Source: an uncultured Rhodospirillales bacterium (lineage in GTDB: Bacteria > Pseudomonadota > Alphaproteobacteria > Azospirillales > Azospirillaceae). Taken from it: a DNA stretch of 64,000 nt. This document shows, in pieces, positions 1 to 64,000 of this stretch. The stretch is taken from positions 62,001 to 126,000 of the forward strand of contig CAIYNU010000035.1 of NCBI GenBank assembly GCA_903927615.1, read 5' to 3'. The translations under genes and the position numbers were made by a program. Position 1 is the stretch's first letter. Each line of letters opens with the position of its first letter. The notes beneath the pieces are model-generated. The model was not told where the DNA came from. It saw only the letters and a program-made list of their open reading frames with translations, and ran no database searches.

Positions 1-931
1 TGTACACGATGATGTGGTCAGTCCGATTGCGGATCTCGTTGACGTTGTCGCGAGTCGGCTTCGGCAAGCGGGTCTCACCGCGAGCTTCGACGCTCAGATC
101 GTTCGGGTTGACACCCGCGGCGACCAACGCCTTCTTCACCGACTCAGCCCGACGCTCGGACAGCTTCATGTTGTAGTCCATCGAAGCGCGCGTATCGGCC
201 CAACCGATGATGTGAGCCAGCTTGACCTGCTGGTCGGCATCCGGAGCATAACGGACGACGTTGGCGTTCGCCTTCTTGAGCTGGCGAGCGATTTCCTCGA
301 TGATCGGCATGTCGGACTTGCGAATGTTCGACTTGTTCGTATCGAAGAAGATCACAAAGCTGTCCGGGTATTCGGCGGGCGGGCATGACTGCTCGACCAG
401 GGTCACCGCCGTCAGGAAGTCGGCCTTGATCGCCTCGATCTCGGTCTTCTCCCAACCTTCCTCCAGCTCCTCAATCAGGGCGTCGAAGGAGCTCTGAGCC
501 TTGGCAGCCGCTTCCGGCGCACGGTTGCGCGTGCATTTGAAGAGGGCGTTGGTCAGCCGGGTCCGCCAGGCATACGCTTCGGCATAAGAAACCGTCACAG
601 CCCGGGGCGCCCAATTGACCTTGTCGAGGTCCCAACGGTCCGGCAATTCCGGATCGATGACCACGCCTTCGGCCGACAACAGGGCCTTGCGCGCGAACAC
701 CTCGTAATTACGGAGGTCACCCTCCTCCTTCTGGTTAACCGCCAGTTCGGTGTAATTCTTGGCCAGCGCCTGGGTAAAGGGCGATCCGACCGGAGTCTGG
801 TTCTTGAGCGCCTCAAAAACGCTCGGGTCACCATACTCGCGCGCACTCATGGTGTGACCCACCAACTCCATGTGGCCACAACCCGACAATGCCAAGCCGA
901 GCACGCCCAAGCTAAAAACCTTAACCTTCAT
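1..931 (-). CDS. OmpA-family outer-membrane lipoprotein (3' end cut off by window)
   Basis: An open frame of 310 codons runs off the left edge of the window. It starts at ATG 931, seven bases after a GGGGAG ribosome site. The first 18 residues form a lipoprotein signal ending in the lipobox LALSGC, so the mature protein should be lipidated at Cys18 and sorted to the envelope. Residues about 195-305 match the OmpA/MotB peptidoglycan-binding fold: a VIFFDTNKSNI strand, a helix, a GWADTRAS segment and LSERRAESVKKALVAAGV. The middle region (about 30-190) is helical and not recognised. The family tethers the outer membrane to peptidoglycan. The fold assignment is firm; the specific role is not known. 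The C-terminus lies outside the window. Confidence 0.85.
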   Translation of the reverse strand, partial: MKVKVFSLGVLGLALSGCGHMELVGHTMSAREYGDPSVFEALKNQTPVGSPFTQALAKNYTELAVNQKEEGDLRNYEVFARKALLSAEGVVIDPELPDRWDLDKVNWAPRAVTVSYAEAYAWRTRLTNALFKCTRNRAPEAAAKAQSSFDALIEELEEGWEKTEIEAIKADFLTAVTLVEQSCPPAEYPDSFVIFFDTNKSNIRKSDMPIIEEIARQLKKANANVVRYAPDADQQVKLAHIIGWADTRASMDYNMKLSERRAESVKKALVAAGVNPNDLSVEARGETRLPKPTRDNVNEIRNRTDHIIVY

Positions 932-1731
932 CTTCCTACTCCCCGTTTCGACCGAGTTCATTAGATCGCGGTAACGACCCTTTTAAGGAGACTTGATCAA
1001 CCCCGTGATCAGCGACCAGCAGAACCCCTGGGTAAAGCTTGTAGCCGATCGTTACTCGAAGTCGATTGCCCGATCAAACCCTCACTGCGGAGGTCCTGCG
1101 CGACTGTGTTGTTCAGGTCACAAATAGTCAAATAGGCTACACACGATACGCAACAACACGCGAGTTGAACCTTGACTCGGTCCAGACCCGCTCAAGATAC
1201 CATGCATCGACTGTAACCCTAGACCACCGCTCCCTTCGTTTCAATCGCCTAATCTAATCCGTCAGCCCAAGAACCGCCAGTAAATGAGAAAACCATCCGG
1301 CCGAAGCGACTGATCTCAGGCGATTAATCACGGTCCGTTGCTACATTGCCACACCCACGAACCGTCCCAACCCACGGGCTGCCACCGGTTTCCAGAGCCG
1401 CCTTTCTGGTACCAATTTGCCGGCTTCGCTATCCCTGGGGCATCGGATGTTCACAAAATACCAGATGCAGGGACGGTAATGAGAGAGGAAATAGTCTCGT
1501 TGGTTGCCGCCGGCAAGGGGGCGCAACCTGAAATCTGCGGGAGACGCGGATCGCACAGCGGGGTCTTCCCGTGCTGGCTCGGCGCTCGGTGTCACGGCCC
1601 GGTGTGTCGGCGGCCTGGCGCTTGCCAGCGTTTGACCGCGACCAGGGCAAAATGTGGGAACTGCAGCCGTTCCCGGCCGACCCTGCCCCGAGACTCGGGG
1701 GCGCGGCCAACCGGGGACGGTGAGCAGAGTC
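932..1731. other. 800-bp stretch without a supported gene
   Basis: This lies between the 5' end of the OmpA-type gene and the 3' end of ndk. The half near 932-1060 should carry the leftward promoter of the lipoprotein gene, but I could not pick a convincing -35/-10 pair. TGATCA occurs twice around 1005-1017. Overlapping frames of 120-160 codons exist on both strands between 1338 and 1823, but they have no ribosome site, no recognisable motif and run into ndk. I see no RNA gene. Confidence 0.5.
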
Positions 1732-2154
1732 TCAGCCGACGATTTCGATGGTGCTGAAGAAAAATGCGATCTCGGTCGCCGCATTCTCGGCACTGTCCGA
1801 ACCGTGAGCCGAGTTCGCCTCAATGGATTCGGCGAAGTCCTTGCGGATGGTACCCGGGGTGGCGTTGGCCGGATTGGTCGCGCCCATGATGTCGCGGTTG
1901 CGCGTCACCGCGTCTTCGCCTTCCAGAACCTGGACGACAACCGGTCCCGAGGACATGAAGGCGCACAGGTCATTGTAAAAAGGCCGTTGCGCATGAACGG
2001 CGTAGAACGCTTCGGCCTGGGCACGGCTTAGCCACAGACGCTTTTGGGCGACGATGCGCAAGCCGGCGGTTTCGAACCGGGCGTTGATCTGGCCGGTCAG
2101 ATTGCGACGGGTGGCATCGGGTTTAAGGATCGATAAGGTCCGTTCGACGGCCAT
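1732..2154 (-). CDS. ndk: Nucleoside-diphosphate kinase
   Basis: This 140-residue protein has the normal length and layout of bacterial Ndk. The enzyme moves the gamma-phosphate of ATP to other nucleoside diphosphates through a phosphohistidine. The conserved N-terminal TLSILKPDA, the substrate-loop segment [11 protein letters not shown] and the active-site block NSAHGSDS with catalytic His117 are all present. Its stop is 800 bp from the next leftward gene, and the divergent ABC-F gene begins 171 bp to the right, so it is probably monocistronic. Nothing is unusual in the sequence. Confidence 0.97.
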
Positions 2155-2325
2155 GGTCCTGGTGCTCCTGTTGATATCCGCGAGGTCGCGGGGTTATATC
2201 GCTGGACTCCCCTCGCGGGCAACCGCCTGCTGCCGTCTGTCGCCCGCCCCTGCCCGGCCCTGCCTTGCCCTGCCTCGAGTCGCAGTCTTCAATCGCCGGC
2301 CCGCCCGTGCTATCACTCGTGGACC

Positions 2326-4215
2326 ATGCTTCATATCAATGAATTGACCTTCCGGTTCGGTGGCCGGGTGCTGTTCGAGAACGCCTCCACGGTGGTGCCC
2401 AAGGGGCACAAGGTGGCGCTGATCGGCCGCAACGGCACCGGAAAGACCACGCTCCTGCGACTGCTCGGCGGCGAACTCGCCCCCGATGCGGGCTCGGTGG
2501 CGATCACACCGGGCTGCCGGATCGGCCGCCTGTCCCAGGATGCCCCTGACGGCCCGGCCAGCTTGCTCGACACCGTGCTCAGCTTCGACCAGGAACGGGC
2601 GCAGTTGCTGGCCGAATCGGAGACCGCGGCCGACCCTCACCGAATCGCCGAGATTCATACCCGCCTGGCCGACATCGGCGCTCACGCCGCCCCGGCCCGA
2701 GCGGCGGAGATTCTGTCGGGTCTGGGCTTCGATGCCGAGGCCCAGACCCGCGCCGTCGGTACGTTCTCGGGCGGTTGGCGTATGCGCGTGGCGCTCGCCG
2801 GCATCCTGTTCGCAGCGCCCGACCTGTTGCTGCTGGACGAACCGACCAATCACCTGGACCTGGAGGCGACCCTGTGGCTGGAGGGTTACCTCAAGACTTA
2901 TCCCCATACCGTGCTGCTGATCAGCCACGACCGGACACTGCTCAACACCGTTCCCACCCGGACCATCCATATCGACCAACGCAAGCTGGTCGCCTATGCC
3001 GGGGGCTATGACCAGTTTGAACGCACCCGGCGGGCCAACCTGGAACGCCTGTCGGCGCTTCAGTCCCGGCAATTGGCCCAGCGCAAGCATCTCCAGTCGT
3101 TCATCGACCGCTTTCGGGCCAAAGCCACCAAGGCCCGCCAGGCCCAGAGCCGGATCAAGGCCCTGGAGCGGATGGAACCCATCGTCGGCATCGTCGAGGA
3201 AAATACCCCCGAATTCGAATTTCCCAGCCCTGAACCGCTGGCGCCGCCCTTGATCACCCTGGAAAACGTGGCGGTCGGTTACGACCATCGGCCGGTGCTC
3301 AGCCGACTCGACCTGCGGATCGACCTGGATGACCGGATTGCTCTGTTGGGGGCAAACGGCAACGGCAAGTCGACGCTGATCAAGCTGCTGGCCAACCGGT
3401 TGGCGCCACTCTCCGGCCAGTACCGCCGTTCGGGCAAACTCAAGGTCGGCTACTTCGCCCAGGATCAGGCCGATGAGTTGACCATGACCAACACGCCAAT
3501 CCAAGAGTTGCAGCGGGTTCTGCCCACTACCCCCGAAGAGAAGCTGCGCTCTCACTTGGCCCGCTTCGGCCTGGGGCGCGACCGCGCCGAGACCGTGGTC
3601 GGCAAGCTCTCGGGTGGCGAAAAGGCTCGGCTGCTGTTCGCCTTGATGACCCGGGAAGCGCCTCACATCCTGATGCTGGACGAACCGACCAATCACCTGG
3701 ACATCGACAGCCGCAGCGCGCTGATCCAGGCGATTAACGGCTTCGAAGGCGCGGTGATCCTGATCAGCCACGATCCTCACCTGATCGAGCTGACCGCCGA
3801 CCGGCTTTGGCTGGTGGGCGACGGCACCTGTACCGCCTATGACGGCGATCTGGAAAGCTACCGCGCCCTGCTGCTGGAGCGGATGCGCTCGGGCGGCGGG
3901 GCAGGCCGTCGCGGCAACGAAGCCGCGCCGACCCGGCGCGACCAGCGCCGGGTGGCGGCCGACCAGCGCGCGGCCCAGGCTCCGCTGCGTCGACGCGCCG
4001 CCGACAGCGAGGCCGAGGTCACCAAGTTGACCGCGGCGTGTGAGCGACTCGAAAAACGGTTGGCCGACCCCAAGCTTTATACCGGAACCGGTGATGAATT
4101 GATTCGCCTTCAGATTGAATTGGGCGAACACCGCAAGCGCCTGGCCAGCGCCGAGGACACGTGGCTGGAGGCTTTGGAGGCTCTGGAGGCGATTGCGGAT
4201 CAGGGGACGGGATGA
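2326..4215 (+). CDS. ABC-F family ATPase (YheS/Uup-like), ribosome-associated
   Basis: This 629-residue cytosolic protein has two ABC ATPase domains in tandem and no membrane segment, as in the ABC-F translation factors. Domain 1 carries Walker A GRNGTGKT (about residues 34-41), signature FSGGWRMR and Walker B LLLLDEPTNHLD. Domain 2 carries GANGNGKS, LSGGEKAR and LMLDEPTNHLD. The linker between them (about 215-285) is charged and helical, like the P-site interaction motif of the family. A basic, coiled-coil C-terminal tail (about 530-629) is present. The FSGGWRMR form and the length favour the YheS branch over EttA, but Uup cannot be excluded. It is divergent from ndk and convergent with the next gene. 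Confidence 0.9.
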   Translation: MLHINELTFRFGGRVLFENASTVVPKGHKVALIGRNGTGKTTLLRLLGGELAPDAGSVAITPGCRIGRLSQDAPDGPASLLDTVLSFDQERAQLLAESETAADPHRIAEIHTRLADIGAHAAPARAAEILSGLGFDAEAQTRAVGTFSGGWRMRVALAGILFAAPDLLLLDEPTNHLDLEATLWLEGYLKTYPHTVLLISHDRTLLNTVPTRTIHIDQRKLVAYAGGYDQFERTRRANLERLSALQSRQLAQRKHLQSFIDRFRAKATKARQAQSRIKALERMEPIVGIVEENTPEFEFPSPEPLAPPLITLENVAVGYDHRPVLSRLDLRIDLDDRIALLGANGNGKSTLIKLLANRLAPLSGQYRRSGKLKVGYFAQDQADELTMTNTPIQELQRVLPTTPEEKLRSHLARFGLGRDRAETVVGKLSGGEKARLLFALMTREAPHILMLDEPTNHLDIDSRSALIQAINGFEGAVILISHDPHLIELTADRLWLVGDGTCTAYDGDLESYRALLLERMRSGGGAGRRGNEAAPTRRDQRRVAADQRAAQAPLRRRAADSEAEVTKLTAACERLEKRLADPKLYTGTGDELIRLQIELGEHRKRLASAEDTWLEALEALEAIADQGTG

Positions 4216-4263
4216 CCCGCGGGGGTGTGCCGCCGGTTTCCATTTTCCGACCGGTGCTTTTGC

Positions 4264-5112
4264 TTAATCGGGTGCGATGTTGTACCCGAACCACTTTAAC
4301 GACAAGCGAGCCAGGGTCCCATCCGCGATTGCAGCCGAAAGTGCCGCGTTCAACCGGGCCAGCCGGTCAGAGTCGCCTTGTCGCAATGCTGCGGCCAACC
4401 CGCTTCCCAACAATCCGCCGGACAGGACCGGACCGAACAACACCGCGGGGTTCGGTCGGTTACTATTATGCGCCACGAAATTGTACAAAGACCAACTGGT
4501 CGCCATGACGGCATCAACCTGACCGGATAACATATCGTCATACATCGCCTCTTCATAGGTATAGCGCCTGATATCAACGATATCTTTCAGGTAAAGGTCG
4601 GAAAACCGTTCCTGAACCGTGTTAACATGAACCGCCAGTCGGAAACCCCGCAACCCCTGAAGGAAACCACGCAATGACTCCGGGAGATCGGTTTCGTTTT
4701 GATCAAGAATGACCTGATTCAACGAGAGTGCTGCCGCCAAAGGACACTTGGCAGTCGTCATGAAGCCGCTTGATGTGGCGGCATAAGGCTGACTGAAGTC
4801 GACCCGCTTCAACCTTTCAGAGGTCGCAGTCAATCCACCGATATAAATATCATAGACGCCGGCAGCCAAATCATCGAATAGTTTTCCAAAATTTACCGCT
4901 CTAATCGTACATTGCGCCTTCATTCTCGGACATATGTCGTTGATCATGTCTATCTCAAAACCGGTGATCGTGCCATCGCTGCCGCTGATAGTCCAAGGAG
5001 GGTAATTACCGTAAGTCCCAATCTGCAATACCTCTTGCGCGGCGCACGGAACAGCCAGAAGCCCCCAGACCATGATCAGCAGAGGATATCGAATCATGAC
5101 CATTAGTTTCAT
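4264..5112 (-). CDS. Periplasmic substrate-binding protein, family 3 (amino-acid type)
   Basis: This 282-residue protein has a short signal peptide ending about AAQEV. It is followed by the two-lobed SBP_bac_3 fold: LQIGTYGNYPPWTI, TGFEIDMINDIC, VNFGKLFDDLAAGVYDIYIGGLTATSERLKRVDFSQPY and a C-terminal lobe with LSLKWFGY. Proteins of this family bind polar amino acids or similar small solutes for an ABC importer, or act as sensor-like periplasmic proteins. No permease or ATPase gene adjoins it, so the partner is unknown. The start is uncertain because Met codons occur at residues 1, 4 and 6. Base composition is less GC-rich than in the neighbours. Confidence 0.85.
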   Translation of the reverse strand: MKLMVMIRYPLLIMVWGLLAVPCAAQEVLQIGTYGNYPPWTISGSDGTITGFEIDMINDICPRMKAQCTIRAVNFGKLFDDLAAGVYDIYIGGLTATSERLKRVDFSQPYAATSSGFMTTAKCPLAAALSLNQVILDQNETDLPESLRGFLQGLRGFRLAVHVNTVQERFSDLYLKDIVDIRRYTYEEAMYDDMLSGQVDAVMATSWSLYNFVAHNSNRPNPAVLFGPVLSGGLLGSGLAAALRQGDSDRLARLNAALSAAIADGTLARLSLKWFGYNIAPD

Positions 5113-5401
5113 AAGCTATCCATTCGATCGTGGAAGCACAATAATAACCCGGGATCACCGGTAACCATCTTATAGCATGTCTCGCGAGCACGGCACTTTT
5201 CGATGAGAAGCGGTCCCGGCTCTTTGTCCAATCCACCGCCATCGTTAACGGCGCGTGCGGGTCGAGGCAACGCGCGCCGAACCCGATCCTGTCGGAATAC
5301 TGCCCCTGGGACCGGGGCGCCGCCCCTGCCCCTGGCATGCCGTTGGTGTTGATGTTATAAGCGGCGCCAATCAACCAAATGGAAAGAAAACAGGAGGGAT
5401 C

Positions 5402-6037
5402 GTGACCGCAAGCCGCGGTTTTCCCGATGACCGTCGTATCTCGGAACTGCTCGCCGAATTCCGGAACGCTCTGCCGCCCGGCCGTGTGTCCCTGGCGGAT
5501 GCCATGGCTGCGCTGGGGGACCGAACCATTGGCGGCATCCTGCTGGTACTCTCCATCCCGATGGTTATGCCGGTACCGTTGGGCGTTTCGGTATTGTTCA
5601 ACCTGCCGGTGCTGCTCTTCACCTTTCAAATGATGCGGAGCGGCGGAACGGTCGAACTTCCCGCCTGGCTCCTTGGGCGTTCCCTGTCGTCCCAGGCAGC
5701 GGCGGCCATGATCGACGGCATCCTGCCCCGACTCCGCATCATCGAGCGTATGCTCCGGCCGCGTTTGCCTCGCCTGACCTCCACGGGGTTCGAGCGTTGG
5801 CTAGGCATCATTTGCTTCGTGATGGCCGCCATCGCCATCACGCCCCTGCCCCTGATCGGTTGGTTGCCTGGCTTTGGCCTGATTATCATCGCGCTTGGTC
5901 TCATCGAACATGACGGCCTGGCGGTTGCCGTCGGCCTCGGCTTTGCCGCTGCTGCGATAATCTTTGCGGCGGGCCTGGTGGTTAGCCTGTCCTATGCCGA
6001 GACCTTGTGGCATATGCTGCCGGTCTCGGCCCTGTGA
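5402..6037 (+). CDS. ExoD-family membrane protein (exopolysaccharide-associated)
   Basis: The start is GTG 5402, four bases after a good AGGAGG site (5392-5397). The open frame extends 49 codons further upstream without a ribosome site. The 211-residue product has the ExoD layout: an N-terminal SLADAMAALGDRTIGGILLVLSIP segment, hydrophobic stretches at about 40-75, 135-165 and 175-205, and the conserved ITPLPLIGWLPG between membrane segments. ExoD was named from rhizobial exopolysaccharide mutants. The molecular function of the family is not established, so only the family assignment is offered. Confidence 0.85.
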   Translation: MTASRGFPDDRRISELLAEFRNALPPGRVSLADAMAALGDRTIGGILLVLSIPMVMPVPLGVSVLFNLPVLLFTFQMMRSGGTVELPAWLLGRSLSSQAAAAMIDGILPRLRIIERMLRPRLPRLTSTGFERWLGIICFVMAAIAITPLPLIGWLPGFGLIIIALGLIEHDGLAVAVGLGFAAAAIIFAAGLVVSLSYAETLWHMLPVSAL

Positions 6038-6214
6038 CCGAAAAGGATCAGATGACACACTGAAGCGACCACAGCCGTCTTTTCAGTGTTGTCCTGACCT
6101 CTTCCGATTTGTTACACCCTTCCGCTATGCATGGGGGACGATGGAACGGGGGCCATGAGCGTGACTCCTGGTACTGGTCCGTCGCCCGAAACATTTAACG
6201 GCGAAAGGCCGCAC

Positions 6215-6826
6215 ATGTCACAAACCGAAGTCGACGTTGCCGACAAGGCGAAAGGTCGCAAAGCCCCTCCGGCTGCCTGGGTTTTCTTCCAGCGTTGGCT
6301 GGCCAACCCTTTGTCGATGGGTTCCATTGTCCCGTCCTCGATCGGTTTGCGCAAGCTGGTGACCAATAACGTGATCTGCGCGGCCGACGAGATTGTCGTG
6401 GAATTTGGCGGCGGCACCGGGGCCATCACGCGCGCATTGCTTGAGGCCGGCGTGCCGTCCGAGCGGGTCTGGTCCATCGAGATTGATGGCGAACTGGCCT
6501 CGTTCCTTCATCAGACCTATCCCGACGTGAATGTCGTCCACGGCGACTGCCGGGAAATCGAAAAGTTTATCGGTGACGATCTGGTTGGCAAGGTTGGAAC
6601 CATCGTTGTCGGTATTCCGATGGTGATGCTGCCCATCGACCTCCAAAAGGAAATCGTCGCGGCGATCTATCGGGTATTGCCGAAGGGCCGACGCTTCCTG
6701 CTTTACACCTATTGCGCCACCTCGCCGCTCGACATGAAGAAGCTGGGCCTGAAGGGTAAACGCCTGGGTTGGACCCCGCGCAACTTCCCGCCAGCCTCGG
6801 TTTGGGGCTACACCAAGGCCGAATAA
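6215..6826 (+). CDS. pmtA: Phospholipid N-methyltransferase-like SAM-dependent enzyme (PmtA type)
   Basis: This 203-residue class I methyltransferase resembles the Rhodobacter-type PmtA, which methylates phosphatidylethanolamine stepwise toward phosphatidylcholine. Typical features are the N-terminal FFQRWLANPLSMGSIVPSS block, the SAM-binding VVEFGGGTGAITRALL, the acidic EID at the end of strand 2, and GDCREIEKF. The segment where PmtA has a Ser-Leu-Pro-Leu motif reads VVGIPMVMLP here, so substrate specificity is uncertain. ATG 6215 follows a GAAAGG site by six bases. ATG codons at 6131 and 6155 lack one and would only add a low-complexity leader. A strong terminator hairpin follows. Confidence 0.75.
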   Translation: MSQTEVDVADKAKGRKAPPAAWVFFQRWLANPLSMGSIVPSSIGLRKLVTNNVICAADEIVVEFGGGTGAITRALLEAGVPSERVWSIEIDGELASFLHQTYPDVNVVHGDCREIEKFIGDDLVGKVGTIVVGIPMVMLPIDLQKEIVAAIYRVLPKGRRFLLYTYCATSPLDMKKLGLKGKRLGWTPRNFPPASVWGYTKAE

Positions 6827-6857
6827 TCCGGGCGACGCGAACCGTCGTGGTGATGCT

Positions 6858-6891
6858 GAAACCCCGGATGCCGTAACGGCGCCGGGGTTTC
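6858..6891 (+). terminator. Hairpin terminator after the pmtA-like gene
   Basis: A perfect 10-bp stem, GAAACCCCGG (6858-6867) with CCGGGGTTTC (6882-6891), encloses a 14-nt loop that itself contains a 4-bp stem GCCG/CGGC. It begins 32 bp after the stop codon. The downstream tract is only weakly T-rich (TTTCGTGTCG), so a classic intrinsic terminator is likely but not certain. Confidence 0.65.
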
Positions 6892-6969
6892 GTGTCGTCT
6901 GGACCGCCCGATCTCTGGATCGCCCGATCGCCACTCCCTGTTTCCAACACCGGAAGGTTCCGTTACCGC

Positions 6970-7893
6970 GTGGCTCAACCTCCTCCCGCTCAGGGCCATC
7001 CCGCCCAACTTCATCCGGTCGTCAGCATGACCGGCTTTTCCCGGGCCGAAAGCCAAGCCGACGGTGCCGCCTGGACCGTTGAAGCCCGAAGCGTCAACGG
7101 CCGCAATCTGGACATTCGCTGCCGTCTGCCCGGCGGCTTCGAGTCGCTGGAAGCCTTGGTTCGAACCGAAGCGGCGCGCCGTTTCAAGCGCGGTTCGGTC
7201 AACATTGTCGTAACGTTTACCCGTACCGCCGCCACCACCCCGTTGCGAATCAACCGGCCACTGCTCGATCAGGTGTTGGCCCTGGCGCGTGACCTGGCGG
7301 AGGCCGGAGCGGCACCGCCGCGTCTGGATGCCCTGTTGGCGATTCGTGGCGTCATCGAATCCGTCGACGACGATGACGCCACGACGCGCGAGCATTGGGA
7401 GACGCGGCTGGTGGCCGACCTGACGCTCGCTCTCGACCGTTTGGCCGTGGCCCGGGCCGAAGAAGGCGGACGGTTGGGTGAGGTGCTTGCTCGTCAACTC
7501 GACGAGATGGCCGCGCTGGTGGTGGCGGCAACCGACTGTGCCGCCACCCAACCGGCGGCGTTGCGCGAGCGTCTGACAACCCAGTTGGCGGTCCTGCTGG
7601 ATGCCGTGCCGAGCCTGCCCCAAGAACGGCTGGCTCAGGAGTTGGCGCTGCTGGTCGCGCGAGGGGATGTACGGGAAGAATTGGACCGGCTCCGTGCCCA
7701 TCTGGCTGCGGCCAGGGACCTCCTGGCCGTTGGCGATGCCATAGGACGCCGCCTCGATTTCCTCTGCCAAGAGTTTAACCGGGAAGCCAATACGCTCTGC
7801 TCCAAATCCACCGACGTTGAACTGACCCGAATTGCCCTGGCCCTCAAGGCAATCATTGAGCAGTTTCGCGAACAGGTACAGAATATCGAATGA
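6970..7893 (+). CDS. yicC: YicC/YloC-family endoribonuclease
   Basis: This is the YicC family, linked to RNA turnover. The diagnostic N-terminal SMTGFSRA, the EARSVNGRNLDIRCRLP segment and the C-terminal block GRRLDFLCQEFNREANTLCSKS are all present. GTG 6970 lies 12 bases after GGAAGG (6952-6957) and gives 307 residues. ATG 7027, directly at MTGF, would give 288 residues but has no ribosome site, so the start is ambiguous. The stop overlaps the gmk start in an ATGA, which is a common arrangement of these two genes and implies co-translation. Confidence 0.93.
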   Translation: MAQPPPAQGHPAQLHPVVSMTGFSRAESQADGAAWTVEARSVNGRNLDIRCRLPGGFESLEALVRTEAARRFKRGSVNIVVTFTRTAATTPLRINRPLLDQVLALARDLAEAGAAPPRLDALLAIRGVIESVDDDDATTREHWETRLVADLTLALDRLAVARAEEGGRLGEVLARQLDEMAALVVAATDCAATQPAALRERLTTQLAVLLDAVPSLPQERLAQELALLVARGDVREELDRLRAHLAAARDLLAVGDAIGRRLDFLCQEFNREANTLCSKSTDVELTRIALALKAIIEQFREQVQNIE

Positions 7894-8540
7894 CCCCGCC
7901 CTCTTCCGCTCCCATCATTCATCGTCGAGGCCTGCTGCTGGTGCTGTCGTCGCCATCCGGCGCCGGAAAAAGCACCATTTCCCGGCGTTTGTTGGAGAAC
8001 GAGCCGGACCTGTCGATGTCCGTATCCTTGACCACCCGCCCTCCCCGTTCCGGCGAAATCGACGGAGTCCATTACCACTTTGTCGACCATTCCACCTTTG
8101 ATCGCATGGTCGTCGCCGATGGTTTCATGGAACATGCGACGGTGTTCGGTAACAAATACGGTACGCCCCGAGCACCGGTCGCGGCCCAATTGCGCGACGG
8201 GCGCGACGTGCTGTTCGACATCGACTGGCAAGGCACCCAACAAGTGGCGGAAACGGCCCGGGATGATCTGGTGAGTGTGTTCATCCTGCCGCCATCGGCG
8301 GGCGAGTTGGAACGCCGATTGCGAACCCGGGCGCAGGATTCTGCGGCAGTGATTGCCCAACGCATGGCCAAGGCCAACGACGAGGTCAGCCATTGGGCCG
8401 AATATGACTACGTCATCGTCAATGACGATCTCGACCTCAGCGTTACCCGCATCCGGGCGATACTGGCGGCGGAACGGTTAAGGCGTCGGCGCCAGGCGGG
8501 ATTGGCGGAATTCGTCAAGACGTTACAACAAGGCCAGTGA
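7890..8540 (+). CDS. gmk: Guanylate kinase
   Basis: This 216-residue enzyme phosphorylates GMP to GDP with ATP. The P-loop SPSGAGKS (21-28), the GMP-binding segment VSLTTRPPRSGEIDGVHYHF and FDIDWQGTQQV are all canonical. It starts inside the yicC stop codon (ATGA overlap). Its last 26 bases overlap the convergent Hpt gene. Confidence 0.97.
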   Translation: MTPPSSAPIIHRRGLLLVLSSPSGAGKSTISRRLLENEPDLSMSVSLTTRPPRSGEIDGVHYHFVDHSTFDRMVVADGFMEHATVFGNKYGTPRAPVAAQLRDGRDVLFDIDWQGTQQVAETARDDLVSVFILPPSAGELERRLRTRAQDSAAVIAQRMAKANDEVSHWAEYDYVIVNDDLDLSVTRIRAILAAERLRRRRQAGLAEFVKTLQQGQ

Positions 8541-8997
8541 TGAGCGGCGAGGGCTTAGCCGGCAGCCGGCCGTTTCGCCAGCTCGAGACTGCGGACAGGG
8601 AGGCCTCAACGAGCCTGACGGCCTCTGTCACGCCCTTGCGCGCCATCTCGGGTTGTGCGGTCCGGGCTCCCTCCTCTACCCGCCGAGCCGCGGCGCTGAG
8701 CGCACACAGGCCGTAACAGGCGGCACCGCCGGCCAGGGCATGCGCCGTCACCAACAACCCGGCCATCTCTCCCATCGCAATTTGGCGCGTCAACGTCGTG
8801 ATCCGCGGCCGTACGGTCGGTTCCAGCAGCGCCAAATAACCGTCAAGCTCCTCGTCGTCGTCCAGCATTTCGGCTAACTCGTCAAGAATAGTGCAATCGA
8901 ACACGAGCAAACCACCGACGTCTGCAATCACGGATTCACTCCGGGCCGGCCCATCTGGGGGGGGACTTTCGACACTTTCGTCATTCTTGTCACTCAA
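8515..8997 (-). CDS. Orphan Hpt (histidine phosphotransfer) domain protein
   Basis: This 160-residue acidic protein has a four-helix Hpt-like core at about residues 38-140. The candidate phosphohistidine is His86 in AHALAGGAACYG. The usual form of this motif is H-x-L-K-G-[SA]; here the Lys is Ala, which is atypical. No kinase or regulator gene adjoins it, so it would have to work with kinases elsewhere; several hybrid kinases lie in this window. The N-terminal 25 residues are probably disordered. The 3' end overlaps gmk by 26 bp on the other strand. Confidence 0.7.
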   Translation of the reverse strand: MSDKNDESVESPPPDGPARSESVIADVGGLLVFDCTILDELAEMLDDDEELDGYLALLEPTVRPRITTLTRQIAMGEMAGLLVTAHALAGGAACYGLCALSAAARRVEEGARTAQPEMARKGVTEAVRLVEASLSAVSSWRNGRLPAKPSPLITGLVVTS

Positions 8998-9517
8998 TCC
9001 GACCGTCTCCCCTACGCCTCCCGATCGTGCTGACGCCCTGGTCAGAAAAGCTATCGGTCTTTCGGCCCCTAACCTTCAGGCAGTCGCTACCAACGATCGT
9101 CTCTTTTGCATGGTTTGGTTGGCACCATCGGCAACCGATGACATGGCTTCTAGTCTCCATGACCCTGGCGTGTCATCGCTCTTGCCACGTTGCCATCCTC
9201 TAACGGTCCTGTCCGGGATAGCAAACAGACCCATCCCGTTTTCGCATTGCGATTGAGTGATCTTAGGGGAATGTTAATCGCGTTTCAATTTTTTCCCCAG
9301 CCGGGCGCAACGGTCTGAAACTATTGTTTGGCTTTTTAAACAGTTTGGCGCAAACAAAACTGTCGAAAAGCCTTGCTGACTGCAATCAAATCGATTTCTC
9401 TGTGCCAGAACGATTGTCTATTGGAGAGGCTCGTCATTTGGTTTTCCACAAAAATCCGGACAATAAACACGGGCACTACCGGCTTTGCGGGTTTTTGGGA
9501 TGTCATGGTAAACTTTA

Positions 9518-9553
9518 AACAGTTCACAGAGCTTTTTGGCTCTGTGAACTGTT
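9518..9553. repeat. 15-bp perfect inverted repeat in an AT-rich intergenic island
   Basis: AACAGTTCACAGAGC (9518-9532) and GCTCTGTGAACTGTT (9539-9553) form a perfect stem with a 6-nt TTTTTG loop. No T-tract follows on either strand, so it is not a textbook terminator. It lies about 390 bp downstream of the dxs stop and about 520 bp upstream of the Hpt start. Confidence 0.8.
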
Positions 9554-9837
9554 GATTGCCCGACAATTCTGCCCTTGGGATGCTGCGACGAGATGTCGCT
9601 GGCGTTGCGCCCTGGCCGGAACGATCCCACCAGGGGAATGATGAGAATGACCCCATCGGCGCTATTGGGGCTTTGCCCTCGCCCCCACCTGGGCCTTGCC
9701 CTGGTCCCGCCAACGGCCGGGGGTTTTTGGAAACCATCACGGATTGGAGGTCTGGAACCGCCTCGGTCCTGATGGGGTCAAGGGGGCAAAGCCCATCGGC
9801 GTCAGGATCGGCCCGAAACGCTGCCCATGGGATGGCT

Positions 9838-9879
9838 TCCTGGGAGAGCGGGCACGACGCGATGCCCGCTCTCCCAGGA
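9838..9879. repeat. 17-bp perfect hairpin downstream of dxs
   Basis: TCCTGGGAGAGCGGGCA (9838-9854) pairs perfectly with 9863-9879 around an 8-nt loop CGACGCGA. It lies 61 bp beyond the dxs stop in the direction of dxs transcription and may end that transcript, although there is no U-tract. The GCGGGC/GCCCGC core resembles the palindromes at 19045-19076 and 41608-41657. Confidence 0.75.
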
Positions 9880-9940
9880 CACAGAACGGACCCTGGCGCC
9901 CAAGCGGCCCAAGGTCCGGGCGCCGATTCCCTTTTTGGAC

Positions 9941-11875
9941 TTAAGCTCGCGCGGTTCCGACGACGTCTGCCACTCCCAGGGCCCGGAGTGCGGTGGAGAC
10001 GATATGACGTGCATTCAGGGCCGCATCGTCATATTGCCGAATCGGCGTGTCCTGCTCGATGAAACGATCGGGCAAAGTCATGGGACGAATCTTGATACCG
10101 CCGTCGAGCAGTCCGGCGTGAGCGAGATCATGGAGCACAAAGCTGCCGAAGCCACCGACGCTGCCCTCTTCAATGGTGATCAGGACCTGATGCTCCAGGG
10201 CCAATCGCCGAATCAGGGCGGTATCCAGAGGCTTGGCGAAACGGGCGTCGGCAACGGTGGTGGACAGGCCACGGGCGGCGAGTTCCTGGGCCGCCTTGAC
10301 GCACTCGCCAAGCCGACTGCCCAGATTGAGCAATGCCACCTTATTGCCTTCCTGAATGATCCGGCCCCGCCCGATTTCCAGAACTTGCCCTCGTTGGGGC
10401 CGATCGATACCGACACCCTCGCCGCGCGGATAGCGAATGGCACTTGGCCGGTCGTCGATGGCGGCGGCGGTCGCCACCATGTGCATCAGTTCCGCCTCGT
10501 CTGACGGCGCCATCAGCACGATTCCGGGCAAACACCCCAGATAGGCCAGATCGAAGGTGCCGGCATGGGTGGCGCCGTCGGCGCCGACCAGGCCCGCACG
10601 ATCCAGGGCAAAACGCACCGGCAGTTTTTGGAGCACCACGTCATGGACCAACTGATCGTAGGCGCGCTGGAGAAATGTGGAGTAAATCGCCACAAAGGGC
10701 TTGAACCCCTCGCAGGCCAAGCCGCCGGCGAAGGTTACGGCGTGCTGCTCGGCAATGCCGACATCGAAACAGCGGGTGGGGAAACGCTTCTCGAACAGAT
10801 CCAGTCCGGTGCCGGACGGCATGGCCGCAGTAATGGCGACGATTTTCGGATCCTGTTCGGCTTCGGCGATCAGACCGTCGGCAAACACCCGGGTGTAGGT
10901 CGGGACGTTGGACTTGGTTTTGGCCTGAGCGCCCGTAACCACATCGAATCGAGCGACGGCATGCAACTTGTCCGCCGACGCCTCGGCCGGCGCATAGCCA
11001 TGGCCCTTCTTGGTCACCACATGGATCAGCACCGGCCCGGTGCTGCCGTCGCGATCCTCGGCGTCGCGCACATTCTGGAGCACCGGCAACAGGTGGTCGA
11101 GATTGTGGCCGTCGATCGGACCGACATAATAAAAACCCAGTTCCTCGAACAGCGTTCCGCCGGTCACCAGGCCCCGGGTAAACTCCTCGGCTCGGCGGGC
11201 GGCATTGCGCAGGGGTTCGGGCAGGTGATCCGCGATGTCCTTGGCGAAGTGGCGCAGACTGAGATAGGGCTTGGATGAGATCAGGCGCGACAGATAGGCG
11301 CTCATGGCCCCGACGGGCGGCGCAATCGACATATCGTTGTCGTTAAGGATGACGATCAGCCGGCTGTTCATGGAACCGGCGTTGTTCATCGCTTCGTAGG
11401 CCATGCCGGCGCTCATGGAGCCGTCGCCGATCACGCACACCACCTGATTTGCGGCGCCCGCCAGATCACGGCCGACCGCCATCCCCAGTCCGGCTGAAAT
11501 GGAGGTCGAACTATGCCCGGCGCCGAACGGATCGTACTCGCTCTCGCAACGCCGAGTGAAACCCGAAAGGCCGGCCGCCTGGCGGAGCGTGCGGATGCGG
11601 TCACGCCGACCCGTGAGGATCTTGTGGGGGTAGGCCTGATGCCCGACGTCCCAGATGACGCGGTCCGCTGGCGTATTAAACACATAGTGTAAGGCCACCG
11701 TCAGCTCAACCACGCCGAGACCCGCCCCCAGATGGCCGCCGGTAACCGACACAGCATCGATGGTCTCGCTCCGCAATTCTTGGGCCAGTTGCGTCAACTG
11801 CTCGGGGGCGAGACGGCGAATGTCGGCCGGCTCCCGAATGCGATCAAGCAGCGGGGTCTTGCTGGGTGCGCTCAA
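9941..11875 (-). CDS. dxs: 1-deoxy-D-xylulose-5-phosphate synthase
   Basis: This thiamine-diphosphate enzyme condenses pyruvate and glyceraldehyde 3-phosphate, the entry step of the MEP isoprenoid pathway. The start is TTG 11875, with GGGGAGAG a few bases before it. The frame continues 34 codons upstream but has no ribosome site there. The resulting 644 residues match the family length. Visible motifs are [31 protein letters not shown], the ThDP-binding [18 protein letters not shown], the transketolase-like [15 protein letters not shown] and a C-terminal transketolase domain. It lies just downstream of ispA (156 bp), the common alphaproteobacterial order. Confidence 0.97.
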
Positions 11876-12031
11876 TTCTCTCTCCCCATTCTCAGGCCTG
11901 CCGAATCCTCGGAGCCTGTCAACTACGCGAGCCTGTCTGAAAACGCCGTCTGCATAACACCGGTTCATCCGCACCATCGCCGTGGTTTGCAGGCCACGGC
12001 CCGGTTGACTGACGAAAGGCCCGGCCTGTCT

Positions 12032-12969
12032 TCAGGCGTTACGATGGACAATGAAATGAGCGACCGCCTGGAGATTGGTCGCGCGGACACCAAACTGATC
12101 AAGATGACTGGCGGCACGATCCGCAAGCCGCTGCGCTTCGGCCCGCGCGCCGGCGACGCCCAGCAACGAGACGAAGGTTGCCTTGCCGGCCGCCGCGTCA
12201 ACGCCGACCGGCTTGCCGACGGCGTCGGCCGAGCCTTCCACATCGAGGAGATCGTCGGCAATTTGGAAGGCCAGGCCGATATCCCGGGCGTAGCACCCAG
12301 GGCCTGATGCTGCTCCGATCCGGCATGGCCGAGAATCGCGCCCGCTTCGGCGGAGAATCGGATCAGCGCCCCGGTCTTGCCCTCTTGCAACCGGCTGGTC
12401 TCAGCCAGATCAAAAGACGTGGTTTCGGCAACCAGATCAAGCATCTGGCCGCCAACCATGCCCGACGGTCCCGCCGCCACCGCCAGCGCCGTCACCAACG
12501 CCGAGCGCACCGACGACTCCGGGTGAGTCGCGGGGTCCGCCAACACTTCAAAGGCCAGGGTCAACAGCCCGTCGCCGGCCAGAATGGCCACCGCCTCGTT
12601 GAACTGTTTATGAACCGTCGGCCGTCCCCGGCGCAGGTCGCTGTTGTCCATGGCTGGCAAGTCATCATGAATCAGCGAGTAGCAATGAATCAGCTCCACC
12701 GCCACCCCGGTTCGCAGGGCGTGCTCGGGCGCCACGTCAAACAAACCCGAACTCTCCAAGACCAGGAAGGGGCGCAGTCGCTTGCCTCCTCCCAGTGCGC
12801 CATACCGCATGGCATCCCATAAAGGTGCCTCTGGGCGCACGGTCGGTACAAGCAAGCGATCGATCGCTGCCTCGACCGACGCCGCCGCCCGCGCCATCGC
12901 CTGTTCCAAATGAGAAGCCACCACCGCCTCGTTCGCCGTTGACCTGACCGCCGGGACAATACGGGCCAA
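12032..12969 (-). pseudogene. ispA: Polyprenyl (farnesyl) diphosphate synthase with a 1-nt frameshift
   Basis: From TTG 12969 the frame encodes a standard short-chain prenyl synthase with GALGGGKRLRP and the first aspartate motif in LIHDDLPAMDN. At about 12296 it runs out of register and would end in unrelated sequence at 11965. Shifting by one base at 12296-12297 (a missing base in the CTGGG-TGCTACGCC context) restores [15 protein letters not shown], the second aspartate motif, and a normal C-terminus ending at 12032. The reconstructed protein is 312 residues, the family length. Both halves look conserved and without other damage, so a very recent mutation or a sequencing/assembly error fits better than an old pseudogene. 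The start is uncertain; Met25 is an alternative. The enzyme makes FPP from IPP and DMAPP. Confidence 0.85.
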
Positions 12970-13400
12970 AGATTACGGATTCCTGTCCACGCCGGACCTT
13001 CCGCAACATCGCCCCCGCCATCGTGCGGCCACCACCAGTACAGGTGCGGCGTCATCGGCCCACCTGAACGAAGGGCTATCAAAAACCATGCTCCATAGGA
13101 TGGCGTCAAGGTGTCATACGCCCCCCGGCATCTCTTGCAGACGAAGTGATCTTTCCGCCACGCCCCGAATCTCGCAACGATGCTGCGGCGATGGGGTGCC
13201 GAAGGATATCAAGCCGCCCCCGGAGGCCGCGGGGTGGGTATCGTCACGCACCCATGGCATCGGCGGCGGAGCTGTGGTACCTGTCGGCCACAACGCGGGT
13301 GCGGTCGCGATCGCGGGGGTGCGATTGGCTCTTCCGAACCCCCTTCGCCTGGCGCGTCGCCGCGCAGCGGAGTCTACCGCGATGAGGAGTCTCCAAACCG
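12970..13400. promoter_or_regulatory. 431-bp divergent intergenic region, ispA / ispH
   Basis: This must hold the promoters for leftward ispA-dxs and rightward ispH. No convincing -35/-10 pairs or operator were identified. The xseB gene that often precedes ispA in proteobacteria is not present here on either strand. Confidence 0.4.
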
Positions 13401-14363
13401 ATGGACCCCATGAGCCAGCAGCCCTTGCGCGTTATCTTGTCCCAGCCGCGGGGATTTTGCGCCGGTGTTGAACGCGCGATCGAAATCGTCGAGCGGGCCT
13501 TGCGCATTTATGGCCAGCCGGTTTATGTCCGCCACGAGATCGTTCATAACAAGCGAGTGGTCGAGGGATTGAAGGCACGGGGCGCTCGCTTTGTCGAAAC
13601 CGTGGACGACATCCCCCCCGGTGCCGTAACCATTTTCAGTGCGCACGGGGTCGCCCGCACGGTCGAAACCGAAGCCGTGCTCCGCCGCCTGCATGTGATC
13701 GACGCCACCTGTCCGCTGGTGACCAAGGTCCACAAGGAAGGCCAGCGTTACGCCGGCAACGGCTACGACGTGGTGCTGATTGGCCATCCCGGACACCCCG
13801 AGGTCGAAGGCACCATGGGTCAGATCGACGGCACCGTTCATCTGGTCTCTTCGGTCAAGGACGTGGCCATCATTGCCCCGCAGCATCCCCAGCGTCTGGC
13901 CTATGTCACCCAGACCACGCTCAGCGTCGACGACACCCGCGAAATCATTGCCGCCTTGAAGGCGCGCTTTCCAGCCATCGTCGGTCCCGATGTGAAGGAT
14001 ATCTGCTACGCGACGCAAAACCGACAGAGCGCGGTCCGGCAAATGGTCGCCATGGTCGACCTGATCCTGGTCGTCGGAGCGCATAACAGTTCTAACTCCA
14101 ACCGGTTGCGGGAAATCGGTACCGAGATGGCCAAGCCCAGCTATCTGGTGGAGGATGCCATGGCCTTGCAAGCGGAATGGTTAGAGGGCGTCGGTACCGT
14201 CGGCATCACCGCCGGGGCGTCCGCTCCCGAGGAAGTGGTCCAGGAACTGGTGCTGCGGATCGCCGAAATCCGGCCGATCCAGGTGGAGTTGCTCGACGGC
14301 ATCGAAGAGAACGTTCATTTCAAGCTGCCTGCCGAACTGGACGGTGTGGAAGCGACAGCGTAG
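13401..14363 (+). CDS. ispH: 4-hydroxy-3-methylbut-2-enyl diphosphate reductase
   Basis: This 320-residue iron-sulfur enzyme makes the last MEP-pathway step, reducing HMBPP to IPP and DMAPP. The three cluster cysteines are Cys20 (RGFCAGV), Cys104 (DATCPLVTK) and Cys202 ([10 protein letters not shown]). The substrate-binding [30 protein letters not shown] and GASAPE blocks are intact. ATG 13401 follows a GAGGAG at a rather long spacing; ATG 13410 is an alternative. hpnH follows after a duplicated hairpin region, so isoprenoid supply and hopanoid tailoring are adjacent. Confidence 0.97.
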
Positions 14364-14369
14364 TGCCCG

Positions 14370-14477
14370 GAGTGGATCGCGGCGAGGGCGACCCGCCTCG
14401 CCGCGTGAATCTGCCCCAAATTCGAGTCGATTGCGGAGAGGGTGACACCCCTGACCGCGTGACTCTGCTTGAAGTTC
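14370..14477 (+). repeat. Two tandem copies of a 54-nt unit before hpnH
   Basis: 14370-14423 and 14424-14477 are imperfect direct copies, differing at about a dozen of 54 positions. Both begin GAGT-GAT and end AAATTC or AAGTTC. Copy 1 contains a perfect 10-bp stem CGCGGCGAGG / CCTCGCCGCG (14378-14387, 14396-14405). In copy 2 the same stem is interrupted by mismatches. The array begins seven bases after the ispH stop codon and ends nine bases before the hpnH ribosome site, so it lies in the leader of hpnH. Confidence 0.75.
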
Positions 14478-14498
14478 GAGCAGACCAGGGAGGACGAC

Positions 14499-15626
14499 GT
14501 GGGAGTTCCGTTACGGCAACAAGTCGCCATTGGCGCCTATATCGTCAAACAGAAGCTACTGGGACGCACGCGCTACCCGCTGGTCTTAATGCTGGAGCCG
14601 TTGTTTCGCTGTAATCTGGCGTGCTCGGGCTGTGGCAAGATCGACTATCCGGACGTTGTGCTCAACCGGAGGCTCAGCGTTCGGGAGTGTCTGGACGCCG
14701 CCGAAGAGTGCGGCGCGCCCGTGGTCTCGATTCCCGGCGGCGAACCGCTGCTGCATAAGGAGATCGGTGACATTGTTGCCGGTCTGGTCGCCCAGCGCCG
14801 CTATGTTTACTTATGTACTAACGCTCTGCTGCTGGAAAAGAAGCTAGATCTGTTTACGCCAAGTTCCTACCTGTCGTTTTCGGTCCATCTTGACGGCCTG
14901 CGCGAGCATCACGATCGTTCGGTTTGTCAGGACGGCGTGTTCGACCGCGCCGTCGCGGGCATCCGGGCGGCCTTGGCACGCGGCTTTCGGGTCAACTGCG
15001 CCGCCACTTTTTTTGACGGTGTCCCGGCCGCCGACATTGCCGCCTTTCTTGATTTCGTCCGCGATCTTGGCGTCGAAGGTGTGACCATCGCTCCCGGCTA
15101 TGCTTATGAACGGGCCCCGGATCAGCAACACTTTCTCAACCGCCGGAAGACCAAGGAACTGTTCCGCGATGTGTTCCGTCTGGGACGCGGGCGGAAATGG
15201 CGGATCACCCATTCCAGCCTGTACCTGGACTTTCTGGCGGGCAACCAGGACTACCGTTGCACGCCCTGGGGCAACCCGACCCGTAACGTGTTCGGATGGC
15301 AACGTCCCTGCTATTTGCTGAACGAAGGCACCGTCGCGACGTTCCAGGAACTCATGGCCGATACCGACTGGAACGGCTACGGCACCGGCCGCTACGAAAA
15401 ATGCGCGGACTGCATGGCCCATTGCGGGTATGAACCGACCGCCGCCGCCGACGCGGTGGCCCATCCGTTAAAGGCCGCCTGGGTGGCCTTGCGCGGCGTG
15501 CGCACCCAGGGCGAGATGGCTCCTGAAATCCCGTTAACCGGCCAACGGCCGGCGCAACAGGTGTTCGATCAGGTGGTGTCGGATGCCGTCGGCGAGTTAG
15601 CCGGACAGGAACGCCGTCGGGCCTAA
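14499..15626 (+). CDS. hpnH: Hopanoid biosynthesis radical SAM protein HpnH
   Basis: HpnH joins the 5'-deoxyadenosyl group of SAM to the hopene skeleton, giving adenosylhopane, the first step of side-chain elongation. GTG 14499 follows AGGGAGG (14487-14493) by five bases and gives the usual N-terminus MGVPLRQQ. The radical SAM cluster motif is C38-NLA-C42-SG-C45 in LEPLFRCNLACSGCGKIDYP. The C-terminal CxxC-type block ADCMAHCGYEPTA is also typical. The product has 375 residues. Its last 30 bases overlap the convergent hpnG gene, which encodes the next enzyme in the pathway. Confidence 0.96.
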   Translation: MGVPLRQQVAIGAYIVKQKLLGRTRYPLVLMLEPLFRCNLACSGCGKIDYPDVVLNRRLSVRECLDAAEECGAPVVSIPGGEPLLHKEIGDIVAGLVAQRRYVYLCTNALLLEKKLDLFTPSSYLSFSVHLDGLREHHDRSVCQDGVFDRAVAGIRAALARGFRVNCAATFFDGVPAADIAAFLDFVRDLGVEGVTIAPGYAYERAPDQQHFLNRRKTKELFRDVFRLGRGRKWRITHSSLYLDFLAGNQDYRCTPWGNPTRNVFGWQRPCYLLNEGTVATFQELMADTDWNGYGTGRYEKCADCMAHCGYEPTAAADAVAHPLKAAWVALRGVRTQGEMAPEIPLTGQRPAQQVFDQVVSDAVGELAGQERRRA

Positions 15627-16298
15627 GCGCAAAACGGCCTGGCCAAGGGCGGCCAGGCCGGCCCGGCTGTCGGCCGCCAGACGCAACAGCGCGGCCAGCG
15701 TCCACGGCGCGGCCAGCAGTCGCAGTGCCACCGCCAGGGGGCGGGTTTCCCCGTCGGGACCAAGACCAACCAGCGCCGGTGGCGGAATTGCCCGTCCAGC
15801 CGGGTCGGCGATGGCTCGCAACACCAGCAACGGCAACCCGTGTTTTCGCGCCACCGCCGCCGCCACATGGCTTTCCATATCCACGGCGGCAGCGCCGGTG
15901 GCACGGGCCAGCGCCGCCTTGGCCGCGACCGTGGTCACGGCAAGGTCAGAGCCGGCTACCCGGCCGATGCTCGCCACTGGCAGGCCGCATGCTCCCGCCA
16001 TGGCCGCGACCCGGGCGTGCCAGGCGGCATCCACCGGGAACACCGGGGCCTCCGCGTCGGACTGTGGGGCTGGCCCGACCACCGCCTGGGGCAACAGGAG
16101 CGTTCCCGGTTCCAGCCCCGGCCGCAAGGCCCCGGCGATGCCGAAGCTGACCAGGCCGGTTGCTCCTTCGGCAACCAGCCGCTCGGCCCGCTCCCGAGCC
16201 AGCCAGGGCCGGGCACCGGAGCACGCGATGGGCAGACCGAGACCCGCGAGGCAGGCAGCCTCGGTGGCCATCCCCAGCACCACCACGACACGGTTCAT
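15597..16298 (-). CDS. hpnG: HpnG-type nucleoside phosphorylase (hopanoid side-chain)
   Basis: This 233-residue protein is of the purine nucleoside phosphorylase superfamily. Start ATG 16298 gives MNRVVVVLGMATEAACL. The SFGIAGALRPGLEPGTLLLP segment and the nucleoside-binding AAAVDMESHVAAAVAR are the family hallmarks. HpnG releases adenine from adenosylhopane, the product of HpnH. Pairing with hpnH on the opposite strand, with a 30-bp 3' overlap, supports HpnG over 5'-methylthioadenosine nucleosidase. The frame upstream of 16298 has no ribosome site. Confidence 0.85.
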   Translation of the reverse strand: MNRVVVVLGMATEAACLAGLGLPIACSGARPWLARERAERLVAEGATGLVSFGIAGALRPGLEPGTLLLPQAVVGPAPQSDAEAPVFPVDAAWHARVAAMAGACGLPVASIGRVAGSDLAVTTVAAKAALARATGAAAVDMESHVAAAVARKHGLPLLVLRAIADPAGRAIPPPALVGLGPDGETRPLAVALRLLAAPWTLAALLRLAADSRAGLAALGQAVLRLGPTAFLSG

Positions 16299-16327
16299 CG
16301 GCGCCACCGACCGGCCGGAACGGACGA

Positions 16328-17038
16328 TCAGCGAGGCGCCAGGAACCGATTGTCTTCCCAACGGGACTTCATGATCCAATCATATATTTCAAACTGGCCT
16401 TGCTCCTCGTCATGAGCGATCACCAGATCCCCGTCGCGATAGATCGCCGAGCATTGGGCCGGCCCGGTTCCACTGCACGAGAAACAGAGCAAGTCCTCGT
16501 CAATCTTGTACTCGCAGAGCGAGCTATAGCCCTTCGGTCCGCCGTGAAAATTAAGCCAGCGCCCGCGCCCATCGTTATCAAAGGCCAGCAACCGTTCATA
16601 CTCCTTGCCGAACGGGCCAGCGATCACGGCACTACTCCAGGAGTTGCCGCGCAGGAGCGCGTCAATCTCGGCCCCGTTTAACCGCACCAGCGAGGCCGGC
16701 AGAGTTTGCTTCTCGGTGAGGACCTTAAGCACCTCGGTGCCGCGCTTTAACAGGGGCGCCGACACCATTGAACATCCGGCACAGTTGACAAACGCCTCGT
16801 CACCGCGTCCGGCCATTCCCCAAGGGTCTTCACCCGAAGGCATGCTAAAGGCCTTGCCCTGCCCCATGGTGCGCATACTTGCTCCCGGCGTCTGTGGCGG
16901 CGTCGGCTGGGTCTCAGCCGACGGTGCGGTCGCGGTCGGGGACGGGGGCGGAGCAGTCTCGGCGGTTTGCGCCTTGGGGGACGTGGCGCCAAGCAGAACC
17001 AGGCCGGCCACGCCGGCAACCGTTACCATCCTACGCAT
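16328..17038 (-). CDS. Exported protein of unknown function, Cys-rich C-terminal part
   Basis: ATG 17038 has a GGCAGAGG site upstream and gives a 236-residue protein. A signal peptide (about residues 1-24, cleavage near PKAQ-TA) is followed by a Pro/Thr/Ala-rich linker to about residue 60, then a compact domain with VNCAGCSMVS, LLAFDNDGRGRWLNFHGG and LLCFSCSGTGPAQCS. The two CxxC-like pairs suggest disulfides or metal binding. I do not recognise the family. It ends 29 bp before the hpnG start on the same strand, so co-transcription with hpnG is likely. Confidence 0.65.
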   Translation of the reverse strand: MRRMVTVAGVAGLVLLGATSPKAQTAETAPPPSPTATAPSAETQPTPPQTPGASMRTMGQGKAFSMPSGEDPWGMAGRGDEAFVNCAGCSMVSAPLLKRGTEVLKVLTEKQTLPASLVRLNGAEIDALLRGNSWSSAVIAGPFGKEYERLLAFDNDGRGRWLNFHGGPKGYSSLCEYKIDEDLLCFSCSGTGPAQCSAIYRDGDLVIAHDEEQGQFEIYDWIMKSRWEDNRFLAPR

Positions 17039-17158
17039 CACTAAGCCTCTGCCCTGAAAAGACGCTGAAAAACCACCGGCGCCGACAGCCGCGGGCGGCG
17101 GCGACACCGTGGCTGGCGGCAAGCGGGACTGTCAATCAGAAAGCGCGGGCTTGGGACT

Positions 17159-17884
17159 TCACGCTGTCCCCGGCACCGCAATCACGGCCCCGGTGACGGC
17201 CCGCGCCCGATCCGAAAGCAAAAACAGGATCAGATCGGCGATGGCGTCGGGTGACACCCACAGGCTGTGATCGGCATCCGGCATGGCGGCGCGGTTCTCC
17301 GGGGTATCGATGATGGTCGGAACCACGCAGTTGACGGTGATGCCGTTGCGGCGCAGGTCCTGGGCTAACCCCTCACTGTAGCGAATCAGGCCTGCCTTGC
17401 TCGCAGCATAGGCCGCAAGACCGGCCGGCGCGACCAGGCCGGGCGCGGCGCCGACCGTGACGATCCGACCGGAATGCTGCCGGATCATCGACGGCACCAC
17501 CGCCTGACAGGCTCGAGCGGCGCTGTGCAGATTGGCGTCGATCAGACGATTCAGCATGTCCGGGTCGTCCTGGTGGGCGGGGCGCCCGCCGCGGAAACTG
17601 CCGACCGTGTGGACCAGTCCATCGATCCGACCGAATCGATCCAAGGTCCGCTCGGCCATGCGCTGGGCGGATGCAGCATCCGCAAGGTCGACTCCGGGCA
17701 CCAGCAACGCTGTTCCCGCCGCCGCCGGGCTACCGAACACCGCCTCCAACCGGTCGCTGCGATCCACCAGCACGGGAACGGCGCCGGTGCTCAGGCAGCC
17801 CGCGGCGACGGCCCGACCCAGATTCCCCACGGCGCCGGTGACGATCACGATTCGCCCGATCAAGCCAAGGTCCTGGCACTCCAT
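17159..17884 (-). CDS. Short-chain dehydrogenase/reductase (SDR)
   Basis: This 241-residue classical SDR has the cofactor motif TGAVGNLG near residue 16, a Ser-less but otherwise typical middle (GRIVTVGAAPGLVAPAG) and the active-site YAASKAG. The NNAG-type motif is replaced by VHTVGSF. The usual catalytic Ser before Tyr is not obvious (TVGAAPG), so activity may be altered or the Ser lies elsewhere. The substrate cannot be inferred. It follows the NTF2-like gene by 28 bp on the same strand, so the pair are probably co-transcribed. Confidence 0.8.
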   Translation of the reverse strand: MECQDLGLIGRIVIVTGAVGNLGRAVAAGCLSTGAVPVLVDRSDRLEAVFGSPAAAGTALLVPGVDLADAASAQRMAERTLDRFGRIDGLVHTVGSFRGGRPAHQDDPDMLNRLIDANLHSAARACQAVVPSMIRQHSGRIVTVGAAPGLVAPAGLAAYAASKAGLIRYSEGLAQDLRRNGITVNCVVPTIIDTPENRAAMPDADHSLWVSPDAIADLILFLLSDRARAVTGAVIAVPGTA

Positions 17885-17912
17885 TGTTCATCCTCCCTGG
17901 TGCCGGGGCCGC

Positions 17913-18362
17913 TTAATTCAGGCGTCCCCGGGGCGCCGCCAGCGCCTCTTCCAGTTGCTCGGCAATGGCTGCCGCGACGGGACTGGCCTGGTGATTGACC
18001 ATCCGCCACAGCCCATCCTCCTTGATGAAAAGATTGGTCGCGGCCAACAAGGCGCCATTGATGATTTCCAGACAGACCACCTGACCGAAGCTGCCATAGA
18101 CGATCGGGTGTTCGTCGTGACAACGAATGGTGGGAGCCTGGGCACTGCGCAAAATTTCAGTCCAGCTTTGCACCACGCGGTCGCGGCCGACCAGCGGCGG
18201 CCAACCGGGATGGATGCAGGCCACCGGCACCGCCCGTGCCCAGAGCATCGCCATCGCCGCAATGTCCCGTTCCTCGACGATTCGATAGAAATCCCGGTTG
18301 GCCGCCAGCAAACCTCGCATTTCGGCCGACGGCGATTTCCGATGGTGCTCACCTTCGACCAC
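17913..18362 (-). CDS. SnoaL/NTF2-like fold protein (DUF4440-type)
   Basis: GTG 18362 lies eight bases after GGGAGG (18371-18376) and gives 149 residues. The protein has the NTF2-like pattern: FYRIVEERDIAAMAMLWA, a CIHPGWPPLVGRDRVVQSW segment and a C-terminal strand pair LFIKEDGLWRMVNHQAS. These small domains bind or transform varied ligands or act as dimerisation modules. No active-site assignment is possible. It is upstream of the SDR gene on the same strand. Confidence 0.75.
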   Translation of the reverse strand: MVEGEHHRKSPSAEMRGLLAANRDFYRIVEERDIAAMAMLWARAVPVACIHPGWPPLVGRDRVVQSWTEILRSAQAPTIRCHDEHPIVYGSFGQVVCLEIINGALLAATNLFIKEDGLWRMVNHQASPVAAAIAEQLEEALAAPRGRLN

Positions 18363-18572
18363 GTTTGCGGCCTCCCTTTCCCTGCTTCCCTCATGGGACG
18401 GACCGTCTCCGCCCCTAGGATCATAGCACGCCATTATCGCCCCATGGGTGGCAACCCTCTCGACAAGACTGAGGGTTGCTGTAGAATGAACCGGGAACGA
18501 CGGTGGTGCCAGCCTCAGACCAGGCCCTCTTTTGGAAAACGCCCCCTTCTTGGAAATCTAGGAGCCCCTGCC

Positions 18573-19037
18573 ATGACGACGTCCGCTCCGCTCCCGGACC
18601 GCCAACCCAGTCTGTTCGAGGCTTTACCGGAAACCGAACCGCGTCGCCGCCGTGGCCGCCGACCGGCCAAACCGCCGGCAGACTCCACGGACCCGGTGGT
18701 GGCGCCAACCATCGCCGCTGTGGCTCCCGTGCCGGTGGCCGCGCCCTTCCCGGTGGTGGCTGCACCGTCGGCGATGACCTGCCGCGGACTGGCGGAGGAA
18801 CCGCGACGGTCGGACCCCACCGCCCTGACCAATCCTGAACTCTCGGATCTGGTCGCCGCATTAACCGAATCGAGTTTGGGGTTTCTCCTGGTCGAGGTGG
18901 TGCATGAGGTCAAACGGCGCCTGGTGTCCCCCGAACCGTCCGAGGACGAGGAGGCGGCGCCCGCCATTCATCAACCCAATCCCCAGTTGCTACGCGCCTT
19001 ACGAACCGCAATGATGGAATTGAACGATAGCGATTGA
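18573..19037 (+). CDS. Small Pro/Ala-rich protein of unknown function
   Basis: ATG 18573 follows AGGAG (18560-18564) by eight bases. The 154-residue product has an arginine-rich stretch (PRRRRGRRPAKPP, about 24-36), a long low-complexity Pro/Ala/Val region, then a helical core with TNPELSDLVAALTESSLGFLLVEVVHEVKRRL (about 87-118). It is not recognised. The long open frame upstream of 18573 is antisense to the NTF2-like and SDR genes and is not counted. A GC-rich palindrome follows eight bp after the stop. Confidence 0.6.
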   Translation: MTTSAPLPDRQPSLFEALPETEPRRRRGRRPAKPPADSTDPVVAPTIAAVAPVPVAAPFPVVAAPSAMTCRGLAEEPRRSDPTALTNPELSDLVAALTESSLGFLLVEVVHEVKRRLVSPEPSEDEEAAPAIHQPNPQLLRALRTAMMELNDSD

Positions 19038-19044
19038 CGGGGGG

Positions 19045-19076
19045 CGCATGGACCCCGGGCATCTTGCCCGCATGCG
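19045..19076. repeat. GC palindrome between convergent genes
   Basis: Inner stem CGGGCA (19056-19061) / TGCCCG (19065-19070) has a TCT loop. Outer stem CGCATG (19045-19050) / CATGCG (19071-19076) is separated from it by a 5-nt bulge on the left arm. It lies between the stops of two convergent genes and could end transcription from both sides. It shares its CGGGC-TCT-GCCCG core with the element at 41608. Confidence 0.6.
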
Positions 19077-19106
19077 GTGGCGTATGTCCCCTGATCGGTG
19101 TCGGCT

Positions 19107-20267
19107 CTAACGCCGTCCGATCCAGATCAGTGTCAGATCATCGCGCAACGGTCGCGCCACTTGCCGGAGAAATGGCTCGAGTACCATCGAAACCGGGTCC
19201 GCCGGACGCTGGCCCGCCGCCATCGTCCGGCGCACCTGGGCCAGCAAAGCCTCCTGACCAAATGGGACGCCATCGGCGTTGCGGCATTCCAGCAATGCAT
19301 CGCTGTAGAGCAGCAAGAATCCCCCCGGCGGCAACAGCACCTGGCGGGTGCGATACTTGGCATGGTGCGAGATGCCAAGCAGCAGTCCCGACGAGTCAAG
19401 CAACGTCAAGTCACCATCGACGCCAAGAATTGGGTTGGGGGCGCCGGCGCCGGCAAAAGTCAGAAGATGCGTTCGCTTATCAAGAACACAATAAAAAGCA
19501 GTGGCGAACTGTCCGGTCGGCAGGACATCCTTCAGAGCAGTATTGAGATAGGTGAGCCACTCGGCCGGATCCGCACGGCAGACCGAGCTGCGTTCAAAAA
19601 GAGTATGCAGACGAAAAGTATTAATCGCCGCCGTGATGCCGTGCCCGGCAAAATCTACGATCAAAAATCCGACCCGATCGGCGTCGATATCGAACACACT
19701 CCATAAATCTCCACCCAATTCCGAGGATGTTTCGAAGTGACTGGTGATGTCGAGACCATACCTCTCGGCTAATTCGGCGATCCGGCGCGGTTCGGGCAAC
19801 AACGACACTTGCATGGCGTGGGCGTGAAGGAGTTCCTTTTGCACCCGTTCGCGGAACGCCGTCAAATCGCGGAACAACTTGCGCCGCTCCAACTGATGGC
19901 GGACCCGCGCCACACACTCGCCCGGGCGGATCGGCTTGCTGATGAAATCGTTTCCCCCGGCATTGAAACAGGCCACCTGTTCCTCATCTCGATCTAGCGC
20001 GGTCTGGAACAGGATCGGCAGATCGGCATGACGGGGATCCGCGCGCAACCGGCGACACATCTCCAGGCCGTTCATATTTGGCATGGCCACGTCCAACAAC
20101 ACCAGATCGGGCCGGAAGGTTTCGACCTTGGCCAGACCATCGATCCCATCGGCGGCAAAGGCAATATTCCGAAGGCCGCTGCGCAGCAGCAGCAGCGACA
20201 GCGATTTCCGATTGAACTCGTTGTCGTCGACAACCAGAACTCGGCAGTCATCGAGGGAAATCGTCAT
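19107..20267 (-). CDS. Receiver-SpoIIE phosphatase response regulator (RsbU-type)
   Basis: The 386-residue protein has an N-terminal receiver domain (LVVDDNEF; phosphoacceptor Asp59 in LVLLDVAMP; Lys in ISKPIRP). A coiled-coil linker (about 120-165) and a PP2C/SpoIIE phosphatase domain follow, with SELGGDLWSVFDID, VDFAGHG and a C-terminal RDDLTLIWI. Such proteins dephosphorylate a STAS-domain antagonist when their receiver is activated. ATG 20267 follows GGGGAAAGG. It is the third gene of a leftward set with the STAS and switch-kinase genes, which gives its likely substrate. Confidence 0.9.
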   Translation of the reverse strand: MTISLDDCRVLVVDDNEFNRKSLSLLLLRSGLRNIAFAADGIDGLAKVETFRPDLVLLDVAMPNMNGLEMCRRLRADPRHADLPILFQTALDRDEEQVACFNAGGNDFISKPIRPGECVARVRHQLERRKLFRDLTAFRERVQKELLHAHAMQVSLLPEPRRIAELAERYGLDITSHFETSSELGGDLWSVFDIDADRVGFLIVDFAGHGITAAINTFRLHTLFERSSVCRADPAEWLTYLNTALKDVLPTGQFATAFYCVLDKRTHLLTFAGAGAPNPILGVDGDLTLLDSSGLLLGISHHAKYRTRQVLLPPGGFLLLYSDALLECRNADGVPFGQEALLAQVRRTMAAGQRPADPVSMVLEPFLRQVARPLRDDLTLIWIGRR

Positions 20268-20303
20268 GACCAACCTTTCCCCCAACAGGTCTATGGTGAT
20301 CGA

Positions 20304-21083
20304 TCATAGGGCAAACCGTAACGACACACAGCGCCCGCCATCGGTCACGGCCACCCGACCGGCGAGCGCCCGCATGAACACGAACCCCCGTCCCGAGCGA
20401 CTGGTGGTGTCGATTTCGGTTGGAATCAAGGAGGTGTCAAAGCCGGCGCCCTGATCCGCAACGCTGATGTCCAGGGTTCGGCCGGACCAACGGGTAAAAA
20501 CGTCGGTCCGTCGGCGACGCAACAGCGGATCGGCCAGGCGTTCATTCAACAATTGGCTGAAGACGCGATACCCTTCAGGATGGTCCTTGGCGGTGCTGGG
20601 AATACCCAAATTGCCGTGGACGATGGCGTTAGCCACCGCCTCCTGCAAGCACAACTCCACCACCGAGCGCTGTTCGACCGAAAGCACGGCACGCGCCACC
20701 AGTTCGTCGCTGATCAAGGCGGCGAGTTGAAGACTGAAGCTGGTAGCCGTGCTCAACGACAGGTAAAATCCCGTGCTCGAGAGTGCCGCCGCCGTCCAGT
20801 CACCCGCCGGTTCATCGTCAGAAACCACTTCGATTAACGCCGCGTACGACCCCCTGAGAGCCGCCGCCAGCGAACCCCGGTCAACATCGCTTAACAAAAG
20901 AACCCGACAACTCCGGTGTCCTGCTCTCGGTGCGTCGCCGTTGCCTGGCCCGAATGCATTGAAACGCTTGGCGCACCGCCCTCCCGCATCCGCCGGGACA
21001 AGGTCGGCGACTACGGTATATGGACAGCTTATGATGCTCGCCTCACTAGTATTCGATAGATACAATTTCACCGATTTTCGCAA
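20304..21083 (-). CDS. ATP-binding switch kinase (RsbW/anti-sigma type) with N-terminal extension
   Basis: The C-terminal part (about 125-259) is a GHKL ATPase of the RsbW/SpoIIAB group: N-box VELCLQEAVANAIVHGNL, G1 box VADQGAGFD and GRGFVFMRALAG. These kinases phosphorylate a STAS partner and sequester a target. About 120 residues precede it, including RVLLLSDVDRGSLAAALRG, which resembles a degenerate receiver without the acidic pocket. The start is uncertain: TTG 21083 (38-bp overlap with the STAS gene) and GTG 21071 are both possible and neither has a clear ribosome site, which fits translational coupling. Confidence 0.8.
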   Translation of the reverse strand: MRKSVKLYLSNTSEASIISCPYTVVADLVPADAGGRCAKRFNAFGPGNGDAPRAGHRSCRVLLLSDVDRGSLAAALRGSYAALIEVVSDDEPAGDWTAAALSSTGFYLSLSTATSFSLQLAALISDELVARAVLSVEQRSVVELCLQEAVANAIVHGNLGIPSTAKDHPEGYRVFSQLLNERLADPLLRRRRTDVFTRWSGRTLDISVADQGAGFDTSLIPTEIDTTSRSGRGFVFMRALAGRVAVTDGGRCVSLRFAL

Positions 21084-21351
21084 GGTCGATCGATCGCTTA
21101 ACGTCGTTTCGGGGCCCGCGCACGATGAGTTTGATATTTTTCTGCTCGGCTTCTTCCTGAAGGATCAGAATCATGCCGAGTCCGGCCGAATCGATAAAAT
21201 CGAGCCCGGATACGTCAACCACGAACCGACGCAGATTGGGAGCGTCCAATAATGCGACGATGTCACGCAGGCGGTCATGGTCCGTAAATTCCAGCCGCCC
21301 GGTGAGACGCGCTTCTATTGCATCTGCCAGGTTGCGCGCGTGAAACTCCAT
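21046..21351 (-). CDS. STAS-domain anti-anti-sigma factor (RsbV/SpoIIAA type)
   Basis: This 101-residue single STAS domain has the conserved phosphorylation loop VDVSGLDFIDSAGLGMI with Ser55 as the likely target. It is the first gene of the leftward STAS - ATPase - PP2C cassette and overlaps the next gene. By analogy with RsbV/RsbW/RsbU, the unphosphorylated form should bind the ATPase and release its target. The target (sigma factor or other) is not in the window. Confidence 0.9.
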   Translation of the reverse strand: MEFHARNLADAIEARLTGRLEFTDHDRLRDIVALLDAPNLRRFVVDVSGLDFIDSAGLGMILILQEEAEQKNIKLIVRGPRNDVKRSIDLAKIGEIVSIEY

Positions 21352-21703
21352 AATGTCCTCACTTCTTGCGACGACCGCGGTCCTCTTGAAGCGCCACCCG
21401 GCCCGTCGGTTTTCCCGCCCGGTCGACGCCTGTTCCGACTTGGTCCTCTGCCCTTATGTTGATACAAACCCGAAGCGCGCGGCCATCATGCGTCCGCAGC
21501 CTCTTCCGCCGTTTACTCTTTTTTCTAAGGGCAGATTAGCCTAACCAGCGTTGCCCCTCAAGCCTGGTCCTGGTGAAAACCTCGCGGCACCATCATCGGG
21601 GCGGGCCCGGTCCGAGACAGAGCGCCTCGGCATCTGATATAGGGTCACTCAGAGCATCCGGTGCCCCCGAGCGCCGTTATCGCGGGTTGGACAGAAAAGG
21701 ACG
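21352..21703. promoter_or_regulatory. 352-bp divergent region, STAS cassette / sensor kinase pair
   Basis: This separates the leftward partner-switching genes from the rightward kinase pair, so both promoters should be here. No clear promoter hexamers or operator dyad stood out. The proximity suggests a common regulatory unit, which is inference. Confidence 0.4.
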
Positions 21704-24166
21704 ATGGCGATGGTCAGAGCCGCCTTGTGGGCAAGAGTTCCGGCCGCCTGGGCAAAGTTCCTGCTGATCCTGATTCCGATCCTTGCCGCATCAACCATCG
21801 CCTTTGCCACCGCATTCTTTTACACCAAACGAATTGATCTTCGCCTTGCCCTGACCGCCAAGGTAACCAGTATTGCCGAAATCAATGCCGCGGCGCTAGC
21901 CGGCACCCCATCCACTTTCGACCTCAAGAGTACCCGTAACATCGTCTCGGCGATTTCGGTTAACCGGGAGATTCTTTGCATCGAGGTCGCCAACGACATT
22001 ACGCCGTTCACCTATTCATGGCCAGAAACGGGCTGTTCGCGGCCCCCTAACGGAACCGCACCGATCCCGGCCGTCACCCGACAGATCATGGTCAACGGGC
22101 AACCGTCCGGTCATATCACGCTTTACTATTCCTATAACCCGGTCAACCGGTTATTGACCGAGGAAATCTTCAACGCCATCTGGCTGCTGTGCCTGCTGTT
22201 GGTCGTCACGGTGATTACGGCGCTGATCGCCTATCGCCTGACCATTGGCGTTCCGCTGGCCCGGTTGATCGCGTCCATGCGACTGGCCGAACAAAAGGGC
22301 AGCCGAGAGTTGGTGGAGTGGCAAGCCAATGATGAACTTGGCAACCTGATTGCCGTGTATAATCGCCTTCTGGTCAAGCTCGCCTATGAAGAGGTTGCAC
22401 TTCGCAAGAGTGAGGAGCGACTAAGCCTGGCCATCGCCGCCACCCGCTCCTCGGTCTGGGATATGGATTTGACCACCGGACAACTTTGGTGGTCGGTGGA
22501 ATTGCCCATGATCCTGGGGTACAGCCCGGACGAATTGCCGATGTCGACGTCGGTTCTGGAGTCCCTGACTCACCCCGATGACCGCACCCGGGTGCTGAGC
22601 GAATCGCTGCGTCACATCGTCGGGGAAACGTCCAGTTACTGCAACGTCTACCGGCTGCGCCGCAACGATGGCGGTTATCTTTGGATGGAGGACAAGGCGA
22701 CCGCGATTCGGGACGGCCACGGCGTGGCGGTGCGTCTGACCGGCATTATCGCCGACATCACCGAGCGCAAGCAGGCGGAGTTGGACCTGGCACAGGAACG
22801 GGCGATTCTTCAGGCGACGCTGGAAAACGTCGACCAGGGCATCGTCATGTTCGACCAGTCCTTGCGACTGGTGACGTTCAACCGGCGGGCCGCCGAGTTG
22901 CTGAATGTTCCGCTCAAATTGCTGACCCAGCGACCGACCTTCAGCGAAATCATCGATTGCCAGATCGAGCGCGGCGAATTCGGCGGGCCGGAGTCGCCGG
23001 AACGCCTGGAACGCTCTTGGGAACGGCTGCCCACCGAGTATTTCACGGTCAAACACCGACGAACCGACGGAACGGTGATCGAAATTCATTCGAACCCGCT
23101 ATTTATGGGTGGTTTCGTCTGCACTTACACCGACGTCACCGCCGAAACCCGCTCGGCCGCGGAGACTTCGGCGGCCATGCAGGCCACCGAACAGGCTTAT
23201 GCCGAACTGAAGGAAACCCAGGCGAGCCTGGTTCAGGCCGAAAAGATGGCGTCGTTGGGCATGCTGGTGGCGGGCATCGCCCACGAAATCAACACGCCGG
23301 TCGGCATCGCCTACAGTTGCGCCAGTCACCTGGCCAATCGCACCCGACAACTGGTGGCCGCCGTCGAAGGCGGTCAACTTAAAAAGTCAGAATTGCTGAC
23401 CTACGCCGCCTCAGCCGCCGAATCAACACGGTTGATGTCGGGCAACCTCAACCGCGCCGCCGAGTTGATCCGCAGCTTCAAGCAAGTGGCGGTGGATCAG
23501 GCCAGCGCGGAGTTGCGCCGCTTCGACCTCAAGACTTATATTGAAGAGGTCGTTACCAGTCTGGGGCCGCGTTTGCGCACCACCCCGCACCGGGTGGTGG
23601 TCGACTGCCCGCCGGACCTTTCCATCAACAGTTATCCGGGGGCGTTATCCCAGGTACTGACCAATCTGGTGATGAATGCCCTGACCCACGCCTATGACGG
23701 CAAGCCGCCCCGGACCCAACCCATCCCGGACGGTCCCGGCCCCCAGCAGACCGCCGATCCCAAGTCGGCCGGAGGCAAATCCCCGGGCGGAACCATGACG
23801 ATTTCGGTGTCGGCGCCGGCCGGAACCAACGACATTGACCTTTGTTTCAGCGACGACGGCAGGGGTATTCCCGCGAAAATTCAGGCAAGGATTTTCGAAC
23901 CCTTCTTCACCACCCGGCGCGGCAACGGCGGCAGCGGTCTGGGCCTGCACATTGTCCTTAATCTGGTAACGCAAACATTGGGTGGGCGCATCACCGTTGA
24001 CAGTGCCGAAGGCAGCGGCACCACCTTTAACATTCACCTTCCCCGCGAAGCGCCCTCCCATCAAAACACGGTCGCCGGTGACACCGACCTCGGACGTCCT
24101 CCCTCGCCCACGGCTGCGGTGCCGGTGTCCTCCCAGCCGTCGCCTCCCCGTTCCGAGGTGCCATGA
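21704..24166 (+). CDS. Membrane sensor histidine kinase, HAMP-PAS-PAS
   Basis: This 820-residue kinase has membrane segments at about 18-40 and 158-180 flanking a roughly 115-residue periplasmic sensor. A HAMP-like linker, a PAS_3-type domain (about 235-355, ending in the usual DITERK) and a second PAS (about 365-480, VDQGIVMFDQSLRLVTFNRRAAELL) follow. The dimerisation helix has His527 in AGIAHEINTPVG. The ATPase domain carries an unusual 40-residue Pro/Gly-rich insert before the G1 box FSDDGRGIP. It has no receiver. The next gene starts inside its stop codon (ATGA) and begins with a receiver, so phosphotransfer between the two is likely. Confidence 0.92.
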   Translation: MAMVRAALWARVPAAWAKFLLILIPILAASTIAFATAFFYTKRIDLRLALTAKVTSIAEINAAALAGTPSTFDLKSTRNIVSAISVNREILCIEVANDITPFTYSWPETGCSRPPNGTAPIPAVTRQIMVNGQPSGHITLYYSYNPVNRLLTEEIFNAIWLLCLLLVVTVITALIAYRLTIGVPLARLIASMRLAEQKGSRELVEWQANDELGNLIAVYNRLLVKLAYEEVALRKSEERLSLAIAATRSSVWDMDLTTGQLWWSVELPMILGYSPDELPMSTSVLESLTHPDDRTRVLSESLRHIVGETSSYCNVYRLRRNDGGYLWMEDKATAIRDGHGVAVRLTGIIADITERKQAELDLAQERAILQATLENVDQGIVMFDQSLRLVTFNRRAAELLNVPLKLLTQRPTFSEIIDCQIERGEFGGPESPERLERSWERLPTEYFTVKHRRTDGTVIEIHSNPLFMGGFVCTYTDVTAETRSAAETSAAMQATEQAYAELKETQASLVQAEKMASLGMLVAGIAHEINTPVGIAYSCASHLANRTRQLVAAVEGGQLKKSELLTYAASAAESTRLMSGNLNRAAELIRSFKQVAVDQASAELRRFDLKTYIEEVVTSLGPRLRTTPHRVVVDCPPDLSINSYPGALSQVLTNLVMNALTHAYDGKPPRTQPIPDGPGPQQTADPKSAGGKSPGGTMTISVSAPAGTNDIDLCFSDDGRGIPAKIQARIFEPFFTTRRGNGGSGLGLHIVLNLVTQTLGGRITVDSAEGSGTTFNIHLPREAPSHQNTVAGDTDLGRPPSPTAAVPVSSQPSPPRSEVP

Positions 24167-27100
24167 TCATGACCCCTGCCGACCCCATGTCGTCACCGGC
24201 CACGGCCGCCGCCGTCGAAGAAGAGCTGGTCTTCGCCGCCGAAGCGGAGGGCGATCAGACCGGCGCCGAACCTTGGCAGGTCCTGGTGGTGGACGACGAG
24301 CCGGATGTTCATTCCATGACCGGCCTGATTCTTGGGGATGTCCGCTACCGGAACCGGCCGCTCGGGCTTCTTCATGCGTTTTCGGCGGCGGAGGCCCAGG
24401 CGCAGCTGGCCCACCACCCGGGCGTCGCTGTCGCGATCATCGACGTGGTGATGGAAGCCGAGCATGCCGGACTCGATCTGATCCGCACGATTCGCCAGGA
24501 CCTGGGGGATTCCGATATCCGGCTGATTCTCCGCACCGGTCAGCCCGGCCAGGCGCCGCAGCGTCAGGTGATTCTCGAGTACGACATCAACGACTATCGC
24601 TCCAAGGCGGAGCTTGGCGCCGACGATCTGGTGATTTCGGTGGTTGCCGCCCTGCGCTCCTACGAACACATCGTTCACATCGAACGCATGGTCGCGGACC
24701 GCACCCGGGAACTGCTGGCCAGTCGCGAACACCTGCGGACGATTCTCCAAAGCAGCCCGGTCGGGGTCGGCGCCATCGGTCTGGATGGCCGGCTGACCTT
24801 CGCCAACCTGCGTTTTGCCGAGCTTTTCCGCCTGCCCGCCGACCGGCTGTCGGGGGTCGATATGCGAACCCTGCTGGCCGATCCCGTCGACCGGCGTCGC
24901 TACCACGACTTGATGAGCGAGGGCGTCGCCATTCGCGACACCGAGTTGCGTCTGCGACGGGCCGACGGGTCGACCTTTTGGGCGCTGCTGTCGGGCGATC
25001 CCCACGGCTTCGATGGTGAGACCGGTTATCTTGGCTGGATTCACGACATCTCGCACTTGAAGCAGACCGAATCCGACTTGAGCGCCGCCAAGGAACAGGC
25101 CGAGCAGGCGACCCGGGCCAAGTCAATCTTCCTGGCCACCATGAGCCACGAGATTCGCACGCCGATGAATGGCGTGCTGGGAATGATGGAACTGTTGGAT
25201 CGAACGCACCTGGACACCGAGCAGTCCGGAATTGTCACCACCATCCGCGAGTCGGCGACCGCCTTGTTGCGTATCATCGACGACATCCTCGATTTTTCCA
25301 AGATCGAGGCGGAAATGCTGGTGTTGGAGTCGGTACCGGTCTCTCTGGCCGCGCTGGTCGAGGGGGTCGCCGAAACCCTGGCCCCGACCGCGTGGCATAA
25401 AAACCTGGACCTGGTGACCTTTGTCGACCCCGCACTGCCCCCCGCGCTGATCGGCGATCCCTTGCGGCTCCGGCAGATTTTGTTCAACCTTGGGGGTAAT
25501 GCCATTAAGTTTACCGAGCACGGCCAGGTGGTCCTGCGGGTAGACCTGGACGAGATCGAGACCGCCGTCGCCGGTCGGCGCGCCCGGATTCGGATGAGCA
25601 TCACCGATACCGGCATCGGCATTTCCCAAGACGCCCAGCCGACCCTGTTTCAGCCTTACACCCAGGCCGAAAACTCCACCGCCCGACGCTATGGCGGCAC
25701 CGGTCTCGGCCTGTCCATCTCTCGCCGGCTGGCCGAGATGATGGGCGGCGGTATTTCGGTCACGAGCGAACCGGGTTGCGGGTCGACCTTTGCGTTCAAC
25801 GTGGTCCTCGATGTGCCGCCCGGGGACGCGATCAGGGGCCCCGGACAGAACGGCGGCGACGGTTCCTCCGATCAGCCGTCGCTCGCCGGTCTGAACGTCG
25901 CCCTGGCGGTGATGAGCGAACCGGCCCGCACCTTTCTGACCCGCTATCTGATCGCTGCGGGCGCCCGGGTGGTGACCAGCGTCGATGGTTCGTCGCTGTT
26001 GAACAGTGCCCATGCCGCCCTTGCCGCCGGCCGGCCGTTCGACGTGGTGGTGTTGGAGTCCCAGCTCTATCAGGCCTCGGTTATGGCGGTGCGCGAGGCT
26101 TTGGGACTTGGGCGCGCCGGCCTGATGATTCCCGGAGTCCTGATCAGCCAACGAAGCGGCGAGAGCAAGATACGCCGGACCCGCGCCTCGGACGCTTCGC
26201 TGACCGTGATCAAGCCGGTCCGGCGCACCGCCCTGGTCCGCGCCGTGGCCATCGCCGCACACCGGCTGTCGCCGGACCCCGAGCCTCACAGCCGGCGGAG
26301 CGGCGATGGCCGTCATCGGTCCGACCTCCGGGATCACACCCCCCTGGTCGGCCTCGACGGCTTCAGCCCCGACCGACCGGCGTCCCCTTCCAACGCCACC
26401 CAGCTATCGGTGGCGCCACGCGGCGCGGCGCCACTGGTGCTGGTTGCCGAAGACAATGCCGTCAATCGACGTGTCATTTCCATGCAACTCAATACCCTGG
26501 GGGTTAACGCCGACATCGTCAGTGGTGGCCGGGAAGCTCTGGCGGCCCTGGCCACCCGCGACTACTCGTTGTTGTTGACTGACTGCCACATGCCCGAGTT
26601 GGATGGCTTCGAATTGACCCGCCGTATTCGCGAAAGTGAACGCGGCAGCGGTCGCCATCTGCCGATTATTGCCTTCACCGCCAACGCCTTTGACGGCGAG
26701 GCCGAGCGGTTCCGCGCCGCCGGCCTGGACGACTATCTGTGTAAACCGCTTCAACTGGGCAAACTCGGCGCGGCGCTTCGGCGATGGCTCACGGATGAGC
26801 CATCGCCCTCCGCCGTCGCCGCCCCGCCCGTTCCCGTTCCCGTGCCAACCGCGCCGTCCGTTCCGGCCATCGATCCATCCGCGATGGCGGCGCTGTGTGG
26901 CGACGATCCGGCCCTGATCCGGGAAATGCTGGGGGATTTCGTGACCGTCAGCCGTCAGATTGGCCAGGACCTGATCCAGGCACTGGAACGTCGGCTGGCT
27001 GCGGCGGTTCGCGACTGTGCTCATAACATTAAAGGATGCTCGCGCACCGCTGGTGCCCGACCGCTGGCCGACGCCGCCCGCCTGCTGGAACAGGCCGCCG

Positions 27101-27189
27101 AGCGTGCCGACTGGGATGAAACCCTTCGCCTGGCGCAAGACGTCCAACGCGAGATGGAGCGGGTCGCAGCCCAGGTTGAAGCCCTTTAG
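24163..27189 (+). CDS. Hybrid histidine kinase, REC-PAS-HisKA-HATPase-pseudoREC-REC-Hpt
   Basis: This 1008-residue protein has seven signalling modules in order. They are a receiver (38-165, Asp94 in AIIDVVM), PAS (about 190-300), HisKA (His329, ATMSHEIRTPMNG), HATPase (430-550, DTGIGI and GTGLGLS), a degenerate receiver (about 575-700), a normal receiver (757-875, acidic pair EDN, Asp807 in LLTDCHMP, Lys861) and an Hpt domain (His954, CAHNIKGCS). The degenerate receiver has Glu632 where the phosphoacceptor should be and lacks the acidic pocket. Translation is coupled to the preceding kinase by ATGA. The layout is a full phosphorelay in one chain; input and output are unknown. Confidence 0.92.
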   Translation: MIMTPADPMSSPATAAAVEEELVFAAEAEGDQTGAEPWQVLVVDDEPDVHSMTGLILGDVRYRNRPLGLLHAFSAAEAQAQLAHHPGVAVAIIDVVMEAEHAGLDLIRTIRQDLGDSDIRLILRTGQPGQAPQRQVILEYDINDYRSKAELGADDLVISVVAALRSYEHIVHIERMVADRTRELLASREHLRTILQSSPVGVGAIGLDGRLTFANLRFAELFRLPADRLSGVDMRTLLADPVDRRRYHDLMSEGVAIRDTELRLRRADGSTFWALLSGDPHGFDGETGYLGWIHDISHLKQTESDLSAAKEQAEQATRAKSIFLATMSHEIRTPMNGVLGMMELLDRTHLDTEQSGIVTTIRESATALLRIIDDILDFSKIEAEMLVLESVPVSLAALVEGVAETLAPTAWHKNLDLVTFVDPALPPALIGDPLRLRQILFNLGGNAIKFTEHGQVVLRVDLDEIETAVAGRRARIRMSITDTGIGISQDAQPTLFQPYTQAENSTARRYGGTGLGLSISRRLAEMMGGGISVTSEPGCGSTFAFNVVLDVPPGDAIRGPGQNGGDGSSDQPSLAGLNVALAVMSEPARTFLTRYLIAAGARVVTSVDGSSLLNSAHAALAAGRPFDVVVLESQLYQASVMAVREALGLGRAGLMIPGVLISQRSGESKIRRTRASDASLTVIKPVRRTALVRAVAIAAHRLSPDPEPHSRRSGDGRHRSDLRDHTPLVGLDGFSPDRPASPSNATQLSVAPRGAAPLVLVAEDNAVNRRVISMQLNTLGVNADIVSGGREALAALATRDYSLLLTDCHMPELDGFELTRRIRESERGSGRHLPIIAFTANAFDGEAERFRAAGLDDYLCKPLQLGKLGAALRRWLTDEPSPSAVAAPPVPVPVPTAPSVPAIDPSAMAALCGDDPALIREMLGDFVTVSRQIGQDLIQALERRLAAAVRDCAHNIKGCSRTAGARPLADAARLLEQAAERADWDETLRLAQDVQREMERVAAQVEAL

Positions 27190-27275
27190 AGTCGGGGGCC
27201 AGGATGAGACCATCAATCAGCCCGGATCGGGCCGGGGGGGGCGCCCGATCCGGACCAGCCTTGGAGGACAGGACC

Positions 27276-27629
27276 ATGAGGGGCTTTGTGCTTGGCGTGA
27301 TCGTCACCGCCGTGGTCGGCGGTTTCCTGATGCATTTATGGTCGCGGTACCAGACTCTTAACGCCTGTCTCGCCGTCGACCGCGGTCTGACCGCGGCGGT
27401 GACGGCCTCCTTGCGCACGGACGTCCAGAAGAATTTGGGGCCGCAACTCCCTGATCGGCTGACCGACATGGTGTTCCAACCGCTGACCGAACCCCTGGTC
27501 CACGAGCGGGTCAAGGCTTGGGTCGCCGATCATTCGTGGTTCGGTTGCGCCTGGACCGTGATGCGCCTCGACTTTGGAGACGCTGGCGATCTGGTGGCGG
27601 AAATGCGATCCCTAACCCTGAATTTTTGA
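27276..27629 (+). CDS. Small membrane-anchored protein, unknown function
   Basis: ATG 27276 follows GGAGGA by seven bases. The 117-residue protein starts with one membrane segment (MRGFVLGVIVTAVVGGFLM, residues 1-20). A soluble, mostly helical part with two Cys (NACLAVDRG and WFGCAW) follows. It is not recognised. It lies 86 bp after the hybrid kinase and 19 bp before the transporter ATPase, so it may belong to either unit. Confidence 0.6.
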   Translation: MRGFVLGVIVTAVVGGFLMHLWSRYQTLNACLAVDRGLTAAVTASLRTDVQKNLGPQLPDRLTDMVFQPLTEPLVHERVKAWVADHSWFGCAWTVMRLDFGDAGDLVAEMRSLTLNF

Positions 27630-27648
27630 CCCTCGGTTCGGAGTTTCC

Positions 27649-29274
27649 ATGGCCGCTCTGCTTTCGGTCCGCGACCTTGCCGTGACCTTCCGTGTTTCGG
27701 GTGTCGACGTGCCCGCGGTCCGGGGCATCTCGTTCGCGCTGGCGGCTGGCGAAACGCTGGCGCTGGTGGGCGAATCCGGTTCCGGCAAGTCGGTGACGGC
27801 GTTGTCGATCCTGCAACTGCTTCCTTACCCGCTGGCCCGCCATCCCAGCGGCAGCATTCGTTTCCAGGACATTGAATTGGTCGGCGCGCCCGAACCGGTG
27901 TTGCGCAGCGTTCGCGGCAACCGGATCGCCATGGTCTTTCAGGAGCCGATGACCTCCCTCAATCCGCTCCACACCATCGAACGCCAGGTGGCGGAAACCC
28001 TGATTTTACACAAGGGACTGGGGCGGACCGAAGCGCGGCGGCAGACTCTGGAGCTTCTACAACTGGTTGGCCTGGCCGAGGCCCGACGCCGACTCGACGC
28101 CTACCCCCATGAACTTTCGGGCGGTCAGCGCCAGCGGGTGATGATCGCCATGGCGCTTGCCAATGAACCCGACCTGCTGATTGCCGACGAGCCGACGACC
28201 GCCCTGGACGTGACCATCCAGGCCCAAATTCTGACGCTGTTGAAGGACCTGCAACGGCGCTTTGGTATGGCGTTGCTGTTGATCACCCACGATCTTGGCA
28301 TTGTTCGCAAGATGGCCGACCGGGTTTGCGTGATGAATGACGGCGCCATTGTCGAACAGGCCAGCGTGGCCGATCTGTTCGAGCGGCCGGTTCATCCCTA
28401 TACCCGCCGCCTGCTGGCGGCCGAACCCAAGGGCCGGCCGGTTCCGGCTCCGGCCGATGCTCCCGAGGTGCTGGCGGGCGAACAGGTCAAAGTCCATTTC
28501 CCGATTCGGAAGGGGGTTTTACGCCGGACCGTCGATCACATTCGCGCCGTGGACGGCATCTCGGTACGGGTGCGCGCCGGCCATACGGTGGGCGTGGTGG
28601 GAGAGTCCGGCTCGGGCAAGACCACCCTCGGCCTGGCCTTGCTGCGACTCACGGCCAGCCGGGGAGCGATTCGTTTCGATGGCCACGAGATTCAGGACTG
28701 GTCCAGCCGGCAAATGCGCCCGCTGCGCCGACAGATGCAAATCGTGTTTCAAGATCCGTTCGGCAGCCTGAGCCCGCGCCTGTCGGTCGGGGAGATCGTT
28801 GCCGAAGGATTGAAAATTCATCGTCTGGGCGGGAATGCCGCCGAACGCGAGGCCTTGATCATTACGGCGTTGGAAGAGGTCGGACTGGACCCGGGCGCCC
28901 GCCACCGCTACCCCCACGAGTTTTCCGGCGGCCAGCGTCAAAGGGTGGCCATCGCCCGGGCCATGGTGCTGAAGCCTCGCTTCGTGGTGCTGGACGAGCC
29001 GACCTCGGCCCTCGACATGTCGGTACAAACCCAAATTGTCGACCTGCTCCGCGATCTGCAAGCCCGTCACGGCCTGGCTTATTTGTTCATTAGCCATGAT
29101 CTGAAAGTGATCCGGGCGCTGTCAAACGAAGTCATCGTCATGAAGGACGGGCGCGTGGTGGAGCATGGGCCGACCGAGCAACTGTTCACGGCGCCGCGCG
29201 AAATTTATACCAGAGCCCTGCTTGCCGCGGCCTTTGACCTTGAAGCGATCGGCGGCGCCACCGTGCGCAGTTGA
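27649..29274 (+). CDS. yejF: Fused double ABC ATPase of a peptide importer (YejF type)
   Basis: This 541-residue protein contains two oligopeptide-type ABC ATPases. First half: Walker A GESGSGKS, signature LSGGQRQR, Walker [13 protein letters not shown]. Second half: [16 protein letters not shown] and [12 protein letters not shown]. Each half ends with the [12 protein letters not shown]-like tail of the Dpp/Opp family. In the YejABEF system this fused subunit powers uptake of peptides and microcin C-like compounds. The yejA, yejB and yejE genes are not in the window, so it is either separated from them or serves another Opp-type permease. Confidence 0.88.
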
Positions 29275-29364
29275 TGGCCACCGCCCGCCGGCGGCCGGAA
29301 GCTTTGCCTTCAGGCGACCGCAGACCGATCGGGTCTCATGTCCCGGCGCGTTGGCCGAAACGGG

Positions 29365-29739
29365 TCAATTCGCGCTCAACGGGGCTTTCGCTTCAGACAC
29401 CAGGGTCTCGGCACCCAGCAACGGACCATCACCGGAAGGGCCGACGTGATCGAGTGCGGAAATCAGGTTGAGGAGTGCCTCATCCGTCCGCGATCGCGTG
29501 TCTTTCCGAGCAGCGGCCCGGTAGTAACTGAGCAGAAAAATGCGCAAGGCACTGGTTAATCCGGTCCCCCGGACCCTTCGGGCGTCGATCATCCGCGCCA
29601 GCCCGGCCCGGTTCACACCATGATCGGCACAGATTTCATCGAATGCCTGCCAGAGGGGGGATTCGAGACGCGCCGACGTCCGCCGGCCACACATCTCAAA
29701 GTTGCGGCTGCGAAGAGCCGCGCTACGGGCTCTTGTCAA
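29365..29739 (-). CDS. Ribbon-helix-helix domain protein (RHH_4 type)
   Basis: TTG 29739 follows an extended Shine-Dalgarno GGAGGTGAT by ten bases or fewer, so the non-ATG start is well supported. The 124-residue product contains the RHH_4 pattern: CGRRTSARLESPLWQAFDEICADHGVNRAGLARMID, then LTSALRIFLLSYYR (about 17-75). RHH proteins bind DNA as dimers; targets of this subgroup are not established. It is convergent with the yejF-like gene. Confidence 0.75.
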   Translation of the reverse strand: MTRARSAALRSRNFEMCGRRTSARLESPLWQAFDEICADHGVNRAGLARMIDARRVRGTGLTSALRIFLLSYYRAAARKDTRSRTDEALLNLISALDHVGPSGDGPLLGAETLVSEAKAPLSAN

Positions 29740-30621
29740 TGGACCATCACCTCCGATTCAGCAATAAACAGCGCATGACCACTGGCGCATACCAGGGTAC
29801 GCGGATTGACGCAAGGATCACCGTCCATGATCGTTCCCCGTCGTTCTCTCGGGGACAGTAGTAATATCCCGGCGGTTCATCGTCAACATGGACGACGGCC
29901 CGAGACAAACTGAAATCATTGTGATGAAATTACGTGAAAATGTTGGCTTCCGAAACCAGCCCCCAAGATAGGTGATGGCTGCTGCGACATTGCTGCACCG
30001 CCCGCTTCGTTTGGTATTTTTGATCACTAACGCATATTGGAATATGTCAATCAACCAGATGTCGCCTTCGGTCATTGTTCAGATGACATTAACACGATAA
30101 AGACTCTGACCTTAGCACCGTGCTTGACTGATGTTTCCGAACCGGTCGCGACATAAAGCGGTTACAGGTGGGGGCCGAATATCCTGTTGATCCGGGCCGC
30201 CCCGCGCTGCAACAACTTGTAGCGGGCCGAGGGTCAAGGGTGTGACGATCATCCACACGGATACCTCGCCTCTTCCAGCTTGAACTGGTAGCCTGTCCAT
30301 TGCTGTTCTCCAAAAATATCTGCACTGCCGGAGATCCGGCCCGCATTCAATCCCGCCCCGCGCTGCAATGGAAGAGTTCATTGATTATGCTATCGGCCCG
30401 GTCGCAGACTTGCCATGATCACCGGTGGCGGTAATCGTCCCCGATGAAATGACGGCATTCCTTGTCGGGATTTTGCCGGGAGTCGCCTTGGTATCTACCG
30501 ATCCGCCCTCCGCTGAAACATCCCTCCATCGGTGGTCAGAGTGCCTTGACGGCGCGGTTCAATCTCATCACCTTGGGCGCCAGCGACGGCCCTCTGACGT
30601 TGTCGCGCTTTGGTGTTCGGT
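29740..30621. other. 882-bp stretch without a supported gene; 16-bp direct repeat
   Basis: This lies between the divergent RHH gene and the hybrid kinase. CCGCCCCGCGCTGCAA is repeated exactly at 30197-30212 and 30353-30368. 29900-30130 is AT-rich with short dyads such as CATATT-GG-AATATG near 30032, and would suit regulatory sites. Open frames of 60-90 codons have no ribosome sites or recognisable content. No RNA gene was recognised. Confidence 0.5.
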
Positions 30622-32676
30622 ATGCCCTTAAAGCGACCCAAGATTCTGATCGTTGATGACCGACCGGCTAACCTGCTGGCCCTGAAAGCGTTGCTGGCCA
30701 AAGTGGATGCCCTGGTGATCTCTGCCGACAACGGCAACCAGGCCCTGGCGCGGACCCTTGATCACGACTTTGCGCTGATGCTGCTTGATGTCCAGATGCC
30801 GGACATGAGCGGCTATGAACTGGCCGAGTTGCTTCGGGGCGAAGAGCGGACTCAACGGGTTCCGATCATCTTTCTGACCGCTGCCTACAAGGACGATGCC
30901 CACCGCGCCCGCGCCTACGATGCCGGGGCAGCCGACTACATCGAAAAGCCCATCGACGAGGCGATCCTGCTGTCCAAAGTGCGGGTGTTCCTCGAACTGG
31001 ACCGCATGCGGCGGGATATCAGCCGGATTGCCGAACAGTTGGCCGCGCAAAACCAACGCCTGGAGGCTGAAGTGACCGGCCACCAGGCGACCCTGAAGGC
31101 ATTGCGCGACAGCGAGGAACGGTTCCGGCTGGCCGTTTCCGGGACCAACGACGGCATCTGGGACTACGACCTGATGACCGGCCGATGCAGTTATTCACCG
31201 CGTTGGAAGCAGATGCTGGGCTGGCAGGATGCCGAGGTCTCGGACAGTCGGGACGAATGGTGCCGTCGGGTCCATCCCGACGATCTGGAAAAGGCCATGA
31301 CCGACATCGAGTTGCATCTGGCCGCCAAGACCCCGATCTACGAGAATGTTCATCGCCTTCAGCACCGGGACGGCTTCTACCGCTGGATTCTTGATCGCGG
31401 GCGCGCGGTTCGGACCGGCCATGGTCAGGCGGTGCGGATGGTCGGCGCCGCTACCGACATCACCGACCAGCGCCGCCACCAGATTCGCATCCAGTATCTC
31501 AATGACCGGTTAGAGCAGATTCTGCGGTCGGTGGCAGAAGGGATCTTCGGTATTGATACCAGTGGCCGGATCACCTTCGCCAACTCCGCCATGGAGCGCC
31601 TGTCGATCCGGCCGCGGAGCGAGCTGATCGGCCGCTCGGCTTCCGATTTGTTTGTGGGGCACGGAAGCGCCGACGACGAGTCGACCCGCGGTGAGGGGTT
31701 GATCTGGGCGGCCTGCCATTCCAACGAACCCCAAACGGTGCGCAATGACCTGTTGTGCCGCTCGGACGGTTCGACTTTGCCGGTGGACTATACCGTGGCG
31801 CCGTTGGTGACGGGGACCATCGTCACCGGTGCCGTCGTGGTGGTGCGCGACGCGACCGAGCGTTTGAAAATCGAGTTTGGCCTGGAACAGGCGCGGGTGG
31901 CTGCCGAAGAAACCAGCCGGGCCAAGTCCACCTTCCTGGCGATCATGAGCCATGAACTTCGCACGCCGCTCAATACCATTTTGGGTTTTTCCGAAATCAT
32001 CCGTGACGCCGCGTTCGGTCTGACCGCCCTGGAACGCTACCGGGAATATGCCGGGGATATTTTTGAGTCTGGGGCGCACCTTCTTGATCTGATCAACGAT
32101 ATCCTTGACCTCTCCAAGATCGAAGCCCACCGCATGGAGATCGAACCCCAGTGGCAGGAACTGCGCTACACCCTGACCTCGATTGTCCGGTTGATCCGGG
32201 ATAAAGCCAGCCGTCAGCAGGTCGAACTGACCCTCGACTTCGACCCGGACCTGCCGCTGCTTTACGCCGACGAACGGGCCTTCAAGCAAATTATCTTGAA
32301 TGTGCTGTCCAACGCCCTGAAATTCACCCCGTCCGGCGGTCAGGTCACCGTTCACGGCGGCAGCCAGGCCGACGGCGGTATCGTGATCTCGGTCACCGAT
32401 ACCGGAACCGGGATCGCCCGGGACCAGTTGGACCGCCTGTTCCTGCCGTTCGAACAGATCGATAACCGGTACAACCGCGAAGCTGCCGGCACCGGCCTCG
32501 GCCTGTCACTGACCAAGGGGTTGGTGGAGATTCATGGCGGCAGCGTGGTCATCCACAGCACGCTCGGCATCGGCACCACCGTGGCTATCCATTTTCCGCC
32601 CGGCTCCCGCAACCACCCTCACCAGCGAACCGGGGAACCCGAGCCCGGTGCCCGGCCGGAACCGCCGGGGACCTGA
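30622..32676 (+). CDS. Soluble hybrid kinase, REC-PAS-PAS-HisKA-HATPase
   Basis: This 684-residue cytosolic protein has an N-terminal receiver (VDDRPANLLALK; Asp56 in LMLLDVQMP; Lys in IEKPIDE) and a coiled-coil linker. A PAS_3 domain with HPDDLEKAM, a second PAS (about 300-420) and a HisKA domain with AIMSHELRTPLNTILGF follow. The ATPase domain has DTGTGIA and GTGLGLS. Receiver-first kinases often take phosphate or signal from another kinase. ATG 30622 or GTG 30610 could be the start; neither has a strong ribosome site. No partner regulator adjoins it. Confidence 0.9.
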   Translation: MPLKRPKILIVDDRPANLLALKALLAKVDALVISADNGNQALARTLDHDFALMLLDVQMPDMSGYELAELLRGEERTQRVPIIFLTAAYKDDAHRARAYDAGAADYIEKPIDEAILLSKVRVFLELDRMRRDISRIAEQLAAQNQRLEAEVTGHQATLKALRDSEERFRLAVSGTNDGIWDYDLMTGRCSYSPRWKQMLGWQDAEVSDSRDEWCRRVHPDDLEKAMTDIELHLAAKTPIYENVHRLQHRDGFYRWILDRGRAVRTGHGQAVRMVGAATDITDQRRHQIRIQYLNDRLEQILRSVAEGIFGIDTSGRITFANSAMERLSIRPRSELIGRSASDLFVGHGSADDESTRGEGLIWAACHSNEPQTVRNDLLCRSDGSTLPVDYTVAPLVTGTIVTGAVVVVRDATERLKIEFGLEQARVAAEETSRAKSTFLAIMSHELRTPLNTILGFSEIIRDAAFGLTALERYREYAGDIFESGAHLLDLINDILDLSKIEAHRMEIEPQWQELRYTLTSIVRLIRDKASRQQVELTLDFDPDLPLLYADERAFKQIILNVLSNALKFTPSGGQVTVHGGSQADGGIVISVTDTGTGIARDQLDRLFLPFEQIDNRYNREAAGTGLGLSLTKGLVEIHGGSVVIHSTLGIGTTVAIHFPPGSRNHPHQRTGEPEPGARPEPPGT

Positions 32677-32863
32677 TCTCGACACGGTATTTTCATGATT
32701 CGGGGACCATGATCCGGAAGCGGCAAGCAGGCCGGACAAAACCCCTGGGTAACGGCCCTGCCGTGTGGCATCCTCCCGCCGGTGATCGCCCCCTTGCGTC
32801 GGTCGGGCGTTGGACGGTGCCGCCATGCCGGAGACTCCGGCCGCATTGGAAAAGGAGGCGTCC

Positions 32864-33271
32864 ATGAACAAGACAGCGGTGATTGGGGCCGTTCTCGGGC
32901 TTTTGGTTCTTCCGCCTGGACTGGGGTCAGCCCTGGCGGATACCGCGAAGGCAGAACCGACGCCGTCGGTCTCCCAGCCAACGGTCTCGGTGTTGCCCCG
33001 GGACCTGATGACCTTTGGCGAGCGATTCGCCCTGTTGCGAAAGCTACGCGCCGCCAAAACAGCCGATGAACGATTCGACCTGTGGGCCGAAAACTATGCC
33101 GAACTGGAAAAACGGGCCAGTGAGCGGGGCGTCGTGCTGCGGGACTACGGTCCCATGATGATGATGATGGATCATGGCCCAACCGCCCAAAGGTCCGGTC
33201 GCCGCAGCCGGGTGGGCATGCTGCCGCCGGTCGGCAACACCGTTCGCCCGCGTGCGCCGATGGCGTGGTGA
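32864..33271 (+). CDS. Exported small protein with a five-Met run
   Basis: ATG 32864 lies just after AGGAGG. The 135-residue protein has a clear signal peptide (MNKTAVIGAVLGLLVLPPG..., cleavage near ALA-DT). A charged helical region (about 50-95, LRKLRAAKTADERFDLWAENYAELEKRASERG) and GPMMMMMDHGP near residue 105 follow. Exposed Met clusters occur in periplasmic copper-binding proteins, but that link is only suggestive here. It is not recognised. Confidence 0.65.
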   Translation: MNKTAVIGAVLGLLVLPPGLGSALADTAKAEPTPSVSQPTVSVLPRDLMTFGERFALLRKLRAAKTADERFDLWAENYAELEKRASERGVVLRDYGPMMMMMDHGPTAQRSGRRSRVGMLPPVGNTVRPRAPMAW

Positions 33272-33322
33272 GGCCGGCGGGCCAACCCGTCTGGATGGGT
33301 CAGTCGGCAGCGACCGGCACGC

Positions 33323-33986
33323 TCAAAAGGGTTCGTCTTCCAGGTAGCGGGCCACGACATGGCCAAGGCTCTTGAGTCGGCCGTCTTCAGTGCGCCTTCG
33401 GTAATCTGCAATCATCTCGGCCCGGTTGACGGACGCGATATCGCCGGCTTGAATATCGGTTTCAATGCCGGCAAGGAGCCTTCCCCGCTCCGCCTTGATT
33501 GCCGGGTCGTTGAGGTTCAGCGTCGTGATCACCGTATCCGCCATGGTGTCATCGCTTCGGGTCGGCCGAATCGCCCCGTTGCCATTGTAGCGGAACCGCA
33601 TTTCGCACTGCGGATCAGACGGAATGATGTCATTGGCAGGGTCAAACCAGTCTCCCTTGGCGTCGCCGCAAGTGCTTGGAATTTGCCGCTCCCTACTGGG
33701 CGGGCCGCAACTGGCGAACAGATTCTGATAGTCGAGGGCAAGGTTCGGAAACGCTGTTTGGGGCCAGAAATGGTCGATATGGCCGCCTGTCGTCCTCTCT
33801 CGGTCGAGGCGCCGTCCGCAATAGGCGCGAGACGTGTCCCTGCTCCTTAACCAGGGCTGTGTAGGTCCCGGTCTTTGGCTCGCCCCCGAAATTGTTCCAA
33901 CTGGGAGTCCACCCAGACTCCGAATTTTCCAGGGCCAACCATTCCCGGAGACAGGACGGCGCCGGACCTTGCGACGAATATTTCAT
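33323..33986 (-). pseudogene. ptuB: PtuB-like HNH nuclease (TIGR02646 family) with a 1-nt frameshift
   Basis: ATG 33986 overlaps the ptuA stop (ATGA). The first frame gives MKYSSQGPAPSCLREWLA and WTPSWNNFGGEPKTGTYTALVKEQGHV, then goes out of register. Removing one base near 33829 continues in the next frame with CAYCGRRL, GGHIDHFWPQ, NLALDYQNLFASC, CGDAKGDWFDP and a C-terminus ending at 33323. The reconstructed protein is 220 residues with the CxxC, HxxHF and CGxxKG features of the HNH proteins paired with PtuA in Septu. As sequenced, the nuclease core is not translated in frame. A recent mutation, a sequencing error or frameshifting cannot be told apart here. Confidence 0.82.
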
Positions 33987-35275
33987 GGCGTCTGGGCTCG
34001 CCGTCTCCGGTCCAACCGGGCCTGAGCCAGGGTCAGTTCCGGCGGTTCCCCCTCAATCTCCTGGCGCAAGCTCTCCAGCAGCGTCGCGGCCTCGGACAAA
34101 CGGCCGGCGCCGATGGCGTCTTCCAGGAGATCAAGGCGCGCCTTGATCTCCGCGTCCCGTTCATCGGCCCCCAACACCGCCAGCAAAATCTCGCTGCTAT
34201 CGCGACCATAGGCCGCCCTGGGAATGCCAACCTCGATCCGCCCGTCCGCACCGGGATGCAGGACGCGAATGGAGTCGGCATGAACCCGCCCGAGCACCTG
34301 CGGCGAATGGGTGGTGATGACGAACTGGCAACCGGGAAAGGTCTCGGTCAGCCAGGGCAGGATCACCCGCTGCCAGCGCGGATGCAGGTGCAACTCGATT
34401 TCGTCGATCAGGACAATTCCCGGCCCTTGCAAGGGATCGGGAAGATCGGGATTCGGCATGGCAAGTCGTCGGGCCAGATCACCGGCCAGGGCCAGAAATG
34501 TCTGTTCGCCGCTGGACAACTGCGAAACCAGCAAGTCCACGCCGTTTTTGGTGACGTGCAGTCCCTGCCGGTGTTCCGGATTCTTAAGACCGGTTTTTTC
34601 CGTCATCGCCCGCCGTACGGCTTCCAGTTGGCCATCGCGATAGGACTGGTCTTCCCGCCAGTGCTGGGCTTCTTCCAGACTGCGATCCCGGAACCACACG
34701 ACAAATTCGCGAAATTCCAAATCGGCCTTGAGGGCGCCCGAGAAGGCTGCTGCTTTTCTTTGATCGGCAGCCTCCCGAAGCCGTTGCGGCACATCCAACA
34801 CCGCCCGGCGTTGACCATAATAGATTAAAAGGGGCTCACCGGAGAAATCAGCCCCTCTATTCTCGGTGCGATGCCGAACATAGACATTCAAATTATCAAA
34901 TTGGCTTCGGCTTTCTTTTCCCAGTATCTTACCAGTGCGAGTTTGTTTACGCACTGCCCAAGCTAGAGGATTGTCATGAGCACTAACGTTGACCTCAAGG
35001 GAGGTCATAGTTGTCGCATATGCTTCGGAATCGCCGACCCCACCTCCTCGACGAATATCCCGATGATGATCAGTTTCCTTCAAGGGTAACGCGCTTTGGG
35101 CTGATGCTCTGATGTATCGTGCCAGATATTGGTCGAGCAAGATGGCGAGGGCGTCGAGAATACTGGTTTTACCCGTGCCATTTTTACCCACCAGCACCGT
35201 CAGACGCGGATTAAATTCAAGAGCGAGGCTCACGATGCCCCGGAAGCCCTCGATTTTTACCGATACCAGTTTCAT
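33983..35275 (-). CDS. ptuA: PtuA-like AAA/ABC-type ATPase (Septu defence)
   Basis: This 430-residue ATPase of the AAA_21/RecF-like group starts MKLVSVKIEGFRGI at ATG 35275. Walker A is GKNGTGKT (30-37), the signature is SSGEQ, Walker B is IVLIDEIELHLHP and the switch His is in TTHSPQVL. There is no TOPRIM domain, so it is not an OLD nuclease. The following gene encodes a TIGR02646-type HNH protein with ATGA coupling, which is the ptuA-ptuB arrangement of the Septu anti-phage system. No reverse transcriptase or msr-msd lies nearby, so this is not a retron-Septu hybrid. It sits 163 bp downstream of tRNA-Gln, a typical spot for acquired islands. Confidence 0.82.
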   Translation of the reverse strand: MKLVSVKIEGFRGIVSLALEFNPRLTVLVGKNGTGKTSILDALAILLDQYLARYIRASAQSALPLKETDHHRDIRRGGGVGDSEAYATTMTSLEVNVSAHDNPLAWAVRKQTRTGKILGKESRSQFDNLNVYVRHRTENRGADFSGEPLLIYYGQRRAVLDVPQRLREAADQRKAAAFSGALKADLEFREFVVWFRDRSLEEAQHWREDQSYRDGQLEAVRRAMTEKTGLKNPEHRQGLHVTKNGVDLLVSQLSSGEQTFLALAGDLARRLAMPNPDLPDPLQGPGIVLIDEIELHLHPRWQRVILPWLTETFPGCQFVITTHSPQVLGRVHADSIRVLHPGADGRIEVGIPRAAYGRDSSEILLAVLGADERDAEIKARLDLLEDAIGAGRLSEAATLLESLRQEIEGEPPELTLAQARLDRRRRAQTP

Positions 35276-35438
35276 CGTCCGCCGCCCAAGCCGTGTCCCG
35301 ACGGAAATACGCGATCGCCCCCTTCCTGTAAACAAGCCATGCCCCCTTTCTGCCAAAGGCGGCACGCCACAACCGACGGCGCGCCCGTTACGGGCGACAA
35401 CCAGGCAAGATGTTGGTGCATTAAAAAGGTGGGAGGGT

Positions 35439-35513
35439 TGGCTGGGGCGGGAGGATTCGAACCTCCGGATGGCGGAATCAAAATCCGCTGCCTTACCACT
35501 TGGCGACGCCCCA
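35439..35513 (-). tRNA. tRNA-Gln (anticodon UUG)
   Basis: A cloverleaf can be folded from 35513 down to 35439, including an encoded CCA. The acceptor stem is TGGGGCG / CGCCCCA, the anticodon stem GCGGA / TCCGC with loop TTTTGAT (anticodon TTG, plus-strand bases 35479-35481), and the T-arm contains GGTTCGAATCC. It reads CAA codons as glutamine. It lies between cbiB and the Septu-like module. Confidence 0.95.
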
Positions 35514-35632
35514 AACGCGCACGGGCCACTCTTGCCCGGGCCGGGACCATAGGACGACAACGGGGCGGATTTCAAGCATCCGTCGACGGTGGGGCGTCGC
35601 ATTTTTTTGGCCGGAGCCCAAGTCCCGCGGTT

Positions 35633-36631
35633 TCACTGCCAGCCGGACAGCCAGGCATAGACGGCGACCACCAGCGCCGTGGCCACCAGGCAGGCGCGCC
35701 GGTACAGGGCAAGCGCCTCTTCGATGTCGGCCGGGGTCGCGTCCGCCCGACCGTCGCCCATCCAGGCATCCTCGACTCGGGCGCCCCCATACACCCGCGG
35801 CCCGGCCAGCCGCAGGCCCAGCGCCCCGGCCATGGCCGCTTCGGGCCAACCGGCATTGGGCGAACGGTGGCGCCCGGCGTCGCGCCAGGCGGTGGTCAGC
35901 GCGCCGCCGGCCAAGGCGCCCGGGGTCAGCGTCGCGGCCAGGGCGATCAGCCCGGCGGTCAGCCGTGCCGCCGGCAGATTGACCAGATCATCGAGTCGGG
36001 CCGCCGCCCAGCCGAACGCCCGATAGCGCGGTGACCGATGGCCGATCATGCTGTCGGCGGTGTTGATCGCTTTATAGAGGACAATGCCCGGCAATCCGCC
36101 CACCGCCAGCCAGAACGCCGGCGCCACCACGCCGTCCGAAAAGTTTTCGGCCAGGCTCTCGATGGCCGCCCGAGCCACCGCAGGTTCGTCCAGGCTCTCG
36201 GGGTCGCGGCCGACGATTTTCGCCACCGCCCGCCGGCCTTCGGGCAAGCCTTCGCCAAGGCCTTCGGCCACCGCCGCCACATGCTCGCCCAGGCTGCGTT
36301 GGGCCAGCAGCATTGCCGCCAGCACCGCTTCGATCAGCCAGCCAACCTTCACCCCGTCAAAGGTCCAGTCCCGGCAGGCCAGGACCACGGGCACCGTTAC
36401 CGCCAGCCCCAACGCCGCCAGCGCCAGCACCGCCGCCAGTCCGGCCAGCCGCCGTCCAGGCTCGCTCCAGGCCGGGCGGTTCAGGGCGAGTTCCAGCCAA
36501 CCGATCACGGCGCCCAATACCATCACCGGATGCCCCACGGTTCGCACCAGCGCCGCCGGGTATCCCACCAGTCCATCGATAACCATGGCCACCGCCAGCA
36601 CCGCGACGCTATGCTCGACATCCCCCATCAC
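35633..36631 (-). CDS. cbiB: Adenosylcobinamide-phosphate synthase (CbiB/CobD)
   Basis: This 332-residue polytopic membrane enzyme attaches (R)-1-amino-2-propanol phosphate or its precursor to adenosylcobyric acid. The start ATG 36631 follows GGGGGAGGA. Hallmarks are the N-terminal hydrophobic HPVMVLGAVIGWLE, IVGRDPESLDEPAVARAAIESLAENFSDGVVAP, YKAINTADSMIGH and RYRAFGWAAARLDDLVNLPAARL. cobC, which makes the aminopropanol phosphate, diverges from it 42 bp away. In P. denitrificans naming this gene is cobD. Confidence 0.95.
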   Translation of the reverse strand: MMGDVEHSVAVLAVAMVIDGLVGYPAALVRTVGHPVMVLGAVIGWLELALNRPAWSEPGRRLAGLAAVLALAALGLAVTVPVVLACRDWTFDGVKVGWLIEAVLAAMLLAQRSLGEHVAAVAEGLGEGLPEGRRAVAKIVGRDPESLDEPAVARAAIESLAENFSDGVVAPAFWLAVGGLPGIVLYKAINTADSMIGHRSPRYRAFGWAAARLDDLVNLPAARLTAGLIALAATLTPGALAGGALTTAWRDAGRHRSPNAGWPEAAMAGALGLRLAGPRVYGGARVEDAWMGDGRADATPADIEEALALYRRACLVATALVVAVYAWLSGWQ

Positions 36632-36673
36632 CAGTCCTCCCCCTCACTGTGCTTCTGGGTGTTTGCGCCACCG

Positions 36674-37699
36674 ATGTCTACCGCCCCTGCCCTTGCCGCC
36701 GGATTTCCGGTCGTCACCGACCATGGCGGCGATCTGGGAGCCGCACGGCTGCGCTTTCGCGACGCCCCCGAGCCGTGGCTTGATCTCAGCACCGGGATCA
36801 ACCCGTGGCCCTATCCCGTCCCGCCGCTGGCTCCCGAGGTCTGGCAACGCCTGCCCGACCCCGCCACCATCGACGATCTGACTGTCGCCGCCGCCCGCGC
36901 CTTCGGGGCGTCCGACCCGACTCATCTGGTCGCCGCGCCCGGCTCCCAGGCGCTGATCCAGTGGTTGCCATATCTGCGCCGGCCGGGCCGGGTTGCCGTG
37001 CTTGGCCCCACCTACGCCGAACACGCCGCGTGCTGGACCGCCGCCGGCCATCGGGTAAGCCCCGTGGCCGGAACGGAGTCACTGTATCACGAATCCTGGG
37101 ATACGGTGGTGGTGGTCAACCCCAACAATCCCGACGGCCGCATCGTGGAGCCCGAGCGCCTGACCGCCCTGGCCGGAACCCTGGCCGCCCGGGGCGGCTG
37201 GCTGGTGGTGGATGAAGCCTTTGCCGATCTCGCTCCCGGCGCCAGCGTCGCCGCCGCTGCCGGTTTGCCCGGCCTGATCATCTTACGCTCGTTCGGCAAA
37301 TTCTTCGGGCTGGCCGGGCTTCGCCTGGGTTTCGCCCTGGCCGGGCCGGCGGTGACGACCCGCCTGCGTCAGGCGCTCGGCCCCTGGCCGGTGAGCGGTC
37401 CCGCGGCGGTCATCGCCGGTCGGGCGCTATCCGATCGCGCTTGGATCGCCGAGACTCGAGGACGGCTCAGCGCGTCGGCAAACCGCCTTGACCGCGTGCT
37501 GACCGCCCATGGTCTCACCGTGCTTGGCGGGACCCCCCTGTTCCGGCTGACCCGGACCCCGGACGCCGGGACGGTGTTTGAAGGCCTCGGCCGGGCCGGC
37601 ATCCTGGTGCGCCGTTTCGAGGCTCACCCCGGCTGGTTGCGGTTCGGGCTGCCTGCCGACGCCGACGCCTGGCACCGGTTGGAGATGGCCCTCTCATGA
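36674..37699 (+). CDS. cobC: Threonine-phosphate decarboxylase (CobC-type PLP enzyme)
   Basis: This 341-residue class I/II aminotransferase-fold protein has [12 protein letters not shown] near its N-terminus, [25 protein letters not shown] and the PLP-lysine block [19 protein letters not shown]. The enzyme forms (R)-1-amino-2-propanol O-2-phosphate for the lower-loop linker of cobalamin. The long frame upstream of 36674 is antisense to cbiB and is excluded. No clear ribosome site precedes ATG 36674; GTG 36659 is an in-frame alternative. The stop overlaps the cobQ start (ATGA). The same enzyme is called CobD in Salmonella. Confidence 0.92.
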
Positions 37700-39210
37700 A
37701 CACACACCGGGCTTCGGCCCTGATGCTCCAGGGCACCGGGTCGGACGTGGGCAAATCGCTGCTGGTGGCCGGCTTGGCCAGGGCGCTGACCCGGCGCGGA
37801 CTGCGGGTGCTGCCGTTCAAGCCGCAAAACATGTCCAACAACGCCGCGGTCACCGCCGATGGCGGCGAAATCGGCCGGGCGCAGGCGCTTCAAGCCCGGG
37901 CCTGCGGCGTCGCTCCTCGCACCGACATGAATCCGGTGCTGTTGAAGCCTCAATCCGAGCTGGGCGCTCAATTGGTGGTGCAAGGTCGGGTCCGCGCCAC
38001 CGCCGAAGCCCGCGCCTATCAAGGCCTGAAGGCTGGGCTGATGCCCGTGGTGCTGGAGAGCTTCGAGCGCCTTCGGGCTGAAGCCGATATCGTGCTGGTA
38101 GAAGGAGCCGGCAGTCCGGCCGAAATCAATCTCCGGGCCGGAGACATCGCCAATATGGGTTTTGCCCTTGCCGCCCGCGTTCCCGTGGTGGTGGTGGGTG
38201 ACATCGACCGGGGCGGTGTCATCGCCAGTCTGGTCGGAACCCAGGCGGTGCTGGCGCCCGAGGAACGGGCGCAAATCCGAGGCTATATCATCAACCGGTT
38301 CCGTGGCGACGTGAGCCTGTTCGCCGACGGCCTGACGGCCATCACCGACCGGACCGGTTGGCGTAGCTTCGGCGTGGTGCCCTGGTTTGCCCAAGCCGGG
38401 CGGCTGCCCGCCGAGGACGCCATGGGCCTGGGCCAAACCCGGAACTTGAGCCACGCCCGGACCCGAACCGGCCTTCCCGATGACGGGATTCGCATCGCCG
38501 TGCCGCTGCTGTCGCGGATTGCCAATTTCGACGACTTCGACCCGCTGGCGCAGGAGCCCGGCGTGGCTCTGACCCTGGTCTCTCCGGGCCACCCGATTCC
38601 GGCCGGCACCGACCTGATCGTGTTGCCTGGCACCAAGTCGACCCTGGCCGATCTCGGGTTTCTGCGCGCTCAGGGCTGGGACATCGATATTCTCGCCCAT
38701 GTCCGGCAGGGCGGCCGGGTTCTGGGCATTTGCGGCGGCTATCAAATGCTGGGTCTTCGGGTTGAAGATCCCACCGGTGTTGAAGGCTCGCCGGGGGGCG
38801 CCCCGGGACTCGGTTTGCTGCATGTCACCACCGTGCTGGTCGGTGACAAGATGCTGTCGGACGCCAAGGGAATAGATATCGCCACCGGAGCGCCGGTCAC
38901 CGGCTACGAAATGCACATGGGACGGACCGAGGGTCCCGATTGCACCCGACCGATGCTGCGACTGACCGCTGGCGACCGTGACTCCGGGACCCGGTGCGAT
39001 GGTGCTGTGAGTGCCGATCGTCGAGTCGCGGGCTGCTACCTCCACGGCCTGTTCCGCAGCGACCGTTTCCGGGCTGCCTTGCTGGCGGAGTTGGGCGGCA
39101 AGCCATCACCGCACAATTTCGAGGCCGGGGTCGAGGCCACCCTTGACGCCTTGGCCGATCACCTGGAAGCTCATCTGAATGTGGACGCTCTGCTGGTCGC
39201 TGCGCAGTGA
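37696..39210 (+). CDS. cobQ: Cobyric acid synthase
   Basis: This 504-residue glutamine-dependent amidotransferase amidates the b, d, e and g side chains of adenosylcobyrinate a,c-diamide. The N-terminal ATP-binding domain has [18 protein letters not shown] and [30 protein letters not shown]. The C-terminal type 1 glutaminase domain has the nucleophile Cys in [13 protein letters not shown] and the His of YEMHMGRT. It overlaps cobC by four bases. Confidence 0.96.
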
Positions 39211-39255
39211 CGCAGGACACTTGAAAACGCAAAAGGAGCGTTTACTCTTTAAGGA

Positions 39256-40029
39256 ATGTATTTCGGCCGCTGCTTGACGGCTTTTAACGGCATGATGACA
39301 AACGCTGGGGGCAGTGAGTGCGCCCCGGAATCGGCCTCAGACGGAACAGGGGCTAAAGCCATGGCACGGGCAGATGATGGCACGTCAGGGTTGGCTATAC
39401 CACCATCCGATCGCGTGACCGGTGCCAATGCCCTGAGCTGGAACCAGCAAGGTGACCATAGCCAAAACCAGGACCGTCGCCAGCAATACAAGAACCCTCA
39501 TCGGGCCTCGATCTTCGACCTGTTGTTCGAGGAAGTCGATGCGACCCCGGAAATTGAGGAACCGGTCAAACGCCGCCTCAAGCAAAATGTTCGCCGCAAT
39601 TTCCGGCAACAGACCGAGACCCCCCAAACCGCTCCCCCAAGGCCCAAAACGCCGCCGGCCCAGGCGTCGGCAACCGGACCGTCTTCGGCCAGGGTGCCCC
39701 AGGCCAAGTCGCCGCCGATCAAGCCGGCGACCCCGTCCCATGCTGCTGAAGTGCCGTTGCACCGGCCACCGACACCGGCCGATGATCTGGTCAAGGTGGT
39801 CATTCCATCCATCAAAGCCACTGATACCGAACATCTGATCGGTATCGCTGCCGACAACGGCGAAAAGAGTCCCAGCGACCAAATCATCGAGGCCCGACGC
39901 ATCGCCAGTCAATTGCGTTATTGCCTGTCCCAGCATACCGAGACGGCCCAAAAGGTATCCGCCTATCTGCGCGCCTTATTGGTTTTGACGCATGGTCATT
40001 ATAAGCCGACGCTGGTCATCGAGGTCTGA
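39256..40029 (+). CDS. Hypothetical protein, disordered middle region
   Basis: The frame gives 257 residues from ATG 39256, where AAGGA sits too close (one base) to be convincing. Met36 at 39361 is an alternative start. Residues about 85-115 are charged and helical (IFDLLFEEVDATPEIEEPVKRRLKQNV), about 118-170 are Pro/Ala-rich, and the C-terminus (205-257) is helical with ASQLRYCLSQHTETAQKVSAYLRALLV. I do not recognise a family. An antisense frame of 188 codons covers the same DNA but reads as low-complexity Gly/Arg and is less likely. Confidence 0.5.
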   Translation: MYFGRCLTAFNGMMTNAGGSECAPESASDGTGAKAMARADDGTSGLAIPPSDRVTGANALSWNQQGDHSQNQDRRQQYKNPHRASIFDLLFEEVDATPEIEEPVKRRLKQNVRRNFRQQTETPQTAPPRPKTPPAQASATGPSSARVPQAKSPPIKPATPSHAAEVPLHRPPTPADDLVKVVIPSIKATDTEHLIGIAADNGEKSPSDQIIEARRIASQLRYCLSQHTETAQKVSAYLRALLVLTHGHYKPTLVIEV

Positions 40030-40182
40030 TCGGCCCAACATCACCGTCGCCACGGCCACTGCCGGCATATTCGTCCGTTATCGACAGGTCGCAGCGTTGC
40101 CTCGGGGGAAACAAGCTGCTACGGTCCGCCCCGACGCGAAAGCGGGTCCTCGAAACCAGGCGAAGAAGACGGTAAGTCCCCC

Positions 40183-40749
40183 ATGAAGGTCAACGCCAAC
40201 ACCATGCGCCCCGGCCACGTTATGGAGCATAACGGCAAGCTGTGGGTGGTCGCCAAGATCGCGATCGTCCAACCCGGCAAGGGCGGCGCCTTTATTCAGA
40301 TTGAAATGAAGGACGTGCGGACCGGGACTAAAACCATCGAGCGTTTTCGAACTCAGGAATCGGTGGAGCGGGTACGGCTCGACGAGCACGAGATGCAATT
40401 CCTGTTCTCGGAAGGCGATTTGTTTACCTTTATGGACAATGCCAGCTTCGAGCAGACCACGATCCCGCGTGAGATCATCGGTGACCCGGCGGTGTTCCTT
40501 CAGGAAGGTATGCCGGTGACGGTCCAGAGCTATGAGGGCGCGCCACTGGCAGTGGAATTGCCCCAGACCGTGACCTTGCAGATTCTGGAGGCCGATCCGG
40601 TGGTTAAAGGCCAGACCGCGTCGTCGTCCTATAAACCCGCCAAGCTCGAGAATGGTGTACGGGTCATGGTTCCGCCGCATGTGGAGGCCGGCACCCGGAT
40701 CGTGGTGGACACCGCCGAAGGGACTTATCTCGAGCGGGCCAAGGACTGA
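40183..40749 (+). CDS. efp: Translation elongation factor P
   Basis: This 188-residue EF-P rescues ribosomes stalled at proline stretches. The tip of domain I reads QPGKGGAF, with Lys33 at the position that is beta-lysylated by EpmA in many proteobacteria. The three beta-barrel domains and the C-terminal GTRIVVDTAEGTYLERAKD are typical. No epmA or epmB gene is in the window. The next gene starts seven bp after its stop. Confidence 0.97.
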   Translation: MKVNANTMRPGHVMEHNGKLWVVAKIAIVQPGKGGAFIQIEMKDVRTGTKTIERFRTQESVERVRLDEHEMQFLFSEGDLFTFMDNASFEQTTIPREIIGDPAVFLQEGMPVTVQSYEGAPLAVELPQTVTLQILEADPVVKGQTASSSYKPAKLENGVRVMVPPHVEAGTRIVVDTAEGTYLERAKD

Positions 40750-40756
40750 CCGTCGA

Positions 40757-41584
40757 ATGGCCCCACGTTCCGCGACCATCAATGTCATGGCCCGCGCCGC
40801 CGAAAAGGCCGGGCGTCTTCTGATCCGCGACTTCGGCGAGGTTGAGCAACTTCAGGTCTCGCGCAAGGGACCGGCCGACTTCGTCTCTACCGCCGATACC
40901 AAAGCCGAACGGGCGTTGCGGGCTGAACTCTCGAAGGCCCGTCCGGACTACGGCTTTCTGATGGAGGAGTCCGGCAGCTCCGATGGCCGGGACCGGGGTA
41001 ACCGCTGGATCGTGGATCCCCTGGACGGCACCACCAATTTCCTGCATGGCTTGCCGCACTGGGCGATCTCCATCGGTCTGGAGCGCGAGGGCGAAATCGT
41101 CGCCGGCGTCGTCTACGAACCGGTGCGAGATGAGCTGTTTTGGGCAGAAAAGGGTCAGGGTTGTTTCCTTAATGCTCAAAGGTTGCGGGTGTCGGAACGG
41201 CGGCGTTTGGATGACGCGGTGGTGGCCACCGGTATGCCTTTCAAAGGCCGCGGCAATCATCCCGCGTTCATGAGCCAGCTTTCGACCGTGATGGCCGAGG
41301 TCGCCGGGATTCGCCGGTTCGGCGCCGCTTCGCTTGATCTCGCCTATGTCGCCGCCGGCCGTTACGACGGTTTCTGGGAAACCGGCCTCAGTCCGTGGGA
41401 CGTGGCTGCCGGCATCATTCTGGTGACCGAAGCCGGTGGCTTTGTCACCGAAATCAATGGCGGTCGCAACCCGCTCAGCGGCCCCGATATTTTGGCCGCC
41501 AATTCCCACCTGCACCGTCCCCTCAGCAAGCTCCTGACGGCCAACAGCGATAAAAAGCCGGTTCCTCCCACCGTTGCTGGCTAG
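40757..41584 (+). CDS. suhB: Inositol monophosphatase family protein (SuhB-like)
   Basis: This 275-residue magnesium-dependent phosphatase has all family motifs: FLMEESG, WIVDPLDGTTNFLHGLP, the GAASLDLAYVAAGRYDGFWE segment and the second metal site WDVAAGIILVTEAGG. SuhB-like proteins hydrolyse inositol phosphates and can also act in transcription antitermination. Which role applies is not visible. It starts seven bp after efp and is probably co-transcribed. A palindromic cluster follows. Confidence 0.9.
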   Translation: MAPRSATINVMARAAEKAGRLLIRDFGEVEQLQVSRKGPADFVSTADTKAERALRAELSKARPDYGFLMEESGSSDGRDRGNRWIVDPLDGTTNFLHGLPHWAISIGLEREGEIVAGVVYEPVRDELFWAEKGQGCFLNAQRLRVSERRRLDDAVVATGMPFKGRGNHPAFMSQLSTVMAEVAGIRRFGAASLDLAYVAAGRYDGFWETGLSPWDVAAGIILVTEAGGFVTEINGGRNPLSGPDILAANSHLHRPLSKLLTANSDKKPVPPTVAG

Positions 41585-41607
41585 GGGGTCGCGTCAGGTT
41601 ATTTGAT

Positions 41608-41657
41608 AGGACCGCGGGCGTCTCGCCCGTCCTTTGGCGGCCGGGACGGCCGCGGTC
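41608..41657. repeat. Cluster of nested GC palindromes after suhB
   Basis: Three pairings overlap. These are CGGGCG-TCT-CGCCCG (41615-41620, 41624-41629) with flanking AGGA/TCCT, GCGGCC-GGGAC-GGCCGC (41637-41653), and an outer 8-bp pair GACCGCGG (41610-41617) / CCGCGGTC (41650-41657) that would close both. It lies between convergent stops and may terminate transcription from both sides. The first palindrome resembles the one at 19056-19070. Confidence 0.65.
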
Positions 41658-41711
41658 TCCGGTGCCATGCAGTTAAGTTGACGCGGACCACTAGGGGGAC
41701 CGACCGGACGG

Positions 41712-42155
41712 TCATTCCGCCGACTTGCCCACCCCAAAGTGGGCAAGCAGCGCGTCCACCTTGGCATTGATGTCGCGCATCTCCCGCCTCAGTTCCACCT
41801 GATTGTCCATCAGGACAACTTGTCCCTGTTTCAATGTGCTCACATCGCCCTTCAGCGCCTTAACATCGCCCTTCAGGGTGGAGACATCGCCCTTCAGGGT
41901 GGAAACGTCGCCCTTCAGGGTGGAAACATCGCCCTTCAGGGTGGAAACGTCCCCCTTCAGGGTGGAGACATCGCCCTTCAGGGTGGAGACATCCCCCTTC
42001 AGGGTACCGACGTCGCTGGTCAGTTCCTTGAGTTGTGTGCCGTGCTCGACCAATGTCACACTCTGACGGCGATCCATGGCGTCGATCTTGCGGGCAATCA
42101 GAGACAGGCTTTCGGTCGTTGCATCAACAGGGGCGTGCTTCTTAATCGTGTTCAT
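41712..42155 (-). CDS. Coiled-coil protein built of exact heptad repeats
   Basis: ATG 42155 follows GGGAAGG by seven to eight bases. The 147-residue protein is helical throughout. Its centre (about 52-113) is a run of seven-residue units: one GTLKGDV, six identical STLKGDV, one KALKGDV, then STLKQGQ. Leu and Val recur at heptad core positions, so an uninterrupted parallel coiled coil is expected. The C-terminal part (QVELRREMRDINAKVDALLAHFG) continues the coil. The function is not known. It is the last gene of a long leftward run. Confidence 0.8.
   Translation of the reverse strand: MNTIKKHAPVDATTESLSLIARKIDAMDRRQSVTLVEHGTQLKELTSDVGTLKGDVSTLKGDVSTLKGDVSTLKGDVSTLKGDVSTLKGDVSTLKGDVKALKGDVSTLKQGQVVLMDNQVELRREMRDINAKVDALLAHFGVGKSAE
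41876..42001 (-). repeat. Six tandem 21-nt repeats coding one heptad each
   Basis: Six consecutive 21-nt units differ from each other at only three positions (G/A, A/G and G/C). Each encodes STLKGDV. Flanking units are degenerate copies of the same pattern. Because the unit equals one heptad, gain or loss of copies would keep both the reading frame and the coiled-coil register. Confidence 0.9.
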
Positions 42156-42280
42156 GAATGAACCTTCCCGATCGCATCTCCGGAAGTGTGCCACAATGTG
42201 GGCGTCCGTTGAACCCTGAAGAGGGGGACACACCCGGTTCTGGATGATCCGAGCGCCTATGGGGATAAACCCACGGATCA

Positions 42281-42859
42281 TCACTCGCCCGACGTCCGTC
42301 GTCGCTTGAGCAACACATAAAGCGCGCCATCGCCGCCGTGCCGCGGTTGAGCGCGGTGAATCGCCACGATCAATCGCCGCAAGCCGGGTTCGGCCAGCCA
42401 GCGCGGTGTGGCGTTGCGCAATACCCCGCCGCCCTGACTCACCGCGCCCTTACCGGTAATGACCAGGACGCAACGCCGCCCGACACGCTGACTGTCGTCC
42501 AGATACCGGGCCAACGCATCATGAGCGGCCGATTGGGTCAAGCCATGGAGATCGATACGGCCATCGATCACCAATTGACCGCGCCGCAACCGTTCGTCGG
42601 TCCTACGATCCAGACCGACCGTCTGTCCGAGTTCCAGAGGCGGAAGACCGGGTCTGCCCGGTGCAGGAACCGGGGCCGCCGCTGTCGAGGCCGCAGGCGG
42701 CACCCCGGTTGACGAAGGCGATTGGTCTGCCGCCGGGACGGCGAGCATCGCCGATATGGCCGGTGACCGCGGACGCACCGGCACGGCATCACGCATGGCC
42801 AGATGCCAGAGCGCAAGCTCTTCAGGTGTCGGCGTACGCTGCCTGGGCGGGTCGGCCAT
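42281..42859 (-). CDS. Smr-domain protein
   Basis: This 192-residue protein has a Pro/Ala-rich N-terminal half and a C-terminal Smr (small MutS-related) domain with the hallmark DLHGLTQSAAHDAL and ITGKG, ending GALYVLLKRRR. Smr domains can nick DNA or cleave RNA; the role of the stand-alone alphaproteobacterial form is not settled. ATG 42859 is the most likely start. It lies 24 bp after the DUF971 gene and 125 bp before the coiled-coil gene, on the same strand. Confidence 0.88.
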   Translation of the reverse strand: MADPPRQRTPTPEELALWHLAMRDAVPVRPRSPAISAMLAVPAADQSPSSTGVPPAASTAAAPVPAPGRPGLPPLELGQTVGLDRRTDERLRRGQLVIDGRIDLHGLTQSAAHDALARYLDDSQRVGRRCVLVITGKGAVSQGGGVLRNATPRWLAEPGLRRLIVAIHRAQPRHGGDGALYVLLKRRRTSGE

Positions 42860-42882
42860 GGCGTCACGCCGCGCGGTGGTGA

Positions 42883-43284
42883 TCAGGGGTCGCGGCTGAC
42901 ACCGTGAGCAGCCAGTTGAGCCAGATATTCGGCCCACAGCTCGTCCCGGTGTTGACCCAACTCGTAAAGAGTCGTCCAAGAATAGAGGCCGCTGTCGTGG
43001 CCATCATCGAAAATCAAGCGCACGGCATAGTTGCCTACCGGCTCGACCGCGGTGATGGCGACGTGTCGACAGCCGGAAACCACGCGCTTATGGTCGCGGG
43101 CGCCATGTCCCCGGACCTCAGCCGACGGGCTTTCCACCCGCAAAAACTCGGCCGACAGGCTATAGTGGGTGCCGTCCTCGAAAGTAATCTCCAGGCAACG
43201 CTCTGCCCGTCGCAGGCGAATCTCGTTCGGCCAATGCCGGGTTTTGCCCGGGTTCCCGGCCGGAGGCGCCTGTGTCCCGGGCAT
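42883..43284 (-). CDS. DUF971 domain protein (gamma-butyrobetaine hydroxylase-like N-terminal domain)
   Basis: ATG 43284 lies six bases after GGAGG. The 133-residue protein contains the DUF971 core: WPNEIRLRRAERCLEITFEDGTHYSLSAEFLRVESPSAEVRGHG and GNYAVRLIFDDGHDSGLYSW. This domain is found at the N-terminus of eukaryotic carnitine-synthesis dioxygenases and alone in proteobacteria, where it is associated with iron-sulfur proteins. Its start overlaps the trm112 stop by one base (TGATG). Confidence 0.88.
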   Translation of the reverse strand: MPGTQAPPAGNPGKTRHWPNEIRLRRAERCLEITFEDGTHYSLSAEFLRVESPSAEVRGHGARDHKRVVSGCRHVAITAVEPVGNYAVRLIFDDGHDSGLYSWTTLYELGQHRDELWAEYLAQLAAHGVSRDP

Positions 43285-43523
43285 CAGCTGCCTCCACTGT
43301 TCCCGACCGTGCCGGGTTCCAAAAGGCGGCCCTCGTCTACCAGCATGATGGGAATTCCGTCGCGGATCGGGTAGGCCAATCCCGCCTTGTCGCTGATCAG
43401 TTCGCCCGCCTCGGCGTCGTAACGCAACGGCCCCTTGGTCAGGGGACAAACCAGAATTTCCAGCAGCTTCGGGTCCACCGCCTTGATGTTGCGACCCTCG
43501 GCCAATTTCCTGTCCTCGCTCAT
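43284..43523 (-). CDS. Trm112-family small protein
   Basis: This 79-residue protein has the bacterial Trm112/YcaR pattern: [48 protein letters not shown]. Only one of the zinc-type Cys positions is kept (VCP), as is common in alphaproteobacteria. It follows a GGGAAGGGTGAG site. Eukaryotic Trm112 activates methyltransferases; the bacterial partner is unknown. It is coupled to the DUF971 gene. Confidence 0.9.
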
Positions 43524-43563
43524 GGGCTCACCCTTCCCTCGTCCCGGATTCGATAACGCTACC

Positions 43564-44022
43564 CTAATCATCCCCGAGGCTCTTGACCAGCAAGGTGTTC
43601 CCTTGAATATCCGCGACCACCACCCGGCTCCCGGCGGGCGCATCGCAGCCACGACACTTCCACACCGTTCCGTTGGCTTCGACGCTGCCCAGGCCGTTGA
43701 TGATCGGGTCCTTGATCACCGCGACCTGCCCGACGATCTTGTCGCGGAAACAATTGCCGAGTCGCGACACCGGCCCGGCGTTCCGGTTACCCCAGAACAC
43801 ACGGTTGCCGAGAACGAAGAAGCCCGCAACGATGACCGCCGCCAGCACCAAAAAATGAGCGGCCGCCATATTCTGGTAGATGATAGAAAAATTCGAGATC
43901 ACGCCAAAAAATAAGCAGGTCGCCGCCAATCCCAGGGCGACGAACCCCTCAACGAACACTTCAAGGATGCCAAACAGTAAGGCTCCGGTAAACCAATACC
44001 ACATGATGTCGTTATCGAGCAT
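43564..44022 (-). CDS. NfeD-family membrane protein
   Basis: This 152-residue protein has hydrophobic segments at about 8-28, 30-45 and 52-72, followed by a C-terminal OB-fold (about 90-150: [29 protein letters not shown] and [18 protein letters not shown]). NfeD proteins usually pair with a stomatin/SPFH gene, which is absent here. It lies between the Trm112 and LON-domain genes on the same strand. Confidence 0.87.
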
Positions 44023-44052
44023 CGGCGCCCCTGTGACCGGCTGGTGTTCGCC

Positions 44053-44709
44053 TCAGTGGCAGGCGTACCGACGATCGCCGTCCTGGCAGGTTACCAGGGC
44101 CATCTCGATGAGCGAGATCAACAGCCTGGCCCGTGCCGCCAGCGTCGGCGCCTCCAGCAGGGCCTGCTTTTCGTTGGACTCGAACGGACAGATCATGGCC
44201 AGCGACGTCACCAGCCGTTCGTCGGGCGCTCCTTTGATCGTTTCCCAATTGGCCGCGATATCGTTCAGCTTGAGATAGCAAGGGAGTACACTAAGCAAGC
44301 GGTCGCGATCAAAGCATCCCCCCCCCTCGTCCAGAAGATCATCGCGGAACTCTGCCCACACCGGCACCACGCGCCGGTAACCATGGTGCGGTTCCAACTC
44401 CTTCTCAATCCGGAATCGACAGACTCCGGTCAGCGTCACCAGATAACGGCCGTCGTCAAGACTGCGGGCCGCGGTAATGCTTCCGGCGCAACCGGTAGCA
44501 TAAACCGCGAGCGCATCGGAACTGACCGGCTGAACCATGCCGATCATAGGATCACCCGTCAGGCAATCCTCGACCATCGCGACATAGCGAGGTTCGAAGA
44601 TATGAAGCGGTAATCGTCCCCGCGGCAGCAGCAAAACTCCCAACAACGGGAAGATCGGCAACGTACCCGGAAAAAGCTTGAGGCTTGGTTCGTCTGGCAT
44701 TTCGATCAT
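44053..44709 (-). CDS. LON substrate-binding domain protein (peptidase S16-like, no protease domain)
   Basis: This 218-residue protein matches the N-terminal domain of Lon: LPIFPLLGVLLLPRGRLPLHIFEPRYVAMVEDCLTGDPMIGMV. It has a helical C-terminal half and no ATPase or protease domain. Stand-alone copies are common in alphaproteobacteria beside a thioredoxin-like gene, as here (18 bp after cnoX). Their function is not established. Met4 is an alternative start. Confidence 0.9.
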   Translation of the reverse strand: MIEMPDEPSLKLFPGTLPIFPLLGVLLLPRGRLPLHIFEPRYVAMVEDCLTGDPMIGMVQPVSSDALAVYATGCAGSITAARSLDDGRYLVTLTGVCRFRIEKELEPHHGYRRVVPVWAEFRDDLLDEGGGCFDRDRLLSVLPCYLKLNDIAANWETIKGAPDERLVTSLAMICPFESNEKQALLEAPTLAARARLLISLIEMALVTCQDGDRRYACH

Positions 44710-44727
44710 GCCATCAACATAGGTTCC

Positions 44728-45675
44728 TCACGAGAAGAGTATAGAGGACAATCGACGACGCGATGAAATCGTCAACGGGTCGGTCGGCCCGAACACGTCA
44801 AAAAATTTGACCAGTTGCTTACGCGCTTGCTGCTCATTCCACTCGCGGTTGCGGCGCATAATTTCCAGCAAGGCGCCGACCGCATCTTCCCGCCGTCCCT
44901 CGGCGAACAGCGCCAGCGCCAGGTCGAAGCGAGCCTGATGGTCGTCCGGAGCCGCCGTCACCCGGCCCTGCAACTCCCGAACCGACCCCACCGAACGGCT
45001 CTGCTCGGCCACCTCAAGTGCTGCCTTGGCCGCCGCCACGGCTTTGTCACCGGCCAGTCGCTCGGGCGGCTTGTCCACCAGTTGACGCGCCCGTTTCAGG
45101 TCGCCCATGGCAATCAGGCACCGGATCAACCCGGCGAAAGCACCGGCGTGGCTCGGTTCATGGGTCAGAATATCCTGGTAAATCTCTCGGGCCGAAGCGG
45201 CGTCGCCCTCGTCCAGAATTCGGTGAGCCTCGGCCAAAGCCTCTTCCAGGTCGTCGCCAGGCCCGGCGGCGGCACCTCCCCCAGGCAGCTTGAGCAACCG
45301 GTCGACGAAAGCCTTAAGCTGGGACTCAGGCAAGGCGCCGACAAAGAAATCCACCGGCCGGCCCTGGAAGAAGGCATAGACCGCCGGGATGGACTGCACC
45401 CGCAATTGACCGGCAATCGCCGGATTGCGGTCGATGTCGATTTTCACCAGGCGCACCGCACCCTTGGCGCCGCGCACCAACCGTTCAAGGGCCGGTCCCA
45501 ACTGTTTGCACGGCCCGCACCATGTCGCCCAGAAATCCACGATCACCGGGACAGTGCGCGAAGCCTCCACCACGTCCGCCATGAAGGCGCGGTCGGAGCC
45601 CTCTTTGACCAAGTCATTGGCGCCGGCCCCCGCGCTTTGCGCCTTGGCGCCCAAAGAACCGAACAAACCTTTCAT
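44728..45675 (-). CDS. cnoX: Thioredoxin-TPR protein (CnoX/YbbN type)
   Basis: Residues about 25-130 form a thioredoxin domain with an intact active site W52-C53-G-P-C56. Residues 140-315 are helical repeats of the TPR type. This is the CnoX (YbbN) layout of chaperedoxins, which protect substrates from overoxidation and hand them to chaperones. In E. coli CnoX the active-site cysteines are altered; here the classic WCGPC is kept, so it probably also has disulfide reductase activity. It heads the leftward run of seven genes ending at 41712. Confidence 0.9.
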   Translation of the reverse strand: MKGLFGSLGAKAQSAGAGANDLVKEGSDRAFMADVVEASRTVPVIVDFWATWCGPCKQLGPALERLVRGAKGAVRLVKIDIDRNPAIAGQLRVQSIPAVYAFFQGRPVDFFVGALPESQLKAFVDRLLKLPGGGAAAGPGDDLEEALAEAHRILDEGDAASAREIYQDILTHEPSHAGAFAGLIRCLIAMGDLKRARQLVDKPPERLAGDKAVAAAKAALEVAEQSRSVGSVRELQGRVTAAPDDHQARFDLALALFAEGRREDAVGALLEIMRRNREWNEQQARKQLVKFFDVFGPTDPLTISSRRRLSSILFS

Positions 45676-45912
45676 GCGTCCATATCCTTGCTGGGTAGCA
45701 CCTTAAATGTGGGGTGGCGTCGAGCGGGACAAGTGTTCCGCGGCACCTCCCAAAACCTCCGACCGCCGGCAACCCCGGTCCCCGGAGACGCCTAGATACA
45801 ATCTTTACCCCAAGCCCGCAAGGCAGCGGAAAGCTGCACCGGAGAGTAGCCAGACCATCGGGGCCACGCTATGGTGGACGCAGCCTATCGTTTCATTCTC
45901 ACGGAGTTTCCA

Positions 45913-46437
45913 ATGAGCGCCAGCGCCCCCCCGATCATCAATACCATCGAAGAACTTCTGGTCCACGCTACCGAAGTGGAAAAAGAAGCGCAGGAGCGAT
46001 ACGAAGATCTCGCCGGCCAAATGGATATGCACAACAATCCTCGGGTGGCCAAGCTGTTTCGGGCGATGGCCGAGGTCGAGAAGAAGCATGTGGATCGCCT
46101 GAATACTCTTGCCAAAGGTCATGATCTTCAATCCAAGCACGCTTCAGATTTCGCCTGGCCCGATCTGGAGGCCCCGGAAAGTGTGCCGATTGGCGAAGGT
46201 CATTACCGCATGAGCGAACATGAGGCCCTTGATCTGGCCCTGGAGTGCGAACGGCGGGCCGGTAATTTCTATGCCAGTATTGCCGAGGCGACCTCCGATC
46301 CTCAGGTCAAGGAACTCGCCAATACCTTCGCCGAGGAAGAAAGGCTGCACCAGGAGCTGGTCCAGAAATGGATCGATCGGCTGCCGCCGCGTAAGGAAAG
46401 GTTGCCGGACCTGGATGAGCCCGTCGATCAGGAATAG
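45913..46437 (+). CDS. Ferritin-like/rubrerythrin-type protein
   Basis: ATG 45913 follows CGGAG by about seven bases and gives 174 residues. The four-helix pattern carries two carboxylate-His sets: EVEKEAQERYEDLA with EVEKKHVDRL, and ALECERRAGNFYASIAEATSDPQVKELANTFAEEERLHQELV. These match a ferritin-like diiron site. There is no rubredoxin-like CxxC tail. The family handles iron or peroxide. It is divergent from cnoX and convergent with xthA. Confidence 0.87.
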   Translation: MSASAPPIINTIEELLVHATEVEKEAQERYEDLAGQMDMHNNPRVAKLFRAMAEVEKKHVDRLNTLAKGHDLQSKHASDFAWPDLEAPESVPIGEGHYRMSEHEALDLALECERRAGNFYASIAEATSDPQVKELANTFAEEERLHQELVQKWIDRLPPRKERLPDLDEPVDQE

Positions 46438-46451
46438 CTCAGAAAAACAGG

Positions 46452-47243
46452 TCAGTCCCTCATGGTCAGCACGACTGGCGTGTGGTCAGAGGCCTTGTCG
46501 AGTCCCCGAGGTTGTCGGTCGATGGTGCAAGCTTCCATCCGGTCGGCAGCCCGGGGTGACAACAGAAAGTGGTCGATGCGTAGCCCTTGGTTACGCGGCC
46601 AGCGACCGGCTTGATAATCCCAAAAGGTGTAGGCCGGCGCTTGCCCCGGGACCACCGGGTGCAATGCGCGATAGGCCTCGGTCAGTCCAAGATGGACCAG
46701 CGCGCGATACGCTTGGCGCGACTCCAGACGGAACAACGCATCGCCACGCCATTCTTCGGGTGCGTAGACATCCTCGGGCTCGGGAATGATGTTGTAGTCA
46801 CCGCCCAAAACCACTGACTGTTCGGAAGCGAGCAGATGAGCGGCGTGGGCGCGAAGCCGTGCGAGCCATCGCAGCTTATAGGGGTATTTTTCGCTGTCCA
46901 CCGGATTGCCGTTCGGCAGATACAGCGAGGCCACCCGGTGTCCCGCTACCGTGGCCTCGAGATAACGCGCCTGACCGTCGGTGTCATCTCCAGGCAGCAC
47001 CGTCAATGGTCGGTCAATGTCCAAGGATCGACGCGCCACAATCGCAACGCCGTTATACGCCTTCTGGCCTACCACCACCGCATGGTAGCCAAGGTCGGTA
47101 AACGACTCATGGGGGAAGGCATCGGTCTCGCATTTGAGTTCCTGGAGCAACAGAATGTCCGGCCGCTCGGTGGCAAGCCAAGCCGTGACGATCGGCAAAC
47201 GCGCTCTGACGGAATTCACGTTCCAGGTGGCGATACGCAACAT
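46452..47243 (-). CDS. xthA: Exodeoxyribonuclease III (AP endonuclease)
   Basis: This 263-residue enzyme of the exonuclease-endonuclease-phosphatase fold acts in base-excision repair. Conserved blocks are IATWNVNSVRAR, LLLQELKCE, YNGVAIVAR, LYLPNGNP, GGDYNIIPEPEDV, LRIDHFLLS and SDHTPVVL with the catalytic Asp-His. It starts 27 bp after a membrane-protein gene on the same strand but is functionally unrelated. Confidence 0.96.
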   Translation of the reverse strand: MLRIATWNVNSVRARLPIVTAWLATERPDILLLQELKCETDAFPHESFTDLGYHAVVVGQKAYNGVAIVARRSLDIDRPLTVLPGDDTDGQARYLEATVAGHRVASLYLPNGNPVDSEKYPYKLRWLARLRAHAAHLLASEQSVVLGGDYNIIPEPEDVYAPEEWRGDALFRLESRQAYRALVHLGLTEAYRALHPVVPGQAPAYTFWDYQAGRWPRNQGLRIDHFLLSPRAADRMEACTIDRQPRGLDKASDHTPVVLTMRD

Positions 47244-47270
47244 TGTCCCGTCCCATCACTCTTGGCGTGT

Positions 47271-48779
47271 TCACTCTGACTGACCGGCCGAGATTCCGGG
47301 CACCGTGTGCATGGTCCAAACCGGGACGCCGGACCGCTCGTCCAAACTGGCTTCGACCGGCCAAGTTTTGCCCGAAACACAAAAGCCAAGCGGCCGTCGG
47401 CCGAATATCGCAAGGTGGTCGTGATAGGCCGAGGGCGGGCGCTCCCGATAAAACCGGTAGTAAACAAGCGATGACATGTTCCAATTGGCGACATAACCAC
47501 CCAGGGCCAAAGAGCCGTCAAGCCCGACCGCGGCCAGAACCGGAATCGCGACGGCAAGTTGGATCGCCAAGGACCGCAGGCGCGCTGCGGCGACCATGCG
47601 GACGGTAAAAAATATCAGCACGATAAACAACGGCTGATACAGTCGAGCGATCCAAACGCCCCGCATTTGCCAGCCTTCATACGGCGGCGCCAAGTTGTTA
47701 AAGAAAAATACCAATAATATGCTACCAACCAGCATAATTTCTACCGGATGCGCGGGCACCACTCGCCACACTACATTGAGAGCGACCAAACCAAGGGCCA
47801 CCAACGGCAAAACGATAAAGCTACTGTCAAAGAAATTTTCCACCAGCGTGCGTGGCACGTCACCCAGCAGGTTAAGCCAATGTCCCCAATCGACGGTGCC
47901 CTGGAACACGGCCAGGTAGCCATGGAGAATATTCCCGTAAATGTCGGAGTTGCTGTTCGACAGGGTCGGCACACCGAAGCCATAAACCAGAATGGCCATG
48001 GTCACCAAGGATGGCAAAGCCAGTCCGGTGACCCCGAGCACCGCCGCCGCCGGCCGCCGATTGTAGATCAGGATCAGGCCAAGGGCAGACACGCCCAAAA
48101 AGGCCAACAGATCGTAAGCCTGGCAGAGCGTGCCGATCCCCAGACAGGCCAGACCCACCGACCGGGTCAAGCGGCGCCGTCGCAAGTAATACAGCAGAAT
48201 GAAGCCCCAGACCGAAATCGGCACGATCGCCGCATAGCCGTAGGGTAGCCCGGCCCAATAAAAAATTCCGGGCCAGGTCGCAAGCAGCCAAACGCCGGCA
48301 ATCGCGCCGCGCCGGCCAACCGTTAAAAAGAGGAATCGTGCGAATCCAACCAGGGTCAGCGCATGAAAGACGACGTTGGCGATGACGCCGCCAACCGTAT
48401 AGCCAAATGTCTCAAAGAATGGAAAAGCCAGTAACGGATAGAGAATGCGTCGCAAGGCGACACTGTCACCCCAATAGGCTATCGGCAACCCTTTCAGCAT
48501 CCAATAAACGGCTTCATGATGGGAATGATCAATATTCCCGGTGTATCCACAATTATTTAACTCGATCGATTGAGTATTTGCCGAATAAACCGCCAGAGTG
48601 CCGCTGCTGAGCCAGATCGCCACTGCCATGAATAAACAGGCAAATCCTAGCTGCCAGCGTACCGAACGCATCAGCCCGATGAGGCCGGATCTCGATCCGA
48701 CGGCCAGGGACAGCGGACCCCGATCGCTGTTCTCGGGGTGTTCAATCCGCATCGCTTGATGATCGGCAGGCGATATCAT
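47271..48779 (-). CDS. Polytopic membrane protein, possibly GT-C glycosyltransferase-like
   Basis: ATG 48779 lies in an ATGA overlap with the preceding MT-GT2 gene, so translation is coupled. The 502-residue protein has about ten hydrophobic segments, with an extracytoplasmic loop near residues 65-110 containing ELNNCGYTGNIDHSHHEAVYW. The pattern of an acidic first loop followed by RRILYPLLAFPFF and many membrane helices resembles GT-C enzymes using lipid-linked sugars. No diagnostic motif allows a firm call. Context with a dolichyl-phosphate-sugar-synthase-like GT2 supports a glycan role. Confidence 0.6.
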   Translation of the reverse strand: MISPADHQAMRIEHPENSDRGPLSLAVGSRSGLIGLMRSVRWQLGFACLFMAVAIWLSSGTLAVYSANTQSIELNNCGYTGNIDHSHHEAVYWMLKGLPIAYWGDSVALRRILYPLLAFPFFETFGYTVGGVIANVVFHALTLVGFARFLFLTVGRRGAIAGVWLLATWPGIFYWAGLPYGYAAIVPISVWGFILLYYLRRRRLTRSVGLACLGIGTLCQAYDLLAFLGVSALGLILIYNRRPAAAVLGVTGLALPSLVTMAILVYGFGVPTLSNSNSDIYGNILHGYLAVFQGTVDWGHWLNLLGDVPRTLVENFFDSSFIVLPLVALGLVALNVVWRVVPAHPVEIMLVGSILLVFFFNNLAPPYEGWQMRGVWIARLYQPLFIVLIFFTVRMVAAARLRSLAIQLAVAIPVLAAVGLDGSLALGGYVANWNMSSLVYYRFYRERPPSAYHDHLAIFGRRPLGFCVSGKTWPVEASLDERSGVPVWTMHTVPGISAGQSE

Positions 48780-50269
48780 AGCGGCATCCGATCTTTCCGG
48801 AAATTCTTCAGTATTTTCAACTTTGAGTAGGCAAAGACGACCATGCGTAACAACAGCCACCCATGACGGAAGCGCGAGATCTGGGTCTGGCCATAGCTGC
48901 GGTTGGCGTAGCGGATCGGCATCTCAATTGTCCGGAGAGACAATTTTGACGCACCAAAGAGTAAATCATAGTCACCAAACGGATCAAAATTACCAAAATA
49001 GCTACGATTGGCCTTGATCCGCTGATAGTCGGATCGGAGCAGCACTTTGGTGCCGCACAGAGTATCGGTAAATCTCTGATTAAGCAGCCAAGTAAATAAC
49101 CATGAAAAGGTAATATTAGCGAGCAAATTCAAAAATCGCATCGCCTTGCCTTCCATGGGATAGACGAGGCGGGTGCCATTGATAAACTCCCCTTTACCGC
49201 TGGTCAAGGCGTTCCAAAATTTAGGCAATTGTTCGGGCGGTACGGTCAGGTCGGCGTCAAGGATCATCAGAACCTCGCCTCGCGCCAAGTCAAAAGCCTT
49301 GAAGACCGCATCGCCTTTGCCGACCCCGTCCTGGCGAATCAACTTGATGTCGCGGTCCGGGTAGGCACGGATCACCCGCTCGACTTCCTCATAAGTGCCG
49401 TCACGACTGTGACCCTCCACAAAGATGACTTCGAGGTCGGGACAGAACTGCGGCATTCGCTGGATTGCCGGTTCAATGTTGCCCCGTTCATTACGGCACG
49501 GAATCACCACGGTGGCAGAGCGGACATCAATACGGGCATGGCGAAGCGACCGGCCGACCACATAGTTGCGCAAGCAAGCGAGCCGAATCCCCGGTAACGT
49601 CCCGACGAAGCGGTTGACCAGGGACCCGAGACCCAACAGACGCAACGGTAGGAGTTGGCGCCATTCGAACCGCACGACACCGAAATCAGCCAATTCCATC
49701 AAGTTGGCAATGTCTGCGGGTAACAGAAAATTATGCTCGCGGTGGGGCATGCACAAGCCCAAACGCGCCCCCCCTTTCAGCACCGGCTCCCATAGATGAG
49801 AGTAATAGGCAATGATCAGACGGGTATTGCGATCGCATAACCGGTGTAACGACGATAGCGTCTCCTCACAATCATCAAGCAACCCGATCATGTCAGAGAG
49901 AATAATATAATCAAAAGGTCCCTCAATGGCCTCCAAAATCGCTGTATTTTCAATGTCGCCCTCGATAAACCTCAAGTGAGGAAATCTCTGCCGGGCTTCG
50001 GTGACCATCGCGGGACTGAAATCGACTCCGACACCGTATGATGGTTTCAGAAAATGAAGCAGCGTACCGATCCCGCAACCTAATTCCAAAACCCGAGCCC
50101 CTTCGGGAATCAGAAAGCTCATGAAATGCCAGTCGTCGTGATAAAAATAGGAATTGCGCTTGATCCAACGAAGCCGCTCGGGGGCCAACTGATCCGCCAG
50201 CTCGAGTATGGCCTGTTTGCGGGTCGATAGAGTATTGGCTAATTCGGCTGACACGTCCGTATTCTCCAC
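48776..50269 (-). CDS. Fusion of SAM methyltransferase and GT2 glycosyltransferase
   Basis: This 497-residue protein has two domains. Residues about 40-230 are a class I methyltransferase with ARVLELGCGIGTLLHFLKP, VGVDFSPAMV and FIEGDIENTA. Residues about 250-480 are a GT2 domain of the polyprenyl-phosphate-sugar-synthase type: ATVVIPCRNERGNIEPAIQRM, HSRDGTYEE, LDADLTVPPEQLP (the DxD-type metal motif) and FGDYDLLFGASKL. A hydrophobic stretch near 385-405 may touch the membrane. The domains may modify and then load the same sugar, but this is inference. The next gene overlaps its stop. Confidence 0.85.
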   Translation of the reverse strand: MENTDVSAELANTLSTRKQAILELADQLAPERLRWIKRNSYFYHDDWHFMSFLIPEGARVLELGCGIGTLLHFLKPSYGVGVDFSPAMVTEARQRFPHLRFIEGDIENTAILEAIEGPFDYIILSDMIGLLDDCEETLSSLHRLCDRNTRLIIAYYSHLWEPVLKGGARLGLCMPHREHNFLLPADIANLMELADFGVVRFEWRQLLPLRLLGLGSLVNRFVGTLPGIRLACLRNYVVGRSLRHARIDVRSATVVIPCRNERGNIEPAIQRMPQFCPDLEVIFVEGHSRDGTYEEVERVIRAYPDRDIKLIRQDGVGKGDAVFKAFDLARGEVLMILDADLTVPPEQLPKFWNALTSGKGEFINGTRLVYPMEGKAMRFLNLLANITFSWLFTWLLNQRFTDTLCGTKVLLRSDYQRIKANRSYFGNFDPFGDYDLLFGASKLSLRTIEMPIRYANRSYGQTQISRFRHGWLLLRMVVFAYSKLKILKNFRKDRMPL

Positions 50270-50357
50270 ATCTTATAACCATACCAGAGCACCATCGTGC
50301 CCAACGGAGTCAATCTGAGGTCAGATGCTACGGTCCGCTCTTAAGCCGACGCGGGCG

Positions 50358-50924
50358 CTATGACACGTTTCGCAACAGACCCAAGGCCCCCAGCATCAAG
50401 ATACCGGTCATGGCAAGACTCAGGGCCTCGACGAACAGCGGTTGCGTCAGATGGACCGGATAGCGAGCCAGATAGTGGCGACCATTGCTGCGCGGGTCGC
50501 TGTTATCGGAGGTGGAGAACGTCAAAGCGCGGATCCACGGTGGTGCCGTACATTGGTACGCATAGGCCCCGGCGCCGACCCGTCCGATACGATCCGGCGG
50601 GCTATGGGGCGGCCCTAACAGCTTGCCGTTCTCGTAGAGCCTCAACTCCGAGCGCAATGCGCCTTGGTTTGACCCGGCGTTGTCATCGCACCCTGTGACG
50701 AACGAACCGGTCGCGGTCAGTGGCGAGTCCACATGATAATCCACCAACTGGTATCCTTCCGCGCCTGGCCCGACCTGGGTCGGATCAATGGACTGCTCCA
50801 CGATCATCAGCCCGGTCCAGGAGGCAAAGGCGATGACCAGCAGCCCCCCCGTCAGAACAAGGACCCCCGCCTGAAGCAGGGAAAATGGCCGGGTGCGGCG
50901 TACAGACAGACGAAACCACGACAT
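50358..50924 (-). CDS. Membrane protein with one NSDPR domain
   Basis: ATG 50924 gives 188 residues (GTG 50930 is possible; neither has a strong ribosome site). Membrane segments lie at about 18-40 and 163-185. The roughly 115 residues between them carry DDNAGSNQGALRSELRLYENGKLLGPPH, GAGAYAYQ and ALTFSTSDNSDPRSNGRHYLARYP. Two further copies of this domain occur in the SGNH-like protein at 54487-56610. The domain probably lies outside the cytoplasm. The family is not recognised and the function unknown. Confidence 0.7.
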   Translation of the reverse strand: MSWFRLSVRRTRPFSLLQAGVLVLTGGLLVIAFASWTGLMIVEQSIDPTQVGPGAEGYQLVDYHVDSPLTATGSFVTGCDDNAGSNQGALRSELRLYENGKLLGPPHSPPDRIGRVGAGAYAYQCTAPPWIRALTFSTSDNSDPRSNGRHYLARYPVHLTQPLFVEALSLAMTGILMLGALGLLRNVS

Positions 50925-51152
50925 GGGCACCCGAGGAGGATGATAAATTGGGCTAGGGTCTTCCGTGTTTACGACCCCGCCCGCCGTTGCCAGGGGCGAG
51001 CAGAGTACCCCCCGGGGTTTAAGCCAGAAGGGTACGGAGTTCCACCATTTTTTTGGCGCGGGTGTTCACCGCATCGAGTATTGACGATGATCCATCAAGG
51101 TGTCCTTGAGGGGCCGGACCGGCGCCTTCGCCCCCCTGGCTTGGCCCGAATC

Positions 51153-51509
51153 TTAAACGGCGAAGGATGATCCGCAACCACATGACGCCGTCGCGTTGGG
51201 ATTGCGCACCTGAAACGATGACCCAATCAGGTCCTCAACATAATCCAAGGTGCCCCCGGCGAGCAGGTCGAGCGAACAGCCATCCACCACCACCGTAACG
51301 CCGTCGCGCTCGAACGCCACGTCGTCCCCGGTGCGGTTGTCGTCCAGGGTGAAGTCATACCGAAAGCCCGAACAGCCGCCACCGGCCACCGACAGCCGTA
51401 GCATCAGCGCCTCCCTGCCGTCGTTCCGGATGATCGCGCCGATCCGCCGGATCGCGCTGTCGGTCACGGTCAGCAGTCCTGCCGCCGCGATTCCAGTCTG
51501 TTCGGTCAT
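51153..51509 (-). CDS. erpA: A-type iron-sulfur carrier (ErpA/IscA-like)
   Basis: ATG 51509 follows AGGAG by about six bases and gives 118 residues. The three ligand cysteines are Cys46 in GGGCSGFRY and Cys110/Cys112 in ASCGCGSSF. The protein delivers Fe-S clusters to target enzymes; IspH and HpnH in this window are the kind of client that needs such supply. The exact subtype (ErpA or IscA) is not certain. It is divergent from cobA. Confidence 0.9.
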   Translation of the reverse strand: MTEQTGIAAAGLLTVTDSAIRRIGAIIRNDGREALMLRLSVAGGGCSGFRYDFTLDDNRTGDDVAFERDGVTVVVDGCSLDLLAGGTLDYVEDLIGSSFQVRNPNATASCGCGSSFAV

Positions 51510-51741
51510 ACCCGCTCCTGTTCCGCATGGTTGACGCCCTAGGACGAATCTTCCCAGGTCACACCAACTATAACGGCGCCGGTCCCCTCTGTCGATCCGA
51601 AGCCACCACATGGCACCGTCCGGTCCAGGCCTGTCCGGTGATGGGCGACTCTGGGCTTGACCCGAAGGCGGATTACTTGATCCTGTGGGCCGGACGACGC
51701 CGGGGCCATCAGGGCCGGGCCAACAAGGAAGAGGGTGTTGG

Positions 51742-52530
51742 GTGTTCGACGTAACCAGTTTCCTGCCGCTGGAGTTTGCCCCGCCGCCGTTCGAGGCGGG
51801 CTGGGTGTGGCTTGCGGGCGCCGGCCCGGGGGACCCTGGGTTGCTGACCCTGAACACCCTGCACGGTCTGCGGACCGCGGACGTCATTCTGCATGACGCG
51901 TTGATTGATTCCCGAGTGCTGGCCCTGGCCGGACCGCAGGCCGAAGTGGTCCTGACCGGGAAAAGAGGCGGTCGGGTTTCGTGCAAGCAGGAAGACATCT
52001 GCGCCCTGATGGTCGAACAGGCGCTGGACGGCCGACGGGTGCTGCGCCTGAAGGGCGGTGATCCCATGATGTTCGGCCGCGGCGCCGAAGAGATTTTCGC
52101 GCTGGTCGCGGCGGGGGTGCGGTTCCGGGTTATTCCGGGGGTTTCGGCAGGCTTGGGTGGCCTCGCCTATGCCGGTATTCCGCTCACCTGCCGCGGCGTC
52201 AACGAGGCGGTGACGTTTGTCACCGGCCACGACATCCGGGGCAAGGTGCCGGAATTGAATTGGGAGGCGCTGGCCCAAGGCTCGCCGGTCCTGGTGTTGT
52301 TCATGGCGCTCCGAAATCTCCACGCCATCGTCCCGCGATTGCTGGCCGCCGGACGCCGACCCGACGAGGCGGTGGCCATCGTCCGCAACGCCACCGGCGC
52401 CGATCAACAGGTGATCGAGACCAGCCTGGGCGACGCGGTCGCCGTGGCCGCGACCGTCGAGCCGCCGGCGTTGGTGGTGGTCGGAGAGGTGGTGCGCCTG
52501 CGGGCCACCCTCGATTGGCTGACGCCGTGA
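51742..52530 (+). CDS. cobA: Uroporphyrinogen-III C-methyltransferase (SUMT)
   Basis: This 262-residue tetrapyrrole methylase converts uroporphyrinogen III to precorrin-2. GTG 51742 lies after GGAAGAGG. Motifs are VWLAGAGPGDPGLLTLNTLHGLRTADVILHDALID, GKRGG, RRVLRLKGGDPMMFGRGAEE and IPGVSAGLGGLAYAGIPLTCRG. It has no CysG-type dehydrogenase/ferrochelatase part. The stop overlaps the cobB start (GTGA). No cobalamin riboswitch was recognised upstream. Confidence 0.95.
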   Translation: MFDVTSFLPLEFAPPPFEAGWVWLAGAGPGDPGLLTLNTLHGLRTADVILHDALIDSRVLALAGPQAEVVLTGKRGGRVSCKQEDICALMVEQALDGRRVLRLKGGDPMMFGRGAEEIFALVAAGVRFRVIPGVSAGLGGLAYAGIPLTCRGVNEAVTFVTGHDIRGKVPELNWEALAQGSPVLVLFMALRNLHAIVPRLLAAGRRPDEAVAIVRNATGADQQVIETSLGDAVAVAATVEPPALVVVGEVVRLRATLDWLTP

Positions 52531-53864
52531 CCGGTGGCGATGGCAACCCGCCCGGTGTGATCCTGGCGGCGCCCTCCTCCTCCGGGGGCAAAACCACGCT
52601 GACGCTGGCGCTCTTGCGCTGGCTGCGCCACGCCGGACGCCGGGTGGCTTCGATCAAGGTCGGACCCGACTACATCGACCCCGCCTTCCACGCTGCGGCC
52701 AGCGGACGGCCTTGCCGCAACCTGGATGTCTGGGCCATGCGCCCGGACACCCTGGCCGATCTCGCCTGGCGGGCCGGTACCGCCGTCGAACTGGTGGTGG
52801 TCGAGGGCGTCATGGGCCTGTTCGACGGCGTTGCCGGAAGCCCGGGCTCGACGGCTGGGCTGGCGCTCGCCACCGGCTGGCCGGTGGTGCTGGTCGTCGA
52901 TGTCCGGGGTCAGGCCGGGTCGGCCGCCGCCGTGGTCCATGGTTTCCACAGCTTCCATCCCGAACTGCGACTGGCCGGGGTCATTTTCAATCGGGTCAGT
53001 AGCGACCGGCACGAAGCCCTGCTGCGCCGGGCGTTGGCGCCGTTGGCCGTGCCGGTGCTGGGCGCGGTTCGCCGGCATGCCGGCCTGACGCTGCCGGACC
53101 GGCATTTGGGACTGGTCCAGGCGGCCGAACATCCCGATCTTGAGGTGTTTCTGGACCGCGCGGCGGAGATTATCGGCCGCGAGGTGGACGTGCCGGCTTT
53201 CGTCGCCATCGCCACTCCCCTGCGCCTGCCCCGCCCGAAAGCCGGAGCGCCGTTCGGACTGCCGCCTTTGGGCCAGCGGGTCGCCGTCGCCCGCGACCGG
53301 GCCTTCGCCTTCGCCTATGAGGGGATGTTGGAGAGCTGGCACGCCGCCGGGGCCGAAGTGCTGCCGTTCTCGCCGCTGTCGGACCAGGAACCGGCCGCCG
53401 ATGCCGACGCCATTTATCTGCCGGGCGGCTATCCGGAATTGCATGCCGGTGAATTGGCCGATCGCCACCGGTTCCTTGGCGGTCTGCGCCGGGCGGCCGA
53501 AATCGGCAAACCGGTCTACGGCGAGTGCGGCGGATACATGGTGCTGGGCCGGGGTCTGGTCGATGCCCATGGCCACCGCCACGCCATGGCGGGTCTGTTG
53601 ACCCTGGAATCCTCTTTTGCCAAACGTCGGCTTCAGCTCGGTTACCGTCAGGTGGCATTGGCCGGGAATACGCCGCTGGGTCCGGCCGGCGCCATCTACC
53701 GGGGCCACGAGTTCCACTATACCACGGTGCTCGGCGGACCGGCGGCGGCGCCGTTGTTCCGGTGCTGGGATGCCGAGGGCTTGACCTGTCCCCCGGCCGG
53801 GGAAAGACGGGGAGGCGTGATGGGGTCCTTCATTCATTTGATCGATGGCCCTTGGAGCCCATGA
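52527..53864 (+). CDS. cobB: Cobyrinic acid a,c-diamide synthase
   Basis: This 445-residue glutamine amidotransferase amidates carboxylates a and c of (hydrogeno)cobyrinic acid. GTG 52527 lies in the cobA stop. The ATP-binding domain has ILAAPSSSGGKTTLTLALL and KVGPDYIDPAFH. The glutaminase domain has YLPGGYPELHA and the nucleophile Cys in YGECGGYMVLG, plus GHEFHY. The P. denitrificans (hydrogenobyrinate) and the CbiA (cobyrinate) forms cannot be told apart from this alone. Confidence 0.95.
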   Translation: MTGGDGNPPGVILAAPSSSGGKTTLTLALLRWLRHAGRRVASIKVGPDYIDPAFHAAASGRPCRNLDVWAMRPDTLADLAWRAGTAVELVVVEGVMGLFDGVAGSPGSTAGLALATGWPVVLVVDVRGQAGSAAAVVHGFHSFHPELRLAGVIFNRVSSDRHEALLRRALAPLAVPVLGAVRRHAGLTLPDRHLGLVQAAEHPDLEVFLDRAAEIIGREVDVPAFVAIATPLRLPRPKAGAPFGLPPLGQRVAVARDRAFAFAYEGMLESWHAAGAEVLPFSPLSDQEPAADADAIYLPGGYPELHAGELADRHRFLGGLRRAAEIGKPVYGECGGYMVLGRGLVDAHGHRHAMAGLLTLESSFAKRRLQLGYRQVALAGNTPLGPAGAIYRGHEFHYTTVLGGPAAAPLFRCWDAEGLTCPPAGERRGGVMGSFIHLIDGPWSP

Positions 53865-54460
53865 TGGACGCCGACACCTGGACTGCGAAGATGGTTCGGC
53901 GGAAAGCGTTTCAAGAGGCCAAGGTTGCCGCCGCGGATGGCGAAAAAGGGCTGTTGATGGTCCATACCGGCAACGGTAAGGGCAAGACCACCGCCGCCAT
54001 GGGGTTGATCCTGCGCGCCGTGGGCCATGGTTGGCCCGTGGCGGTGGTCCAGTTCGTCAAAGGCGGCCGTCGGTCCGGAGAGCTGGCGGCCCTGGACCGA
54101 TTTGCCGATCTGGTCCGCATCCGGGTCATGGGCGAAGGCTTCACCTGGGAAACCCAGGACCGCGCTCGCGACACCGCCGCGGCCGAAGCCGCCTGGGCCG
54201 AGTCCCGGGCGATGATCGCCGAGTCCCGCTACCGGCTGGTGGTTCTGGACGAACTGACCATCGCGTTGCGTTACGGTTTCCTGGCCGTCTCCGAGGTGGT
54301 TCCGATCCTGGCCGGCCGTCGTCCCGAACTCCATGTCGTGGTCACCGGCCGCCACGCCCCTCCCGAACTGCTCGCCGCGGCTGATCTGATCACGGAAATG
54401 CGGGCGGTCAGACACCCCTTTCAGGCCGGAATCAAAGCACAGGTCGGGATCGAGTTCTGA
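53861..54460 (+). CDS. cobO: Cob(I)yrinic acid a,c-diamide adenosyltransferase
   Basis: This 199-residue P-loop corrinoid adenosyltransferase transfers 5'-deoxyadenosyl from ATP to cobalt(I). Motifs are VHTGNGKGKTTAAMGL, VQFVKGGRRSGE, GEGFTWETQD, LVVLDELTIALRYG and TGRHAPPELLAAADLITEM. It starts inside the cobB stop (ATGA), with GGAG four bases before. A 12-bp hairpin follows the stop. Confidence 0.95.
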   Translation: MMDADTWTAKMVRRKAFQEAKVAAADGEKGLLMVHTGNGKGKTTAAMGLILRAVGHGWPVAVVQFVKGGRRSGELAALDRFADLVRIRVMGEGFTWETQDRARDTAAAEAAWAESRAMIAESRYRLVVLDELTIALRYGFLAVSEVVPILAGRRPELHVVVTGRHAPPELLAAADLITEMRAVRHPFQAGIKAQVGIEF

Positions 54461-54469
54461 GCCGGTGCT

Positions 54470-54499
54470 GTTGAAGTCCTGGCCCGTCAGGACTTCAAC
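54470..54499. terminator. 12-bp hairpin between convergent cobO and SGNH-like gene
   Basis: GTTGAAGTCCTG (54470-54481) and CAGGACTTCAAC (54488-54499) pair perfectly around GCCCGT. It lies nine bp after the cobO stop and includes the last codons and stop of the leftward SGNH-like gene. It is probably a bidirectional terminator, although no U-tract is present on either side. Confidence 0.55.
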
Positions 54500-56610
54500 A
54501 CGCAATGTCTGATCACCGGTCCTAATTGGGAGACAATGGCGGCACTCCACCGCTCGGCACTTGGCCGGTCCAAGTGGTGGCCTTCGACCGACATCAGTCC
54601 CGGCAGATCGGCGGAGATGTAGGTAAAATGCATCTTCTGGGCAATGGTGTGAGCGGCGATGGCCGATGAGAATGGTCCAGGAACATAGACGACCACGGTA
54701 CACTGATCATCCTCCGGTAGTAGCGGCCTGAAATCTTTAGCAATATCATAAGTATCGCTTAGTTGTTGAGCCGTCACGTCCGCCTCCGGCTGAAGCGGGA
54801 CATGTTGATCCGGCTTATAGTAAGCCGTCAGCCAACTGCCATTGCTGCGTGATCTGAAGATCGACGCCCCGCTGCCCCAACCCAACCACCCTCGGCTGAC
54901 CACAGCCGAGAAGAGTTTGTGAAGCTGTTGACCGATTAGATTGCGATAAGCCCGATACCGTGCGGTCACCGGGGTATCGATAATCGCGGCGGTCCAGGCG
55001 GTTCGCCAGGATGAAAAGAAGGGATCGGCGTTAATAATAACCAATTTCGGATGAATCTGAAACCGCTCCATGAGCAAACGCGCGAATACAGAATCGTCCG
55101 AAACAAACCCCATCAGATAGTAACGCAGGTTCATATGGCTGAAATAAGCGGCTGTCGCCGCCGTGGAAAACGCGAATTGAGGCTTGCTATTGCCAAGAAA
55201 TAAAACATCGGCGGACCGTAAAGCCGCAATCGCCTGGGACTCGACATCAAAATAAAAAGCGCCGTGTTCGTTCACGCCGTAAGCTGGGGAGTCGCAATCG
55301 GCAAGAAAATTGTCTGAACCATAGCCATCAGACCGACAAACCGCAACGTCGCGCCAGATGCTGATGATCGGAGCCATCAAGATTACCAGCAGCGCCATTG
55401 TGATCAGATAGTTGCGCAATGACAGCGCCGGATATCTGACTTTCGGGTGACTTTCTGCCACAATGTGGATTGGTTCCGGCATGGTTGTGCAGGTGCGACG
55501 GTTTAACCACATCCATTCTGCCATAATCAGGCAACAAAAAAGGAATAATACGGCGTGAAAGGCATTGGTATTCATGACGATTGGGTAACGGACGAGATAA
55601 TGACGGGCGTTATCTCGAGGATCGCTATTATCTGAACTGGAGAACACTAAGGCACGATCGGTCCCAATGGCCCTGTACGCATAGGCCCCGGCGCCCGTGC
55701 CGGTAATGACACCATCGCTGGCATGGGCCGGCCCCAACGGCTTGCCGTTCTCCAGAAGCGTCAGGCCCGAGCGCAATTCGCCGTGTCGAGGCCCGGAGTT
55801 ATTATCACCTTCGGTAAAGAATAGTCCCCAGCGGGTTAAGGCATTTCCCAGATTGAAATAGAGCCAGCCCGTCCCACTGTCCGGTCCCATAAATGACGGA
55901 TTCAGGTTTTGCGTCAAGACCAGCCGTCCGGCGTATGAAGCGGCGCCCCCTGCAACCAGCCCGGCCAGAACCGTGATCACGGTGAGCCGGATCAAACCAA
56001 TAAAAACCTTGATGGGGTGTCGGCGTGCCCTCACCCACTCCATCAGGATCAGAAAGCAGAACAGGATGATCGCGCCATTAAAGAGGCCCGGCGCCATTTT
56101 AATCGGATAAAAAACCCGGTACTGGCGGCCATTGTTGCGCGGATCACTGTTGTCGGATGTCGAGAATGCCAGCACCCGGTCTTGACCGATGGCTCGGAAC
56201 GAGAAAGCGCCGTCCCCCGTATGGTGGATGGCGTCGTCGAACGCATGAGCCGGGCCCAATGGCTTGCCGTCTTCCAGCAGAGTGAGGGCCGCGCGCAACG
56301 AACCGTGCCGGTCGCCGGCGTTGTCGTCGCCCTCGGAGAAGAATAACCCCGAGCGGGTCCATTGATCCTGATGGCTGCCGACGTCAACAAGATCGTGACG
56401 TTGGCTAAAATTATAGTAAACCCAGCCGTTGTCGCCGTCAGTGATCATATCGGCGACGTTCAGCTTTACTTTGACGACGATGAATCCGCGATACGAAATG
56501 CAGCCAACCACAAGAATAGCGGCAAGAACACATAAAAAAAATAAGCGAAAGGGATAAAATGGCAATGTCTTGGCTCCGTCGGACTTAGAATTGAAAATAA
56601 AGGAATTCAC
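54487..56610 (-). CDS. SGNH-like acyltransferase partner with two NSDPR domains
   Basis: GTG 56610 overlaps the MBOAT gene by 26 bp and follows GGAG. The 707-residue protein has membrane segments at about 22-40, 173-192, 205-230, 350-368 and 402-420. NSDPR domains lie at about 55-170 and 240-345. The C-terminal region (about 455-707) looks like an SGNH/DltD-AlgJ-type hydrolase: SADVLFLGNSKPQFAFS for the Ser block and GHHLDRPSAERWS near the C-terminus for the Asp-His block. Its MBOAT neighbour would supply the acyl group across the membrane. The target glycan is unknown. Confidence 0.75.
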   Translation of the reverse strand: MNSFIFNSKSDGAKTLPFYPFRLFFLCVLAAILVVGCISYRGFIVVKVKLNVADMITDGDNGWVYYNFSQRHDLVDVGSHQDQWTRSGLFFSEGDDNAGDRHGSLRAALTLLEDGKPLGPAHAFDDAIHHTGDGAFSFRAIGQDRVLAFSTSDNSDPRNNGRQYRVFYPIKMAPGLFNGAIILFCFLILMEWVRARRHPIKVFIGLIRLTVITVLAGLVAGGAASYAGRLVLTQNLNPSFMGPDSGTGWLYFNLGNALTRWGLFFTEGDNNSGPRHGELRSGLTLLENGKPLGPAHASDGVITGTGAGAYAYRAIGTDRALVFSSSDNSDPRDNARHYLVRYPIVMNTNAFHAVLFLFCCLIMAEWMWLNRRTCTTMPEPIHIVAESHPKVRYPALSLRNYLITMALLVILMAPIISIWRDVAVCRSDGYGSDNFLADCDSPAYGVNEHGAFYFDVESQAIAALRSADVLFLGNSKPQFAFSTAATAAYFSHMNLRYYLMGFVSDDSVFARLLMERFQIHPKLVIINADPFFSSWRTAWTAAIIDTPVTARYRAYRNLIGQQLHKLFSAVVSRGWLGWGSGASIFRSRSNGSWLTAYYKPDQHVPLQPEADVTAQQLSDTYDIAKDFRPLLPEDDQCTVVVYVPGPFSSAIAAHTIAQKMHFTYISADLPGLMSVEGHHLDRPSAERWSAAIVSQLGPVIRHCVLKS

Positions 56611-58003
56611 TATGCCGCTCCAGGGATGAGAGGGCGATGGCCGCCACCACCGCCACCACCCCGGACCAGACCAGGGTCGGTCGCCAGGCGGGCATGGCCT
56701 GGCCCTCCGCCTGGCCGAGACACTGTTGGGTGTTGGGGAAAAACCAGACCAGGCACGAAAGACCAGCCAACCAGAGACACTCGCTCCCATCAACACTTGT
56801 GCCGCCCACGCCATTGACACCGGCCATCCCGGCCAGGACCCGGCCGGCGCCGGTCAGGTCGGCGGCCCGGAAGAACACCCATGCGACCAGGACCACCAGG
56901 AACGTCAGCAAGCAACCGGCGGTTCGCACCCAGGGTCCATCACGGCGGGGATCGCTGCCCATCCCCCGGCGCACGGCATGCCAGGCGTGATTGATGGTCA
57001 GATATACACCGTGGAGCGTACCCCAAACGACGAAGGTCCAACTCGCACCATGCCACAGACCGCCCAGGACCATGGTGATCAACAGGTTGGCATAGCGGCG
57101 GGCCGGCCCGCGACGGTTGCCACCCAGCGAAATATAAAGGTAATCACGTAGAAAACGCGCCAGAGTCATATGCCAACGGCGCCAAAACTCAATGATGTTG
57201 TGCGCCCGATATGGCGAGTTAAAGTTGAACGGTAAGCGAACCCCAAACAATAGGGATATTCCAATGGCCATATCAGAATATCCGCTAAAGTCAAAATAGA
57301 GTTGTAAACTATAGGCAAAGGCACCGGCCCAGGACAATACCATCCCAGGAGCCGAAGCGTCGAATGTCGGACCGACATAAACTGAAACACCATCCGCCAG
57401 AATGGCTTTTTTAAATAGTCCGATAACAAACCATACAACTCCAATCGTAATATTATTAATATTTGGGCAATAAGTTTGAGGGACGATAAATTGTGGAATA
57501 ATCTCCTTATAATGAAGAATCGGTCCAGCAATCAAATGTGGGAAATAGGAAACGAATAGAGCATAATAAATAGGATTAACCTCCCTCACTACTCCTCGAA
57601 AGACATCAACGAGAAAGGCGATTTGAGTAAATGTAAAGAACGAAATACCCAGTGGCAACACGATCATACCCAATGCCAACGTCCAACCGGTCAGCGCGTC
57701 AAGAGTCTGCGCGAAAAAACCAGCATACTTGAAATAGCCAAGGAACCCGAGATTCGCTATCACGGCCAGTGCCAGCCACCACCACCGCCGTTGCCGGGCA
57801 ATGAGTCGGCCAGCATAGTAGTTGAATAACGTCGAGCCAATCAACAATGGCACATAGATGGGATTCCACCAGGCATAAAATCCTAAGGATGCCAAAGTGA
57901 GCCAACCAGCGGCCAACATGCTGTTAAACCGGCCGAAAATGAAGAATACTATTAAAGTAATAGGTAAAAATATAAAAATAAATTCATATGAATTAAACAA
58001 CAT
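56585..58003 (-). CDS. MBOAT family O-acyltransferase (AlgI-like)
   Basis: This 472-residue polytopic protein has the AlgI/DltB/PatA pattern: MLFNSYEFIFIFLPI at the N-terminus, LPLGISFFTFTQIAFLVDVFRG, YFDFSGYSDMAIGI, FNFNSPYRAHNIIEFWRRWHMTLARFLRDYLYI and the catalytic His318 in LGGLWHGASWTFV. It moves acyl groups from the cytoplasm for O-acylation of an envelope polymer. The downstream SGNH-like gene overlaps it and is the likely transfer partner. Local base composition is AT-richer than in the flanking genes, especially 57200-58000. Confidence 0.93.
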   Translation of the reverse strand: MLFNSYEFIFIFLPITLIVFFIFGRFNSMLAAGWLTLASLGFYAWWNPIYVPLLIGSTLFNYYAGRLIARQRRWWWLALAVIANLGFLGYFKYAGFFAQTLDALTGWTLALGMIVLPLGISFFTFTQIAFLVDVFRGVVREVNPIYYALFVSYFPHLIAGPILHYKEIIPQFIVPQTYCPNINNITIGVVWFVIGLFKKAILADGVSVYVGPTFDASAPGMVLSWAGAFAYSLQLYFDFSGYSDMAIGISLLFGVRLPFNFNSPYRAHNIIEFWRRWHMTLARFLRDYLYISLGGNRRGPARRYANLLITMVLGGLWHGASWTFVVWGTLHGVYLTINHAWHAVRRGMGSDPRRDGPWVRTAGCLLTFLVVLVAWVFFRAADLTGAGRVLAGMAGVNGVGGTSVDGSECLWLAGLSCLVWFFPNTQQCLGQAEGQAMPAWRPTLVWSGVVAVVAAIALSSLERHSEFLYFQF

Positions 58004-58403
58004 TTAACGCCACCGAATGATTGTTAATGCCGATCTTGATTGAACATAATCGGTCATTGATATTTCGTAAATTTTGTCGGTGACCCCGCGTCACTCATGA
58101 GAAGATGCTTTGGCGCTCGAAATAATACTCATCGACTGTTGCGATCGAATATTATTACAGATAATTTCCAGTAACACCCTAGCATCTTGATCAATTTATC
58201 TGTGTGTGACATACCGTCACACACAGAATATAGTGTATTATAGTTCGAACTCAAAGCGATTACGGCGATGCCATCAACGTCGTGGACTGACGGATGGCCT
58301 CGGGGGGGCGACCGACCTGGAAAGCTCCCGAGCGGATGACGATATTCCTTACTGAAGAACCCACGCGCCGGGCGGAACGAACCGTTTGGACAGGAGGGGT
58401 GCC
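58004..58403. promoter_or_regulatory. Divergent AT-rich region upstream of the MBOAT operon, with dyad and -10-like box
   Basis: A perfect 12-bp inverted repeat TCTGTGTGTGAC (58199-58210) / GTCACACACAGA (58216-58227) has a 5-nt loop. On the minus strand a TATAAT (58242-58237) lies nine bases before it, so the dyad would fall at or just after the start of a leftward transcript. No good -35 box at the usual distance was found. The dyad may be an operator or a leader stem-loop for the MBOAT-SGNH operon. The rightward promoter of the lipoprotein gene is also expected here. Confidence 0.5.
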
Positions 58404-58682
58404 ATGAACCAACATAATCTCCGGGCTATCGGCCCAGGGGCCAAGGGATTGCCGGCGGTGCTGCTAGCCGCCGTCGCGTGGTCGGTGGCGGGATGCGCGA
58501 TTTACCCGGCCTACCCCGGCCCTTATGGCGGCGCTTACACCGGGGCACCGGGCGGCTACAATTACGTCTCTCCCCCCGATGTTCCCGCCTACGTCTATGG
58601 CCCGCCGGCCTATTACGGCCCGCCGATCCTGGGTGGCATCGGCGTTACCTTGGGGGGCGGCCACTGGCACCACTGGCGCTGA
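58404..58682 (+). CDS. Small Tyr/Pro/Gly-rich lipoprotein
   Basis: ATG 58404 follows AGGAGG by a few bases. The 92-residue product has a long n-region, a hydrophobic core and a lipobox SVAGC. The mature part is rich in Tyr, Pro and Gly (YPAYPGPYGGAYTG, YVYGPPAYYGPP) and ends GGGHWHHWR. Such short surface lipoproteins are common and have no known function. It is convergent with the ThiF/MoeB gene. Confidence 0.75.
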   Translation: MNQHNLRAIGPGAKGLPAVLLAAVAWSVAGCAIYPAYPGPYGGAYTGAPGGYNYVSPPDVPAYVYGPPAYYGPPILGGIGVTLGGGHWHHWR

Positions 58683-58757
58683 AGTTTCGGCTCCGACCGC
58701 CCCTTTGCGGCCCCGGACGGCTGCGGTCCAGACGCTGCGACCGGTTCGGAAACCGCT

Positions 58758-59546
58758 CTAGACGTCCGACGGCTCCAGGAGGGTCGGATGATCGCCGCAC
58801 AACCGGCACGCCGGATCGCGGGAGAACCGGATGGTGCGGAAGGTCGTGGCGAGGCCGTCGAACAGCAGCAGACGACCCGAAAGGCTTACGCCGATACCCA
58901 ACACTTCCTTCAACACCTCCACGGCCTGGAGCGAACCGATCGCGCCCGCCAGGGCGCCGAAGACCCCCCCCGCGGCACAGGTCGGCACCAGCCCCGGCGA
59001 CGGAGGCTCGGGAAACAGGCAGCGATAGCAGGGGTGAGCGCCCCCCAAATGAGGCTTGAAGGTCGACAGTTGGCCTTCGAAACGCAGAATCGCCCCCGAG
59101 ACCAGCGTCCGCCGGGCCAGGAAGCAGGCATCGTTAATCAGGAAGCGGCTGGCAAAATTATCGGTACCGTCGGCCACCACATGATAATCCGCCACCAGAG
59201 CCATGGCGTTCGCGGCCGTCAGGCGGACCCGGTGCGCCACCACCCGCACCTCGGGATTGATGGCGGCGATACGGTCGAGCGCGCTGTCGACCTTGGGTCT
59301 GCCGAGCGTCGCGCCATCGTGGATCACCTGGCGTTGCAGGTTGGACAGATCGACCACATCCGGATCGACGATCCCCAGCGTTCCCACCCCGGCGGCGGCC
59401 AGATAGAGCAGCAGCGGCGACCCGAGGCCGCCGGCCCCGACCACCAGCACCCGGGCCTGACATAAGCGCGCCTGCCCCACGCCGCCGACCTCGGGCAGGA
59501 TGATGTGGCGGGCGTAGCGTTCGAGTTGTGCGTCGCTGAAGTCCAT
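58758..59546 (-). CDS. moeB: ThiF/MoeB/HesA-family adenylyltransferase
   Basis: This 262-residue E1-like enzyme adenylates the C-terminal Gly of a sulfur-carrier protein (MoaD or ThiS). It has the ATP-binding VLVVGAGGLGSPLLLYLAAAGVG, the DLSNLQRQ arginine finger block, NASRF-type ADGTDNFASRFLIND and zinc pairs CYRC and CRLC. It lacks a rhodanese tail. MoeB and ThiF cannot be told apart without a carrier gene nearby. A 16-nt duplication covers its start codon. Confidence 0.88.
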   Translation of the reverse strand: MDFSDAQLERYARHIILPEVGGVGQARLCQARVLVVGAGGLGSPLLLYLAAAGVGTLGIVDPDVVDLSNLQRQVIHDGATLGRPKVDSALDRIAAINPEVRVVAHRVRLTAANAMALVADYHVVADGTDNFASRFLINDACFLARRTLVSGAILRFEGQLSTFKPHLGGAHPCYRCLFPEPPSPGLVPTCAAGGVFGALAGAIGSLQAVEVLKEVLGIGVSLSGRLLLFDGLATTFRTIRFSRDPACRLCGDHPTLLEPSDV

Positions 59547-59562
59547 GCTCGCTGAAATCCAT
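59531..59562 (-). repeat. 16-nt tandem duplication across the thiF/moeB start
   Basis: Read on the minus strand, 59562-59547 is ATGGATTTCAGCGAGC and 59546-59531 is ATGGACTTCAGCGACG. The upstream copy supplies a second ATG that is out of frame with the gene, because 16 is not a multiple of three. Confidence 0.8.
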
Positions 59563-59590
59563 GCCCCGCGAAAAGGTTGCCACGGCCAAG

Positions 59591-61501
59591 CTATAAGGCC
59601 TTCACGGCCTGCTTCCTAGACCCGGCTGCGGCGTTGCGATCCCCGGTCGGGTGGCCGAGCAAAGCGGTGACCGCGGCTTTCAGTTCCTGGCCGTTGACGG
59701 GCTTGTGCAGGACCGGCAGGCCGCTGGCTTCGGCCTGGGACAGCCAGTCGGGCGCCATGTCCCCGGTCAACAACACGGCCGGAAAGGCATGGTCCAGTTC
59801 CCGTTGCAGGTAGCGGATCAGTTCGATCCCGTCGCGACCGACGGCCAGTCGAAAGTCGGCGATCACCAGATCGGGAACTTCGCCGGCCCTGGTCAAAGCC
59901 GCCAGCAATTCGCGGTCGCTGCTACCCGAAAGGACCCGATAGCCCCAGCACTCCAGCACCGTTCCCAGACTGTCGCACACGATCTCCTCGTCGTCGGCCA
60001 CCGCGATCAGCGCCGCCCGTTGGGGCGTCGCCGGTGCCGGTTCGGCCGCCGAAACCTCATCGTTCGTCACGACTCCGGTCACACGGGCCAGCGTCACGGA
60101 AAACACCGACCCCCGTTCCGGCACCGAACGCACGGCCACCGGAAGGCCCAACAGGCGGGCCATCCGCGAGACCATGGCCAGCCCCAACCCCATGCCCGCC
60201 GCCCGATTGCGCCCGCGGTTGGGTATTTGGTAGAACTCCTGAAAAATGAGCGGCAAATCGGTTTCGGTAATGCCGATTCCGCTGTCCCAAACTTCGATGC
60301 GCACACCATCTCCAGACCGGCGGCAACCGAGCACGATACCGCCCCGCTCGGTATAGCGGACGGCGTTGCTCAACAGGTTCCGTAGAATGGCCGCCAGCAG
60401 CAGGGCGTCGGTGGCCACCATGACGCTGGTCGATACCGTGCGGAAAAACAGTCCGGCGGCTTGGGTGAGCGGCGAGAATTCCCGCTCCAACTTATCGAAC
60501 AGCGGTCCCAGCGCAAACACCGACGGCGACGGCGTCACCATCTCGGCATCGAGTCTGGAAATGTCCAGCAGGACATTGAGCAGCGCCGTCACTTCGTTCG
60601 CCGACACCTTGATCTTGCCGATGACCGTTTCCAACTCGGGGTCATGATTGAGCGCCTCAAGGGCCGAGACGAACATGGCCAGCGCCATCAGCGGTTGACG
60701 GAGATCGTGGCTGGCGGCGGCCAGAAACCGGGTCTTGGAGGCATTGGCGCGATCGGCGACCTCTTTTGCCAGACGCAATTCCCGTTCGACCGCTTTACGG
60801 CCGGACACGTCCTGAATCATAGCCACCACGTAACCCGGCCGACCCCCGTGGTCCCGCACGCAGGCCAGCGTCACTTCGGCTTCGAACCGGGTTCCATCGG
60901 GACGACGATAGCTTTTCTCGACGGTCAGCCGTTCCACAACCCCTGCCAGGAGCTGCCGATAGGCCGCTTCGCTCGCCGGCAAAAATTCGGGCGCGGTCAC
61001 ATCGCGAAACGATCGCCCCAACAGTTTTGCCGGCGAACATCCCATCAGCCGGCCCAACATTTCGTTGCAGCGCATCAGCCGACCATCGGCGGTCAGCACA
61101 CCGATGCCCGCCAGCGGAGCGTCGAAGTAGCTGCTCACCTCATGTTCGCTGATGATCAGGGCCTCCTCGATCCGCCGTTGTTCGGACATGTCGAGTTGGA
61201 TCACCAATTCGGCCGAGCCATCCAGCCAGTCGATGGTTCTGGTGGTTGCCTTCACCCAGACGACCGAGCCATCGCGCCGGTACCCCTTCGCCACCCGACC
61301 AGCATCAGTCCCGCCAACGTCCCCCGCGGGCGCCAGCAAAGCTTTGACACTCGCCAGGGCCAACACCTCGGCCCTGGTTCTCCAACCGTACATATGGGCA
61401 AAAACATCATTGACGAATAAGGGCCGGTACTCGCGATGCACCAGGATGCCCTGTAGAGATCCGTCTGCCAGAGCCTCGAACAGTGTATCGCTTGCAACCA
61501 T
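59591..61501 (-). CDS. Soluble hybrid histidine kinase, PAS-PAS-HisKA-HATPase-REC
   Basis: ATG 61501 lies nine bases after GGGGAG; ATG 61510 and GTG 61531 are in frame but less well placed. The 636-residue protein has two PAS domains (about 5-120 and 125-255), HisKA with AAASHDLRQPLMALAMF, an ATPase domain with WDSGIGIT and GMGLGLAMV, and a C-terminal receiver (ALIAVADDEEIV; Asp in LVIADFRL; Lys in LHKPV). SHDLRQPL is typical of the NahK/FixL-like group. No DNA-binding partner adjoins it. The thiF/moeB gene follows after 44 bp. Confidence 0.9.
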   Translation of the reverse strand: MVASDTLFEALADGSLQGILVHREYRPLFVNDVFAHMYGWRTRAEVLALASVKALLAPAGDVGGTDAGRVAKGYRRDGSVVWVKATTRTIDWLDGSAELVIQLDMSEQRRIEEALIISEHEVSSYFDAPLAGIGVLTADGRLMRCNEMLGRLMGCSPAKLLGRSFRDVTAPEFLPASEAAYRQLLAGVVERLTVEKSYRRPDGTRFEAEVTLACVRDHGGRPGYVVAMIQDVSGRKAVERELRLAKEVADRANASKTRFLAAASHDLRQPLMALAMFVSALEALNHDPELETVIGKIKVSANEVTALLNVLLDISRLDAEMVTPSPSVFALGPLFDKLEREFSPLTQAAGLFFRTVSTSVMVATDALLLAAILRNLLSNAVRYTERGGIVLGCRRSGDGVRIEVWDSGIGITETDLPLIFQEFYQIPNRGRNRAAGMGLGLAMVSRMARLLGLPVAVRSVPERGSVFSVTLARVTGVVTNDEVSAAEPAPATPQRAALIAVADDEEIVCDSLGTVLECWGYRVLSGSSDRELLAALTRAGEVPDLVIADFRLAVGRDGIELIRYLQRELDHAFPAVLLTGDMAPDWLSQAEASGLPVLHKPVNGQELKAAVTALLGHPTGDRNAAAGSRKQAVKAL

Positions 61502-61550
61502 GCCGGACATCTCCCCATATCGGCGTCGCACTCACCGCATCGATTCCACC

Positions 61551-61793
61551 TTATCCGTGCCGGTAGGGGCAATCGGCATAGCCGCAATCGCGGGCGCCAC
61601 GAGCCGGGACATAGACGCCACAGGCTCGACATTTGATCATGTCTTCAATCGCCGGCTGAGGCCTGACCGCCGCCCTCCGCGCACGGGCGCGGGCGGTGCG
61701 GTATTGCTCAAAGCGTCGATGCCAGCGATAGGCCATGACCACCAGGCCGATCATCAGGGCCAGAGTTAATAACTTGCCGAAACTGAACATCAC
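61551..61793 (-). CDS. Small membrane protein with zinc-ribbon-like tail
   Basis: This 80-residue protein has one membrane segment (about 4-20), a basic stretch, and a C-terminal Cys cluster IKCRACGVYVPARGARDCGYADCPYRHG, resembling the PP0621-type proteins. It lies 10 bp downstream of the SPINDLY-like gene on the same strand. The function is not known. Met2 is an alternative start. Confidence 0.75.
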   Translation of the reverse strand: MMFSFGKLLTLALMIGLVVMAYRWHRRFEQYRTARARARRAAVRPQPAIEDMIKCRACGVYVPARGARDCGYADCPYRHG

Positions 61794-61803
61794 GCAGCCT
61801 CAC

Positions 61804-63705
61804 TCAGACCGGCGGCGGAGCCGCCGCCGCCACAGCAAAAGCCGCCAGCGGCTGGTTGGCGCACCAGCGGCGCCAACACGCACGATAGGCCGTCTCGAGG
61901 TTGCGGGTATAGCGCCCAGCGTCCATCAGCGGCGACGCCGCCATCCGTTCCCTGAGACCCTGGCGCAGATCGCCCAGCACCGCCCGGTCCCGGGCCAGCC
62001 AGACGGCGGTGGTGACATAGGTTTCGGTATCGGCGGTAATCAGTTCGGGCAGTCCGACATTGGTCAGGTGACAAAGGCCGACCCGGGAGAACGGAGTGCG
62101 ATCGTACCGAGTCACCACCGGTACTCCCATCCACAGGGCGTCACAGGTGGTGGTGCCGCCGTTGGCGAACAGCGGGTCGAGTGCGATATCCAACTGCCGA
62201 TAAGGGGTGTAAGGGTCCGGTGAGGGATCCGCCAGGATCAGTCGTTCGGGGCCGATGCCATGGACGGCGAAACGATCCAGGCACCAAGCGGCACCACCCT
62301 GCGCCAGCCCGCTCCATTTCAGCATCAGCCGGGCGTCGGGCACGGCCTGGAGAATGTCGGCCCAAGCCGCAACCGTCGCCGACCCGACCTTGGCGAAGTT
62401 ATTGAAACTGCCGAACGTGACGAAGCCGTTGGCCTGGCAGGGTGGTGCGGAGAGCGGTGCGATATCGCTCCGGCTGGGTCGGTAACAGACATGGACGTCG
62501 GGTAACCGGATCAGTTTCTCGCTGTGCCAGTCGTCGACCCAGGGCGGCGCGAAATACGGGTCCATGATCCGGTAGTCGATGGCCGAGACTCCGGTGGTGT
62601 TGGGATACAGCGGATAGCTGATCTGAATCGGCGCCGGCCGTCGGCCGAACATCATAAGCCGGCTGCCCAGCATATGACCCGCACACTCCACCAGAATGTC
62701 GATGCCGTCGGCCATGATGCGTTCCGCCAGGGCCGGATCGGACAGATCGTGACAGGGCAGCCAGTGGTCGGCCCGACGTCGGAAGGCCTCGGTCAGCGAG
62801 TCGGTTTTGGGGTTGCTGTAATAGCAATACAGCTCGATCCGGTCGCGGTCGTGCTGCTCCAGCACCGGCAGCAGAAAATGACCGCCCGGGTGAAGCCGGA
62901 AGTCGGGAGAAACATAGCCAACCCGCAACCGTCGTTCGGGCTCCCGGGTGTTCCGATGGCCGGTCATCGCAGCCGCCCGCGGCCGGACCTGGGCTTGATC
63001 GAAACGCAGATGCTCGGCAAAGACCGCTGCGGGCTCGGCATCCTCCTTGAAGCACAGACAAAACAACAGATTCGACTGGGCCGCGGCATAGCCCGGCCAT
63101 TGTTCCAGCGCCGTCCGGTAGCAGGCCATGGCCTGGTCCAGCCGTCCCTGGTCCTTCAGCACCACGCCCAGATTGTTGTGTGCCTCGGGATAGTGGGGTT
63201 GCAATTCCAAGGCCCGCCGGAAGGCCTCCACCGCCAGATCTAACCGGTTCAACTCTGGCCACACCGTGCCCAGGTTGTTCCAAGCCTGAGCCAGGCCGGG
63301 CCGCAACGCCAGGGCCCGTTGCAGGCAGGTCACCGCCTCCTGGTAGTTGCCCACCTCGCGCAACGCATTGCCCAGATTGCAATAGGCCTCGGCATAGTCG
63401 GGTTTGAGCGCCACCGCCCGCCGATAGCCGGTTACGGCATCATCAAATCGACCGGCCACCAGATTTAGGCTGGCGAGGGTATTATGGAATTCGCCCACGT
63501 TGGGCCCATGGGCCACCGCTTCCCGGGCCGCCTGCACGGCCAGATCGCCATGGCCGGCACCATGGGCCAGGACCGCCGTTTGATGCCAGGCTTGAGCATG
63601 GCCGGGTTCCGCCTCCAACACCTCACGATACAGCGCGAAGGCCTCACCTAGCCGTCCCGCCTGATGAAGCCGAACCGCCTTGTTGAACTGGCTCTGCACG
63701 CTCAC
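61804..63705 (-). CDS. TPR protein with SPINDLY/OGT-type glycosyltransferase domain (GT41)
   Basis: This 633-residue protein has six to seven TPR units in residues 1-225 (repeats such as YAEAYCNLGNALREVGNYQEAVTCLQRALAL) and a GT41 catalytic region in 260-615. Recognisable blocks are LRVGYVSPDFRLHPGGHFLLPVLEQHD, ILVECAGHMLGSRLMMFGRRPAPIQISY, FGSFNNFAKVG and LDIALDPLFANGGTTTCDALWMGVPVVT. The usual L-x-GHT motif reads CAGHM here. Bacterial members glycosylate proteins such as flagellin or adhesins; no such target adjoins it. Confidence 0.88.
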   Translation of the reverse strand: MSVQSQFNKAVRLHQAGRLGEAFALYREVLEAEPGHAQAWHQTAVLAHGAGHGDLAVQAAREAVAHGPNVGEFHNTLASLNLVAGRFDDAVTGYRRAVALKPDYAEAYCNLGNALREVGNYQEAVTCLQRALALRPGLAQAWNNLGTVWPELNRLDLAVEAFRRALELQPHYPEAHNNLGVVLKDQGRLDQAMACYRTALEQWPGYAAAQSNLLFCLCFKEDAEPAAVFAEHLRFDQAQVRPRAAAMTGHRNTREPERRLRVGYVSPDFRLHPGGHFLLPVLEQHDRDRIELYCYYSNPKTDSLTEAFRRRADHWLPCHDLSDPALAERIMADGIDILVECAGHMLGSRLMMFGRRPAPIQISYPLYPNTTGVSAIDYRIMDPYFAPPWVDDWHSEKLIRLPDVHVCYRPSRSDIAPLSAPPCQANGFVTFGSFNNFAKVGSATVAAWADILQAVPDARLMLKWSGLAQGGAAWCLDRFAVHGIGPERLILADPSPDPYTPYRQLDIALDPLFANGGTTTCDALWMGVPVVTRYDRTPFSRVGLCHLTNVGLPELITADTETYVTTAVWLARDRAVLGDLRQGLRERMAASPLMDAGRYTRNLETAYRACWRRWCANQPLAAFAVAAAAPPPV

Positions 63706-63867
63706 GCCGGGACTCCTTCCATCGCCGCATCGGAACCGTTGCGCATACCCCCTCGGACCCGGATTCCCCCGCCATCAACAGAGACTTAAGGGTCTGATCC
63801 TCCGTTGGCATGAGACGGGGCAATGCCTGTTGGCCGTCGCGAGTATGATGCGCCGACCGGATGCTGT

Positions 63868-64000
63868 CTATCGATCAGGACCATGATGAAGCACGCCCGG
63901 CAACTTGAACGCACGGACTTCCCGGGTTAGACAATCGGCCCACCCCAAGGCGCGGCCATTGTCGGTGCCGGCCAGGCCCTTCAGGAGGTCGGGGTGCTTG
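63868..64000 (-). CDS. C-terminus of a gene that begins beyond the window
   Basis: A 43-codon open frame enters from the right edge and stops at TAG 63870-63868. It encodes KHPDLLKGLAGTDNGRALGW followed by ADCLTREVRAFKLPGVL. Amino-acid composition and codon use look like real coding sequence, but the family cannot be recognised from this fragment. It is upstream of the SPINDLY-like gene on the same strand, 162 bp away. Confidence 0.5.
   Translation of the reverse strand, partial: KHPDLLKGLAGTDNGRALGWADCLTREVRAFKLPGVLHHGPDR

What the first reader, a model, noticed from the sequence alone, without database searches (positions are those of the whole stretch)
33323..35513. Septu-like (ptuA-ptuB) defence module beside tRNA-Gln, with the nuclease out of frame
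An AAA/ABC-type ATPase with ATGA coupling to an HNH protein of the TIGR02646 type is the Septu arrangement. The HNH core (CAYC, GHIDHFWPQ, CGDAKG) appears only after removing one base near 33829. If the shift is real, this strain has an ATPase without its nuclease; if it is an error, it has an intact defence system at a tRNA locus.
Basis: partly seen in the sequence, partly recalled or inferred. Interest (0 to 1): 0.72.

Follow-up and report, generated by a model that had tools for sequence, protein, structure and literature searches.

The report
Septu defence pair, nuclease gene frameshifted
This is an ordinary two-gene bacterial anti-phage system called Septu, next to a transfer-RNA gene and not found in the sister species, whose nuclease gene is interrupted by a one-base frame break in this assembly, so as it reads it is probably switched off.

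Summary
The minus-strand gene at 33983-35275 is a full-length PtuA ATPase (PADLOC PtuA E=1.1e-115; solved PtuA 8ee4 E=2.7e-33). It overlaps the next start codon by four bases (ATGA). What follows is PtuB, the HNH nuclease, split between two frames. The first 52 codons lie in one frame and the HNH core (33829-33323, 168 open codons) in another. Against three intact homologues there is one base too many, just before the conserved C-x-x-C cysteine pair. As assembled, the cell can make PtuA and a 97-residue PtuB stub without the HNH core; searches found no second PtuB in the genome. No reverse transcriptase was found in the whole genome, so this is Septu type I, not retron type I-A. Neither gene was found in the four sister species. 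One sister, whose assembly breaks there, looks like an empty site. Another carries a type IIG restriction-modification gene beside its tRNA-Gln. Whether the break is a real mutation or an assembly error cannot be decided here. Two other frame breaks turned up in 398 kb of this genome, both in dispensable-looking genes. A degraded Septu pair also occurs elsewhere in the class. Ordinary: a known system, probably recently inactivated.

The parts
33983..35275 (-). ptuA: AAA/ABC-type ATPase of Septu, 430 aa, intact; Walker A GKNGTGKTS, signature LSSGE, Walker B VLIDEIE, H-loop THSPQ
   Evidence: PADLOC PtuA1 PDLC00271 E=1.1e-115 over 1-427; PDB PtuA 8ee4 E=2.7e-33; invariant columns D291, E292, H323, S254, G256 and nearly invariant K36 kept in a 16-sequence alignment. 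The motif names are from recall.
33693..33986 (-). ptuB 5' part as the sequence reads: 97 codons, the first 52 homologous to PtuB, the rest out-of-frame tail
   Evidence: PADLOC PtuB PDLC00346 E=7.6e-4 over residues 1-52; 54% identity over 1-52 to intact PtuB in L005; alignment
33323..33829 (-). ptuB 3' part in another frame: HNH nuclease core and C-terminus, 168 codons, no ATG/GTG/TTG start before 33601
   Evidence: PADLOC PtuB PDLC00346 E=2.1e-36; NCBIfam TIGR02646 63.8 bits, cut-off 52.15; 49% identity to the Azospirillum cavernae homologue; ORF listing
33827..33830 (-). position of the frame break: 4 bases where three intact homologues have 3, just before the C-x-x-C motif
   Evidence: tblastn of the two pieces against L005, L006 and L029; alignments
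35439..35513 (-). tRNA-Gln (TTG) directly upstream of ptuA
   Evidence: ARAGORN; Rfam RF00005 64.2 bits
35276..35438 (-). 163-base leader between tRNA-Gln and ptuA; no Rfam family at gathering threshold
   Evidence: sequence

Best explanation
A probably horizontally acquired Septu type I module (ptuA-ptuB, coupled by ATGA) sits beside tRNA-Gln between a hybrid histidine-kinase gene and cbiB. Its ptuB has suffered one recent one-base frame break just before the cysteine pair (C-x-x-C, presumably zinc-binding) of the HNH domain. When intact, by analogy with studied Septu and retron I-A systems, PtuA would form an ATP-binding complex with PtuB and hold the nuclease until phage infection, when PtuB cuts nucleic acid (phage DNA or a host tRNA, depending on the member) and replication or growth stops. 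In this sequence PtuA can be made, but only a 97-residue PtuB stub without the HNH core, so the system is predicted to be inactive. Shown: family membership, gene order, position and nature of the break, no match for the genes in the sister species' assemblies beyond weak ATPase-domain matches, no second PtuB match in the genome. Inferred: acquisition by transfer, complex formation, activity when intact, inactivity now, and that the break exists in the living strain.
For: PtuA and PtuB profiles. Solved PtuA and PtuB chains. Homologous pairs with the same gene order; of the ten distinct pairs for which one search lists both genes, five have the same 4-base overlap. A one-base excess against three intact homologues. 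PtuA in 1 of 5 genus genomes, PtuB matches only in G000, G005 and G014 of 99. Codon usage: 18 of 21 blocks of ptuA fit the host, but the 5' part of ptuB does not (2 of 3 blocks negative) and its HNH part fits weakly. One PtuB match only in the own genome (at E<=0.001; at E<=1e-8). No RVT_1 reverse transcriptase match in the own genome, with E. coli among the controls that ring. In E. coli, mutation of the HNH motif of PtuB or of the Walker motifs of PtuA abolishes Septu defence (PMC13096335, passages), and retron-Eco7 PtuA or PtuB expressed alone does not arrest growth (PMC11555353, passages).
Against: No reads were seen, so the break may be an assembly error. At least two other frame breaks exist in the 398 kb examined, so such breaks, real or not, are not rare here. 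The HNH frame has no internal stop and keeps its catalytic residues, as an error would leave it too. The target of this PtuAB and its activity when intact are unknown.
Confidence: 0.6

Rival explanations
1. The frame break is a sequencing or assembly error and the strain carries an intact, working Septu type I system.
For: Draft genome of 104 contigs. Two other frame breaks in 398 kb, both in genes that otherwise look intact, one of them at a run of ten G, a typical place for errors as well as for slippage. The HNH frame shows no other decay over 168 codons.
Against: The ptuB break is not in a homopolymer. The two other broken genes are dispensable-looking: one has an intact 88% identical copy, one is a GGDEF protein. 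Random errors would also hit essential genes, but three cases are few.
Confidence: 0.35
2. The break is bridged: ribosomal frameshifting, or slippage at a switchable site, gives some full-length PtuB, so the system is tuned or phase-variable.
For: The HNH frame stays fully open and shares its frame with ptuA (coordinates).
Against: None of the three intact homologues compared has a break there. The site has no homopolymer, only dinucleotide doublets, and no stop codon at the shift point. The frame after the break has no start codon before 33601.
Confidence: 0.03
3. The ATPase belongs to another family (OLD/Gabija-like, or a retron I-A effector) and the pair is not Septu type I.
For: PtuA-like ATPase domains are shared among Septu, retrons and OLD (PMC9252829, passage). 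NCBIfam's retron Ec78 PtuA model matches at 254 bits, and the best solved chain by E-value is a PtuA of the retron type.
Against: The NCBIfam match is below the model's 500-bit cut-off. At 430 aa the protein is shorter than the 550-aa solved retron Ec78 PtuA. No Rfam hit but the tRNA in the window and no RVT_1 match in the whole genome. GajA and OLD chains score far lower than PtuA.
Confidence: 0.02

Closest known systems
Septu type I (ptuA-ptuB), Doron 2018 (recalled) / PADLOC PtuA1-PtuB1
   Same: ATPase followed by HNH protein, best profile matches PDLC00271 and PDLC00346, no reverse transcriptase
   Different: ptuB is interrupted by a one-base frame break in this assembly
Azospirillum cavernae Septu pair (L027; the same place as L006 of G014)
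   Same: 57% identical PtuA, 49% identical PtuB core, same 4-base overlap
   Different: ptuB intact; no tRNA found on its 17-kb locus
Retron Ec78 / Eco7 (type I-A) PtuAB effectors
   Same: related ATPase and HNH proteins
   Different: these come with a retron reverse transcriptase and msr-msd (PMC11555353, passages); no reverse transcriptase match here, and PtuA lacks their extra length

Membership tests
Septu type I | PtuA ATPase | tested here: met
   PDLC00271 E=1.1e-115, full length
Septu type I | PtuB HNH protein (TIGR02646) directly downstream | tested here: inconclusive
   Both parts match PtuB (7.6e-4 and 2.1e-36; TIGR02646 63.8 bits over the 52.15 cut-off for the 3' part) but in two frames. 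The gene is present; an intact protein is not encoded as the sequence stands.
Septu type I | no reverse transcriptase gene ahead of ptuA (in PADLOC distinguishes type I from type II / retron I-A; PMC8565338, passages) | tested here: met
   Ahead of ptuA lie tRNA-Gln and cbiB. RVT_1 (PF00078): no match in the own genome, 3 of 14 control genomes ring. No retron RNA at gathering threshold in the window.
Septu type I | anti-phage activity | not testable with these tools
   needs phage challenge
Retron type I-A | reverse transcriptase with msr-msd RNA at the locus | tested here: not met
   no RVT_1 match in the genome; Rfam gives only the tRNA in the window
Retron type I-A | score above NCBIfam NF041760 cut-off (retron Ec78 PtuA) | tested here: not met
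   254.3 bits, cut-off 500

The most novel reading that the evidence does not exclude
The frame break in ptuB is a regulated on/off state (recoding or reversible slippage) that silences the costly nuclease while PtuA is kept, at a tRNA-Gln site that collects different defence genes in different species of the genus without an integrase beside it.
Probability: 0.03. Interest if true: 0.5.

Novelty: new member of a known kind. Interest (0 to 1): 0.17.

Why it matters
Modestly. It adds one Septu locus in the family of Azospirillum, shows a patchy defence pair beside tRNA-Gln, and is a clean example of a defence system that gene callers and PADLOC's default workflow would be expected to report as an ATPase without its nuclease, because the nuclease is split (this blind spot for pseudogenes is described in PMC9252829, passages; PADLOC itself was not run). 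If the break is real, it is a snapshot of recent loss of a nuclease with retention of its ATPase.

Tried and rejected
att-like repeat of the tRNA-Gln 3' end around the module: no exact match of 13 or more bases elsewhere in the window. The own genome has ten Phage_integrase (PF00589) matches, nine over the cut-off, but none on contig C35, which holds the window. Tyrosine-integrase-driven insertion at the tRNA is therefore not shown. Promoter and terminator scans: promoters 1 found against 0.6 expected, terminators 2 against 3.8. PADLOC on six neighbouring window proteins: none matches a defence family except a weak kinase-domain match of the hybrid kinase (5.7e-4).

Frame-break base rate: a first six-frame codon-usage decoding gave 21 calls in 398 kb; on inspection 19 had a stop and a start at the switch, as ordinary gene junctions do. 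A simpler single-strand version gave 100 calls (power 98 of 140), which I took to be mostly antisense shadows without checking them, and dropped. The final version gave 4 calls, with power 83 of 140 simulated breaks. Two of the 4 (C35:48803 and C35:165607) I set aside on reading them as complete short ORFs. The method does not detect the ptuB break itself, because ptuB fits host codon usage poorly, so it undercounts breaks in acquired genes. Both other breaks are on C17; only the GGDEF one lies at a long run (ten G); for the PLP enzyme the nearest run of four or more is a run of five G about 13 bases on.

Structure prediction was not run: sequence matches to solved PtuA and PtuB made it unnecessary. 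Li et al. 2024 on PtuAB structure was not held; what is said of complex formation is recalled, or from its title as cited in PMC13096335. Doron 2018 was not opened (recalled). Literature: Septu+PtuA+PtuB, 12 papers listed; Septu with frameshift, defence systems and pseudogene terms, 3 papers, one read in passages; Septu/HNH/ATPase, 24 papers, 15 listed, PMC8565338 read in passages; a five-term search gave 0.

Full report
What is there. On the minus strand, in order, lie cbiB (35633-36631), tRNA-Gln (35439-35513), a 163-base leader, an ATPase gene (33983-35275, 430 codons) and, overlapping its stop by ATGA, a reading frame that starts at 33986. The frame from 33986 closes after 97 codons. A second frame, 33829-33323, is open for 168 codons. 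By its coordinates it lies in the frame of ptuA, and it has no ATG, GTG or TTG start before 33601.

Families. The ATPase matches PADLOC PtuA1 PDLC00271 at 1.1e-115 over residues 1-427. The first frame matches PtuB PDLC00346 at 7.6e-4 over residues 1-52 (profile 1-50), and the second at 2.1e-36 over profile positions 52-209, so the two pieces are consecutive parts of one PtuB. The second piece also passes the NCBIfam TIGR02646 cut-off (63.8 against 52.15 bits), while the retron Ec78 PtuA and PtuB models score below their cut-offs (254.3 of 500; 65.9 of 150). Among solved structures PtuA hits an 'AAA family ATPase' chain and retron PtuA chains best (1.5e-39 and weaker) and Septu-type PtuA 8ee4 at 2.7e-33; OLD, AriA, Rad50 and GajA are far weaker. 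PtuB hits TIGR02646/PtuB chains, best 1.6e-8. Pfam gives AAA_21 and AAA_15 for the ATPase, nothing for the first PtuB piece and only a sub-threshold HNH match (E=0.099) for the second.

The break. tblastn of the two pieces against three distinct intact homologues (G005 = L005, Azospirillum cavernae = L006, a Thiomargarita MAG = L029, whose ptuB runs off its contig) leaves 3 bases between residue 52 and the AYC/CYC residues in each; the window has 4. The alignments show where it falls: after EQGHV, in the codon of the first cysteine of C-x-x-C. The HNH residues (HIDH, N36) and the CGDAK motif are kept after the break. The stretch is open in 72 of 20000 shuffles, and its other frames have 3 and 7 stops. 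The break is therefore recent, or not real.

Is the break real? The genome is a draft of 104 contigs. I examined 398 kb of 4.57 Mb for frame breaks by codon usage (power 83 of 140 simulated). Four calls came out; two I set aside on reading; two are breaks in otherwise good genes: a Cys/Met-metabolism PLP enzyme and a GGDEF protein, whose halves on both sides match the same Pfam family. The PLP enzyme has an intact copy, 88% identical, elsewhere in the genome. The GGDEF break lies at a run of ten G; the PLP and ptuB breaks do not lie in a run of four or more. The method misses ptuB itself because its codon usage fits the host poorly. All three broken genes look dispensable, which leans towards real mutation. 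The presence of other breaks, one at a long G run, keeps assembly error possible. In the class sample, PtuB is found in 10 of 385 genomes, 14 places. One of these, G330, has a stop inside ptuB, and its PtuA matches lie in two ORFs, so a degraded Septu pair occurs elsewhere. G093:C82 gave only a partial PtuB match and was not examined.

Distribution and site. PtuA is in 1 of 5 genomes of the genus by family search. With the protein as query, 38 of 99 genomes (own one included) have some match at E<=0.001, but most are short ATPase-domain matches. Matches over most of the protein are in G005, G014, G091 and G040 besides the own genome, with partial ones in G093. PtuB is in 3 of 99 including the own genome. 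In the four sister species PtuB gives no match and PtuA only weak short ones in G002 and G004 (best 6.6e-5). The flanks are found in sisters: the hybrid kinase at 76-80% in G002 and G004, cbiB in G001-G004, in pieces in G002 and G003. In G004 the cbiB/tRNA-Gln contig ends 122 bases past the tRNA in a 61-base repeat that is also near the end of the kinase contig, in the orientation expected of neighbours. This fits a site without Septu, but the repeat occurs elsewhere in G004 too, so adjacency is not proved. tRNA-Gln is not beside cbiB in the contigs seen of G001, G002 and G003. In G002 the next long ORF past the tRNA-Gln 3' end, about 0.6 kb away, is a type IIG restriction-modification protein (PDLC03630 4.6e-72). 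Two of five species therefore have a defence gene at the 3' side of a tRNA-Gln. In G003 a 4-alpha-glucanotransferase gene lies there; in G001 an ORF that was read but not searched against profiles. The genome's ten integrase matches are all on other contigs and no tRNA-end repeat was found, so a hotspot is only suggested.

How it would work. From passages read: in E. coli Septu EcB88 both the Walker motifs of PtuA and the HNH motif of PtuB are needed, and that Septu cleaves tRNA-Tyr (PMC13096335; abstract start). Retron-Eco7 PtuA or PtuB alone does not arrest growth, the pair does, and another Septu is reported to cut DNA (PMC11555353, passages). With PtuB cut short before its HNH core and no second PtuB match in the genome, the system here is predicted to be inactive. 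Its target when intact is unknown; the neighbouring tRNA-Gln is no evidence that it targets that tRNA. No reverse transcriptase match exists in the genome, so a retron partner is excluded as far as that model reaches.

Verdict. New member of a known kind; low interest.

Noticed in passing
34126-34151: A perfect 26-base palindrome inside the ptuA coding region, the only perfect gapless palindrome of 18 bases or more in the 64-kb window.
   Followed up: partly
G000 contig C17 near 91128 and 147617 (L109, L112): Two other frame breaks in the same genome: a Cys/Met-metabolism PLP enzyme with an intact 88% identical paralogue on C35, and a GGDEF-domain protein broken at a run of ten G near its GGEEF motif.
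   Followed up: partly
L116:3716-6985 (G002 contig C156): A type IIG restriction-modification gene next after tRNA-Gln in a sister species, hinting that the 3' side of this tRNA collects defence genes.
   Followed up: partly
L092 (G330:C2): A degraded Septu pair elsewhere in the class: ptuB with an internal TAA, PtuA matches in two ORFs.
   Followed up: no
L066:90-149 and L064:1-61 (G004): A 61-base repeat, 97% identical, near the ends of two contigs and elsewhere in G004, possibly a small interspersed repeat that broke the assembly beside tRNA-Gln.
   Followed up: partly
32810-33271: Short plus-strand ORF with a signal-peptide-like stretch (by eye) and an MMMMM run, no Pfam match at 0.001, between the kinase gene and ptuB.
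   Followed up: no
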